The translations under genes were made by a program, and so were the position numbers. Source: Diphasiastrum complanatum (lineage: Eukaryota > Streptophyta > Lycopodiopsida > Lycopodiales > Lycopodiaceae). Taken from it: a stretch of DNA of 64,000 bases. The stretch is from contig CM055099.1 of NCBI GenBank assembly GCA_029204225.1, positions 68,193,084-68,257,083 on the forward strand, read 5' to 3'. How positions within the stretch are numbered: position 1 is the stretch's first letter; each line of letters opens with the position of its first letter. This document shows, piece by piece, positions 1-64,000 of this stretch. Under the pieces are notes generated by a model. That model did no database searches. It was not told where the DNA came from and saw only the letters and a program-made list of their open reading frames with translations.

Positions 1-243
1 CTTGTGATTACTAATGATTATAGGATTGAATGTAGGTCTGGTGTACAGTACTCAGACTGTGGGAGGCCGTACTTTCACACGTGTGAAGCCTTCTTCAAGG
101 ATTTGGGCCATTTAGTGAGGTTCAAGCATAGATTTTTGATGGATTTTGATGGTTCAACTTGTGCTAATCTTATGAAATCATAATCTATTGTTTCCCTCAT
201 CATTTCAAGTGTTTTAGGATCCTTATTTGCTGTAATTTTTACA
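1..243 (+). repeat. 5' LTR (3' part only) of Copia family 1 copy 1
   Basis: It matches 5484-5725 of the 3' LTR and ends in TTTTTACA directly before the primer-binding site. It contains the exact palindrome TTCACACGTGTGAA at 74-87. Confidence 0.95.
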
Positions 244-255
244 TGGTATCAGAGC
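244..255 (+). other. Primer-binding site (initiator Met-tRNA)
   Basis: TGGTATCAGAGC immediately follows the LTR. This is the usual plant Copia primer site, complementary to the 3' end of initiator methionine tRNA. Confidence 0.93.
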
Positions 256-1054
256 CTAAAGGCTGAAATGAGCTAAATCCTTGGTTTACATTCAATTTGC
301 TCACAATTTTTGATCTAAATCTTGTGTAGATTGGATCTTAGCATCTAGTATTGATTCTAGAACTCAAAGTGAGTCAAATACATTGGAGATTGGTGTTGTG
401 TGACTTCATTTGCAGGTGTTTAGGTGTCTAAAACCAGAGGCAAAGTTGAATTCAATTCACATTACCAAGATAGCAAGTTTTGCTTGCTCCAAGCATTGAT
501 TTCTAAGCGAGTTTTGGAGGTGATTTCATAGAGAAGGCTTTCTAGCATTCAAGGAGAGGGAAGATCAGAGTTTTGGGGACTCTTCAAGGCTGTTCTAAGG
601 TGTAGTAGGCACCTCATAAAGTGATTTAGGTTCAGTCCAACCATTCCTTGACTTATGCACCAAATTAGATCAATTTTTCATCAATTTTGATCATTTTTTG
701 CTTGTGATTGGATAGTAGATTGTGTTGCATCCTCATTAAGTTCCATTTAGATCTTTTACAAGTGATTTTGGAAGTATATTAGGTTTCTGAAATTCACTCT
801 TGATCAGATCATTTGGAAGCTTTAATGTTCTTTATAGAAAGAGGGGCAATTCTACTAGTATTGTCTACTTCAATCAAGCAAGTGCATTGTTTCTAGTATT
901 CTATGATTTGATTTTGTTAGAGATCATTCTTAGATCTTTATAGGAAGTCTATTACTGATCTTTTCAGGTCCCTAAGAAGTGGGATAAGGTAGACCTTCAA
1001 TCAAATCAATAGAAGTAACCTTCATTTGTGTCAAGTCCTTGATTAGGAGACTAG

Positions 1055-4000
1055 ATGGCATCTATAAATGCATATCTTTTGGATACTAATGAAAGGCTCA
1101 ACAAAACTAACTATTCCATATGGAAAGTTAGAATGGAATCTATCATGATCATGCAAGATCTGATGGAAATTGTAAATGGTAAGGAGGGTGAACCTATTCA
1201 TCCTCAAGAAAAAGCCAAATACATCAAGAGGTGCAATGTTGCACTACATTGCATAAAAATGAATGTTGCAAATGAACTCTTAAGAGAGGTAGGAGATTGC
1301 ACTTCATCTCAAGATGCTTGGGAGACTTTGCAAAAGGTCTATGAATCCAAGAACCAAACTAGAATGTTAGCTTTGAAGAATGAAATCTATAGAAGCTATC
1401 AAAAGAAAGGAGAGAGTGCACATACTTTTGTCCTAAGAGTAAAAGAATTGAACAAAGAGCTAGCCTTTATAGGTGAACCTATCAAGGATGAAGAGCTTGT
1501 TCAACTCATATTGAATGGACTAAGCTTTGAATTTGACAATTTGGTTCAGGGATATGCAATTATGGGTAAGCTACCCATACTTGAAGAACTCCAAGGCACG
1601 CTCATGGCCGAGGAATCAAGAAGGAGCCAAATGCAAGAGAGGATGGATAGGCTTTCCATCCAAGGTGGAGATGACCAAGCTCTCTTCACCAAAGGCAAAG
1701 GCAAGTCCAAAGGCAAAGGATCAACATTCAAGAAGTCTACAAAGCTTGAGGATCAAGAAGGACCCCCAAAGGCATCTCCATCAACCACCAAAGTCAAGAA
1801 GGACAAATCAAAGGTGAAGTGCTACTATTGTAGCAAGATGGGGCATTATGCCTCGGAATGCTTCAAGAGGAAGCAAGATCAAAGCCAAGCCAACATGAGC
1901 AAAGAGGAGGAGGAGGAGGAGGAGAGTTCACATGAGGACTCTCTCATGATGTCCATATTTTCTTCAACAAGCTTCAAAGGAGAAGATCCTTGGTGGATTG
2001 ACTCGGGTGCTAGTTCACACATGACTAGTAAAAGGGAGTTTTTCTCTTCTCTCTTATCTTATGATGGACCTATAAAGTCTATCTATACAGCAAATGATGA
2101 AGCTTGTAAGATTGAAGGAGTTGGTAGCATTCCCCTTTGCTTAGGATCTTCCAAAAAGATCAACATAGAAGGTGTTTTGTACATTCCTACAATAACAAAG
2201 AATCTACTAAGTGTTGGCCAAATGGTAGACAATGGTTTCAATGTTGACTTTGCTTCAAATGAATGTTTCATCAAGAAGAAGGGTAAGATAGTGGCTAAGG
2301 GCACTAGACTTGGCAAACTTTATAAGCTGGATGCATTTGTGGATACTATTGTTGTCATGTTGGCCGAGAAGAGCAAGATATCTACCTTTACTTTATGGCA
2401 CAAAAGACTTGGACATGTCAACTCGGGTTCCATGGAGGCTATGATCAAGGAGGAGTATGCTTTAGGCCTACCAAGGTCTATTGGGAAGGAAGACAAGGTT
2501 TGTGAAGCTTGTGCCTTATCCAAGGCACATAAGAAGGTGTTTCCTAACTCCATCACAAAGTCATCTCATCCTCTTGAACTCATACACTCGGATGTGCACA
2601 TTGCTAGCACCAAATCTAATGGAGGTTCATCCATGTTTTTAACCTTCATTGATGACTACTCAAGATATTGTTGGGTGTTCTTACTTTCCTTCAAGTCTCA
2701 AGTATTTGATACTTTTGTAAAGTTCAAGTTGTTTGTGGAAAAGCATCATAATCATAGCATCAAGATTCTTAGAAGTGACAATGGTGGAGAATTCATCTCC
2801 AATGAGTTCAAGGCCTTTTGTGAGGAGGAAGGGATCAAGAAAGAGACTTCTTGTCCTTACACTCCTCAACAAAATGGAGTTGCTGAAAGAAGGAATAGAA
2901 CATTATGTGAATGTTCTAAGGCTTTAAGATTAGATGCTTGTTTGCCCAAATCCTTTTGGGGTGAGTCTCTTGTATGTGCAAACTACTTGATGAATAGGGT
3001 GTCTTGCAAAGCAATTGAAGGCAAAACTCCATATGAGATGTTGTATGGAAAGAAACCCAATCTTAATCACTTGAAAGTTTTTGGGTGTATATGTTATGTG
3101 CATGTGCCATTGGAAACAAGAACCAAGGAGGATCCATCTTCCACAAGAGGGATCATGCTTGGATATGCAAGCTCAAGCAAGGGCTACAAATTCTATCTCC
3201 CATCCTTGAACAAATTTGTTGTTTCAAGGGATGTCATCTTTGATGAACATCATATGCATATGCTTGAAGAAGGCTCAAGTGCTCCAACAATCAAGAAGAA
3301 GATGGCCGAGGAGCAAGATCTTGGTTTTGAGGAGGAGCTCATGGAGGAGCAAGCACCAAACCCACCTATCACACCAAGGAGATCTTCAAGGGCAAAAGTG
3401 GAGCCATCAAGGCTCACATATCAAGGCAAAGGACAGCAAGTTGAGGGTATATCATCCACTTCTTATGCTTTATCTAGTTTTGAAGAACCGTCTAATGTTG
3501 AAGATGCATTGAACTCCAAAGAATGGTATAAAGCTATGTTGGATGAGTATGATGCCTTGATTGAGAATGAAACTTGGTTGCTTGTTGAGAGACCTCAAAG
3601 GAATGTAATAGGATGCAAGTGGGTCTTCAAGCTTAAGTTGAATGCAAATGGGAGTGTTAAGAAACATAAAGCAAGATTAGTTGCAAAAGGTTATGCTCAA
3701 GAGAGAGGGATAGACTATGAGGAAACTTTTGCACCCGTGGCCAAGATGGTCACAATAAGACTAATCATTGCACTTGCATCACATTTTGGATGGATTCTAT
3801 GTCAAATGGATGTCTCTAATGCTTTCTTGAATGGTTTTTTGGAAGAGGATATCTATATGGAGCAGCCACAAGGGTTCATCAAGCATGGAATGGAGAACAA
3901 AGTATGCCATCTCCAAAGAAGCATCTATGGCTTGAAGCAAGCCTCGAGATCTTGGAATTCAAGACTACATTGCTATCTTATTTCACTTTCTTTTGTTCAA

Positions 4001-5029
4001 AGTGAATATGATCCCACTCTTTACATTAAGTTTGATGATGTTGGTATTGTACTTTTACTCATTTATGTAGATGACATCATCATTAGTGGAAATAGTGTTG
4101 ATGGTATTGAAAAAATCAAGATAGATCTATCCTTAGAGTTCAAGATGGTAGATCTAGGGTGTCTTCACTTCATCTTAGGCATAGAAGTACTTAGAGGGTC
4201 TGATTTTATCTTTATAAGTCAAGTAAACTATGCTCAAAGTCTTTTGAAGAAGTTTAAGATGGAAGTATGCAAAAGTGTTGACACACCAATGGAGCAAGAT
4301 GTAAAAGTGCCAAATGAAGATGATGAAAGATCCTTCATGGACATCACTTTGTTTAGGCAACTTATAGGTTCCTTAATGTGGATCACTATAACTAGACCAG
4401 ATCTTAGCTTTAGTGTATGTAGGTTGAGCCAATCCATGCAAAAGCCATTGAATATCCATTGGAAAAAGGCTAAGAGGATTCTAAGATACATCTCGGGTAC
4501 ATTGGATTTTGGGATTCTATATAGAGGAGATGTGATTAACCTTCATGCATTTAGTGATTCAGATTTTGCAGGGGACAAGAGGGATAGGAAATCAACAAGT
4601 GCCTATTCAACTTTCATAGGAGAAGGTGTGGTTTCATGGCTTTCAAAAAAGCAAGAAACTATATCTCTATCTTCAACCGAGGCCGAGTACAAAGCTTTGA
4701 CAACCACTACAAAGGAGGTACTTTGGATCAAGAGATTATTGGTGGAACTAAAGATCATGGATTCAGAGGAGGCACCAATCATCTACAATGACAATATATC
4801 AGCCCAACACCTTGCATCTAACCCAATCTTCCATGCAAGATCTAAGCACATTGAGATATGCCATCACTTTGTGAGAGAAATGGTGCAAGCCAAGGAGATT
4901 GCTTTGGAGCATGTTCCAAGCAATGAATGTGTAGCTGATCTACTTACTAAACCACTTCAAAAGACACCTTTTATGAAGTTCAGATCATCACTTGGAGTGA
5001 TTAGTAAAGCAATGATTGAACCAAGCTAG
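1055..5029 (+). CDS. Copia Gag-Pol polyprotein, intact
   Basis: This is a 1324-residue polyprotein that would make the particle shell and the enzymes for reverse transcription and integration. The N-terminus is a UBN2-type Gag. A CCHC zinc knuckle (CYYCSKMGHYASEC) sits at residues 256-269. The protease motif DSGASSH starts at Asp316. The GAG-pre-integrase motif LWHKRLGH follows. The integrase triad reads D513, D575, E611, a D-61-D-35-E spacing. The RT motif YVDD is at 1004-1007. RNase H shows SDSDFAGD from 1167 and STEAEY ending at 1212. The C-terminus contains ADLLTKPL. The ATG follows a roughly 0.8 kb leader and aligns with the start of the second copy. No lesion is visible, unlike the 31.9-38.1 kb copy. 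Gag and Pol share one frame, as is usual for Copia. Transcription would start in the LTR. Confidence 0.96.
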   Translation: MASINAYLLDTNERLNKTNYSIWKVRMESIMIMQDLMEIVNGKEGEPIHPQEKAKYIKRCNVALHCIKMNVANELLREVGDCTSSQDAWETLQKVYESKNQTRMLALKNEIYRSYQKKGESAHTFVLRVKELNKELAFIGEPIKDEELVQLILNGLSFEFDNLVQGYAIMGKLPILEELQGTLMAEESRRSQMQERMDRLSIQGGDDQALFTKGKGKSKGKGSTFKKSTKLEDQEGPPKASPSTTKVKKDKSKVKCYYCSKMGHYASECFKRKQDQSQANMSKEEEEEEESSHEDSLMMSIFSSTSFKGEDPWWIDSGASSHMTSKREFFSSLLSYDGPIKSIYTANDEACKIEGVGSIPLCLGSSKKINIEGVLYIPTITKNLLSVGQMVDNGFNVDFASNECFIKKKGKIVAKGTRLGKLYKLDAFVDTIVVMLAEKSKISTFTLWHKRLGHVNSGSMEAMIKEEYALGLPRSIGKEDKVCEACALSKAHKKVFPNSITKSSHPLELIHSDVHIASTKSNGGSSMFLTFIDDYSRYCWVFLLSFKSQVFDTFVKFKLFVEKHHNHSIKILRSDNGGEFISNEFKAFCEEEGIKKETSCPYTPQQNGVAERRNRTLCECSKALRLDACLPKSFWGESLVCANYLMNRVSCKAIEGKTPYEMLYGKKPNLNHLKVFGCICYVHVPLETRTKEDPSSTRGIMLGYASSSKGYKFYLPSLNKFVVSRDVIFDEHHMHMLEEGSSAPTIKKKMAEEQDLGFEEELMEEQAPNPPITPRRSSRAKVEPSRLTYQGKGQQVEGISSTSYALSSFEEPSNVEDALNSKEWYKAMLDEYDALIENETWLLVERPQRNVIGCKWVFKLKLNANGSVKKHKARLVAKGYAQERGIDYEETFAPVAKMVTIRLIIALASHFGWILCQMDVSNAFLNGFLEEDIYMEQPQGFIKHGMENKVCHLQRSIYGLKQASRSWNSRLHCYLISLSFVQSEYDPTLYIKFDDVGIVLLLIYVDDIIISGNSVDGIEKIKIDLSLEFKMVDLGCLHFILGIEVLRGSDFIFISQVNYAQSLLKKFKMEVCKSVDTPMEQDVKVPNEDDERSFMDITLFRQLIGSLMWITITRPDLSFSVCRLSQSMQKPLNIHWKKAKRILRYISGTLDFGILYRGDVINLHAFSDSDFAGDKRDRKSTSAYSTFIGEGVVSWLSKKQETISLSSTEAEYKALTTTTKEVLWIKRLLVELKIMDSEEAPIIYNDNISAQHLASNPIFHARSKHIEICHHFVREMVQAKEIALEHVPSNECVADLLTKPLQKTPFMKFRSSLGVISKAMIEPS

Positions 5030-5032
5030 ATA

Positions 5033-5043
5033 GTGAGGAGGAG
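5033..5043 (+). other. Polypurine tract
   Basis: GTGAGGAGGAG directly abuts the TG of the 3' LTR and would be the plus-strand primer. Confidence 0.85.
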
Positions 5044-5725
5044 TGTTAAAAATTCACAATTCTAGCTTGACTAGTTTTGGTCATATGACTTGTAAATAGT
5101 TAGATGGTCATGATGTGGCTTGTCACACGTGCCAAATAGCATAGGATTCCATTCATAAGGATGTTCTCAAGTAGACCTAAGTGTTAGAACCTTTGGAATG
5201 AGTCCAAATTATGCTTAGATACAAGGGAGAAAAAATAGGAGCTATTTTTGGTAATTTTTGCATTGTTGAGGGATCTCCAAGATTCCAACCCTAACTTGGT
5301 AGGGATGAAATATCCACCAAAATTAGCATTAGGGATAGGTTTAGGGCTACTCATACCTGCCCAAAACCGTGATGGATCATGTATATATAGGTGATGATAT
5401 CTCACCAAAATCAATCAAGCAATTTCATGTTTTTTCTCTCATAATGGTGCAATTGCTCTCTATGTTCATAATTGTTTGAGTACTTGTGATTACTAATGAT
5501 TATAGGATTGAATGTAGGTCTGGTGTACAGTACTCAGACTGTGGGAGGCCGTACTTTCACACGTGTGAAGCCTTCTTCAAGGATTTGGGCCATTTAGTGA
5601 GGTTCAAGCATAGATTTTTGATGGATTTTGATGGTTCAACTTGTGCTAATCTTATGAAATCATAATCTATTGTTTCCCTCATCATTTCAAGTGTTTTAGG
5701 ATCCTTATTTGCTGTAATTTTTACA
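5044..5725 (+). repeat. 3' LTR of Copia family 1 copy 1 (682 bp)
   Basis: It begins TGTTAAAAATTC and ends ATTTTTACA. It is nearly identical to both LTRs of the inverted copy; at least two single-base differences are visible. It carries TTCACACGTGTGAA at 5556-5569 and a TATATATA-like stretch near 5390, which is a plausible promoter. Confidence 0.96.
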
Positions 5726-5727
5726 AC

Positions 5728-5901
5728 ATGTCCTTGCCGGTGTATCCAGAGTCCATCACAAGAATAACTGAGGAGGATCCTAATTTTAGGAGTTTTCTTG
5801 TGTGTGTACAAAGATTAGGAGATGATGCCCATCTGTGGATGTTGAGGCTATTGAACTTGATGTTAGGCAATCAACAACCTTATGACTTGCTTTTCAAATG
5901 A
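5728..5901 (+). other. Short open frame (57 codons) beside the LTR, unknown
   Basis: Immediately after the LTR an ATG opens a 57-residue frame beginning MSLPVYPESITRI and ending in TGA. Its composition is protein-like and less AT-rich than the sequence that follows. It could be an exon fragment of a host gene into which the Copia element inserted. The ATG falls within the presumed target site ACATG. I do not recognise a family. Confidence 0.22.
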
Positions 5902-8700
5902 TGTTTTTTGGAATAAACTGTTTGAACTTCCAAGAGTGAAAGTAGCTTTGATAAATGATTATTGTTTTCATCAATGCTGCACATTTGTATGCTAGTTTTA
6001 TGTAACTTTGAACACAATTTTGTTGCTATTATTGAATTGGTTTATGGACACATTATGATTGTAGGCAAAGCACACAAACAAATTGATGTTATTATCCAAC
6101 AAGCATTATAGTCCTTGTTTATGTTTGAAACTAAATCATTTACTGTGAACACCAAAACACAAAGCTCTTGCATGATCTTTTGATAGAAAATGGTCATTTT
6201 TTTATGATGGTCTATCAAAGCTTTTGGACTTTGTGCTTCACATGAAAATTGATTATCTTAGCATGAAAAGCCATATTTTCCTTTACAATATCAAGAAACT
6301 ATAATGTTAGCTAGAAAAGATTTCGACTTTGGCACACCAAATGGATAAAATCCAATTCAAAACCAATAAAATTTTCATAAACCCTTATATGTTCTCCATT
6401 TTGTTGAACCACACTTGATTCACAATTGTTTCATTCTCTTGCATGGTCTTGTGATGCTACAAAGTTAAAGGGTCTTGCATTGAATGTCACTCTACATGAT
6501 CACACTAGTGGCAGCCATGTTCTTTTGGTGAATCAAATGTATCACATGATACATATGTAATTGGTTGAAAAGAAAATGAAAATATATAAAATAGCCTTGC
6601 ATTCTTGTATTTTGTGAGCAGATGTCACATATTTATATTAGCTAAAGCAATGTAACTTTAAGGATGTGGTATATTGAATTTCTATCGAGATTTTGGTAGT
6701 CGATAATATAATACCATCATGATTTATTTCTACTAGATTTTTTTTTCAATATGACAAATATTTGCTCTTATTATGCTGTAGCTTATTGTATAACCTTTTC
6801 TTTTGCACTATTTAGATTCTAGTTTGACATTGTTTCTCTCCATGTCATGTTTTCTTGACATGCCAACCCACGTTGTCAAACACTAATATCTTTATTGAGT
6901 ATTGTATCACACATGTCTATTACATTGATAGAATTGTAGATCATCAATGTTTATCGATGTGGGCGGATTTGTTTTTTATTTGTGCTAATGAAAATACTCT
7001 CATCAACAAGTTACACCTTTACACACACAATTTGTTGTTCCACTCAAACATTTTGCATGCAACGTTGAGTTTGTTGACACATTTGTACAATAATAGAAAC
7101 TGTGTTGTATTTGTTTACTTGAATGCTACAAATAGAACAGTATTGCAAAGAAAGCTACCAAATAGCAAAGAACCAATGAGTTTTGAAGAGAGATAAAGCC
7201 ATATTCAAGTGGGTCCATGTTGATAAGTTATATGTTATTAATGTTTTCATAATAAATAAATTTTACCATTTTTTCAATACTACACTAGATAATAATCATA
7301 TGCACTAATAAATCCATAGTTGCTTGTACTTTAGTTATGCAACATAATCTTTGCTTTTCCATGATTGCTTGCATGAATATTTGTTTGCTTTTTCATGCTT
7401 GCTAAAATCTATATTCACTCAAACTTAACAAAGCTACAATTATTTGCAACAAAAGTTCAATCTTCATAGGTTTTTTATTGAAATATTTCTATATGATGTT
7501 ATAGGGAAAAGAACGTACAATAGATGCTTAATAGATGCCCAATTGATGCTTATACATTATTGGTAAAAATACAACTTAGACTTGCGATTCTTGTTTCAAT
7601 GTCAAGACATAAAAATCTTAGATCAAGCATGTACATGTCCGTATGTAATTGATATGAAATTAAGATGATATCATTGCACATAAATACATACCTAAGCTTA
7701 TGTATCTCCAAAGCACAATTCAAGTCAAGCAGCCTCAAAATTATTTATAAAATTAAAAGCTATTTACCCAAGACAAGTAACATGACAAATACCACAATGA
7801 ACATAGACTATAGCTCACAAGAGACTCAAATATGATTGTTTATGATCCCATGTTGCTAAGAAAATAATGTGGTGGTATGAAGGATTGACGAATGAGTCTA
7901 TTTTTTTCCTTTAGACATTAATGGAAGTTTTATTGAACATTTTGTAAGAATGTAGGGTAGGTGCGATAGTTTGAAAAAAAAATCTTGGAACTCATAATGT
8001 TTTTCTAGCCTACCTATGTCTATACCATGTTTTTCTAGCCTACCTACATGTATACCATGTCTTAATGTAGATATTACAAAAACTTTGAGACTTCATGTTT
8101 TGGGTGTCTTTTAGAACGGTATGTAAAAGTGAAAAAGTATGGCAATGATGATTAAATTCTATAAAGTTTAAAATACAATTTCATAAACACTATGATAGGG
8201 TTAAGATTTATAAAGGACCATTGTTATGGATGAACTAGGATGGGTTGTGAAGAAATTGATGCTATGTATATATGAGGGTAATATAATTCTTATTTTTTCT
8301 CTTGATTGGTCATTGGAGTTGAACTCTTGAGGAGGAAAAAAGATGCCTTCACCAACATCCCATTCATTGAAGGATACTCGGTTTGTATGAAAGTTCTCTT
8401 AGGTTGGATTGAGTATTGTCCCAATACGTGTCAACTTTAATATTAGCTCACCTTCTACACAAAAATATACTTGGGCTTTTGTGATTTTATTAGTTCAACT
8501 AATATTGAAAAGACATACAAGAAAACTTATGAAAGGTACATGCTATAGCTCAAAATTTAATCTTTATATTTTTTGATGCACAATAACCATGGCATCAAAT
8601 AAGATGATTTTGTAAAATACATTGCAAGGTCTTGTTGTCTACTAGGATTATAGAATTATAAGACAAGTTGGTGGATTTCCAAATCATTCTCATAACTAGA
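5902..8700. other. AT-rich intergenic stretch without recognised genes
   Basis: No domain-bearing frame is visible. A 113-codon frame at 6855-7196 has no recognisable motif. A 30-bp unit (ATGTTTTTCTAGCCTACC...) is tandemly duplicated at 7997-8026 and 8027-8056. Confidence 0.6.
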
Positions 8701-8716
8701 GAAAGTCGTTCTTTTT

Positions 8717-9830
8717 TCATGGTGTCTTCCAGTCGTCGAAGGCGATGCCTACTGCGCCTTGTGGCATCATATAATCCACACGCCATTGTAATTCAATGCA
8801 AAATGCTTGTGGACACCACTTCCAGAATAGATCAGCAAATGCATTGAATATTTCAGCACATACCTTTGACTGGTTTTGACGTGGTTGCTTTGCCTGAGTA
8901 GCTACTATTGCCAAATCCTGAGTTTGTAACTTAGCAAGTAACTTCTGGTTTTCCAACAGCTGCTTGAGATCTGACAACTCCTGTTCGAGCTTGTTGATCT
9001 TCGCTACTGCCTCCAGATACTCTGGATGGTCAGTGACTCCCGAGCAGGCAGATACAACTTGAAGTTGTTGCGTCAGATCATCAATGTGTAGTAGGGCTTG
9101 GGCGTATTCTTTATGAGAATCGGGCCCGCTGCAAGTGTTAGTGGCTTCACTAGACGACTCCTTCAACTCAGCCAACTCTTCTTTGACAAGTGCCTTTGCA
9201 GCCTCAAGCGGTTGCAGGAACTGCACTAAAAAATTTTTGAGCATCTGGCCTTGGAGCTAGTTCAATTTTGAGAGGTTGATTGTGATAGAGCCTGCATTGC
9301 TGCATAGAGAAAGCATGGCTTCTGTCTTTATTCGTACCGCTCGCTCCTCTTGCAAATGTTTCTGGAGAGCGACATTGTGTTTGTTTGCATCCAACAATTG
9401 TTTTTTTAAAGAATCAATATTAGTCTGATAATAGACAGGCTTGGTCTCAATCGTCTTATTGATCTGCTTCAAAAAATCAGCTTTGTTGATTGCATTCTGA
9501 AGCTGTGTTTTGAGAGAACGATTTCGTTCAATCAGTTGGCTTTTATCTGATTCGAACGAGTCGATCTTCTCGTAAGACTCCTTCAGAGAGTCTTGAAACT
9601 TTCGCTCTGCTTCAATAAGGTCCAAAATGTTCTTCTGACTGTAGCGATCAAATTCATATATTTCAGCCACTAAATTCTTGGCTCTGCTGGTCATGGTGCA
9701 GAACCACTGGGCCTGGTTATCAGGTTAATCATCATCTTCATCAGATGCCCCAGTGTCACCTACTGTCACAGCTCGAGCTCTGGTTGAAGTGTCGGACTGA
9801 GTTGGATCTTCATAGACATGTCCTAAGAAA
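8717..9830 (-). pseudogene. Coiled-coil reading frame fused behind a Gypsy pol fragment
   Basis: On the minus strand one frame runs from the end of the Gypsy RT region (about 9830) through an acidic segment ending ASDEDDD and then a TAA. It continues in the same frame as MTSRAKNLVAEIYEFDRYSQ and, after one TAG near 9256, on to 8717. The protein is rich in Glu, Lys, Gln and Leu, with heptad-like spacing (for example KINKLEQELSDLKQLLENQ), so a long coiled coil is predicted. The family is not recognised. It may be a Gag-like or accessory protein of another retroelement, joined to pol by deletion or recombination. Both stops are single-base nonsense changes within an otherwise open frame. Confidence 0.45.
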
Positions 9831-11450
9831 GCTCTTAGTTTATGTAGATTGGTTGGTATCTGGAGATTCTTTATAAGCTCAACTTTATCTTTATCGACTT
9901 CTATTCCTCTGTTTGATATTCTGTGTCAAAGTAAAAATTTTTCTTTCATACCGAAAAAATATTTTTCTGGATGAAGGGATAAATAAGTATCTCGACACCG
10001 TTAAATGTAAGTTTCAGCTTTTGTAGATGTGTCTTTATATCACTATATACACAAAAATCATCAATAAAGATTTCAAGAGAAGTTCTTAGGAAGGCAGCAA
10101 AAATTAACATCATAATTCGCTGAAAAGTCGCTGGTGTATTGCAAAGACCAAAGGGCATTTTGCTATAGGCATAAGTGCCCCAATCCATAGTAAACACGAT
10201 CTTTGAACGATCCTCCTTTCTCACTCCAACCTGATTATAACTAGAGAAGATAGAATCAATGAAGGGCAGAGGAAGATGATCCTTCCTTGTGGCAACATTG
10301 AGCTTGCGAAAATCCTAGCATCTTCGTATTTTGCCGATATTTTTCTTTGGAACAACAACAATAGGTGAAACCCATTCACTGCTTAAGACGGGATAGATAA
10401 TACCTGCCTTAAGGTGCTTGTTGAGTTCGTCCTTAACCATGAGGGAGTACTTTGGATTGAGACGATATTGTCTCTGTCAAACAGGTACAACGTCTTCTTT
10501 AAAATCAATACGGTGCTATGTGAATTCTGCAGGTATACCTTTCAAATCATCAAGCAACCAAACAAATTCATCTTGGTACTGCTTCAATAATTCTGTGAAT
10601 TTCGCTAATTTCGATTCTCCAAGTGACTTTGAAACATGCACAGATCTGCCAGGTGCAAGTTCAATTAGTTTAGTAGAATCTGGTAGAATGATACCTTCTG
10701 TCATACTGGCCTTGGTATGGCCATGAATTTCGCGCATGGTTGACTCCATAGATATATTCTTGTCGTCAGCTTGGTTCTTATTACCAAATTCGTGTTCAGA
10801 TTCGTCACTCGAATCATCATCAGACTCTTTAGAGTTCGTGTTTGCAACTTTAATTTCTTTATTGAAAACATCCCCTTCAGCATTACAGGCATCAAAAAAT
10901 TCTTCTTCGTCAGTATTCTCATAACATTCAAAAAATTGCACTTCGATGTCAGATGCATTGGAATAAATATTTAAGGCATAAGAAGAATCTTCTGAGGTAA
11001 AACTGGTGTCAGACAAAGGAGTTTCACCTTCATATTTGTCACGACTCCAAGTAATTATTTGTTCTGCTGGCTTACCTCGATTAGTGGTCTCACCAATTTG
11101 AAATCTCAACTCTCTAGATTTCCAATGAACATTTGCGTTTGATTGATAAAGCCAGGGCCGTCCAATTAGCACAAAATAAGATGACAAACCAAGTGGTTTG
11201 ATAACTATAAAATTCATTGTGAAAGGCTTGGCTTGAATGTAAACAGTAACATCCTTCAATTATCCAACAAGTTTTCATTGCGTCGAATCAGCTAACTTGA
11301 TATTTTGTTGTGTCGGTTGAATGTCAGTAAGCACCAAAGCATGAGCTGTGTCTTCTGTTATTATGCTCATGCTGGAATCAGAGTCTATCGGCACTTTTTC
11401 AATCAAACATCTTGCGATGGTAACATCAATTTCAGGTGCACCAAGATCTA
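9800..11450 (-). pseudogene. Ty3/Gypsy protease-reverse transcriptase relic
   Basis: Read on the minus strand, a retropepsin segment with IDSDSSMSII lies near 11385; the family norm is D-S/T-G, so the glycine is replaced. It continues to VLIGRPWLY near 11150. An acidic linker follows, then KGIPAEF and an RT with RLNPKYSLM, WVSPIVVVPKK, DFRKLN, WGTYAYSKMPFGLCN and EIFIDDFCVYSD (about 10060). The frame ends around GIEVDKDKVELI and FLGHV near 9835. Several stops and shifts interrupt it. A small deletion removes the segment that normally carries the motif A aspartate before SGYNQ. RNase H and integrase are absent. This is a dead Gypsy fragment. Confidence 0.85.
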
Positions 11451-11499
11451 TAAATCAATAGACAATACAACAACATATGGCAAAGAAAACTTTTTTTTC

Positions 11500-11880
11500 T
11501 TTTTAGGGGCAAAAAGACCTTTCAGTTGCTTTCGGTAATAAGTGTTGAGTGATGTTTGGACTAAGAGATCCAATATCCATCACTATGTCATAGTCCTTCG
11601 TCTTTGATTTCGAGATTGGCTTGTCAATAACAACACTAGACAATTTAGTCTTTGGTATTTCGTCGTCCCCTTCCTCGAACATGACCACCTTCTTTGCAGT
11701 AGCTGACTGAAGTTCAATATTGATAATTTCTTTCGCTTTTGCTGAGATGTCTTTTGCAAATAAGTTTGCAGCATTGCGGTCATAGTTGGGGTCATTTTTA
11801 AGATCTTCTTTGGTTGTAGATTTGTTCGTTGACTTGCTAGAAGATTTCTTCTTCGAATCGCACGAAAAATCAGGCTAATA
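11500..11880 (-). pseudogene. Gypsy gag-protease linker relic
   Basis: Upstream of the protease on the minus strand are stretches rich in Lys, Asp and Ser (for example KTKDYDIVMDIGSLSPNITQ). They align in order with the Gypsy polyprotein but carry stops. No zinc knuckle is visible. The assignment rests on position next to the protease. Confidence 0.4.
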
Positions 11881-11904
11881 TTGAAGTTTAAGTTCACAAT
11901 AATT

Positions 11905-12115
11905 GAAAAAACCGGCATGTAAAGGCCGGTTATTAGAGAACATCGGCACAAATTTGTCTTAGATCTTGGTCCCAACCCGCCCCTAAAGTGGCTAGACACA
12001 GTTTAAGAGTAAGAAATTGACTTTTCAAAAAAATGGTCAAAAATATTTTGTGGTCAAGTTTTGTAAGATCTAGCCAAAAGTGCCGGTCCACCTAGAATTG
12101 GGTCCTAGCCCGCTA
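11905..12115 (-). repeat. Dispersed repeat, inverted partner of 47575-47775
   Basis: Shared blocks include CCGGCATGTAAA, ACCCGCCCCTAAAGTGGCTAG and AAAGTGCCGGTCCAC (each split or changed by a few bases in the partner). They appear in reverse complement and the same relative order near 47.6-47.8 kb. It is probably LTR or leader sequence of the Gypsy family that lies next to it. Confidence 0.6.
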
Positions 12116-12875
12116 ATCTGTGCTTGGATGATCTATTTATAGACTTCATCCGTGTATAAATTACATTGAATACTTGTCACCTAATTAGGAAAGCTGTTGT
12201 ACTTGGAAGTATATGGCTTCTGTGACAACTATACACAGTATTTACGGTCAATAATTCAGCATCATTGACGTGGACGTGGACGTTGCTGGAATGTTCCTCG
12301 TTTATTTTAGACGACCTTCAGGATTTTTCTCTCTCTTCGCATTTTTCGCAAGGAGCCGAAGGTGTCCTCAAAAAGACGGTGATGTCCTTAAAACAGTCTA
12401 ACGCATGAAAATAGATAACCTTCGAGATTTTCTCTCTCTTCTCATTTTTTGCAAAGAGCCGAAGGTGTGTTAAAAATAGTTAAACTTTTGAACTATGCAA
12501 GTGTCACATTTCGGGGAAATGCGAAAAAGCCGAAGCTGTTGAAAACATAGTGTATTTCTGTAGATTGTTGAAAAAGCAATGTATTTCTGCAAATTGTTCT
12601 AAATGCAAGTTTTGTGAAAGTCCTTGAAGATGGCCAAGTCTTCAATTACTTCAAGTTATTAAACTTGACATCTGAACTTTGAAATTATGACATGATTGGT
12701 TACCCATTGCTGGAGATCAGCCAGAAGCCCATTGTAGACGTTCTTCAAATAAATTGGCTATCTAAGTTTGTGATTTCTGCAGGTATCAGATGAGCAGACA
12801 TAGAACCAAAGTTGGTTCCATCTGACCCTAGATCAATGATCAATTAACATGCAGGAAGAATCATGAAATAAAAAA
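12116..12875. other. Non-coding stretch with a partly duplicated block
   Basis: No gene is seen. A block containing TTTTCTCTCTCTTC...GAGCCGAAGGTGT occurs twice, around 12325-12365 and 12432-12468. It could be decayed LTR sequence. Confidence 0.4.
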
Positions 12876-13740
12876 TTAGTCATTCACCAAGGAGACAACT
12901 GTGGGCTTAATTTCCAACATGTATCTCTCTGGAGCCTTTCCTAATCTCTGTGATCTTCTTGGCTCCCTGATCATCTCCTCCAATGTTGGAAGTTCTAGCA
13001 TTTCTTCCTCTCTTGTTTCTCTGTCTCCTGCTCCTGCAACATCCTCTTGATTTAATGCAGGTTCATTGTCCAACATCATGTACTTTGCCTGTTTCTCACT
13101 CGTCCATGCTTCCTCCATCTCTTTATCTCTTCCTCGTCGAATACTACATTCCTGGACAATACTACCTTGGAGGTCTGGAAATTGAATACTTTGTACCCAT
13201 ATGCATTCTCCGGGTATCCCACGAATATGCAAGGAAAACCTCTTGGGTCTAGGTTCTTTTTCAACTTCTCCGGGATGTGAGCATACGCCTTGCTCCCAAA
13301 TATCTTCGTGTGCCCCACTGAGGGCTTTTCTCCTGACCACACAACCTCTAGTATTTTGTCCCTTAAGACTCTGCTCGGTACTCTGTTGGAAATAAGCAGT
13401 TGCGCTAACAACTTCCGCCCACAGGAATCTTGGTAATCCTTTGTCATACAACATGCTCCTGGCCATGTTAATAAGGGTCCGTTTTTTGCGCTCAACAATC
13501 CCGTTTTGCTGAGGGGAGTATGACATAGTGTGTTCCTGATGTATCCCCCATAAACTATCTTCCATTATCTGATTTGGCCCTTTTTACCCTCTTCCATGTC
13601 TGTGTTTCTGTCAGCGTGACAAATTCCTTGAACTTCTCTACCACTTGATCTTTGGTCTTCAACGTGTACAAGAAGGTCTTTCTGCTGAAATCATCTATGA
13701 AAGTAAGAAAGTACTTCGAATGTCCCAGGGATTCCGGATC
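12876..13740 (-). pseudogene. Copia integrase relic
   Basis: Minus-strand pieces in shifting frames give YFLTFIDDFSRKTFLY, KSDNG, a YSPQQNGIVERKKRTL stretch, KIFGSKAYAHIP, GFPCIFVGYPENAYGYK and VVLSRNVVFDE. These are in the order of a Copia integrase and its downstream linker. Frames change at least twice and the flanking pol domains are missing. It belongs to a Copia lineage different from the intact elements here. Confidence 0.85.
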
Positions 13741-14400
13741 TAGGACCCTTGGATCAAGTTGGGTCCAAGATGAATGGATAGGATTAGTGTACATATTAGC
13801 CAATAGTATTTTGGTGTCAATGCTCAATTGATCGTGTACAAAATAGGACAAGCAATCATAGACACACAATTATCAAAATTATCAAAGCGCAAATGAAAGC
13901 AATGAAGATACAGGTCAAATCAGACAAATCAGAATCACAAAAAGCGTATTAATCTTCTATTGATTACCCATCATATACAATAACCATGAGAACTACCAAG
14001 AAGCCATTTTTCCATATGTGTCCCTAAGCTTATCAAGAAAAGCATCATGTCTACGTGTACCTAGCTTAACTATTAGCCTAGTTTCCTAACTACCGACTGA
14101 GTCAGCTTCACTTGACTGTGAAGTGTCATTGCAAAGCGATGTATGACTTTTGTTTATTTACAACAATTACAAAATGGAGGGTGTGAGAGCCCTCCGTATT
14201 TAATTGCTTTGTGCATTGGGCATGTATTGTAAATGGGCAACACTCTAAACACCCATTATCTAGTTCATGATTCATTTAGAGAATCAAAGGAAACAATCCC
14301 TAGAAAAACATTTTCAGCCCATATGTTGCACAATTTAACAATTTTCATCATGCATGAATAGTTCCTCAAAGGTTGGCAATAAATGACAACAATATTAAAA
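13741..14400. other. Intergenic, nothing recognised
   Basis: No coding motif, repeat or RNA gene was seen. Confidence 0.5.
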
Positions 14401-14840
14401 CATATTGCTAGGTAGTCGAGTATGCTTTGATTGTAAGCTACCCAGTACAGTGCCCAGGTTTGTGGCTGAGCCTGCTGTCAGAGCTGCGTGCTCTCGCTCT
14501 CTCTCCCTCGACGGCGGACGGCCGTCCAGATCGTCCACAGATGCCTTTTTAGTGTTCACCTTTTGGGGCGTCCCAAACTGGACAATAATTCTCTCCGCTT
14601 GTATCATGGATCCATGAACCTCCAAGACGACAACTTTTTGTGCGTGTTTGGCCTTCAGCGATCATTTCCGCTTACCAACGGGCAATGGACCCAGTACCCA
14701 CCTCGTCTCTTACTTAATACTGCCCTCAGTGCCCTGGTTTTTTTTGCTTATCATCATTTTCAGCTGCAAGGTGGCTGTTACTGCGTTGCAATTGATTCTG
14801 TCCTAAATAGTGGGGATTGGACGACTTACTCACTTTGATT

Positions 14841-15400
14841 ACTTTCGTGCACGTCTGTAACAAGTGATTGTCATGTTACTTGGTTAGGGTCGTGTATGAG
14901 GTACCTTATCATGGATTGGAGATACTGTGGATTGTAGGATTTGGAGTAAGAAGGTGAATGATTGTGACTGCGAAGAAACGTTTTGTTTACTATGCAATTT
15001 CATCTTGTTGACTTGGTTTTATGAGAACGAAACTATCCATGCATACTTTGTTCCTTTGTTTTCATGGACTTCTGTAGTACATGATTATCATTCTGCTTGG
15101 ATCCTGTGGATTGTAGGATTTAGAGGAAGAAGTATAGTCATGATTGCGAAGAGACCCTCTGTCTAGTATCTTTCACCTTGTTCGCTTGGTTCTATTAGAT
15201 CAAAACTATCCATGCATTCTTTCTTTCTTATGAATTCGTGGATGTCTGTAACAAATGATTAATATGCTGCTTGGATCCTTTAGCGTGGTGTTAGGGGGAT
15301 CATGAGGTTCCTTATCGTGGATCGGAACCTGTGATTCATAGGACTTGGAAGAAGAAGTATGGTCGTGACTGAAGTCTCTGATCTCGAATCTAGATGGAGG
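14841..15400 (+). repeat. Three degenerate tandem copies upstream of the STOP1-like gene
   Basis: Three successive copies of roughly 150-220 bp start near 14841, 15061 and 15232. Each has TCTGTAACA-like, ATGATTAT-like and CTTGGATCC-like blocks, then TGTGGATTGTAGGATTT-like and a GAAGAAGTATGGTC-like block. Copies 1 and 2 also share AAACTATCCATGCAT. They lie 0.7-1.25 kb before the ATG, so promoter or 5' leader involvement is possible but not shown. Confidence 0.6.
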
Positions 15401-16093
15401 GGCTTGAATGACTGGCTGTTGTAGCATTCTTGAGACCTGGTAAAGGTTCTTTTGGTTGTGACAGGATCCATTGAGACAACTTTTCCACCATATTGCGGAG
15501 GCCGTTTATTCATCATTGTCCATTCATGCCAGCTATGTAAGGTCAGTGGGTAGATAAGGAGGTGGGCTTTGTGATTTAGTCAGATTGGCTGATATTGTCT
15601 GTTTGTGCCAAAAACATACTCAAATCTGACCGCGAATCATTCTTAATCATAGAAATCCAGATCAAGGAAGAAAAAGACCCCTTAGATAATCTCTTCAGTC
15701 CTTTTTTCTAGTAGTATATGACCACAAGCTTAGAGGAAGCGCATGCTAATGTTTGTTTTCTAATCAAGTTTATCAGAGGGAAAAGAAATCTGACAATTAT
15801 TCCAGGGGTTGGTTTTCGCTACTTTTGCTCGTGGGATCTTTGCAAGCTAGCTAGTTCAATAATCTAAATTGTAAATCGTACTCCTCTTCGAAACTCTGTT
15901 ACAACTTGGATGCCTCTAACTTCCGTTTTACTGGCAATCAAGGCATTCATATGCTATTTCACATGTAGTAATCTCCAGATCTTGTTTCTGTGGTATCCGC
16001 CATTTCGCTGTACAAGGCCTCGCCCCCACTCGTTTGAAGTTTGAACTGCTGTGCGTGCGCAGTTACTTTGAAGAAACTCTCACGATTTGAAAG

Positions 16094-17764
16094 ATGAATC
16101 CTTCTACCTCTAGATACTCTTCTGATGGCGGCGATGCCTCCAAGTTCTCCTTCTTGGGTGAGCAGCTTACGACTTATAGTTCCTTTCAGCATAACCAGCA
16201 ACCTTCTGATTCCACTGGCCTTAGTTTCAGTGGTGCATCTCTATCTCATTCTCATGCACAGGCTGCTGGTCAAAACCTTATCCCGCAATCCCGTCAACAG
16301 CCCCAAGGACTCGTAGGTTCAAATGCTGCTAGTAAACCGATAAGCCTTCACCAGCTCGTGGATTTTGGTATGGGCAGTTCCGGTCCCATTTTGAGTGCCC
16401 AATTGGTGCACGGGTTGCAGGAATCAGCAAGGGCCCCCTCACCGGTGGCTGATGCTTCCTCACAAGCACTCATGACGACACTCTTGCTTCTCCAGCAGAA
16501 AATAGGGCACTTGCAGACACTTGTGCAGCTCATTGCGCAAGGGGATATGTCCAATGCTTCTGCAACCCAACAGCAGATGACAACAGCCGCAGGAATTGCA
16601 ACAGTTATTTCTCAGTTGGTAACAGCAGCTGCAGGGTGGCTGCCACAAGTACATCAACAATTTCAGCATCCTCTGTCCGATCAGAGGAGTCACTTTGGAT
16701 CAACATCCTCACCAGACATGGCTTTCTTTCAGTACAATGGACCTCCGAGTTCACTTGGGACTGCTTTCGGAATCTCTGCTGGCAACGGTAGATTCAATTC
16801 CTCTGTAGATCGAGGAAGAGAAAACAACTCAGGGGTTGAATCCGTTGTAGTCAAGACTAGATTAGATGGATCACCAGAGATTGGTAGGCAGTTGTTTGAA
16901 GCACATGGAGGCCATGCTTCAAGCTGCACCATTCGAAGCTCGCTTGAAACTACTGCTGGCAACTCTCTTGTAGGTTCTTTTGCTGTCAGTTTAGGTACAA
17001 GTGGGGATGGGACTATCAACCTTGAGGAAGAAAATATAGCTCTATGTGTTGGAAATCCTTTCGTGTCGAGCATTTCAATGGAGATTAATTCATCTTCAAA
17101 AGATCAGGATTCTGGAGGTGTCTATAAGGAAGATGAAGATGATGGAGAAGCTGAGAATTTACCTCCTGGTTCTTATGAGTTGATTGAATTAGAAGCCATT
17201 GAGATTCTAGCAGAGCATACTCACTTTTGTGAAATATGTGGAAAAGGTTTCAAGAGGGACGCAAACTTGAGAATGCACATGAGGGGCCATGGAGATGAGT
17301 ATAAGACGGTTGCAGCTCTCACAAAACCAGATAAGTCCTCCCAGGACCCATCATTAAGAAAGCCAAGAAGATATTCTTGCCCATATCTTGGTTGCAAAAG
17401 GAACAAAAACCATAGAAAATTTCTTCCTTTGAAGACGATGCTGTGTGTGAAAAATCACTACAGAAGAAGTCATTGCCCAAAGATGCTCACATGTACCAAG
17501 TGCAGGACCAAAAAGTTTTCTGTGGCTGCAGATCTAAAGACGCATGAAAAACATTGTGGACGTGACAAATGGCAATGTTCATGTGGTACCACCTTCTCTA
17601 GGAAAGACAAGCTTCTAGGACATGTAGGGCTCTTTGTAGGGCATGCGCCTGCAACGCCTCTTCATGAAATTGATATGGGTGGAAGTGGAATGGAAAGAAC
17701 GGAAACTCAGAGTGCCTCTGGAAATGGGACTACTAATATCTGCAGTCAAGGCTTTACAAAGTGA
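16094..17764 (+). CDS. STOP1: STOP1-like C2H2 zinc-finger transcription factor
   Basis: This 556-residue protein has the zinc-finger set of the STOP1 family, nuclear factors that activate genes for tolerance to protons and aluminium, such as malate and citrate exporters. Finger 1 is Cys379, Cys382, His395, His399 in [21 protein letters not shown]. Finger 2 starts at Cys429/Cys434 and is followed by KNHYRRSHC. Finger 3 uses Cys467/Cys470 with His484. Finger 4 is [16 protein letters not shown], with the family ending FVGH before a variable tail. The N-terminal half has a low-complexity Ser/Gln region and a conserved helical stretch ([20 protein letters not shown]). The coding frame is uninterrupted, as I recall for Arabidopsis STOP1 (about 500 residues). 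The ATG is the first in a clean context. STOP1 versus a STOP2-like paralogue cannot be settled here. Confidence 0.93.
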
Positions 17765-18130
17765 GTCAAGTGTGTCAACTGGCCAGCAGGGGATCAAACC
17801 ACGCTTGGGTCTGGCCCCTGGGTATTGCTTAAGTCTGTTTGAGCCAAAAGCCTGACAGTGTTTCTCTCTTGCTTTTGGAGGTTTCAGTGGATCTTCATCC
17901 TTGGTGGAATAGTTCAGGAGGGAAATAATTAAGCCTCTGCTGGTTTTACTGGAACTCTATGCATTAGATGGAGCTAAAGAATGACAATTATACAGGCAGC
18001 TTTTCATAGAGAGCCTTTCACAGAGACAGGGTGAATTCTGTACTCCTTTTGCAGTCTGCAATTGTGTAAGCTGTAGTTCAATACTATTGTTTTCCGTATT
18101 CTGCTCTCAATATCCTGGCTTAAATTTTCT
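17765..18130 (+). other. Probable 3' untranslated region of the STOP1-like gene
   Basis: This stretch follows the TGA, has no further frame with motifs, and becomes T-rich. No clear polyadenylation signal could be fixed. Confidence 0.4.
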
Positions 18131-18133
18131 GTT

Positions 18134-18235
18134 CATTCTCTCATAATTATATCCAGATTGCTTCATTGATTATCTACTTATATATACTACATTCTCTCAT
18201 AATTGTATCCAGATTGCTTCATTGATTATCTACTT
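18134..18235 (+). repeat. 56-bp period tandem duplication
   Basis: ATTCTCTCATAATT followed by a CAGATTGCTTCATTGATTA block starts at 18135 and again at 18191 with one or two changes. It lies just before a Copia primer site, so it is probably part of an old LTR. Confidence 0.8.
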
Positions 18236-18272
18236 CAATTATTTATGATCAGACTGGCTTCAATTTGCTATA

Positions 18273-18813
18273 GGGTATCAAAGCAGGGTCGAAGTAATAG
18301 GAACTGTAGACAGCACAGAGTACATGCGTTCACTTTTCATGCAGATGGAAATTAGGTTCTCCTTTATAAATTTCATTGATAGAATCAATGGGGAAGATTT
18401 CCACTTGTTGAGATTTAAAATGAAGATGGTGTTGTTGAGAATGGATCTCCATGAAGTCCTGGGACAAAAACTACAAGCAGATTGTGTAGAAGTCACACTA
18501 GCATGACGAAAATCACATCTTTTCTCTTGTCCCTGAATCCGAAAGATTTACCTACACATATGTGAGTGAAGCTGACACAGGAAGCATGCCAGACATTGCA
18601 GTTGGTTTGTTTGAGACCAGAGATGTTACTATTAGGCTTTTCTTGAGGAAAAAACGTTTTTCGTTAAAATTGAATGAGACAGACATCAGTATGATCACAA
18701 TCTACAAATTTGAATCACTGCCTGGTCAACTTTCTGCAGCTGGATCATCAATTGACAATGCAGAATTTAGTGGGAACTTGAAAGTTTACTTAGCTCATAT
18801 GAGCATCTGGTAA
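18273..18813 (+). pseudogene. Copia relic: primer site and Gag N-terminus
   Basis: GGGTATCAAAGC at 18273-18284 is a worn Met-tRNA primer site. Downstream, RINGEDFHLLRFKMKMVLLRMDL (read as two adjoining blocks) matches the start of a Copia Gag. Near 18690-18760 KFESLPGQLSAAGSSI matches the later UBN2 segment. Intervening sequence is deleted or shifted, and protease and beyond are absent. Confidence 0.65.
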
Positions 18814-19333
18814 ATAAATAAGTTGTAGAATTACTAACAACACAAAGATCAGTTGCTATACTATTGCTTGAGCAGATGATGGATTACTAACAAAGCTAGG
18901 TATCAAGCATGTCACCAAAGGAAATAGCGCATATAACCATGGAATAAGCAAAACGCACACACACAGTATCAAATCCAAAATGTGTATGCAAAACAGGCAT
19001 CGCTGCTCAACACGCTGAATGATCATATATCGTGTTAAAGTACATTTCCAGAAGAACGCGTCTCAGACCTGCTTACATAAGTCTGTTTATGTGACCCAAT
19101 AACCGTTGCCTTTGGACCAATCAAAACGTCCGGTTTTGAACAACTAGCTTGAATTGCTATTGTAACCTTTCAACTAGAGACCCTCACTCAATTCAAACCA
19201 TACATGATACATGATATTTGCACTTCTAATTCCCAAGTTCCCAGCATATGGCTAAGGGACCTATATCTATCTATACCTAGTGTGAATCTATCTCTACCCA
19301 GTGCTTTGGTTAGTACGTAGCAACCATATGGGA
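18814..19333. other. Intergenic, nothing recognised
   Basis: No coding motif or clear repeat was seen. Confidence 0.5.
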
Positions 19334-20060
19334 CTAAAACGTACTATGGAAGGGGCTAGGCATAGGCCATTCTGCCTGGTAAGGATTTATAGAATTTTTT
19401 GGGCGAAGCCCAGAGGTTTTTGAGCCTAAATTCTTTTGGAAAGTTGAACTAGATATTGGTGTTGAGAGCAATGCATATTTACGCTTCTGGAAAGCCTGCA
19501 GGGCTTCCTCTGTCCAATGTGGTTCCATTGTGAGTTTGTAGATTGGTCGTGCTAACTCGGAACACATGTGTTGAAGAAATGTCGCGAAAATCAGATATCC
19601 TTGAATCCAGAAAAGTGTCCAGACATATAGTATCCAGACACGGGATCGCCATGGACCTGTCAAAGATAAGGATCATAGTCGATCTGCCACCACCAGGAAC
19701 GATCTCCAGAAATTTTTGCAAATATTCTTTGAATGCCGCTTGCATAACTCGTTGAAAGGTACTTGGGGCATTGCAAAGTCCAAACGACATCACCTTATAG
19801 GCATAGGTTCCCCATTCCGTGGTGAATGTTGTCTTGTGTTGATCTTGCGGTGCTATTTTCACCTGATTGTAGCCACTGAAACCATCCAGGAAACTGTAGG
19901 CTTCTGCTCCTGCTACTCTGTCTAGAACACTTTCCGTAAATGGTAAGGGAAAATGATCTTTCTTGGTGATTGCATTTAACGCTTTCAAGTTTACACAGAT
20001 GCGCATTTTGCCGTTCTTCTTGGTACTACGACTATTGGTGTAAAGACCACTGGGGACAAA
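19334..20060 (-). pseudogene. Ty3/Gypsy RT-RNase H relic with replaced catalytic loop
   Basis: The minus strand gives RICVNLKALNAITKKDHFPL, SFLDGFSGYNQVKIAP, WGTYAYKVMSFGLCNAPSTF and KFLEI, matching Gypsy RT to just before motif C. Here the frame enters about 100 bp of unrelated sequence (about 19590-19690). RT-connection/RNase H text then resumes (MCSELARPIYKL, HWTEEALQAFQK). The FVDD-type catalytic motif is therefore missing. Confidence 0.85.
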
Positions 20061-20540
20061 CTCCTAAGATGAGGATAGGAAAACACAAGAGAGACTGTGG
20101 AGCAAAACCACCCAACCAAACCTGGATCCCTCCTGGAGAATCCTCCTGGATCTAGCCCCCAAGCCATGCCAATGTGACATCAAGAGGAGAAGAGCTCATC
20201 AGGTAACCTAGACCAAGTCGTCAACGGAATAATCAGTACCTCAATATATGGAGAGTAGGATCGTGTGCATGAGCACATGCAATTCCCATGCAGGTCAACT
20301 ATAAATAGGTCACAACTCTTCATGCATACCTCCTGCCTATATCAGTCACACGTACATGCACTACTCCATATGTCTCAATTAGAGTGTCTGGGTCCTCTCA
20401 AGGTCATTAGTCCCCAACAACAGGCCACGATGTGGAATAAAATCCAGGCGTGACCAATAATCTCGAATACTGGAGGGCCGGACTACCATATTAGGATTAT
20501 TCTAGGTCCTTAACCGAATATGGCCGTAACATTCTTCCTC
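20061..20540 (-). repeat. Candidate Gypsy LTR on the minus strand
   Basis: On the minus strand a purine-rich AAGAGAGGAAGAA tract is followed at 20531 by TGTTACGGCC, the usual Gypsy tract-to-LTR junction. A CTATTTATAG box lies near 20300. The far end of the LTR could not be placed and no partner LTR is visible. Confidence 0.4.
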
Positions 20541-21285
20541 TCTTAAATAGGTTCTGTCCTCAGAACGGGAAAAAGAAAACATGAAATTATTCCTTCATTA
20601 CAGGAGTTCCAAGGCCCAAAAGGGCTGTTTAAGAAATGCCACGTAAGAGAGAAAAAATCGTCGGATTTTAAAACTCCGACCGAGTTTTTGGTTTGCCCAC
20701 ACAACTTCGATGACTTGACCTCACTAGTAACGTATGTAGTTAACTGGAAGTTGGGTAGCCGCAATGCGTGGGGTCCATACTTCAAGATTCTATTTTCTAC
20801 CATTAACTAACATAACTTCTCATGTAAATGCAAATCGTATTGCACATCAGAGTTTTCTTTTCATCTACTCAAAGCGTTCACATCAATGAAAAACAGTCTT
20901 ATCGATCTGAAAATCATGGTAAGAAACTTTGAATATTTTGGATCACAATGAGCGCCAACGTGAATCTAAATTTTTGCAATTTTGAAAATACGGAGTGTGT
21001 TGGATCAAATTGAGTGGTAAGGTTATTTCAAACTTTTGCAATTCAAAAATTTGCGATTTCAACACACATCTATTGAAAAAATATTTTGCTTATTTTGCTC
21101 ATAACTGCGAAGCATTGATTTTGCATATCAAGCAAGAAATATGGAGTGTGATGGATCAAAAAGAGCGCCAAGGTCATTTCAAACTTTTTCAATGAATTTT
21201 TTTTTTTTAATTAAGACGAGTTTTAATAGCTTACAAGATATATAACAAGTTGGTTTTCTACTAGATTAATCTATCGATTATTAAG
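20541..21285. other. Non-coding stretch with three copies of a GGATCA-rich unit
   Basis: Units starting near 20938, 21000 and 21149 share TGGATCA-(A/C)-A, GAG(C/T)G and a downstream CAAACTTTTGCAATTC-like block. No gene is seen. Confidence 0.5.
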
Positions 21286-23993
21286 ATGTCTAAATATCAT
21301 CTCCATATTGATCTTCCCACAGAATATGCTCCACTGTCGAGAAAAAATCTGAAAGGATCCACCTTTTCAGCTCACCAAAGGACGGAAGACAGGAAACATT
21401 GTGATCTATGGGTTGATGGAAGTTTGTATCCAATCGATCCAAGCTCAATGCAACATCCAAATTTTAGATCGGTCACACAACTCATACTGTTTTTGTGTGA
21501 AGGACACAATGGTCTATTGGGTTATTGTGAAAGATTGAAAAGTTATGGCATTAGAAATTCAATGAAAAAAATCCATTGTTTGGAAAATATGTTGAATGGT
21601 TTGCTTACTGACTACCGAGAAAGAGGAACTATTTTTTTGCAAACAAAAGAAGAGAATGAAATCTTGAAGATAGATAATTCTCGTTTGCAAGATATTATAT
21701 TAAACCTCAACCAACAATATGAAACTAATTGTACAAACATTGCGTACCTCATATTGTCAAATACATGTAGAAGTAAACACATTACGGAAGAAAATACTGA
21801 ACAATAAGCAAAAAAGAGTTATTTTAAAAAGTATTGATGAGCTTTCAACAAGTGGGGGCCAACGGAAAAAAAGAATATATGCTTTCAAGTAAGATTATGT
21901 TTTAAACTATTCATGTGTTTTGTTTCATCTAGCACTCAATGGTTGTGAATTGTTTTTTTTCTAAATCTTATTTTTCTTTTGTAGATTAGCTTTAGTCACC
22001 AATGAAAATCTGAAAGACAAGGACATGATTGGAAAGTCTTTGAGTGTAGTACTTACAGCCAAGTCAACAACGAGTCTACTTGGAAATCAACGATATTCTC
22101 AAATCAAGTCCAAGATTGCAGAGGCCCTTATGGGCGAAGTCGGCAAGATCATTGACCGAAAATTGATACAAGGGGCATGTGATTATTCTGGTATTAGCAG
22201 GGATGCATATGACACAATGTTTAAAATTATCAAAGAGGCATTTGGACAAGTACATATAAAAAAATTTCCTATTCCTCGGCCCTTTCAAATCAAATTAGAG
22301 AGGGATGTGTTAAACAAGGATTTGCAAAACATCATTGGTATTCCTTACCATATAAATGAAATTTATAACTCAAAACATGGCACTTTGTCATGTGATTATA
22401 CCAACAATATGTTTGTAGATCTGAATCATTTACTGAGATTTATTGTAAAGTTTTATGGAATCACAAATGAAAGTGTTGAAAAATTGATATTAGTTCTCAA
22501 GTTAGATGAATCAGAAGTAATAAAGGGACAAAAGCTGGAAAGGGTTAGTGTTACAATTATGAATGGAGCATTAAGCAATACGATAAACTCGGAGAGTCTT
22601 GATTTCAGTGTGCAGTCCGAAAATAATATTTGGTGGTTGGCAGCTTTCCAGGTTTAAATCTATTCTATTGAGTACTAGCAACTAATTCATTTCAAGAATT
22701 AATGGTTTTGTGTTTTAAGTTAATATTGTTCTGTTATTATAGGTCTGAGTTCAATTCTCCTAAATTAGTTCATGATTTTGCGTTTTAAAAGAAGATCAGG
22801 ACATTCTATTTTGGATTTTTAGTAAAACAGAATATCCAGAGATAATTAAGAATCATATGAGCGACACACCACTCAATGTTCTTGGAATAGGTGAATTTAA
22901 GGTGGAATGGCATTTGGCTGGAGACCTGAAGTCGTTGAAATGCTTGTTCCACGTCTCACATGGAGCAAATTCAAAAAATCCATGCCTCTATTGCATGAAA
23001 ATTACACATGACATGTCGAAGAGCACGAGAGTTTCAAGGGATATAGAAGATCCGACTTGGAAACCAGTATTACCGATTCTGCTTAAAAATGTTCACATTT
23101 GTACACTACATGGAGAGGTTAGAATATCGAAAAATTGATATAGCTTCATATTTGGTTTGCTTGGAATATTAAGCCAGAGTCATTAGCCAAAAAGGCAATA
23201 GCTCGATTGGAAGAAGTTTTATCAAAAGCGGGACTTCATAAAGGACACGCTAAAATACAAAAGGATGAGAAGCTTTAAGGAAAAACAGGAAACATCCCAT
23301 GCAAACCAAGTATAGGAGGATCCAAAGCTCGTCGTTTATTATCAAATCATTCTGGAAAACCAACTAAAGTCCAGTACTCAATTTGGATAGATGTACTCAA
23401 TGCCACAAAGGATTTTGAAGAAAAAGGAACAACGAGGATTAAAAAAGTTGAAGTCTGGACAAAGCTTGACAGCATGGTCAAATTGCTCAGAAAAAATAAA
23501 CTATCTGATACTGATGTCCTACTAATTGAGAAATCAACAATTTAGTTTGTGGATGCAGTTAAAGACGCCTGGGGTGAAGATCATATTATGCATTATATGG
23601 TAAATCTCTTTTCAATATAACTAACTCTTTGATTTATAATCTCATTGCACATATGCTAAATTTAAAATGATTAATATGACAATATTTGTATCTCTGATAT
23701 TGCAGCACATTTCACGACATCATGCATCATTTTTTGCAAAAGCTTATGGCAGTCTAAGTATTTGGTCATCACAAGGAATGGAAAAATCGCATTGGCAAGC
23801 CAGAGCAGCATTTCATCAAAATACACAACACGGTGGAACATCTCAAAAAAATAGTTACATCATCCAGCTATTTCAATGGTTCTACAAGCGTATTCAAATC
23901 CGATATAAAACTATATCAACAAATTATCAGAAATTCAGAAAGGCGTGCAAATTTGTAGACGAAAATAATATTGATGCAAGAGTCAACCCATAG
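21286..23993 (+). pseudogene. Gene A: decayed intron-bearing transposase-like protein
   Basis: Four exons are inferred: 21286-21888, 21985-22651, 22743-23599 and 23706-23993, with GT...AG introns of about 91-106 bp. Splicing 21888 to 21985 joins two long frames in register, which supports the model. Exon 1 includes a coiled-coil stretch near 21650-21730. Exon 2 contains KLDESEVIKGQKLERVSV. Exon 3 has EWHLAGDLKSLKCLF, NPCLYC and HICTLHGEVRI. Exon 4 has SIWSSQGMEKSHWQ and QHGG. This order (GD near a CxxC, then TLHG, then QG-E-K-H) is one I associate with large transposase-like proteins found across animals, fungi and early-diverging plants; the exact family is not certain. There are frameshifts (about 21760, 22790, 23130) and stops (TAA near 23276, TAG near 23543), so it is not functional. 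It converges with gene B, 73 bp apart. Confidence 0.6.
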
Positions 23994-24066
23994 TAAATTT
24001 CATGATATCAGACGAAAAATGTATATGTATTATATCGCATCATGTGTAGTACAATGCAAGGCAAAA

Positions 24067-25198
24067 TCATTGTTTCTCTTTGTCTTTAATGATCAGCTTT
24101 GCTGTGTGGTCATGAAGAAATTTTTTTTTATCATATGGATCTAGAAAATCAATCGATCTTCTTTTGCTCAAGTCAATGTATCCAGAGAAAATAGCTAAGG
24201 AGGAAGACCTTTTCAGAACTTCCTCAGCTACATAGCCAAACACTTTTATGGCAATGTCTCTCTTCACAAAAATAATTTTATATGTATTCGGAGGGTATTT
24301 ATGCCCATTCGAGAAATAGGATAACACTTTAATTTCCATTATTATTGTCGCAGCATCTGAAGAAAATTTGCTATGATGAATGCAAATCTCTTTATTTACA
24401 AAGCACTTCAAATAATTGGACAGGGATGAATCCCTTTGTTGTGATCCCTGACCTTCTCTCAAATATCCTTGCCTTGTTGCAAAGGCATCCACCTCAACAG
24501 TAGCTTGTAAATATGAGCAAAGGTCACATGTCTTGTAAAACAAAATGACTATATTTGAATAAAAATCTCATTAAGATAAAACCAAATTTACCTACCAGAT
24601 CACGCTCATCAGCTTCAATAAGTGCAGCAGTATGTAGATCATGACCAGCAACAATGGTCGTCGAAGCACTGGATGGACTAGTTTCCAAAGACTGTGACAC
24701 ATATATGCTCTGGATTTTCAGAAATTCCTCCTCATTGGGCAAATTTGCCTGGTATGCCCTGCTTTCAAACATGATTGACTACAGTGCTTCAGTCCCATCC
24801 ATCCATTCATCTCCGTCTTTGTAATCAATAGAAGCACGTAGATCATCATCACCGTCGAGATTTGTGAAGTCCTCGAATTCTTTGACCACACGTTTAAAAT
24901 CACTCACGATTTTTGTGAATCGTTGGTCGTGGCTTTGCTTTGAAGATGGTTGGGCAAGTACTAGGTCATGGAAATGGATGAATCGTAGATTATCCATGAT
25001 CAACATAGACTGATTCAGACTTTCATAATACTCCTTATACAACACTGGAAAATATGATTTATGTTCTGATCCAAACCTCTCAATATCAAAAGACATATTG
25101 AAATACGTCTTATAGTGACCTATGTAGTTACCAACACCGGATTCAACGAGGAAGGCGTGCAAAGCAGAATCAAAAGTATTAGAGGATGACGCGGCCAT
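24067..25198 (-). pseudogene. Gene B: unknown two-exon protein
   Basis: The minus-strand frame starts MAASSSNTFDSALHAFL and runs from 25198 to 24596, interrupted by one TAG at 24779-24781 that is one C-to-T step from Gln. It is then joined across a short intron (24595-24532, GT...AG) to an exon ending at 24067. The join keeps the frame. The product would be about 355 residues, with an acidic central part and a C-terminal part containing TCDLCSYLQATVEVDAF and KYPPNTYKIIFVKRD. I do not recognise the family. It converges with gene A and diverges from gene C across a CACGTG-rich spacer, so it may belong to the same mobile unit. Confidence 0.5.
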
Positions 25199-25221
25199 CT
25201 AGAAAGTATGACCAATATGGT

Positions 25222-25375
25222 TGAGTATCGCTACGACGCGGGGTGGCAGGGAGTTAAAAGACAATCAGGACTTCCTCGCGTGATGGCGATATTGGCGAAT
25301 GACCTGATATCGGAATGATGCGAGGGATCTTAGATCGTCTAGAATCTTTGAAAGATTCTCGCATGGTAGCGATAC
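25222..25375 (-). repeat. Paired TATCGCCA / TAGCGATA motifs upstream of gene B
   Basis: TATCGCTACGACGCG near 25227, CGCGTGATGGCGATATTGG near 25277 and CATGGTAGCGATAC near 25361 form alternating arms of one motif. The same motif flanks gene C in opposite orientation at 26010-26175. Confidence 0.6.
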
Positions 25376-25551
25376 TGCAAATAAAAAGAACTGTTCACAC
25401 ACTGTGAGATACAGGGAGTGAAAATCCAAAACTTAGCAAAATGTTTTAACTGATCAAACAAAATTTATTTAGCTAAAACCAAGAAAATCCAAGCCGTACA
25501 CTCGTCGATCCAACAACAGATCAGATCTATGGCGCGTAGTACAACCGTCCA

Positions 25552-25919
25552 CACGTGTGAGATCACACGTGCTACAATACACGTCAATCTGCCATTCGCC
25601 CATGTGCCCATACGTGCAAGATCACACGTGCCAGAACACATGTCACTAAACCATTGGACCACGTGGACACACGTGCAAGTTTCACACGTGCGGATATAGA
25701 GGTGTAGGTCCCACACGTCAGGTACTGATTGGGCCACGTGACCACATGTGTGAGCCTATACGTGCAAGAACACATGTCACTGATCCATTTGGCCACGTGT
25801 CTCCACGTGGTTTCCCACACGTGTTGATCCAGACGTGCAGTTTCACACGTGCGTATACAGACGTGTAGTTCCACATGTCAGCTATTGACTGGGCCACATG
25901 TCACTGGTATTCACACGTG
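25552..25919. promoter_or_regulatory. Dense CACGTG (G-box) array between divergent genes B and C
   Basis: CACGTG occurs at 25552, 25566, 25625, 25660, 25670, 25685, 25735, 25794, 25804, 25818, 25846 and 25914: twelve in 368 bp, plus many ACGTG and CACATGTC variants. Part of the density comes from a larger duplication: the segment around 25683-25740 recurs near 25844-25900 (period about 161 bp). CACGTG is the core bound by plant bZIP and bHLH factors. Placement between two divergent starts suggests a shared promoter or enhancer, or a minisatellite; function is inferred. Confidence 0.7.
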
Positions 25920-26009
25920 CCAATTTTTCTCCCCTATAAGTCCATTCTCGGGGATTGTACAGGTTTTCGCATAATTTGCTAGCACGTTTGATTGCATCCA
26001 TACGAAATG

Positions 26010-26175
26010 CATTCGTGATATCGCCATCACACGAGCGACCTCCTCTCCATGCCCATTCCTTACACCCTCTCGTGTTGTAGCGATATCAGCTTGACTTCCT
26101 CAATATCGCCATCACGTGAGCCCCTGCCTCTCCCCGCCTGACTCTACCACTCTCTCACGTCGTAGCGATATCACG
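26010..26175 (+). repeat. Two tandem hairpin-like units upstream of gene C
   Basis: Unit 1 (about 26016-26090) begins GATATCGCCATCACACGAG and ends CTCGTGTTGTAGCGATATC. Its two ends are 16/19 reverse-complementary. Unit 2 (about 26101-26174) repeats the pattern as ATATCGCCATCACGTGAG...CTCACGTCGTAGCGATAT. Confidence 0.65.
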
Positions 26176-26240
26176 GTTAGAGTTCTCAGTGTCTCTTCTG
26201 TTGTGTCTCTATCCTCGCGTAGTATAGATATTCAGCCTCA

Positions 26241-28069
26241 ATGGCTTGGATGAAACAAACCGCTAGGCTTACCAGTTTCTTTCATCCGTCCCGTCCCCAG
26301 ACATCTAAACCCGTACGTTCGCAAAGATGCGGTAGACCTAGTTGTCCATGGTTGAGGGACATCAGGGCCTTGCAGAGGAGCAGCAAACTTCTGATCCCGA
26401 AAGCAGCCTTCTATTGGGCTATGAGAGAGGTTACACAAGACATGACCACCCATCTGCCCTATGCAGTGAGGTGGAATATCACTGCATTGGAGGCCCTCCA
26501 TACTGCATACGAGGATTTCTAGACAAAATTGTTTGAGGATTTGATGATGTGCTCCATTCATGGCAAGAGGGTGACACTGATGCCCAAGGACATGCTTCTT
26601 GTCATGAGGCTTTGAAACACCTATGACAGCATTTTTAAGTCAGGATTCACACAGAGGCAAGTTCCTCTTGAAAAAGGGCCTGTCCCACCCCGCAAAAAGA
26701 GAAAGCAAGCACAGCCCAAGCGTTCGCAACCCAAGCCCAGGTCTCCCAGCTCTTCACCCTCACCTCCTCCCATTAGAAAAGATCTGGCTAGTACATCCGC
26801 AATTCCACTAGTTGAGAGTCCTCCCGTAACCCCTGATCTTCAATAACACGATTCTCCTTCTATACATGAGGATGACCTAAATACAGTGGTAGACATGATT
26901 GTTTCTGATGTTGATGCAACTGATAAAGAGTTGCATATCAGACTTCCGAATGAACCTAAAGACACATTTTTTTATTCTGAGAGGTACATTGATTTTGACC
27001 TGTATATAGCCAAGAAAATAGATGATCTCGGAGGGGAGTTTATGTTCTGTATAGACGATATTAATTTTGCAATGCATATCAAAGACCCGCATTGTAGGGA
27101 GCTAAAAGAAAAGACCTCATATATCTCAGACACAGTAGTTGAATCTGCTTGTGCATACTATCTACATAAATATACATATACAGTCACGAAGGAGATTTTT
27201 GTTGTATCTCCATTTTTTGGGCATCTGTTGAATAAAGAGAGGAAAGCCAGAAGGCTCTTCAGGCACACCAGCAAAGAGGCATCAATGTTCATTATCCCAT
27301 ACTGTTCAAAGTAAGATAGTTTCTTCTTGTAATATCTGTTTTCTGTAAGATTTTTCTTTTGGAAACTCTTATAGATTCTAGTAATTCATTGCTTGTCTCT
27401 TTCTGGCAGCAAACATTGGAGTGTGCACATCATATCCATGAAAGTGGATTCGACTGGAAGCTGCACACTTGTGTGCATGACAATGAATTCTTTGCATGCC
27501 ACCCATTCCATGATTAAATCCATGTACAAAAGGATGGTGGGGCTATTGCCCAGGCCGGATGGGTTGGTTGTAAATACCAACATAGAGGTTGTTGATGCAA
27601 AGGTAAAAGGAATCTTTTTACGTATTTTATTTGCATGATGGCATGTAGTTTAGAAATATATTGAATTATACTTTAACAACTTTTCGTTGTGATTTTTTTT
27701 TATGCTTTTAGCTGCGGATGGTAAATCGTTCTTGGATTGGTATATGGTGCAACCTCCAGATGCTAGTATCCGTGAGGTATTTTTTTCAATGTTCCAGTAT
27801 TCTGATGATATATTGTTAACTTTGTGAATTTATATATTTTAAAACATTGGCTAATACATACATACACTCGATATTTTTTTTTGCAGTTCCAATATCCTGA
27901 GGTATCAACAAATGCGATTCATCAGTATCGGCATGAAATGCTGGAAATTTTACTATCATGTGCAAGGCTCTACAAGCATGAAGGTGCCTCGGATGAACCT
28001 GCCAGAGGATCCGTGGATGAGGTTACAGTGCTCGAGGATATGCCTCAGGCACCTTTGATTGAAATGTAA
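26241..28069 (+). pseudogene. Gene C: histone H3/CENH3-like domain in frame with a Ulp1/C48-like protease
   Basis: Exon 1 (26241-27310) is one frame broken by TAG, TGA and TAA at codons 94, 125 and 202. Codons 1-124 follow histone H3 end to end: MAWMKQTAR (1-9), WLRDIRALQ (37-45), LLIPKAAF (50-57), MREVTQD (61-67), RWNITALEAL (77-86), AYEDF (89-93), LFED (97-100), CSIHGKRVTLMPKD (104-117). LLIP, the RW and a longer loop 1 resemble CENH3 more than canonical H3. A basic, Pro/Ser-rich linker with PPRKKRKQ follows. The frame then enters a Ulp1-like region that ends exon 1 and continues in exon 2 (27410-27602) as KHWSVHII, giving the catalytic His, then CMTMNSLH. Exons 3 (27712-27776) and 4 (27887-28069) finish the C-terminus. 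The Gln...Cys-Gly part of the protease is deleted or scrambled at the start of exon 3. The H3 fold would bind H4 in a nucleosome and Ulp1 enzymes cleave SUMO; the joint role is unknown. Confidence 0.72.
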
Positions 28070-28344
28070 ATATAGTTCTGACAGACACATAGAAATATAT
28101 CATCACATGATGATCCATAGATTAATAGATAGGCAAATAGAAAGTGGGCTATTACTGAATGCCACAAATATATTATAACGATTTCAAAAGCAATGTACAT
28201 TTTTCAAAATACTAAATACAAATTGCTTGATGAAATCTTGAAGTCATTTGAGACTTCTTTGTATTCTTTTTTTTTTTTTGAAAAACTACATTGATGTTGC
28301 TCGTCTATCATCCCAATGTTTATGTGGTTTCAACAATTTCTATG

Positions 28345-29717
28345 CTTCTATTTAAGTCCTTGCACTCTATGCGACTTTCTTGTCTTGGCCTTACCTGTAC
28401 ATCAAAGAAACTTGTTAAACAATATCAACATTGAGATTATGTCAAATGAAATATTGCAATACCGAAAACACTAAAACATGTTCAAATAAAATTATTGAAA
28501 GTCATTTCAAATGTGTACTGGAATAAATACACATACACCTACCAATCTCTCGTTGACTCAAAAACAGAAGTGTTTAGGAATATCATATTGCAGCAATGTA
28601 AGCTCTGATCGAATGTGATCGAGTGTCCAATCTTCTTCCACCTCAATTGTTGTAAGAGTAGAATTATTTTTCCTCACTTGAATTTCTATTTGATCTTGAT
28701 GATTCACTGTAAAATCCTGATCCAATGCTTCCATCCGTTGCCAACTTTGGACCATCTTCTATAATAAAATGTTAAAGAAAGCACTTGTTTTTCTATAAGA
28801 TATCTAAATTTCATTGACGATCTATTAACTATGCACTCGATATTGCCATTCCTCTTTTTATCCCAATGATCATCAAGGAGGCTTGATAACATATTGTCTG
28901 TTAAATCACTACAAATAAACATTGTCACTGTTTTACGAATATTACATTCAACAAAAATTGCAATAGGCAAAAACCAGTGCAATCTATTATTTTTTGAACC
29001 TGTGCTATATTTCATACAGTTTTGAATGTCCATAAGAAACCTTGATCGGAAGCTCTCTGCTATGGGGGAATATGGAGGAATCCATTCTTCGCTTGAGAAA
29101 GAGGGTAATGATATCGTCTCTAATTTTCCTCCTAAACTGGATGGTGTGTAAAATGAATCATAGAAGAAAATACAAGAATCCAAAAGTGATCTCGTGGAGT
29201 GGTTCTTGTATTGCAGAAGATCAATATCAGAATGAATAATGTCCATGATGTCGACAAGGGATTGTATAGGTTGCCATTCGATTATGTTTGATGGATACAA
29301 ATCTGCACAAATCCATAAAACTATATGTCATTCAAATACTCAGATACACGTCTAAATGATTAATGCAAAGCTCAAAGCAAAAAATTCTCCAAAACTTACA
29401 ATTGTATTTGAGTCTGTCATTTGAACTTATGCCTTCCACTCTAATTTCCTTATGCATGTAGACATGTTAAATCAAGACCTCTGAAATGGATCGACCACCG
29501 GGTGAAACTTTGAAGTCTAAAATTCTACCTTTCCAAAAATTCCTATAACCATATTTGATTTTCTCTTTTTACCAAAAACACCTCTTGAGGAGGGATGCAT
29601 GAGAACCCAATGAAATTTTCTATAGATACGTGGTATCCAAGAGCCATCAGAGTCTTTTTCATTACAAACAGAAACTGATACAATATTGCTTCGTGGTCTA
29701 CGGCTTTCGGAAGCCAT
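28345..29717 (-). pseudogene. Gene D: multi-exon protein ending in a ubiquitin-like stretch
   Basis: On the minus strand the start MASESRRPRSN lies at 29717. Exon 1 (29717-29529, exactly 63 codons), exon 2 (29448-29400) and exon 3 (from 29302) join in frame through GT...AG introns. Exon 3 includes PSNIIEWQPIQSLVDIMD. A frameshift near 28760 leads to IEIQVRKNN, TTIEVEEDWTLDHIRSEL and IPKHFCF followed by a TGA. This beta-strand/helix pattern (short strand, T-x-x-V strand, charged helix, hydrophobic strand) is like a ubiquitin fold, but there is no certain family match. A last basic exon may begin near 28392. It converges with gene C, which suggests one composite unit A-B-C-D. The product is not functional as it stands. 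Confidence 0.5.
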
Positions 29718-29829
29718 TGCAAAGCTAAAAGAAGATGAACAACAGAGTCTGAAACAAAATATAGTTAAATCAGTATGAAAATAAATTATCAAATTTGTAA
29801 TAAATGTTGGTGGTCTTTCGTAAATCATA

Positions 29830-31901
29830 TATGTTAGTCTAACTATGGTTAGATCAAAATAGATTTACTTTAACCACAAGTTTAGGTCCCAAGCACTTCG
29901 AAAACTCACGAGCAGCAATTACGGTCCAATCACAAGTCAGGACCCTACCCGACGGGAGTTTTGAATTGTATAGAAATATGACCGGAAAGTTCCAAAAAAG
30001 AAATCGACCGGCAACAACGTTACGGTCTTTCACAGGTGTAAATATATAACTGGGCCAATGTACGTCGAATAGTTGAAAAGTCAAAAACAGCATCTTGACA
30101 AAAGACCCTTTTGGTGCTCAAAACTCCTATAATGAATCTTGCAAATCTTATCTATGAATCATTATTTTTAGTCCGATCTTTCCATTTGAATAAGTACTCA
30201 AAGATGCAACAATATTTCAATTGCTTGCTCCTACTCTTGAATACTAACTCAAATTCCAAAAGATACACTGAACTATAAATCCTCCAAATGGGTTGATCTA
30301 CTCCAAAACAAAGTTCATCACCTTCATGTAATCCTAATTACATGAACCACTAGGTGAATTAACCTCTTTATTTCAGAGATCAAATCCAAAATTTAAAGAA
30401 ATTCCATTTCAATTTATTGTAGAAAATAATGCTTCTTGGTACAAATATTTTTTGAATATTCAAATATTCTAAAATACCACAATTCAGTCATCTAAGGAGA
30501 TCCATCAAGTCTCAGACAATCATAACTCAAACCAGAGTATTGCAGTTACTCTAATGAGTTAACAGCCCCATTTCTAGCATCATATGCAAGAAATCAGCAT
30601 CTATCCGTATCTTAATAGATTTATATGTCTCCTACAAAACTGGAGATTTAGACTGAACTTTGTACACAAGCACTTATAGACTACATTGTCAATCTGTAAA
30701 GAAAGCAATTCCTCATAAGTGAACAATTACTTAATGGAAAGGCCTGTGAGATTCATACAATCTCAAGTATGCATTGGAGTAAAGGAATTTAGAGTTCAAA
30801 TAACAGATCTAAATCCTTGACTCACCCATTTGATCAAGAATTACTCATTATCTTAAGAATCTTCACATTTTCTTATAATCTTCAAATGACCTTTAAGTAT
30901 CAATTTATGATCCGTCAATCATAAACATTTAGAATCTTATGATTCATCAATCATAATTCTCATGATTCTAATACCATACTTAATCACTAAAAGATATTGG
31001 AGTATATGTACAACATACAACTCAGGAAATATAAGAATCATTCTGAAATCTTTCCCACAAGGAAAAATACTGGATCTCAAGAATATTCTTCCAATCCGAT
31101 TCTCTACCAGATTATGAGTTCCAAATTCAACAATCAGCCAAGTAAATAAAGACTATTATAACATTCATCTCTAACAATATAAACTTTATACAATCTCCTA
31201 GAACAACGTCTAGAGATTACAAAGTTCTGCTGAATTCCCAAAATTCAGTTTAACATTCTTGGAACCATTAGGATCCGGTATCCAATTGAGCTTACTGGGA
31301 TACTATCACTAATGAATAACGTCTATTTCTCAACTGAGAAATACTTATCTAAGAAATAAGTATCCTATGCACACAATTTAATGAATCTGAATGACTCATA
31401 AATTATGTGTCTTATAATCAATACACACAAAACCAACAGTTTCGGTGAATGCTCTTTACACTGTCCGTTTTACCAATTAACTTCCACATGAGTAAATCAA
31501 CTACTCAAGTAAATTGCTCATGATTTAGAAATCTTAAATGTCTAGATGAAAAATTCAATTATACTAGTATAACACCACATTTAGATCCATATCCAAATCA
31601 CTTTTAAGCTAACCAATAGATCTATGAGAACAGATCTGTTAACTCTGCCAGTAATTGTCAAACACAATACTTGATTATATGTCTATGTTAATCACCTACT
31701 CTTAGCATGAATTCATATTACTTAAACAGTCTTTCAGAACCTAGTTCTACACTGGAAGGCATTATACGAATCTCAATCCAATTGTCTTGTATTTAAGAAA
31801 TTTCTAAAAAGTAGAGGTTTTAAAATAAAAGAGAAATAGTTCTTACGGGTTTCTGATTTGGAATTTATGAGATACCATTGAGGGATCCGGATCTATATCT
31901 C
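29830..31901. other. AT-rich stretch without genes, left flank of inverted Copia copy
   Basis: No motif-bearing frame, RNA or strong repeat is seen. Before the Copia insertion it was continuous with 38060 onward, where a worn Gypsy RT is read on the minus strand. It may therefore be the decayed 3' part of that Gypsy element, but no domain supports this. Confidence 0.45.
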
Positions 31902-31906
31902 ATAAC
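31902..31906. repeat. Target-site duplication ATAAC (left) of inverted Copia copy
   Basis: ATAAC directly precedes the LTR and is repeated exactly at 38055-38059, as expected for a 5-bp Copia target-site duplication. Confidence 0.92.
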
Positions 31907-32588
31907 TGTAAAAATTACAGCAAATAAGGATCCTAAAACACTTGAAATGATGAGGGAAACAATAGATTATGATTTCATAAGATTAGCACAAGTTGAACCA
32001 TCAAAATCCATCAAAAATCTATGCTTGAACCTCACTAAATGGCCCAAATCCTTGAAGAAGGCTTCACACGTGTGAAAGTACGGCCTCCCACAGTCTGAGT
32101 ACTGTACACCAGACCTACATTCAATCCTATAATCATTAGTAATCACAAGTACTCAAACAATTATGAACATAGAGAGCAATTGCACCATTATGAGAGAAAA
32201 ATCATGAAATTGCTTGATTGATTTTGGTGAGATATCATCACCTATATATACATGATCCATCACGGTTTTGGGCAGGTATGAGTAGCCCTAAACCTATCCC
32301 TAATGCTAATTTTGGTGGATCTTTCATCCCTACCAAGTTAGGGTTGGAATCTTGGAGATCCCTCAACAATGCAAAAATTACCAAAAATAGCTCCTATTTT
32401 TTCTCCCTTGTATCTAAGCATAATTTGGACTCATTCCAAAGGTTCTAACACTTAGGTCTACTTGAGAACATCCTTATGAATGGAATCCTATGCTATTTGG
32501 CACGTGTGACAAGCCACATCATGACCATCTAACTATTTACAAGTCATATGACCAAAACTAGTCAAGCTAGAATTGTGAATTTTTAACA
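31907..32588 (-). repeat. 3' LTR of Copia family 1 copy 2
   Basis: It is 682 bp with TG...CA ends, and carries TTCACACGTGTGAA at 32063-32076. Confidence 0.96.
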
Positions 32589-32602
32589 CTCCTCCTCACT
32601 AT

Positions 32603-35600
32603 CTAGCTTGGTTCAATCATTGCTTTACTAATCACTCCAAGTGATGATCTGAACTTCATAAAAGGTGTCTTTTGAAGTGGTTTAGTAAGTAGATCAGCTA
32701 CACATTCATTGCTTGGAACATGCTCCAAAGCAATCTCCTTGGCTTGCACCATTTAGTGATGGCATATCTCAATGTGCTTAGATCTTGCATGGAAGATTGG
32801 GTTAGATGCAAGGTGTTGGGCTGATATATTGTCATTGTAGATGATTGGTGCCTCCTCTGAATCCATGATCTTTAGTTCCACCAATAATCTCTTGATCCAA
32901 AGTACCTCCTTTGTAGTGGTTGTCAAAGCTTTGTACTCGGCCTCGGTTGAAGATAGAGATATAGTTTCTTGCTTTTTTGAAAGCCATGAAACCACACCTT
33001 CTCCTATGAAAATTGAATAGGCACTTGTTGATTTCCTATCCCTCTTGTCCCCTGCAAAATTTGAATCACTAAATGCATGAAGGTTAATCACATCTCCTCT
33101 ATATAGAATCCCAAAATCCAATGTATCCGAGATGTATCTTAGAATCCTCTTAGCCTTTTTCCAATGGATATTCAATGGCTTTTGCATGGATTGGCTCAAC
33201 CTACATACACTAAAGCTAAGATCTGGTCTAGTTATAGTGATCCACATTAAGGAACCTATAAGTTGCCTAAACAAAGTGATGTCCATGAAGGATCTTTCAT
33301 CATCTTCATTTGGCACTTTTACATCTTGCTCCATTGGTGTGTCAACACTTTTGCATAGTTCCATCTTAAATTCTTCAAAAGACTTTGAGCATAGTTTACT
33401 TGACTTATAAAGATAAAATCAGACCCTCTAAGTACTTCTATGCCTAAGATGAAGTGAAGACACCCTAGATCTACCATCTTGAACTCTAAGGATAGATCTA
33501 TCTTGACTTTTTCAATACCATCAACACTATTTCCACTAATGATGATGTCATCTACATAAATGAGTAAAAGTACAATACCAACATCATCAAACTTAATGTA
33601 AAGAGTGGGATCATATTCACTTTGAACAAAAGAAAGTGAAATAAGATAGCAATGTAGTCTTGAATTCCAAGATCTCGAGGCTTGCTTCAAGCCATAGATG
33701 CTTCTTTGGAGATGGCATACTTTGTTCTCCATTCCATGCTTGATGAACCCTTGTGGCTGCTCCATATAGATATCCTCTTCCAAAAAACCATTCAAGAAAG
33801 CATTAGAGACATCCATTTGACATAGAATCCATCCAAAATGTGATGCAAGTGCAATGATTAGTCTTATTGTGACCATCTTGGCCACGGGTGCAAAAGTTTC
33901 CTCATAGTCTATCCCTCTCTCTTGAGCATAACCTTTTGCAACTAATCTTGTTTTATGTTTGTTAACACTCCCATTTGCATTCAACTTAAGCTTGAAGACC
34001 CACTTGCATCCTATTACATTCCTTTGAGGTCTCTCAACAAGCAACCAAGTTTCATTCTCAATCAAGGCATCATACTCATCCAACATAGCTTTATACCATT
34101 CTTTGGAGTTCAATGCATCTTCAACATTAGACGGTTCTTCAAAACTAGATAAAGCATAAGAAGTGGATGAGATACCCTCAACTTGCTGTCCTTTGCCTTG
34201 ATATGTGAGCCTTGATGGCTCCACTTTTGCCCTTGAAGATCTCCTTGGTGTGATAGGTGGGTTTGGTGCTTGCTCCTCCATGAGCTCCTCCTCAAAACCA
34301 AGATCTTGCTCCTCGGCCATCTTCTTCTTGATTGTTGGAGCACTTGAGCCTTCTTCAAGCATATGCATATGATGTTCATCAAAGATGACATCCCTTGAAA
34401 CAACAAATTTGTTCAAGGATGGGAGATAGACTTTGTAGCCCTTGCTTGAGCTTGCATATCCAAGCATGATCCCTCTTGTGGAAGATGGATCCTCCTTGGC
34501 TCTTGTTTCCAATGGCACATGCACATAACATATACACCCAAAAACTTTCAAGTGATTAAGATTGGGTTTCTTTCCATACAACATCTCATAAGGAATTTTG
34601 CCTTCAATTGCTTTGCAAGACACCCTATTCATCAAGTAGTTTGCACATACAAGAGACTCACCCCAAAAGGATTTGGGCAAACAAGCATCTAATCTTAAAG
34701 CCTTAGAACATTCACATAATGTTCTATTCCTTCTTTCAGCAACTCCATTTTGTTGAGGAGTGTAAGGACAAGAAGTCTCTTTCTTGATCCCTTCCTCCTC
34801 ACAAAAGGCCTTGAACTCATTGGAGATGAATTCTCCACCATTGTCACTTCTAAGAATCTTGATGCTATGATTATGATGCTTTTCCACAAACAACTTGAAC
34901 TTTACAAAAGTATAAAATACTTGAGACTTGAAAGAAAGTAAGAACACCCAACAATATCTTGAGTAGTCATCAATGAAGGTTAAAAACATGGATGAACCTC
35001 CATTAGATTTGGTGCTAGCAATGTGCACATCCGAGTGTATGAGTTCAAGAGGATGAGATGACTTTGTGATGGAGTTAGGAAACACCTTCTTATGTGCCTT
35101 GGATAAGGCACAAGCTTCACAAACCTTGTCTTCCTTCCCAATAGACCTTGGTAGGCCTAAAGCATACTCCTCCTTGATCATAGCCTCCATGGAACCCGAG
35201 TTGACATGTCCAAGTCTTTTGTGCCATAAAGTAAAGGTAGATATCTTGCTCTTCTCGGCCAACATGACAACATTAGTATCCACAAATGCATCTAGCTTAT
35301 AAAGTTTGCCAAGTCTAGTGCCCTTAGCCACTATCTTACCCTTCTTCTTGATAAAACATTCATTTGAAGCAAAGTCAACATTGAAACCATTGTCTACCAT
35401 TTGGCCAACACTTAGTAGATTCTTTGTTATTGTAGGAATGTAGAAAACACCTTCTATGTTGATCTTTTTGGAAGATCCTAAGCAAAGGGGAATGCTACCA
35501 GCTCCTTCAATCTTACAAGCTTCATCATTTGCTATATAGATAGACTTTATAGGTCCATCATAAGATAAGAGAGAAGAGAAAAACTCCCTTTTACTAGTCA

Positions 35601-36561
35601 TGTGTGAACTAGCACCCGAGTCAATCCACCAAGGATCTTCTCCTTTGAAGCTTGTTGAAGAAAATATGGACATCATGAGAGAGTCCTCATGTGAACTCTC
35701 CTCCTCCTCCTCTTTGCTCATGTTGGCTTGGCTTTGATCTTGCTTCCTCTTGAAGCATTCCGAGGCATAATGCCCCATCTTGCTACAATAGTAGCACTTC
35801 ACCTTTGATTTGTCCTTCTTGACTTTGGTGGTTGATGGAGATGCCTTTGGGGGTCCTTCTTGATCCTCAAGCTTTGTAGACTTCTTGAATGTTGATCCTT
35901 TGCCTTTGGACTTGCCTTTGCCTTTGGTGAAGAGAGCTTGGTCATCTCCACCTTGGATGGAAAGCCTATCCATCCTCTCTTGCATTTGGCTCCTTCTTGA
36001 TTCCTCGGCCATGAGTGTGCCTTGGAGTTCTTCAAGTATGGGTAGCTTACCCATAATTGCATATCCCTGAACCAAATTGTCAAATTCAAAGCTTAGTCCA
36101 TTCAATATGAGTTGAACAAGCTCTTCATCCTTGATAGGGTCACCTATAAAGGCTAGCTCTTTGTTCAATTCCTTTACTCTTAGGACAAAAGTATGTGCAC
36201 TCTCTCCTTTCTTTTGATAGCTTCTATAGATTTGATTCTTCAAAGCTAACATTCTAGTTTGGTTCTTGGATTCATAGACCTTTTGCAAAGTCTCCCAAGC
36301 ATCTTGAGCTGAAGTGCAATCTCCTACCTCTCTTAAGAGTTCATTTGCAACATTCATTTTTATGCAATGTAGTGCAACATTGCACCTCTTGATGTATTTG
36401 GCTTTTTCTTGAGGATGAATAGGTTCACCCTCCTTACCATTTACAATTTCCATCAGATCTTGCATGATCATGATAGATTCCATTCTAACTTTCCATATGG
36501 AATAGTTAGTTTTGTTGAGCCTTTCATTAGTATCCAAAAGATATGCATTTATAGATGCCAT
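32603..36561 (-). pseudogene. Copia Gag-Pol, disabled copy
   Basis: This is co-linear with the intact 1055-5029 frame, from the start at 36561 to the same natural stop at 32603-32605. A 1-base deletion after 33370 shifts the frame between RT and RNase H. A 9-base deletion near 32753 removes three codons' worth of sequence and creates TAA at 32753-32755. About twenty residues differ from copy 1, including Asp to Asn at the second Asp of the RNase H SDSDF motif. The zinc knuckle, protease DSG, integrase motifs and YVDD look intact. Loss of RNase H translation would make the copy dependent on a helper. Confidence 0.95.
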
Positions 36562-37360
36562 CTAGTCTCCTAATCAAGGACTTGACACAAATGAAGGTTA
36601 TTTCTATTGATTTGATTGAAGGTCTACCTTATCCCACTTCTTAGGGACCTGAAAAGATCAGTAATAGACTTCCTATAAAGATCTAAGAATGATCTCTAAC
36701 AAAATCAAATCACAGAATACTAGAAACAATGCACTTGCTTGATTGAAGTAGACAATACTAGTAGAATTGCCCCTCTTTCTATAAAGAACATTAAAGCTTC
36801 CAAATGATCTGATCAAGAGTGAATTTCAGCAACCTAATATACTTCCAAAATCACTTGTAAAAGATCTAAATGGAACTTAATGAGGATGCAACACAATCTA
36901 CTATCCAATCACAAGCAAAAAATGATCAAAATTGATGAAAAATTGATCTAATTTGGTGCATAAGTCAAGCAATGGTTGGACTGAACCTAAATCACTTTAG
37001 GAGGTGCCTACTACACCTTAGAACAGCCTTGAAGAGTCCCCAAAACTCTGATCTTCCCTCTCCTTGAATGCTAGAAAGCCTTCTCTATGAAATCACCTCC
37101 AAAACTCGCTTAGAAATCAATGCTTGGAGCAAGCAAAACTTGCTATCTTGGTAATGTGAATTGAATTCAACTTTGCCTCTGGTTTTAGACACCTAAACAC
37201 CTGCAAATTAAGTCACACAACACCAATCTCCAATGTATTTGACTCACTTTGAGTTCTAGAATCAATACTAGATGCTAAGATCCAATCTACACAAGATTTG
37301 GATCAAAAATTGTGATCAAATTGAATGCAAACCAAGGATTTAGCTCATTTCAGCCTTTAG

Positions 37361-37372
37361 GCTCTGATACCA
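37361..37372 (-). other. Primer-binding site of copy 2
   Basis: The reverse complement reads TGGTATCAGAGC and abuts the LTR at 37373. Confidence 0.93.
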
Positions 37373-38054
37373 TGTAAAAATTACAGCAAATAAGGATCCT
37401 AAAACACTTGAAATGATGAGGGAAACAATAGATTATGATTTCATAAGATTAGCACAAGTTGAACCATCAAAATCCATCAAAAATCTATGCTTGAACCTCA
37501 CTAAATGGCCCAAATCCTTGAAGAAGGCTTCACACGTGTGAAAGTACGGCCTCCCACAGTCTGAGTACTGTACACCAGACCTACATTCAATCCTATAATC
37601 ATTAGTAATCACAAGTACTCAAACAATTATGAACATAGAGAGCAATTGCACCATTATGAGAGAAAAATCATGAAATTGCTTGATTGATTTTGGTGAGATA
37701 TCATCACCTATATATACATGATCCATCACGGTTTTGGGCAGGTATGAGTAGCCCTAAACCTATCCCTAATGCTAATTTTGGTGGATCTTTCATCCCTACC
37801 AAGTTAGGGTTGGAATCTTGGAGATCCCTCAACAATGCAAAAATTACCAAAAATAGCTCCTATTTTTTCTCCCTTGTATCTAAGCATAATTTGGACTCAT
37901 TCCAAAGGTTCTAACACTTAGGTCTACTTGAGAACATCCTTATGAATGGAATCCTATGCTATTTGGCACGTGTGACAAGCCACATCATGACCATCTAACT
38001 ATTTACAAGTCATATGACCAAAACTAGTCAAGCTAGAATTGTGAATTTTTAACA
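37373..38054 (-). repeat. 5' LTR of Copia family 1 copy 2
   Basis: It is 682 bp, indistinguishable by eye from 31907-32588, with the palindrome at 37529-37542. It is followed by the ATAAC duplication. Confidence 0.96.
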
Positions 38055-38339
38055 ATAACCTCTCCAAATATCCCAAACAAGTTTTTACCAATGGTTTCGA
38101 TTGTTAGCATTACATTAATGTAAATACTAACCACTAGCCTACAAATCATTCTCACACAAGAATTTTTTCTTTGAAATCACTGATGTCCCATACCACCAGT
38201 TTCCTCTCCAAGAAAGTCCTTTGCTTTTAGATCCGACCATCAGAAATTCAAAAAGACTATCTGACCATCCTCTATCCAATATAGGGCCCAATCTCCAACC
38301 ATTTTCCGGAAAGATACCTTCTCCATTTCCTTAAGTTTC

Positions 38340-38570
38340 ACAGTAGATGACAATATCATCTAAGAATACCACTAGGCATTGACCCCAGTATGGACGAGAA
38401 ACCTCATTCATATATAGTCAAAATGACTTGAGTTTATACTTCAAAACCAAAAGGAAAAAATTCAATATAGTTGTAGTATACCAATAGATATCCAATATCT
38501 AAATCCGAAATGGTACAAGGAATTCAATTCCTTCAAGAAGGTCATTAAATTGCATTATCCGATAATCCAG
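38340..38570 (-). pseudogene. Ty3/Gypsy reverse transcriptase relic
   Basis: The minus strand reads LYMNEVSRPYWGQCLVVFLDDIVIY in two adjoining pieces, the Gypsy motif C region (x-M-N-E-V-L-R-P-x-x-x-x-x-V-V-x-L-D-D-I). Weaker matches lie upstream to about 38570. Stops are present. Confidence 0.7.
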
Positions 38571-39971
38571 AGATCTAAAACCTCTATCTGGATTTCCAAT
38601 ACTAGATATGCACATATCTATTCCACCAAATACCGGAGTACCCCAAAATTTGTTCCTAATGGATCGCAATAATCCGGTTCAAATTTGTGATTTAACAAGA
38701 ATCTGTACATGGCTATACCGTCACATAAACGACCCATCTGGTTGGTACTATCATTCCCGAGAGTTACAACTCTTAGGAATAAGGTTCTCATAGTACAAAT
38801 GTGAACCAAGTCTTGTTCTCATTGCATGTCACAATTTCCATTAACAAATAGGGTCAACTCATGGTCCTATAGATATTCAAAATAATTTCAACTTAATGAA
38901 TTCAAAATACCGGTGTTATGCAATTTCATTACGTAGATTATTAACCAATCCAAATTACACAACATTTCACATTTACCTACACACGTGTCTCATTTTCTTC
39001 CTCCCTTATATTTTTGGTCACTCGAAAATTCTTTTAGCGAAGGTCCTCGAAAGTTACTTAGACACAAGTAAATGCTAGGCTACTTTCCTTTTGACCACAC
39101 CAGCTCATTTTCATTACTTTGTTAAAGTCGTTGAATCAATGAAAAGTCCATAAAATTTGGTTTTCGGGTACTCTTTGACAATATTAGAAACCCGGATACA
39201 GAGCTACCTCTCAAAAATTATGAACTTATTCCATTGTTCCTTTAACGAGTATCTGAAAAACTAGAATTGTCCAATCCTAAAGATCAAAATCATTTAGGAC
39301 AAGCCTATCGGTGCATCACCAAGTCCAAAAGGAAGAACCGATAAAAAGCACAGTACCAAGAACCCATAATTCTTGAAGGTTTCTGGCATCTCGTGAACTG
39401 GCGTTTGGCGAGATTCCTCCTAAAACATATTGATCTTAGCCCAACTCATAATCTTTGGGTTATCAGTCATCTATGAAGAAGATGACACTGCATCTGGGTC
39501 CATTCGGACTAACTTCAAGGAGTCCAATGTCTTCTTTTTTCCTTTTCCTGCTCACATAGTTGGGTTCATCCTTGTTGTCTTTCTTTGAAACCGGTGCGAC
39601 ATTCACTTCATGATTGCGAATATCCACATCCACTATGGCTATGGCCTCCTCTGGCAGATTGCTCCATCAGGTCACTTGACTATAATGTTGTCTCAGTTGG
39701 TTCTTCTTGTTGGCAGGTGCCTTGGGTGGATCTATCTTGGAAACTTTAGCCATTGCGGATTTCTGTTGTTGCTGAACTGGTACTTTCTGTTAGGGATTTT
39801 TCCGACAGGGGGTTGGTCCTGCCATAAAGCCCTAGCGAGGAAAAGGGCCCACACTGCCCTTACGCAAATGACTAGGGTCAATTATCACTTCCAACCTTGG
39901 GGGTCATCCTAGTCACCCCGTATTCCCCAATCAATGAGAGTTTCCAAGCTCTCAGAAGTATGATTGCATGG
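38571..39971. other. Probable worn Gypsy sequence, no clear gene
   Basis: It lies upstream (minus strand) of the Gypsy RT relic, where gag and protease would be expected, but no zinc knuckle or protease motif could be read. Confidence 0.35.
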
Positions 39972-40796
39972 TGTCGCGAAAGCGAAACTTTCTCCCTTTT
40001 TGTTTTCTTCTTCGTATTCGCGAACGATATTATGTCTTTGAATTTTCTTTTTATGCGGAAGCTTTTACAGGATCCTAGACACTCGACTACACATCACAGA
40101 ACATATTTTATTCTACCAATCAAGACAGACAACACAAGACAAGGAGATGCACAAAAATAGAGCGACTGTATTATCAGTTTAATATTTAGAGCGAGATCGT
40201 CAGTGTCCTGTTCATTGGCGGAATGACAGTCTGCTCTTTCGCTGTGTTCTGCTCGTTGGCAGACTTTCATGCACAACTCTAGTATTTTTTCTTTTCTGCT
40301 CTATTCGCTACGTCTCTCTCTGTCTCTTACAGATCTCTCTATATGAATTTCTTCTTCACATTCTTTTATTTATGATCATGAGAGGATCGTTTATACCTCC
40401 ACAATGTGGAATTCACAAGACAGCTAAACGTAGAATCACAAGACTCGTTAACACTAATCAACTAGTTAGTTAGTCTCCGTCGTTGCCACTTGTTTCATCT
40501 TGGCGTGAAGTCTACGACTCCAAGCCCATTGAGCTGGCAGCTGGCAGCGTGAAAGATTTCTCTTTGTTTGTTTCGTAATCTTCCGTTTGCTTTCGTTTAT
40601 TTCGTTTCTTTCGTAGTTTTTCGTTTTGCATCCCTTTGCAGTTTGCAGTCCTGGAGGTGTGTTTATGATTCACAAATGATTCGCGAATTGTTCGTGCTTC
40701 GAGTCAAGGGACGTTGACTATCACGAATTGTTCTCGTTCGACTTTCGTTTCTTGTTCGTGCTGCGACAAAGTTGCAGGAGTTCACCATTTCTGACA
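39972..40796 (-). repeat. 3' LTR of Copia family 3 (825 bp)
   Basis: Ends are TGTCGCGAAAG and TTCTGACA in window orientation. It matches 44922-45464 over its first 540 bp or so. Confidence 0.92.
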
Positions 40797-43700
40797 CTCC
40801 CTCTTGAACCTTGCAGCTTTGTACGTTTAATCCAATTGCCCTTCTTTGCTTGGCAAAGAGTGGCTTGTCGAGCGGTTTCGTGAGCAGATCTGCAATCATG
40901 TTTTTTGATTTTATGTACTGGACCTGGAGCTCTCCCTTCGAGATTAAATCACGAATGTGATGGGACTTCAGAGGTATGTGCTTTGTCTTTGAATGGAAGA
41001 CATGATCCTGGGACAGATAGATGGCACTCTGGAAGTCCATCATCATCGTACTTGGCCCCTCTTGTGGTATCCCGATTGCCTCCAGCATCATCTGCAGCCA
41101 CACTACCTCATTCGCGACCTTTGAAGCTGCGACATATTCAGCTTCGCAAGAGGATTGAGCCACCAAGGTTTGCTTTTTGCATATCCAGCTGATTGCAGCT
41201 CCGCACGATATTGTACATCCTCCAATAATGGACTTGCTGTCATTTTTGCAGCTCGCCCAACTTGCATCATTTTAGTGCGGCAACTCGAATCTCTTTTCTT
41301 TGTCTTTAGTTCTGTAGGTTAATCCCATATTTTGGGTACCCTTCAGATACTGTAGGATTCGTTTGGCCATTTTCCAATGTGTCATGCCAAGATTTGAAGA
41401 GAATTGTCCATGCCAAGATTTGAAGAGAATTGTCTCAATGCGTAAACAGAGAAAGCCAGATCGGGTTTGGTACAAATTGTTAAGTACATCAGACTACCGA
41501 TTAAGTTCTTGTAGGGTATACCTGCCATCTTTTGTTCATTCTCTTCTGTTTTTGGGCAATCTTGCTTCGTGAGCGTGGCTCCAGCTATCATTGGTGTAGC
41601 CTTTTCCTTGCAGTCCATCATGTGCTACTGCCTTAGCACTTTCCTAGTATATTCTGACTGACTCAAGTGCATTGCGCCCTTTGTTCAATCTCTTCTGATC
41701 TCCAACCCTAGGCATTTCGTTGCTTCTCCAAGATCTGTGATTTTGTAGCTTTCAGAAATCTGACTCTTCGTGTCTTTGATCAACATCAAGGAATTTCCTA
41801 TGATCAGTGAATCATCCACAAAAATGGTCAGTATCACAAAATTCTTTCCTACTATTGTAATGTAGACATTGCAGTCTGGTTGAGTAGGATTGAAGTCTAG
41901 AGACTTCAGAAGACCATCAAGCTTTTTATACGAGGTTCGTGATGTCTGTTTTAGACCATAGATGCATCTCTTCAACCGACAGACATATTGTGGATTGTCG
42001 GGGTCTTCATAGCCTTCAGGCTGTTTCATGAAGATTTCCTCTTCTAGATCTCCGTGGAGATAGGCTGTTTTCACGTCAATCTGGTGAATTTCTAGATTGT
42101 ATTGTGTGGCGTATACAAGGAGTAGCCTTATGCTTGTCATCTTGACCAAGGGCAAATATGTGTCGAAATACTCAATACCATATCTCTGCGTGTAGCCCTT
42201 TGCGACAAGCCTTGCTTTGTAGCGGCCAATAGTGCCATTTGATTTCATCTTTTTCTTGTATAGCCACTTGCAGTCAACTATTTTTCTGTTTTCCAGGAAG
42301 TGGCTCTAATGTCCATGCATTGTTTCGCCTCATCGACTCGATCTCCTCTGACATAGCCTGCTTCCAGAATTCTCCCTCTGGACTCTGGATAGCTTCTTGG
42401 TATATTGATGGCTCTTCAGTGAAGCTGCAGTACTCGAACTGCGTGTCTTTGCTCCATTGAAGATTGTCAGAGTAGCAGTCTGGAGGTCTTCTTTGTCTCG
42501 TTGACCTTCGAGGTTCGTTTCGTCACTGCTCAAATATTTCTTGTTCATGGGGTCGATCCTCTGCTTCCTGCTACTCTGGAGTCTGGGGCACTGCATTTTG
42601 ATTTGATGTCTGTCCTCGATCTCCCTCTTGAATGGGCAACAATGTGAAAATCTCATGGCCTCTTTCATCTTTTAGTCCAGGGAATGTGGACTCGTCGAAC
42701 TTCACATCTCTGTTCGAAACAACCTTCTTCGTGGTTGGATTGTAGAGCCTGTACACATGTGTCCCATTTGAGTAGCCGACCATGATTGTTTGCTCAGATT
42801 TGTCATCGAGCTTGTCTCCTTTTTCTTTTGGAATGTGCTTGTATGCCGCACATCCGAACACTCGTACGTATGTCAGATCAGGTTTTTTGCCTATCCACAT
42901 TTCATATGGTGTTTTGTTTTCCAGCGTTGTCGTTGTAGATCTGTTCTGCAGGTGTACAGCTGCAACTATTGCCTCAGCCCAAAATTGACTTGGCAATTGA
43001 GCCTGTGCCATCATGCATCTGGCTCCTTCGACTAGCGTATGCGTTCTGTTTCTTCTCTCTGCAACACCATTGTATTCCGGTGTGTATGTAGGAGTGAACT
43101 GGTGTTCTATCCCCCGTTCTTCGCAGAATCTTGAGAATTATGTGCTTTTGTAATGACATCCATTGCCAGATCTAAGGGTCTGTATCTTTTTTGAGGTGTG
43201 TCGCTCTGCAAATGCCACGAACTTCTTGAAAGAATCAAACACTTTGGATTTCTTCTTTAGATAGTAGATCGTGGTCATTCGGCTGTAATCATCTATGAAC
43301 GTCAGAAAGTATTTCGAACCTGAGAGCGAATCCATCTTCATCGGTCCACAGACATCAGAGTGGACGAGCTCAAGAACTTCCTTGGCTCTTCTTCCCTCAT
43401 GCATGAATGGATTTCGATGTTGCTTGCCTTTCTGACAAGCTTCGCAGAACTCAGTTTTGGGCCTTGAAATTTTGAAACCTGTGACAATGCCTTTTCTGCT
43501 CATGTTGTAAAGGCTCCGCATGTTCAGATGATACATATTCCTATGCCAGAGCTAATCTTCATTTTCTGAAGCACTTAATATGCTATCAGAGTTGTTGATT
43601 ATTTTGGCCTGGTAGAGGTTTCCTTTTCTGAATTTGACCGTCAGCAACTTGATTGTTGTCGTCTCGAGCATGCGACATGTGTTGTCGTCGAACAAAACTC

Positions 43701-44868
43701 GAATGCCTAGATCTGCCATCTTGGAGACATATAGCAGATCTTTTCTGAGTGAGGGCACATAGAGTGCTCCTGGCAGCTCTGTTTGGCCTGACAGTGTTTG
43801 CAGCTGTAGAGTGCCGATGCCTTTGACATCGTGTCTGCTTCCATCGCCTAGAATCATTGCTCTGTCATTTTTTAGTTCACGAAAGTTGATTAAGATCTTC
43901 TTGTTGCAGGTTATGTGTGATGTTGCTCCTGAATCGATGACTACATCGTAGTCGTGTTCAGAGTAGCTTGTTGAAGCTTCATCGAGTATCGTGAAAGCTT
44001 CGTCACCTCTATCAACATCCTTTGATGACTCTGCAACATTAGCCTTTTCAGTTTTGTTTTTTCTTTTTGGGTTGAATCTGCAATCATATGAGGAATGCCC
44101 TTTCTTCTTGCAGTGCATGCGAGGTATTGCTGGATTGAAGCAGCATTTGTTGGTCGTATGGCCTGGTTTGTGGCAGTGATCACAGGAAGAAGATTGCTGA
44201 TTCAAGGACTTCGTCTTCTTGAATCTTGGCTTGTTCTTGTTCTTCTTCTTTCCTTTCGTGAAGAGAGCCTTCTCTTGATCATTGCTTCTCTCTCCTTCGT
44301 CTCTCATCAGTCTCTCATCAGCAACAAGACAAAGATCTTTGTTGAATGTCATATCTGGTAGACTCAGTATGAGCATTCTCAGCGGCTGATAGAACATTGG
44401 TAGAGATTTCATGAAGTACATCAGTTGCTGTGGTGCTGGGACCTGGTGCTCCTGTCCTGATGCAGCGAGCTGAGCGAAGATCATTCTGACCTTCTCAACG
44501 TGCTGATCCAACTGGTTGCCATCCCATCGTATGGATTGCAGCTGATTGTGAAGGTGCATGACTGAAGCTGCAGTCCTCACTTCACACTTCTATTTTAATC
44601 TTTCCCACGCTGCATGGCTGCTTTTGCAGTCTTCAATCTGCATGAGTACATCTTCATTTATGGACGAAATGATGATTGCCATTGCGCACTCATCTTTTTT
44701 AATCCATTCAGCTCTCCTCGGGTCTCCCTATAGAGGTTGCACCTCTGAGAATTCAATCACCAACTAGATGCCTTCGCCCTTCAGAAGCGTTTTGATTTTG
44801 AATTTCCAGATTCTGTAATTAGCTCCTTCAAGACTGATTGCCACTCTTGTTTGGATTGTTGTAGCCAT
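40797..44868 (-). pseudogene. Copia Gag-Pol relic
   Basis: Gag starts at 44868 with MATTIQTRVAISLEGANYR and has three early stops. CCHC-type CDHCHKPGHTTNKC and the protease IDSGATSH follow (about 43940). Integrase shows HSDVCGPM and FIDDYSR, but the KSDNGGE-type motif reads RSGNGCHY, so the second catalytic Asp is lost. RT keeps KARLVAKGY, IDVKTAYLHGDLEE and FVDDSLIIG. RNase H keeps DASWASCKNDSKS and SSCEAEYVAAS. A 26-bp tandem duplication (41383-41434) shifts the frame between RT and RNase H. The last frame runs into the LTR without a stop. Confidence 0.93.
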
Positions 44869-44921
44869 ATTGTGTTGTCTAGAAGAATCACTGTAGTGAT
44901 AACCAATTGGCTCTGATACCA

Positions 44922-45464
44922 TGTCACGGAAGCAAAACTTTCTCCCTTTTCGATTTCGTCTTCGTATTTGTGAACGATTTTTTGTCTTCGAGATTTCTTT
45001 TTACGCGGAAGCTTTTATAGGATCCTAGACACTCGACTACACATCACAGAACATACTTTATTCTAGCAATCAAGGCACACAGCACAAGACAAGGAGATGC
45101 ACAAAAATAGAGCGACTGTATAATCATTTGAATATTTAGAGCGAGATCGTCAGTGTCTCGCTCGTTGGCGGGATGACACTCTGCTCTTTCCCTGTGTTCT
45201 GCTCGTTGGCAGACTTTCATGCACAGCTCTAGTATTTTTTCTTTTATGCTCTATTCGCTACGTCTCTCTTTGTCTCTTACAGATCTCTCTATATGAATTT
45301 CTTCTTCACATTCTTTTATTTATGATCCAGAGAGGACCGTTTATACCTCCATAGTGTGGAGTTTACAAGACAACTAAACGTAGAATCACAAGACTAGTTA
45401 ACGCTAATCAACTAGTTAGTTAGTCTCTATCGTTGCCACTCGTTTCAGCTGGGCGTGAAGTCTA
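44922..45464 (-). repeat. 5' LTR of Copia family 3, truncated
   Basis: It begins TGTCACGGAAGC after the primer site and loses similarity to the other LTR after GGCGTGAAGTCTA at 45464. Confidence 0.9.
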
Positions 45465-47470
45465 AGAGATTGTGTTATTTCCGTGTATCGAGTGGAGGTG
45501 GCATCTGTAAAGTGCCAATACCTATCAATCACAAGCTCGTATACCTCTAGATATCTATGTTCTCCACAGTGCTGAACCCTAATCAAACTGTCACCAGGCA
45601 GTAGGTTATGATGGAATTCTGGGGTGTAGAAGTGGTATCATAATATTCCTCTTCTATACATTTGGAAAACATTGCCGAGTGACAACAAAGTTGATACTCA
45701 ACTCTATTACTATCCATTTTTGTTTCCTGTGGTTTTTCTTTACAAAGTATTACCCTTAGTGACTGCCCCTAATCCCATGTGTTTGGTGTCATGCTTTCTA
45801 GAGTAGTTTTGCTCTACTAGGGTGTGATTTATAGGTCCTCATTTGATGAATATATTTTTCTTTAGGGCCTATATAAGATTCGCTCGTTGATTCCATGCTT
45901 CGTGTCTGTGGGGTGCAAGTTATACATACCGCTCTGTTTGATGAGCGGCAGTATTTCGCCATCTGTCAGGTCTAGGTATTTCGCTAGACATTTTCGACAG
46001 TGAGTGTGACTAGTGAGACTTAACCAAAGTGGCGTATTTCGGCCACATTTGGTGGACTGCCCGCTCTTGTGTTTCAAAGAGATCGGGCCCAGTTGTCAAT
46101 TGAGCTACTTCATGTCACATTCATGTCACAGATTGACTACAATAGGAGGGTGAGCCAACGCTCCTTGAGTAGTTACACATACTGAAATTGCTTTGTGAAG
46201 ACTCGGCACTTGAGCTTGGATACCATACTATTTCCTTCCAGACTCATACTCAGAAATGTACTCCTCATCTTCCAAGAGATGGCGTTTTGCTTGACAACTG
46301 TCAATGAAGGTAGCGATGGAGCAGAGATTTTTCTTACACCTCTGTCAATAATTTCCCTCAAAGAGGGTTATGACTGCAACGATGGGTTTGAACAGCGATT
46401 CTGCTTGTGATGTGGCGCTGAGGTATTGGAGCTTCAGAGTGTTCTCTCTGATAAGCGAAGGAGTGTGTAGTTGAATACCATTGGCTCATAGATTTATAGC
46501 TGCTATCACTGATTAGTAGAACATTGGATAGACAGCAGAGGTCCAGAGATCTCTCTTCTGGCAATGATGGCGGTCTAGACCCATCGCAGATAGTGTACTC
46601 CAAGAAATTGATAATGAGCGGTTGGGCAACGTAGCTCAGTTGGTCAGCGATGCAGTAGAGTTGTATAACAATGTAGCTTTCTGGATTGCGATCAACAGCA
46701 GGTCCGTGACTTAGATAGACACCTGACTTCGGTGAGTAGGTAGCTCAAATAGCAATGAAGGAGGTCAGACACATCCATACTGTTCATTGCGTTGCTTGAA
46801 AACTTGATTATGAAAATGACGGTTGTTCCAGGCTTTCCCTTCAACGTGCTCAAAATAACTTTTGTCAACAGATGACATCGTTGGTCATCCTTTACATAAT
46901 GCTTATAAGCTCATTCTACCAATTGATTATGTCGATGAAGCGAGTATACTCAAGGTAGTAAATTCACCATTTATGCCCTCTCACTGTGTATGTGAAGTTC
47001 TTCCAAAATGCATGTGGCTCTCTCATAACCTTTCTCCAAAATGGTCTCAATAATGAAAAGAACCTCAACAAAATTAAAAAACCCCTCAGCTCATGGCATA
47101 GAACTAATGCTATACAACCATATGCATAGAAAAGAATTTCTAGTATTAGCAATCTCCTTCATTATGAACTTCACAAACTCCCACATTGTCAGATTCCTAT
47201 GTTGACGGCTTTTCTATATGTTCGTACTGTTTGGCCCGTTGGTTTGGTGCTCGAAATTATCTTGACCTTGTCGTTAGGATTTCCATGGTATTTTGAGCCT
47301 GTTATAATATTTTTGGTGACGAAATTTTCACTATATTTTTTCTTTGCCGATTCTTTCTTGAAACTGACTTCTGCAACATTCATGACTGGAGCTCTTCCGA
47401 CAGATTGGTTTTTCTACAAATACACTAGGTAAACATATATTAGCAAAATAGCTTTGTACATGGTGAAACT
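45465..47470. other. Intergenic, no recognised gene
   Basis: Only short frames without motifs were found. A single TAGCTCAGTTGG-like box near 46630 lacks a partner B box. Confidence 0.5.
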
Positions 47471-47850
47471 TTAGCACGGCTATGCCGGCTATTTTTACAA
47501 CTGGCTAAAAAGCCGCAAAACATTTTTACAGGCCATTTCCAAGGCCACAACTTTTCTCTAGCCTCATTAAGGGCGGGCTGGGACCCACTTCTAAGTGGAC
47601 CGGCACTTTTCGCTCAGCTTTACATATATCAAATATTTTTTACGGTTCTTGAGACTTTCACAAAACTACTATAACTTGTCTAGCCACTTTAGGGGTAGGC
47701 TGGGACCCTTTTATAGAGGCAACTATATGCCGATTTTGTTGCTAGTAACCGGGTTTTACATGCTGTTGGCGGGGAAAAAGACCCCTTTTCAAGCTATTTT
47801 CGATGAAAAATCATCGCCGCGCGCTATTACGCTGACGCAGAACTGTTAAA
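47470..47850 (+). repeat. Dispersed repeat, inverted partner of 11905-12115
   Basis: This contains GGCTGGGACCC twice (about 47577 and 47698), AAGTGGACCGGCACTTTT and CTAGCCACTTTAGGGG. These match the reverse complement of the 12-kb copy in order. It probably belongs to a Gypsy-type LTR or leader. Confidence 0.6.
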
Positions 47851-49295
47851 AAATGACGAGTAAATGGCCCATAATGGCCGGTTGTACTGCTATTAAAATA
47901 CTGTTCATTTGCTAATTTACGTTGTATGAAAATTCTATTTATGCGGCCTATGCCCTTAGTTTCTAGGTTTGTCGGGACTAGGAGGTGCCAAGTATTTTCG
48001 TAATACAATTTTAGTAACTAAAAACTTGGTCGTGAGCCCATAAAAATTGAAATCGTAAATAGGGCCCAACTTGACTTTGAAATTGCAAGTTGAGGCCAAG
48101 TTAGGTGTTAAAAACGAATTTCGGCCAGTGCCCTACTTTTAGAGACAGTTTCTTGAGATGTCATAAGGAGGTGCCCCATTTTTTGAAGGGGTGCACTTCC
48201 AGCCCATTGAGCCCCTATGTATGACCAAGGAGGGGTGTGGGACAACATTCTCATTGTCATCTTCTTGGAGAAAGAGAGAGAGAGCTTGTGCAAGGAGTGT
48301 GTGGAGAAGAGGAGGAAAGGAGAAGAGGTTGTAGCCTGGTGCCTTCCACTCTCATCCATTTCCATTTTGTTGTCTGATTCATTCATTGCTATTGATCTAT
48401 AATTTGAATCATTAGCATTGTGTTACCACTATTTGTGGATTGTGAATTGTTTTTTCTGCTGTCTCTAACATTGTGGTTGCAGGCTGTGAGGATTTGAAAG
48501 ACTTCTAATACATTTGCTTGTAGGCTTTAAAGTGTGTACCAAATTTTGTTGCCATCTCCTTTTTGCAAGGATATGAGTGTGAAGATTTCTTAAGTTTGTG
48601 GTTTGATGCAAGAACAATATTCTTGTGTGCTCATTCACTCTTGCAAATACTGTTTTGATTGAATGCTCATTATAAATGATACCATTCATAGTCTGCCATC
48701 ATTCGTTAGACAATCCTCTCTTGTCCTGTTCATGCTCAAACACTCCATTCCAAAGGTTTTGTCTTGCTTGCAGCCTTGGCCATTTACTTCAAGTTGAGAG
48801 GCTGAATCTGCTACATCGAAGTTGCCATTGAATGGTGTTGCACTGACTTTCTATGCTCAATGAAGAAAGGTGAATGCATTGAAAGCATCGCTTTGTTTAT
48901 AAGGGCGTTGTTGGATGTCCTTGGAAGATAGCCCACGCCCCTCTCCTACTTGTCCCCCGGCTCAATCCCTGGCTGCCTGTGGGTTTGCTTCAACCCTACC
49001 TGCCCGTGGGTTTGCCACGGCCTTGCCTGCAGCCAAGTACCTGATCTGCTCATATTCTTTACCTATTTGTCTGCAGGTCTGATTAGATCTGTGTGTGTGA
49101 AGCACAACGAACCTGCTGATCTGCGCATACGATCAATTACTTTCCTCTTGTCAGCATTACAATTTTCAATCTCCCCTACTAAAATCAATCATACCCTGAC
49201 TGCACTAGACACAAGTGAAGTAGAAAATAGATAAATGTTACGTAGAAAATAGAGATAAAATGTTACGGGACGATCTAGGAGTGGGCTTGGTTTAG
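47851..49295. other. Intergenic, possibly retroelement leader
   Basis: No protein motif is seen. A purine-rich part lies near 48265-48330 and a short direct repeat (TGTGGGTTTGC / CGTGGGTTTGCC) near 48978-49016. Confidence 0.4.
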
Positions 49296-50197
49296 TATTT
49301 TCTAGAATTTCATCATACACCAATTTTGGTAGAATTAGAATTATTACCTATTCATTTTCTTAATAGTATTCATTATCCTCAATTTAAAGAATCTTATGTG
49401 GATGGATACGTGGCAATTGTGAGAACGAGTGCACTTTTGACTATGGCTCCATACATATACAAGTAAGTAAACTTTTTGTTATTCAAAATTTGGCTACTGT
49501 TATAATACTTGAGTTTATATTGACTCACATGCTTATTTGTTATTGCAGTGGACATTGGAGTGTATATGTTTTTTGGCATTATATGTAAATAGCGACGGTA
49601 TATGCAACCCAGTGTGCATAAAAATGAATTCAATCTCACATATGCACAAGGCTGCAAAAAAACTTATACGGATGTTGATAGAATGTTTTCCAATGCCAGG
49701 TGCAACGACATACACAAAACCGGAGTGGATAGATGCAAAGGTGATTTATAATTTGACATATCGGTTCAGCACGCATTTTAATTTCTCGTTTATTACTAAA
49801 GCTCACGTTGCGCGTTGAAACGATATCTTATTTTTTTATTTTCTAATTTCTAATATCGATTGAATGCGCACTTGCAATCTTTTCTTATATTTCATTCATA
49901 TTCTCGCGCATTGAAATGATATCCCAGTATATTCTAGTGCATTAACACATTTTTCTATTTTTTTTAATTTTGCAGTCCTCCCAACAACAAGATACTGTTA
50001 GGTGTGGATGGTATACAGTCTTCAATTCAAGATCATTTTTTATGTGGCTCACTCAACATGACATGGATGACACACTGCTATTCAGCGACAATGTCGAACT
50101 AATAAAAGATGAGAAACTCAGAATTCGACATGACAGATGGGTGAAGCTCACTACTGTCTCGACATTCAAATTCAAAGACACAAAGAGCAAAGGTTGA
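49296..50197 (+). pseudogene. Second Ulp1/C48-like protease locus (C-terminal part)
   Basis: Exon a (to 49462) reads SALLTMAPYIY and joins by a phase-2 intron (49463-49548) to GHWSVYVF, giving the catalytic His. Exon b (49549-49740) is one base short, shifting the frame, then reads NPVCIKMNSI and ends IDAK. A phase-0 intron (49741-49975) leads to exon c with SSQQQDTVRCGWYTVF, giving the Gln and Cys-Gly of C48 enzymes, and a C-terminus ending at TGA 50195-50197. Both intron positions match gene C at 27310 and 27602, so the two loci are homologous. No histone-like part is visible upstream. It is not functional because of the shift. Confidence 0.7.
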
Positions 50198-53100
50198 TTC
50201 AAATTTTATTTCATGTTCTTTATAGTAACCTCAAGGGAGAGTGTTGATATTATTTTTATTCCTACTCACTTATTTTAATTCTCTAAGGACTTTTTTTGAT
50301 CTGGACATATTCATTCATTCACAAGCTACTTAAAAGATTATGGTTTAAATACAATTTGTAGAAATACAGAAAAATGATAATAGAGTAAAGGAGTGAAAGA
50401 GTCCAAACATTTTCAACCTAAAACAAAATTTGGACTTATTTAAAGCCATTGGAGAATGTTTGAACAAAGCTCAAATAGATTCAAAACTAATGAAACTTGG
50501 ACAATGTTTGATCACGTTCGAAAAAAATTTGGAGATATTCAACCAAATTTAGATTCATGGTTGTTATAGGCTTAATTTGCATTTTTCATGATACCACTTA
50601 AAATGCATCACTTCCTCTGACTAAATGTATGATCATGAATTCTATAGCAAAAAATAACCACTATCGGTTATCTTATTAAAACGTTGTACATAAAAAGTCT
50701 ATCTTTTTTCATGATTGATTAAACTTAAACTATTTCTTGTGAATGTTTTATTAAACACATTGTTTACAAGATTAGATTACTAATAAACTACCGGATTGCT
50801 ATTGAATATCAAATTTTTTTGACACTCAATATAGTACCAAATTTACGTCGTTAAATTACCATATAATTTCATAAACATAGTTTGTTTGAATGCTTGTGTT
50901 TTTAACTATCTTAGGATATACACAACAACTAAGAATTCCATTAGATTTTATTTGTACGATCATATGATAGTTCAAAAGTCTAAAAAACATTCACAAAAGG
51001 TTAAAATTTATGTTCACTGATTCAGTTAATGTGTGCATCATTTTGTTCACACCCTTGTAGCTTAAAAAGTTTAATCATCTAACTAGTGAGACAAACAAGT
51101 ATAATTACCAAACAAAAGGTACTAAACTATCTAGTTTAAACAAAAACTTTGGATTTTTTACAATATATTTAAAAAAAACATAGTAAATAAAGCACTAATC
51201 CCAATTTATCTAGCATATAGTGTTATGCACAAATTCTAAATTTGATAGAAATAACTAACAAAAGTTGTCACATACAAGAATGCAATATAACCAAGATCAT
51301 GGTGTATGCATGAAACTAAGAAAAAAATCTAAATCAAAAAGTATATTAGCTAAATATGATTTTAACTAACTGGAATGCATTTAGATCATCAAGGATTCCA
51401 CGAAAATTTCAACTACAAGTTTTGAAAAAAAAATGAAAAGCTTTCATTCACTTGGATTGATTTATGGATGAAGTGACTGCACAAACACATACACAACACA
51501 ATTTTAGATAAAGAGCATTTGTATTATAACCATGAATGGCAACTCAATTTTGATATTTTGAAATTTTATATCATCATTGTTTTTATCTCTTCTTTAAGTA
51601 GAAAATCGAGAAAATCATAATTTGACTTCTTTGGCATAATATATCTTATTTTATCCTTTCAAGTGATCATCATCCCAAAAATGTCTAAAAGAAATTGAAC
51701 AATCAGAGATTGGATATTCTAGTTTGTTTATATCTTAAATAGAAATCTGATCATTTCTTAAATATAATTTTCTACTTATGAATCTTTTATTTTAATAGCT
51801 AATTTGACATAACTCAAGATAACTTGATTAAGTTTTCATATAACATAGTCTCAACTATGTGGCAAGAATTGAAACTATATTGTATTTGAAATATTCAGCA
51901 AAATATCAAAATCTTGAAAAGAATACTTCTAAAAATTATACAAATGGATAAAAAACAAAAAAAAATTGTTTTCATCTATATTTCAAAAAATTTCATAATC
52001 CAAATTATTTCGCCTTCAAAATAAATCAAAACATGAAGTCATGTATGATTCCACTATGTAGATAGTAGGCTTTAAGGTAAGAAGAACAATTGCCTATAAT
52101 TGATATTAAAAATGAGAATATGATGATTTTTTTCTAAAACAAATGTTGTTGTTGGAATGGTAACAAAATCAATCTTTCAATTTTTGATAACAAAATTTAT
52201 CTCCAAAGGTTCATAGTGACCACTCTCAATCTAGACTATGTGGTTCTTAATACATACTTATTAAAGTATCATAAACTAGCACAACCACTCCATATTTTTA
52301 CTATGTATTTTTTCAATTAGCTACCACCATGTCAAACTCCATAAAGACTCTACAACCTATACAATTTCAAAATTTAAACATAATTATGAGCACATAGATC
52401 TGTATAAAGATCACTCTCACTTCACATTTATGAGGTTCTCAATACATACCTATATAGTAGATTTTAGTTTTATAAAATCACTCCTATTTGATTTGTCTTT
52501 GTTTTTTTAACTTTAGGTAGTGTCAATTATGATTTAATATCCTAAATTATAACCAATTGTGAAAGCTACAATTTAAACCACTACTTGAATGCTACCTCTT
52601 AACAAATTTTTATGTACTTCTTTCACTTTCTAATAAGGTACTCATTTGTTGGCTATTTAACTAACCACATGAGATCATTTATATCTCTATGATTTTTTTT
52701 TTCCCCCTCTTGATTGGGTCTTGCTTGTTCTGCAGTAAAGTTTGTGAGTAATCACTTATGTCTCGAAGAAAATGATCCTTGAAGCTAATTGACAAAATGG
52801 CTAACAATTTTACTAAGTGCTATTTGAGGTCCCTTTTTTTTTAAAGTTTAAGTTCACTATATCATTTGAGTTCCATATAATTAGACAAAAATTTGAATAT
52901 TCCATCCACCTCTACTACATGTAAGGACCACACACATATAAAAGCCAATGTTTTATATGTGAATTTATTTATGAATGTTTTAACCAATAACTTGAATGGA
53001 ATATGCTCTTGCATGGATCATTGAGATTATTCATATGTGTAATTAGATTAACCAAATATGAATCTTCCATTCACTAAAAAAAGGGATCAATATAATTCAC

Positions 53101-54280
53101 AAAAATGGAACCACATTTGTACTTATCTTGTTTTAGCTAAAGTATTGTATTTTAGATTGCTCAATCTCTACAGGTTTATGTGACTTTCGAATCAAAATCT
53201 GACTATAATGATACTCTATATCTCTATTAGAAAAAAAAATTGAAATAACTATGAAAAATATCTAACAAAGTTAGGTTTATATAAACTTAATCAATGTATA
53301 ATGTATGAGACTTATAAATACACATAGAAAGATATTTAATCTGTTTATTGTATGTGCAATACTCAAACCATATTTTTTTGTATATGCAATACTCAAACCA
53401 TTTTTCTTTCGTAAACAAGTTCAATCAAAATGAGTCATCATTACAATCAAGTACAATACAAAGCAAATTTAGAGTCTTAATTGATGTAACTTGTCGAACT
53501 TAACATGTGGCGCATTTCACCCAATACATTGTTTTAATTAATATTAATGTTGTCTTTGTCATTTGATAGGCTTAAGTACCATCTTGAAATACTTAGCCAA
53601 ATTTATTGCATAGATATTGACTTCTTAAAATATATTTGTACAAATTTTAGTACGTATATGTTATAATAAACTTGAATAGGTAAAGGTGATGTATTCATAC
53701 CAATTTCTATTTTGATTTTTATGGCATTTTAGAACACAATATTTACTTGATAACTATATCAAATCAAGGAAATAAATAATTAAGTGATATGATAAGCAAA
53801 TATCATTTTTATAAAAGATTCAACTAAGATTGAAGTATATACTCCAATACTTTTCTCTTCTTATATAAGTCAAAAATAGCAAATTTTAAAAATTTCCAAA
53901 TGATGATGATGTAGCCAATTATGAAAAAAAAACTCACTAATTTATTCATTGAAAGCAAATAGATAAGGACCAATCATTTTTTATTTCGCCATTGATAAGA
54001 TATCAATTACTTGATGAAATTCTTCTCGGAAATAGATTATAGTGATAGATTAAATCATATTTTATTTGCTAGGATATCCATTCTTTTCATCATTTTTTAT
54101 TTAGCATTTGTTCTATAACATTCACAATATATGTCGTACCATCATTTTTATGTAGGAAAATATGGTCTACCATGAAGAAATTGCAAATAACAGTTTGATG
54201 AATTCTCACTTTTATGTAAAGATGTCAATATCACATGTGTGGAGCATGTTACCATGTGTGAATAGTAGGCTTAGTTACTT
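50198..54280. other. AT-rich gene desert
   Basis: There are 4.1 kb with very high AT content and no frame, tRNA, LTR or tandem array that I can recognise. Confidence 0.6.
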
Positions 54281-55070
54281 TAGTTCATTCATGCCATAAA
54301 ATAGCTTGTTTCAAGAAGCAATGTGAAAGAAGACAAAAGCTAGTTAGGTAGTGGCATGCCAAATGCCATGATGAGGTTGGATGAAAAGAAAAGAAGCGAA
54401 AACAAGAGCTTGTGTAGAGGAGTGATATACCATAAAAATATGGAACCGAAACTACCATACTTATCGAGGATGCAAAGAGTTTGTTTAAACTCAGAAAGCA
54501 TAACTGAATAGTTGTAGACGTTGCTTCTTGAGAGACAGCCATGGTTGTTTTAAAAGAGGGGATTCTTTCTCTTTTAGATAATAAAAAAGCCAAATGTCAC
54601 ACTTTTTAGCATATAGCTACTTACAAAGCATTATAGAAAGAACGTTTACAAGACATAATCGGAGTACGATAGCTAACTTGCTTTGTGGATATTGGTGCCA
54701 TACCTTGAGATAACTGGTATTAGGTTTAGATATGAACCAAGACGTACCCTGGAGAAGCCGGAGCAATACGATGCAACTATAACATGAAATATCATTAGTT
54801 TCGTACTGTGAGACCAAAGATAAGTGAACACTTTAAAGAGAGTCAATATGTCATCAGTATTGAGCTTAACTGTATCCAACCATCAGAGGAGGATATCTAT
54901 GCAAACCATATCTGAAACGATAATTACAGTTTGTAGTCCATCACCGGACAATCAGCCATTAATCATTATAAATTGTTAGAGCAAGAGAAAAAAGCCCCTC
55001 CTATCCATCGCTAGACATCAGGGTATATGAAGTCTATGATGGTGTGTTTACGTGCTTCCAACAAGGACGT
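54281..55070. other. Non-coding stretch with recurring TCCATC motif
   Basis: TCCATC(A/G)C-like motifs recur near 54935, 55005, 55075, 55200, 55310 and 55370, many about 60-70 bp apart. Nothing else is recognised. Confidence 0.35.
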
Positions 55071-55287
55071 GTAGTCCATCGCTGGTCAACACCTTACACT
55101 ATTCATTATCAACGATTTATATTGAGAAAGATGTCCGATTGGACAGCGGCTAGTTTCTTGATAAAGGAGTGAGCAATAAACCAGTAAATAGAGGAAGCCT
55201 CCATCGTTGTCTATCCAAACAAGATAGAGTAGTTGAGTATTTGGATGGGCAGTCAGTATGCCATCATTATCATCTGAACTCACAAAG
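55071..55287 (-). repeat. Left arm of a 217-bp inverted repeat
   Basis: It matches the reverse complement of 63784-64000 without gaps, with about 15 mismatches by eye (about 93% identity). Confidence 0.85.
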
Positions 55288-55910
55288 AGTTTACATCATA
55301 ATAGAAGTTGTCCATCACTGCCTATAGAGGCAGGATGTGTAGTTTTACATATCAAAAATGACATTGAAGTCCATCATTGGACTAATCTCATACCTCTTAA
55401 CCCTACAAAGGCTCCTTCACACCTTTGTGTGATGAGCAACATATAGACAGAAGCTAAAGATTATCAGAGCACCATTATTATGAGAGTAGGGCATAAAGAG
55501 CGCAGTGCAAAAGCGGAAGATATGCATACCGTATGATAGCAAACAACCGATCCATGAACTAGTAGGGTGCACTTCTAGCATGTAGTAGAGGAGAGAACTT
55601 CTTCACTGGTATTGTGAAAACAAAGTGTCAAAAAAGCTTGCACTTATAGTGCCAAGTTCAGTAGCAACCAGGAAGGTCTGAGTGGGTGTAGAGAACTCAA
55701 CTTCCCTACAATGTTTTAAAAAAAAACAAAAACTTTATAGAGTATTAAATCAAATTTTTGAGTGAGAAATCCACTTAATAAAGAATAAGGCTTTATTATA
55801 TGCAAGAGTGGAAAGTTTTCAAGGACCTTGCAAGTTTGGAGGAGCGGTACGTCTGTATTTGCCCACTTTTTCGTTAGTGAAGTAGGGTAAAATTAAACAA
55901 AGGAGCATCC

Positions 55911-55912
<2 letters not shown>
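55288..55912. other. Non-coding stretch between inverted arm and microsatellite
   Basis: No gene is seen. Confidence 0.45.

Positions 55913-55981
<69 letters not shown>
55913..55981. repeat. (GA)n microsatellite
   Basis: About 34 uninterrupted GA dinucleotides. Confidence 0.98.
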
Positions 55982-55982
<1 letters not shown>

Positions 55983-56044
55983 CCACCAACCAACCCGCAG
56001 TTAGTGAATCCCTTCAGGGGCAGTTACCTCCCCATAAGGGATAG

Positions 56045-57058
56045 CTAACTACCCACCAGAAGACCATCAATGTCATGTGGTAAAGTGTATGACAAACTAG
56101 GAAATGATTTAGAAGTAAGCAACTTATTGATGATACGATAGAGCTTATCTCTCATAAATCCATTTTTTTTAAAAGCATCAACAAGAATTCCAACCTCATT
56201 AAAAAACGTCTCTTGCTTGTTACAACAATACATTGCAGCAATGACCTGTAAAACAATAACCTTAAATTGGTCTATTCAAAACCAAATGTATATAATGTAA
56301 GTATGGAAAGGGTAGTTCTCTTCTTTTGTCATATTTTGAAAGGCAAGTAAGACTGGATTCATTGTCAAAGGTAATAGATATATTTAGAAAGCTGATATTC
56401 TTTCCTTCAGTCACTTTTCTTTCTATTTATAGAAAGTCTAGGGGATAGATCCAAAAATGGTTTTCAAGGTTCCTTACCTGTGTATTGTCCATAAAAAGTT
56501 CGATGAAGCAAATGTCATCTATATACCTGAAAGAATGTCGAAAGTCATTCATGAAAGAGGTCAGGCCCAATTTAGCAAGTCTCTAAATAAATTATGCTTC
56601 AAAGAAGGATAGATACCAATTGCACCACGTAGGCAAACACCATCAGAATACCTCGTACCTGTCTCCAGGCTTTGTTCCCTAGTCTGACAATACAATTATC
56701 AATCAAGAAATCTTTTCATTGATAAAGTAAGTTTATATCAAGAGTGTGCCATTCTTGTGATTGTTTTTTATTCCATGACCAATTGAAAATTTTGCATAAG
56801 TGATTTCCTTTAAAGTACATAAGCTCATGTCTGGAATATTTAAAGGCATATTTTATTGCCTTCTTCATAACAGTTTTTAAACCTTCTGGGCCATCTAAGG
56901 GTATGTTCTCGTAACATTTTGAGATATTTGCAACCCACATACTAGTGATCAGAGATGGTAGGTTTAGATAGAAGTCCATAGATTGCCAATATAAAATCGT
57001 ATCAGCTCTAAGGATACTCTTGTATGTATTCACCTTAAGGCCTGCACCTTCCATGAGG
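56045..57058 (-). pseudogene. Penelope/telomerase-like reverse transcriptase relic with an intron
   Basis: The minus strand reads WVANISKCYENIPL (motif A, with Asn at 56926-56928 where Asp is expected), then LGNKAWRQVRGI and, after one shift, WCNWYLSFFEA (motif B region). FRYIDDICFIE carries the catalytic YIDD at 56514-56525. The CAG|GTAAGG donor at 56478 and TTTTACAG acceptor before 56245 define a 232-bp intron that keeps the frame into CNKQETFFNEVGILVDAF. Stops (TGA near 56729; TAA and TAG near 56592-56606) are single transitions from Trp or Gln codons. The motif set is not LTR-type or typical LINE. It fits Penelope-like elements, which are known to keep introns. The N-terminus is cut by the Copia insertion at 57066. 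Confidence 0.6.
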
Positions 57059-57060
57059 AA

Positions 57061-57065
57061 TATGT
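57061..57065. repeat. Target-site duplication TATGT (left)
   Basis: Exact TATGT flanks the Copia element here and at 62886-62890. Confidence 0.9.
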
Positions 57066-57610
57066 TGACAACTTTTCACACGTGTGAACCAGCTGCAAGT
57101 ACAAGGATCAAGGAAATGAATGTTTGCACACTAAACTAGCTTCTATTCCAAAAACAAAGAGATGGAAAACATTGGCAAGCTAGTTAGCAAAAAGGCAAGA
57201 GCATTCATCACAATCTAACTATCATTACACCTCCAATGGATCAAATGGAAGCTTTACTTGAAGAAGTGTATTTTGAGGTACAAAGCCACCTTATTTATAA
57301 TACAAGAGGCCTTCTAGAACTCGTGGAGAGAGAAAGCAACCTAGATGCCACATTGCCTCTACCTCTCTACTAGATGACAAAAAGAAAAATGGATAAGACT
57401 TGAGAATCTCTCTTTTTGAGAATCCTTGACCTACAAGAGTAGCCTCACATGCTTCTTGATAGGTTCTAGACCTACACATCACTATGGAGACTAGAAATCT
57501 ACCTTGACTCAACTTGGAAAGCTACTAGACTAGTCTTCCTCAAGTTTGGACAAACCCCAAAACTTGAATCTCTAAGTTAAATATTATTTTAATTTTACAA
57601 TATTTTCACA
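57066..57610 (-). repeat. 3' LTR of Copia family 2 (545 bp)
   Basis: It has TG...CA ends, with TTCACACGTGTGAA at 57075-57088, close to its outer end. Confidence 0.96.
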
Positions 57611-57633
57611 CTCCTCAAAAATGAAAATAATAT

Positions 57634-60600
57634 TTACAATACTAAGGACTTGGAGATCAAGCCAAGTTTTGATCTATGTTTTTCAGAGTCCTTCTTAGCT
57701 AGAGGCTTGGTGAGCAAATCTACATAACAATTTGAAGATACATGCTCAAGGAGAATCTCACCATCCATAACTTTTTCTCTTACATAGTGGTGTGCTACCT
57801 CTATGTGTTTACTTCTTACATGGAAGATTGGATTACTTGCAAGATATTGGGCCGAGATGCTATCACATTTGATGCAAGGTATTTCCTCCTCTTGAATGAT
57901 CCCGAGCTCCACTAGTAGTCTTTTGATCCATATGACTTCCTTTGTTGTGATAGTCAAAGCCTTGTACTCGGCTTCACATGAAGATAAAGAGATAGTGTCT
58001 TGCTTCTTAGATTGCCAAGAGACAAGATTACCTCCCAAAAATATTGTGTAAGCACTTGTGGACTTTCTATCCATCTTATCACCTGCAAAATCCGAATCTG
58101 AAAAAGCAATAAGACTTAGATCATGTCTTTTAAAACAAAGTCCATAGTCTTGAGTGGATGCAACATATCTTAAGATTCTCTTTCCCTTTTTCCAATCATG
58201 AATCTTTGGATTTTGCATGCTTTGACTAAGCTTGTGCACAATAAAACTAAGATCGGCCCTAGTGATAGTGAGCCATATTAAAGAGCCCATTAGACTTCTA
58301 AAAAGTGTGATGTCCTCAAAGGATGCTTCGTCACAAGTTTTAGTGTCTTTAACATTAGACTCCATAGGAGTATCTATGCTTTTACAATCTTGCATTTTAA
58401 ACTTCTTAAGCATAGATCTTACATAACTTTCTTGAGAAATGAAAGCTAAGTCTTTAGAGATCTTAATCTCTAATCCAAGTACATGATGTAAAAATCCAAG
58501 ATCTTGCATTTTGAATTCCTTTCCTAAGGAGATCTTGGTATCAACAAGTAAATCTATGTTGCTTCCACATAATAGAATGTCATGTACATAAATAAGCAAC
58601 ATGATTATATCATTACCAACATATTTAAGATATAATGATGGATCATATGAACTAATCTTGAAACCAATAGAAAGAAGATAAGTGTTCAACCTCTCATACC
58701 AAGCCCTTGGAGCTTGTTTCAAGCCATAAAGACTTTTCAAAAGTAAGCATACTTTTGATCCTTTTCCATTCACAACAAAACCTGGAGATTGATGCATATA
58801 TATTTCTTCTTCTAAGTAACCATTCAAGAAAGCATTGGAAACATCAAGTTGAAGCATTTTCCAATCATAAAAGCAACAAATAGTGATGAGAATTCTAATG
58901 GTTACCATCTTTGCCACGGGAGCAAAGGTTTCTTCATAATCTATGCCTTTGATTTGGGCATAGCCTTTAGAACAAAGCCTTGCTTTGAACTTATTGATTG
59001 ATCCATAATTGTTGAGCTTGATTCTATAGACCCACTTGCATCCAATGACATGCTTGTCATTAGGTGGATCTACAAGTTGCCAAGTCTCATTTTGCATCAA
59101 AGCTTCATACTCGGCCTCCATAGCTTTGATCCAATCCTTTGAATGAAGACCTTCCTCCACACTTGATGGTTCTTCAATGGAAGTGTGAAAAGCATGTAGA
59201 GAACTTGAATCCTCCACTTGTTTGCCTTTTTCCAAGTAGGTGAGTCTTCTAGGCTCGGATCTCTCTCGGGTTGATCTTCTTGGAGTCATTGGTAGACTCG
59301 GCTTCTCTTGTGATCTTGGCCCCAACAAGTCTTCATCTTGAACAATACTTGATGAAGAGACTCCTCCTTGATGAATAAGCTCTTGATATTCCTGCACATT
59401 GTCCTTCATGTACATTTGATCTTCATGGAAGATCACATTTCTACTTATCATAGTTTGATTAGTAGATGGAACAAAAATCCTATAGGCTTTACTTGAATAG
59501 CCTATCATAATGCCTTTAAGAGCATTAGCATCTTCTTTTTTTCTTGTTTCAAGAGGTACATGTACAAAGCATACACATCCAAATTTTCTAAGATGATTGA
59601 CCTCGGGTTTCCTTCCATACAACTTTTCATAAGGTGAAATATCTTCTATAGCATGATTTGGCAAAAAATTGCAAAGGTAGTTAGCACATCCTATTGCTTC
59701 TCCCTAAAAATCTTTAGAAAGAGAGGCTTCTAGTCTAAGTGCCTTTGCACATTCACATAGAGTTCTATTTTTTCTTTCGGCTACTCCATTAGATTGAGGA
59801 GAGTAGGAGCAAGTGAAATCTCTTCTAATGCCAAAATCATTACAAAAGTTTATGAACTTTGTGGAGATGTATTCACCTCCATTATCACTTCTCAAAGCTT
59901 TAATTTTACAAGATAGTTGATTCTCAACAAAAGCTTTGAACTGCACAAAAGTTTCATATGCTAATGCTTTAGAAGATAAAAGGTAAACCCAACAAAAACG
60001 TGAGTAATCATCAATAAATGTTATAAAACATGTAGCTCCACCCTTGCTCTTGGTGGATGAGAAATGGATGTCACTATGGATGAGTTCCAAAGGTGCTTTG
60101 GACTTGATGGTTGATCTTTGATGTGGCCTTGCATATGATTTGGCCAATGCACATGCATCACAAGGACTTGGCTCCTTGATCATGGATTTAGGAAAACCAT
60201 GAGCTAGCTCCAACTTGCACATAGATTGCATGGCCTTGGAGTTGGGATGGCCCAACCTCCTATGCCATAGATCTTCACTTGAGAGCTTTCCTTGTAGCAC
60301 AATATCCGAGCAATGATTAGCATTTTCATTTCCATCAAGCTTGAATAACCTTCCAAAACAAGAACATGATGCTATTATATCATCATCTTTTGTGATCAGG
60401 CAAGTACCATGTTTAAAATCTACTTATAGACCATCATCATTGAGTTGGCCTACACTTATTAGATTTTTGGTCAAACTAGGAACATAGAGCACATCAATGA
60501 GATCAAGCTTATCTAGAGATATGCTTCCTATGCCTTCTATCATGCATTCCTCATCATTTGCTGTATAGAAACAACTTCTAGATCCTTTGTATGGTACAAG

Positions 60601-61584
60601 ATTACAAAAAGAGTTTTTATCACTAGTCATGTGGGATGAGGCACCACTATCTAGCCACCATACATTAGAATGCTTGAAAGAGGAAGATGAAAAGTTAGAC
60701 ATCATAAGTGAATCTTCTTTGTCACAAGGAGATTCATCTTCACAAGTGATGTTGGCTTGCTTTTTCCTTTTGTAGCATTGAGAGGCAAAATGCCCCTTTT
60801 TGCCACATGAGAAACAAGTAACCTTGTACTTGTTCTTCTTCACATTGGATGAGCTTGGTTCCTCCTCGGATGTCTTCTCCATTGCTCTTGTGTTGTCCTT
60901 GAAGCTCTTGCCATTCTTCTTGTCTTTTCTCTTCTCCTTGGATTTGGTGAAGAGTGCTTGATCACTTCCTCCATCTTTGAGAGATAATCTCTCAAATCTT
61001 GCAATTCGAGTTTGATGCCTATACTCCTCGGCTATCAAGACTCCTTGCAAGGCTTCTAAAGAGGGTAAGTCCTCTTTAATTGCATAAGATTGCACAATGG
61101 TATCAAAATTTTCACTTAGTCCATTCAAGATAACTTGAACTATTTCCTTTGATTTGATAGAATCATCTATGCAACAAAGATCTTTATGGAAATCCTTAAC
61201 TCTAGAAACATAGGATGAAGCACTTTCATCCTTTCTTTGAAAACTTTGAAAGATCATATTTCTTAGAGTAAGGATTCTAGAAGTGCTTTTAGACTCGTAA
61301 ATAGATTAAAGAGTACTCCATGCTTCTTGAGCATTGACACAAGAACTAATCTCTCTTAGGACTTCATTGGAGACATTTAGCATCAAAACATGAAGAGCAA
61401 CTCGTGCTCTTTTCTTGAATTTGGGAATTTCTTGAGGACTATTTGGTTCCTCCTCATTCCCATTCGCTATATCTATTAGATCTTGAAGTACAAGAATTGA
61501 TTCTATCCTCACTTTCCATGTACTATAATTTGTAGAGGTGAGTCTTTCACCTTGTTCTAATAGATAAGATCCCATTGAAGTCAT
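57634..61584 (-). pseudogene. Copia Gag-Pol with three nonsense codons and mutated RT
   Basis: A single frame of 1317 codons runs from MTSMGSYLLEQGERLTSTNY to the final stop at 57634 with no frameshift. Premature stops lie at 61306-61308 (TAA, a Gln codon in family 1), 60424-60426 (TAA) and 59704-59706 (TAG, normally the Trp of the FWGE motif). The CCHC knuckle CFSCGKKGHFASQC, protease LDSGASSHM, integrase HSDIHF, RSDNGGEY and GVAERKNRTL, and RNase H SDSDFAGDK are all readable. The RT catalytic motif reads YVHD at 58579-58590 instead of YVDD, so the enzyme would be dead even without the stops. Confidence 0.95.
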
Positions 61585-61780
61585 ATCTAGAGAATTGATT
61601 TTGGCTTTCTACATGAATGTTTTCAGAGGTTCAAAACTAATCAAATGTAGACTATTATTACTTGGAATCAAGTTAACAAATGATTGAGAACTCAAAGAAG
61701 GCCAAAAGTTCCAATTTCTAGGTGCTAGACAAAATTTGCACTAAATTTTTCAAAGCAAAAGTGGATGAAGTAAATCTGAG

Positions 61781-61794
61781 TTCACACGTGTGAA
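61781..61794. promoter_or_regulatory. Extra TTCACACGTGTGAA palindrome in the Copia family 2 leader
   Basis: An exact 14-bp palindrome lies upstream of gag, outside the LTR. A further CACACGTG and AGGCCGTAC pair sits near 62140-62170, echoing the family 1 LTR. Confidence 0.6.
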
Positions 61795-62340
61795 ATAGCT
61801 TAAAAAAATCAGATTTATCATTTAGAAAGTTTCATCCATTCATAGGATCATAGATCCAAAAAATTCTTCTTGGATTGAAGAAACTTGAAAAATAGTCAAA
61901 ATTTGCTATTTTTGACTCCTACAATAAGGGATCTTAGATAGTACAGCCTTCAAGCAAGTAAAACTCTGTTTTTCTTCTTCAACATGCCTCACTTAAATTT
62001 CAAGAACTCTCCTTAGGGTCCACAAATCCTTTTGAGGTCACTTGCATCACAAACTAGCCTTGATTGGCTTCCTACTCATATGCTACATGAATGGAAGAGA
62101 TGAGAAGTAACATAGGCCCCACTCTATCTCGATTAGAGGCCTCACACGTGCTGCTACAGTAGGCCGTACAGCTCTAAAATCAGAGAAAAAGATATGTTAA
62201 TAAGTGATGATAAGAGTGGATCTAGTTATCTCAAAATCGAGTGCTAGTAAGAGGCAAAATTTCATCAACAATGATGAGAAGTCATTTCATTTGATAAAGC
62301 AATGATTAGATGTGTATTCTCCTATCAAGATCTGATACCA

Positions 62341-62885
62341 TGAAAACTTTTCACACGTGTGAACCAGCTGCAAGTACAAGGATCAAGGAAATGAATGTTT
62401 GCACACTAAACTAGCTTCTATTCCAAAAACAAAGAGATGGAAAACATTGGCAAGCTAGTTAGCAAGAAGGCAAGAGCATTCATCACAATCTAACTATCAT
62501 TACACCTCCAATGGATCAAATGGAAGCTTTACTTGAAGAAGTGTATTTTGAGGTATAGAGCCACCTTATTTATAATACAAGAGGCCTTCTAGAACTCGTG
62601 GAGAGAGAAAGCAACCTAGATGCCACATTGACTCTACCTCTCTACTAGATGACAAAAAGAGAAATGGATAAGACTTGAGAATCTCTCTTTTTGAGAATCC
62701 TTGACCTACAAGAGTAGCCTCACATGCTTCTTGATAGTTTCTAGACCTACACATCACTATGGAGACTAAAAATCTACCTTGACTCAACCTGGAAAGTTAC
62801 TAGACTAGTCTTCCTCAAGTTTGGACAAACCCCAAAACTTGAATCTCTAAGTTAAATATTATTTTAATTCTACAATATTTTCACA
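62341..62885 (-). repeat. 5' LTR of Copia family 2
   Basis: It is 545 bp, begins right after the primer site, and carries the palindrome at 62350-62363. TATGT follows. Confidence 0.96.
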
Positions 62886-62887
62886 TA

Positions 62888-62983
62888 TGTTAGAAAGTGT
62901 CAATGTTATAGCCCTTGCACGAGTAGCTCAGGGGAAAATTGAGGGGGAGTGTTAGAAAGTGTCAAGGCTATAGCCCTTGCACA
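62888..62983 (+). repeat. 62-bp tandem repeat, probable old Copia tract-LTR junction
   Basis: TGTTAGAAAGTGTCAA starts at 62888 and 62950, with ATAGCCCTTGCAC following in both. The second copy is preceded by ATTGAGGGGGAG, the classic plant Copia purine tract, so it may be the start of a worn LTR. Confidence 0.65.
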
Positions 62984-63002
62984 ACACTCTAGGAACACAA
63001 AT

Positions 63003-63074
63003 GGATGGGTAGCTCAATGGTAGAGCACCCCACCAGAATGGGGGAGGTCCTGGGTTCAAATCCCTAGCCCGACC
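63003..63074 (+). ncRNA. tRNA-like sequence (tRNA pseudogene or SINE head)
   Basis: A 72-nt stretch has an A box (TAGCTCAATGG) and B box (GGTTCAAATCC at 63053-63063). It pairs 6/7 in the acceptor stem, 4/4 in the D stem, 4/5 in the anticodon stem and only 3/5 in the T stem. The loop has C where T33 is expected, so it is unlikely to be a working tRNA. Confidence 0.55.
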
Positions 63075-63783
63075 ACACACACCAAGTGTAAAAACTTTTC
63101 ACAGAATGGTGACAGCATACCAAGAGCTCCTATGAGAAATGTGGGAATTTTGGTAAAGCAGCAATCGTGAGCATTGGTAATCCATCTGAAAGAGTCCTTG
63201 TGGGTCTTAAAGGTGCAGAGAAGGTAAGGTAGAGAATTATTTCCCAAGAAAACCTTCGCAAGAGTACTTAAATTGAGAACTAACCTTCACAAGCTTCTCT
63301 ATGTCCTAGACTCACTAAGATGGAACTTCATGTTGAAATTGGAAAATAATCCATCTTGACTTTAGGCTTGCTACAACCTTTGTACTATGCAAGTATGTTG
63401 TTCCATAAATGCAAATGCCAAATTTGGCCTAGATAGAACTCGAGCTATATGGATTTGTCATATCTAGTTGGATGATTACAACTTGCATATAGATTGTAGA
63501 CTTAGAAATGGAAAAAATATGCTTGTAGAAACTCATGGCATATCACATGCATTTATTGTAAGTGATCCATAGTGACATGCAAGGCATGCACAAAGTGAAT
63601 TGAACACATGCATGATGATTTGTACAATTCTAGTTAGAACTAGGACACTTGGTAAAAGTAGGTAGAGATACATGCATGAAATGTGATAAATGTCACATAG
63701 ACTCTAGTTTTCACTTTAGATGTCATTGAAAGGTGGATGGATGTGGTTCTACCTCGAGCTACCTCAAACTCCATAAATATGTG
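63075..63783. other. Non-coding stretch between tRNA-like sequence and inverted arm
   Basis: No gene is seen. It could include the body of a SINE headed by the tRNA-like sequence. Confidence 0.4.
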
Positions 63784-64000
63784 CTTTGTGAGTTCAGATG
63801 ATAATGATGGGATAATGACCACCTATCCAAATACTCAACTACTCTATCTTGTTCGGATAGACAACGATGGAGGATTCCTCTATTTACTGGTTTATTGCTC
63901 ACTCCTTTATCAAGAAACTAGCCGTTGTCCTATTGGCCATCTTTCTCAATATAAATCACTGATAATGAATTATGTAAGGTGTTGACCAGCGATGGACTAC
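63784..64000 (+). repeat. Right arm of the 217-bp inverted repeat (reaches window edge)
   Basis: It is the reverse complement of 55071-55287, ungapped. It may continue past the window end. Confidence 0.85.

Follow-up and report, generated by a model that had tools for sequence, protein, structure and literature searches.

This locus raises the question of why a reading frame in a lycopod genome should begin as a histone H3 and end as something resembling a Ulp1-type protease, and of what such a protein might do for the DNA that carries it. The window, a 64,000-nucleotide stretch of Diphasiastrum complanatum DNA (C8:68193084-68257083), was analysed together with the 1.74-Gb assembly of 5176 contigs from which it comes. 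The features of the gene are given below in window coordinates, with the exon structure derived from an alignment of 16 copies.

26241..27310, plus strand: exon 1 of the H3-Ulp1-like gene; the donor is kept in most aligned copies, and L013 lacks its GT
26241..26612, plus strand: histone H3-like domain, codons 1-124, from PDB phmmer, tblastn and trees, and from Pfam on the intact copy L015; TAG at codon 94
26613..26846, plus strand: basic Pro/Ser linker; stops at codons 125 (TGA) and 202 (TAA)
27410..27602, plus strand: exon 2, carrying the HWSV and MNSLH motifs
27712..27776, plus strand: remnant of exon 3; the acceptor and part of the QQDDAFSCGW motif are gone in the window copy, as seen by alignment with 15 other copies
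27887..28069, plus strand: exon 4, with the C-terminus and the stop, from the window frames, the 16-copy alignment and L015

The first-pass annotation had aligned codons 1-124 with histone H3, and this was borne out by matches far beyond chance. The best PDB match of the frame starting at 26241 was H3.3 (phmmer, 3.9e-19), with fission-yeast Cnp1 (CENP-A) matched at 1.2e-18, and a plant H3 query matched the window frame at 9.7e-21 with 45% identity over 93 amino acids (tblastn). Pfam PF00125 was found in the intact copy L015 at 2.6e-23, so that an H3-type histone fold is present. The predicted model of the H3 part, of low confidence (mean pLDDT 52), has four helices in H3 order.

Two trivial origins were considered and ruled out. 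An assembly or chance artefact is excluded by at least 150 H3-like places of the fusion family in the genome, 91 of the 150 listed being without a stop. A host H3 gene is excluded by the position of the gene inside a repeated element and by the presence of 13 full-length H3 genes, 97-99% identical to plant H3, elsewhere in the genome. Exon 1 gave no match in a plasmid collection. For the full fusion, the protein database yielded two relatives, the divergent H3-like proteins P0001 (407 aa) and P0002 (333 aa), which have long extensions and in neither of which a Ulp1 motif was seen; EALH and IHGKRVTLMPKD are common to P0001 and the fusion family.

The single frame running from H3 through a Pro/Ser-rich basic linker into the protease-like part was confirmed in the window. 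The splice sites suggested earlier at 27310/27410 and 27602 fit the 16-copy alignment, and in L015 they give a whole H3-linker-Ulp1-like protein of 517 amino acids with no stop, in which the extension beyond the H3 part is 393 residues long. With L015 intact, the H3 and Ulp1 parts are not always separate genes in this genome. Exon 3 of the window is damaged, lacking 15 and 17 bases relative to the other copies, including the acceptor and the Gln/Cys motif. Copy L010 likewise has no stop, but part of its H3 fold is deleted and HW is changed to HQ. In two divergent copies, L046 and L047, H3 is present from about codon 60 on and is joined to the linker and the Ulp-N segment; both contain stops, and the identity of their protease-like part is 73-76%. 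A third divergent copy, L045, has Ulp-N without the H3 part.

The three stops in the window frame had been described as each one C-to-T step from a sense codon. A comparison of 27 rows from 26 places, the window included, upheld this for codon 94 (CAG in 19, TAG in 4) and codon 125 (CGA in 19, TGA in 3), but not for codon 202, which is TAA in the window and its duplicate and CTG in 12 rows, TTG in 4 and CTA in 2. Since TAA lies three changes from CTG, the commonest codon, and two from TTG or CTA, it did not arise by a single C-to-T step.

The protease-like part carries FxxPx5HW, MNSLH (where Ulp1 has DS) and QQx5CG in the order and spacing of Ulp1/SENP (C48) SUMO proteases, as judged against yeast Ulp1 and SENP2. 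In L015 the active-site His, Gln and Cys follow one another in order and spacing in one frame. When motif strings in any frame were counted, HW, QQ and CG were all present in 7 of 24 loci (L009, L012, L015, L016, L017, L022 and L026), and in L021 and L027 the Cys is kept with the Gly of CG changed. The family differs from Ulp1/SENP at the catalytic Asp: the motif was recovered in 18 of 24 searched loci, each time with Asn instead, so activity may be low or absent. It differs also in going unrecognised by searches: Pfam gave no Ulp1 match for the fusion protein at E<=1, the PDB gave no Ulp1-type match for this part, and a profile search of the protein database with it returned no relative. An hhalign comparison with two Ulp1/SENP sequences scored 23.6 (P 0.012, probability 3.6%) over a stretch ending near HW, before the Cys motif; this score was reached by 2 of 910 column shuffles, and by 0 of 40 in an earlier set. 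Judged by its motifs, the part is Ulp1-like, and it is not assigned as a member of family C48.

The N-terminal tail was compared across 34 places, one of them represented twice, giving 35 rows. It usually begins MARTKQTARL, whereas the window copy has MAWMKQTAR. K4 is kept in 33 of the 35 tails, and position 9 is never lysine, being L in 34 and F in one. There is one lysine in 25 tails, two in 8 and none in 2, making this a natural H3 tail with mostly a single lysine. R2 and T3 are often changed, many of the changes looking CpG-type by eye only. From its residues, the usual tail could carry methylation at K4, but not the K9 mark.

Likeness to CENH3 had also been proposed, and here the outcome was mixed. 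The insertion that makes loop 1 four residues longer than in H3 and the RW pair were both found in the window frame, and with LLIP they are CENH3-like. On the other side, the start of the tail and MPKD resemble H3, the fold shares 49% of its residues with H3 and 47-48% with plant CENH3, and trees built with reference sequences and without the host CENH3 place the family on its own long branch, joining neither H3 nor CENH3, with low to moderate support elsewhere. Assignment to CENH3 is thus weakly supported. The family shares with H3 and CENH3 variants a complete histone fold, the tail ARTKQTAR and FEDSMLC...KRVTLMPKD; it departs from them in its identity of about 49% to H3, the absence of K9, the few tail lysines, the long extension seen in L015 and its occurrence at so many places.

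The gene lies within a repeated DNA element that extends from 20596 to 30134 of the window, as determined by homology with 20 fetched loci. Its other features are as follows.

20596..20624, plus strand: left terminal inverted repeat, CATTACAGGAGTTCCAAGGCCCAAAAGGG; homology starts at 20595/20596 in four loci, and the left end is found in eight other loci
21286..23990, plus strand: gene 1, a transposase of the RAG1/Transib fold, with some four coding stretches of approximate limits; decayed in the window
24070..25432, minus strand: gene 2, no Pfam match; several stretches with approximate limits, open frames common to copies
25500..25935, no strand: non-coding CACGTG-rich array of divergent direct repeats, holding 12 of the 25 CACGTG of the window
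28510..29864, minus strand: gene 4, no Pfam match; several stretches with approximate limits, open frames common to copies
30106..30134, plus strand: right terminal inverted repeat, imperfect, ending ...CTCCTATAATG; homology with L022 stops here, and with L012 10 bases further

The inverted repeats (CATTANAGGAGTT...AACTCCTNTAATG) are imperfect, and the ends start with CATTA. The right end is also present in L017 and in the duplicate L028. Three complete copies measured 9539, 9979 and 10087 bp, and no target-site duplication, such as the 5-bp one expected of RAG1/Transib, was seen at any of the three. The order within the element is gene 1 (plus), gene 2 (minus), the CACGTG-rich array, the H3-Ulp1-like gene (plus) and gene 4 (minus). 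In the 1.5 kb preceding the H3 start codon, 15 of 16 copies have between 2 and 16 CACGTG, and L018 has none. In L027 (7058-10000, gene-strand orientation), about 1 kb of the gene-4 region occurs in three more tandem repeats, the last of which reaches the fetched end.

Relatives of gene 1 have the RAG1/Transib catalytic-core fold, one of them matching RAG1 over about 370 residues by fold comparison. The transposase family has two conserved Asp-containing motifs (KLDE and GDLK) with C-x2-C after the second, and a later stretch holds a candidate Glu motif, SSQGMEKSH, which may correspond to the Glu motif of RAG1; a PDB sequence search with that stretch found nothing. As PDB sequence searches with the transposase relative, the transposase profile and the later stretch gave no transposase, the link to RAG1 rests on fold. 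The RAG1 match, the two Asp motifs and C-x2-C are shared with Transib/RAG-like transposons, whereas the CATTA ends, the 5-bp target duplication not seen at the complete copies and the three additional genes set the element apart. Transib-like proteins have been reported in plants (39; PMC9435367), and known Transibs are described as encoding one protein (PMC4411706). The H3-Ulp1-like gene is carried as cargo by a repeated element of 9.5-10 kb, which has inverted repeats and also a gene related to RAG1/Transib-fold proteins. This supports the earlier idea of a mobile element in which an H3 of its own and a Ulp1-type part share one frame.

The nature of the carrier bears on two other explanations. 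The fusion could be derived from an integrated large DNA virus encoding H3. Viral histones are known, and P0001, the database H3 nearest to the family, continues far beyond the histone part at its C-terminus. Short peptide patterns, however, picked up no relative in two scans of viral contigs, and the transposon-type ends and transposase-fold gene of the element speak against this reading; we regard a viral origin as most improbable. Alternatively, the fusion could be a cofactor of transposition, with its H3 tail baiting or tethering a chromatin reader or the transposase complex and its Ulp1-like part stabilising that complex through SUMO. H3K4me3 read by the PHD finger of RAG2 stimulates RAG1, and here a RAG1 fold is found in the transposase relatives, while ARTKQTAR, read at H3K4, is retained in a tail with few other lysines. 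However, no PHD finger or RAG2-like gene was found in the Pfam-scanned pieces of the element, and nothing points to contact between transposase and fusion; we consider such a tether possible, if unlikely.

The size and spread of the family were estimated from an H3 search in which 150 of 6513 first-look candidates were scored, and from an Ulp-N list likewise of 150. Outside two blocks on C3, at least 63 of the 112 listed H3 matches have an Ulp-N match 300-900 bp downstream; 104 of these 112 are spread over 21 of the contigs C1-C23, with several per contig on most, and 8 are on small contigs. The two C3 blocks (18.5-21.8 Mb and 29.9-30.1 Mb) hold 38 of the 150 listed H3 matches, none with an Ulp-N partner among the matches listed. 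The C3-block copies (L023, L024, L048-L059) are H3-only derivatives, with an open frame of about 152 amino acids in most of the 14 seen. The H3 and Ulp-N halves can therefore separate, as seen in these copies and in L045, which has Ulp-N only.

This distribution also speaks to the suggestion that the protein is directed to centromeres. As a mimic of CENH3, the H3 part might lead the transposase, or else the DNA, into chromatin rich in CENH3 or H3, where insertion would be safe or favoured. The longer loop 1, RW, LLIP, DSMLC and RVTLM do resemble plant CENH3, and the H3-only derivative is packed in the two C3 blocks. These packed copies, however, lack the Ulp1-like part, the window copy lies at 68.2 Mb on a 70.7-Mb contig, and the trees do not group the family with CENH3. 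The 104 matches scattered elsewhere likewise argue against targeting to centromeres, as a partial test based on contig positions. We consider this explanation distinctly unlikely, and the centromeric role put forward in the first-pass annotation was not upheld.

Two further observations concern repeated sequence. Positions 22241-32240 of the window recur inverted at C8:68720898-68730897, about 0.5 Mb away, with 99.93% identity over 10 kb, which is either a recent duplication or an assembly effect. In the search that found the 13 full-length H3 genes, about 125-130 matches are other dispersed H3-fold sequences, 44-57% identical to H3 and many with long open frames; two of these, L063 and L064, share 94% identity. 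In both, the N-terminal part is Pro-rich, the protein terminates after the histone fold and no Ulp1-like part was seen.

Whether the protein has been of use to the element was addressed through dN/dS, which dropped as the comparisons became deeper. Pairwise values for the H3 fold were 0.34 among main-group copies and 0.22 between these and the older group, and over the H3 part common to L046 and L047 they were 0.45, 0.22 and 0.14 with increasing depth. Between the old and the main majority there were zero non-synonymous changes in the H3 fold at a dS of 0.134, and Ulp-N gave 0.06. Against the main majority, L046 gave 0.09 for H3 (58 shared codons), 0.25 for Ulp-N and 0.48 for the linker, and L047 gave 0.11 (58 shared codons), 0.21 and 0.37, respectively. 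Unique, recent changes were near-neutral, the implied dN/dS being about 0.84, 0.96 and 0.75 for the H3 fold, linker and Ulp-N, respectively; with all changes pooled the values were 0.53, 0.68 and 0.51. Context-dependent mutation was handled by class-matched shuffles only. In the H3-only frame of the C3 blocks, unique changes were like neutral ones (957 of 5000 shuffles gave a value as low as that observed, or lower), whereas all changes taken together differed from neutral (6 of 5000 shuffles), and pairwise dN/dS of the fold was 0.26.

The deep comparisons show that the H3 fold and Ulp-N have been under purifying selection, which for L046 and L047 is weaker in the linker, and the drop in dN/dS with depth implies a need for the protein in active copies. 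Deep constraint together with near-neutral recent change is the pattern expected if active copies need the protein and dead copies decay. A host H3 fragment and a Ulp1-like gene might instead have been copied along passively, with no use to the element. Gene capture by plant transposons is treated in a recent review, and recent copies do decay near-neutrally, as dead copies would, which weighs against a need for the protein. Passive capture is already disfavoured by the deep dN/dS, however, and the junction of H3 and Ulp-N is kept in divergent copies; we think it very unlikely. That the gene is conserved transposon cargo is well supported.

The most likely role, in our assessment, is that of an anti-silencing factor, the transposition tether being the main rival. 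In this view the element would have acquired a gene in which an H3-type histone is joined to a Ulp1-like domain. The encoded protein would enter the nucleus, where its histone fold would pair with host H4 or with H3 chaperones, and would counter silencing on copies of its own family. Its tail would be able to bear the H3K4 mark and would escape silencing marks at K9, its Ulp1-like domain would remove, or merely bind, SUMO on chromatin proteins, and the CACGTG-rich repeats upstream would be a landing or control site, like the tandem repeats for VANC proteins. Whether the fusion acts in this way we judge to be evenly balanced. A more specific version, in which the fusion is built into nucleosomes on its own copies at the CACGTG repeats and the K4-able, K9-less tail and the action on SUMO turn the chromatin from silent to open, seems unlikely.

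Anti-silencing was rated first because of the parallel with VANC and KIU genes and because the Ulp1-like gene stands beside a CACGTG-rich array in nearly all copies compared. VANC proteins of the Arabidopsis VANDAL elements are reported to bind non-coding tandem repeats and to induce loss of silent marks (PMC10398659), and KIU genes are described as VANC-type genes with a captured Ulp1 domain (PMC13317346). The present element resembles KIU (Kaonashi) and VANC of the Arabidopsis Vandal/MULE transposons in being a plant transposon with a Ulp1-like cargo domain and non-coding repeats, here just upstream of the gene. It differs from them in having H3 as the N-terminal partner, relatives with a RAG1/Transib-fold transposase and inverted repeats; its anti-silencing activity is putative, and the domain is Ulp1-like by motif only. 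Repeat arrays near genes are common, which weighs against the array as a control site.

Transposon proteins that fight silencing are already known, whereas no transposon-encoded histone was found in the open-licence PMC literature searched, and one may have been described elsewhere. Should the product act in chromatin, a mobile element would be altering the histone itself and not the enzymes that set marks. Given the large family and at least one uninterrupted copy, the idea is testable.

The window also contains an uninterrupted STOP2-like C2H2 zinc-finger gene on the plus strand (16130-17761, Pfam), which is probably a host gene. Two Copia-type polyproteins, at 1055-5029 (plus) and 32753-36561 (minus), lie in opposite orientation and are near-identical by eye, the first being in one open frame.
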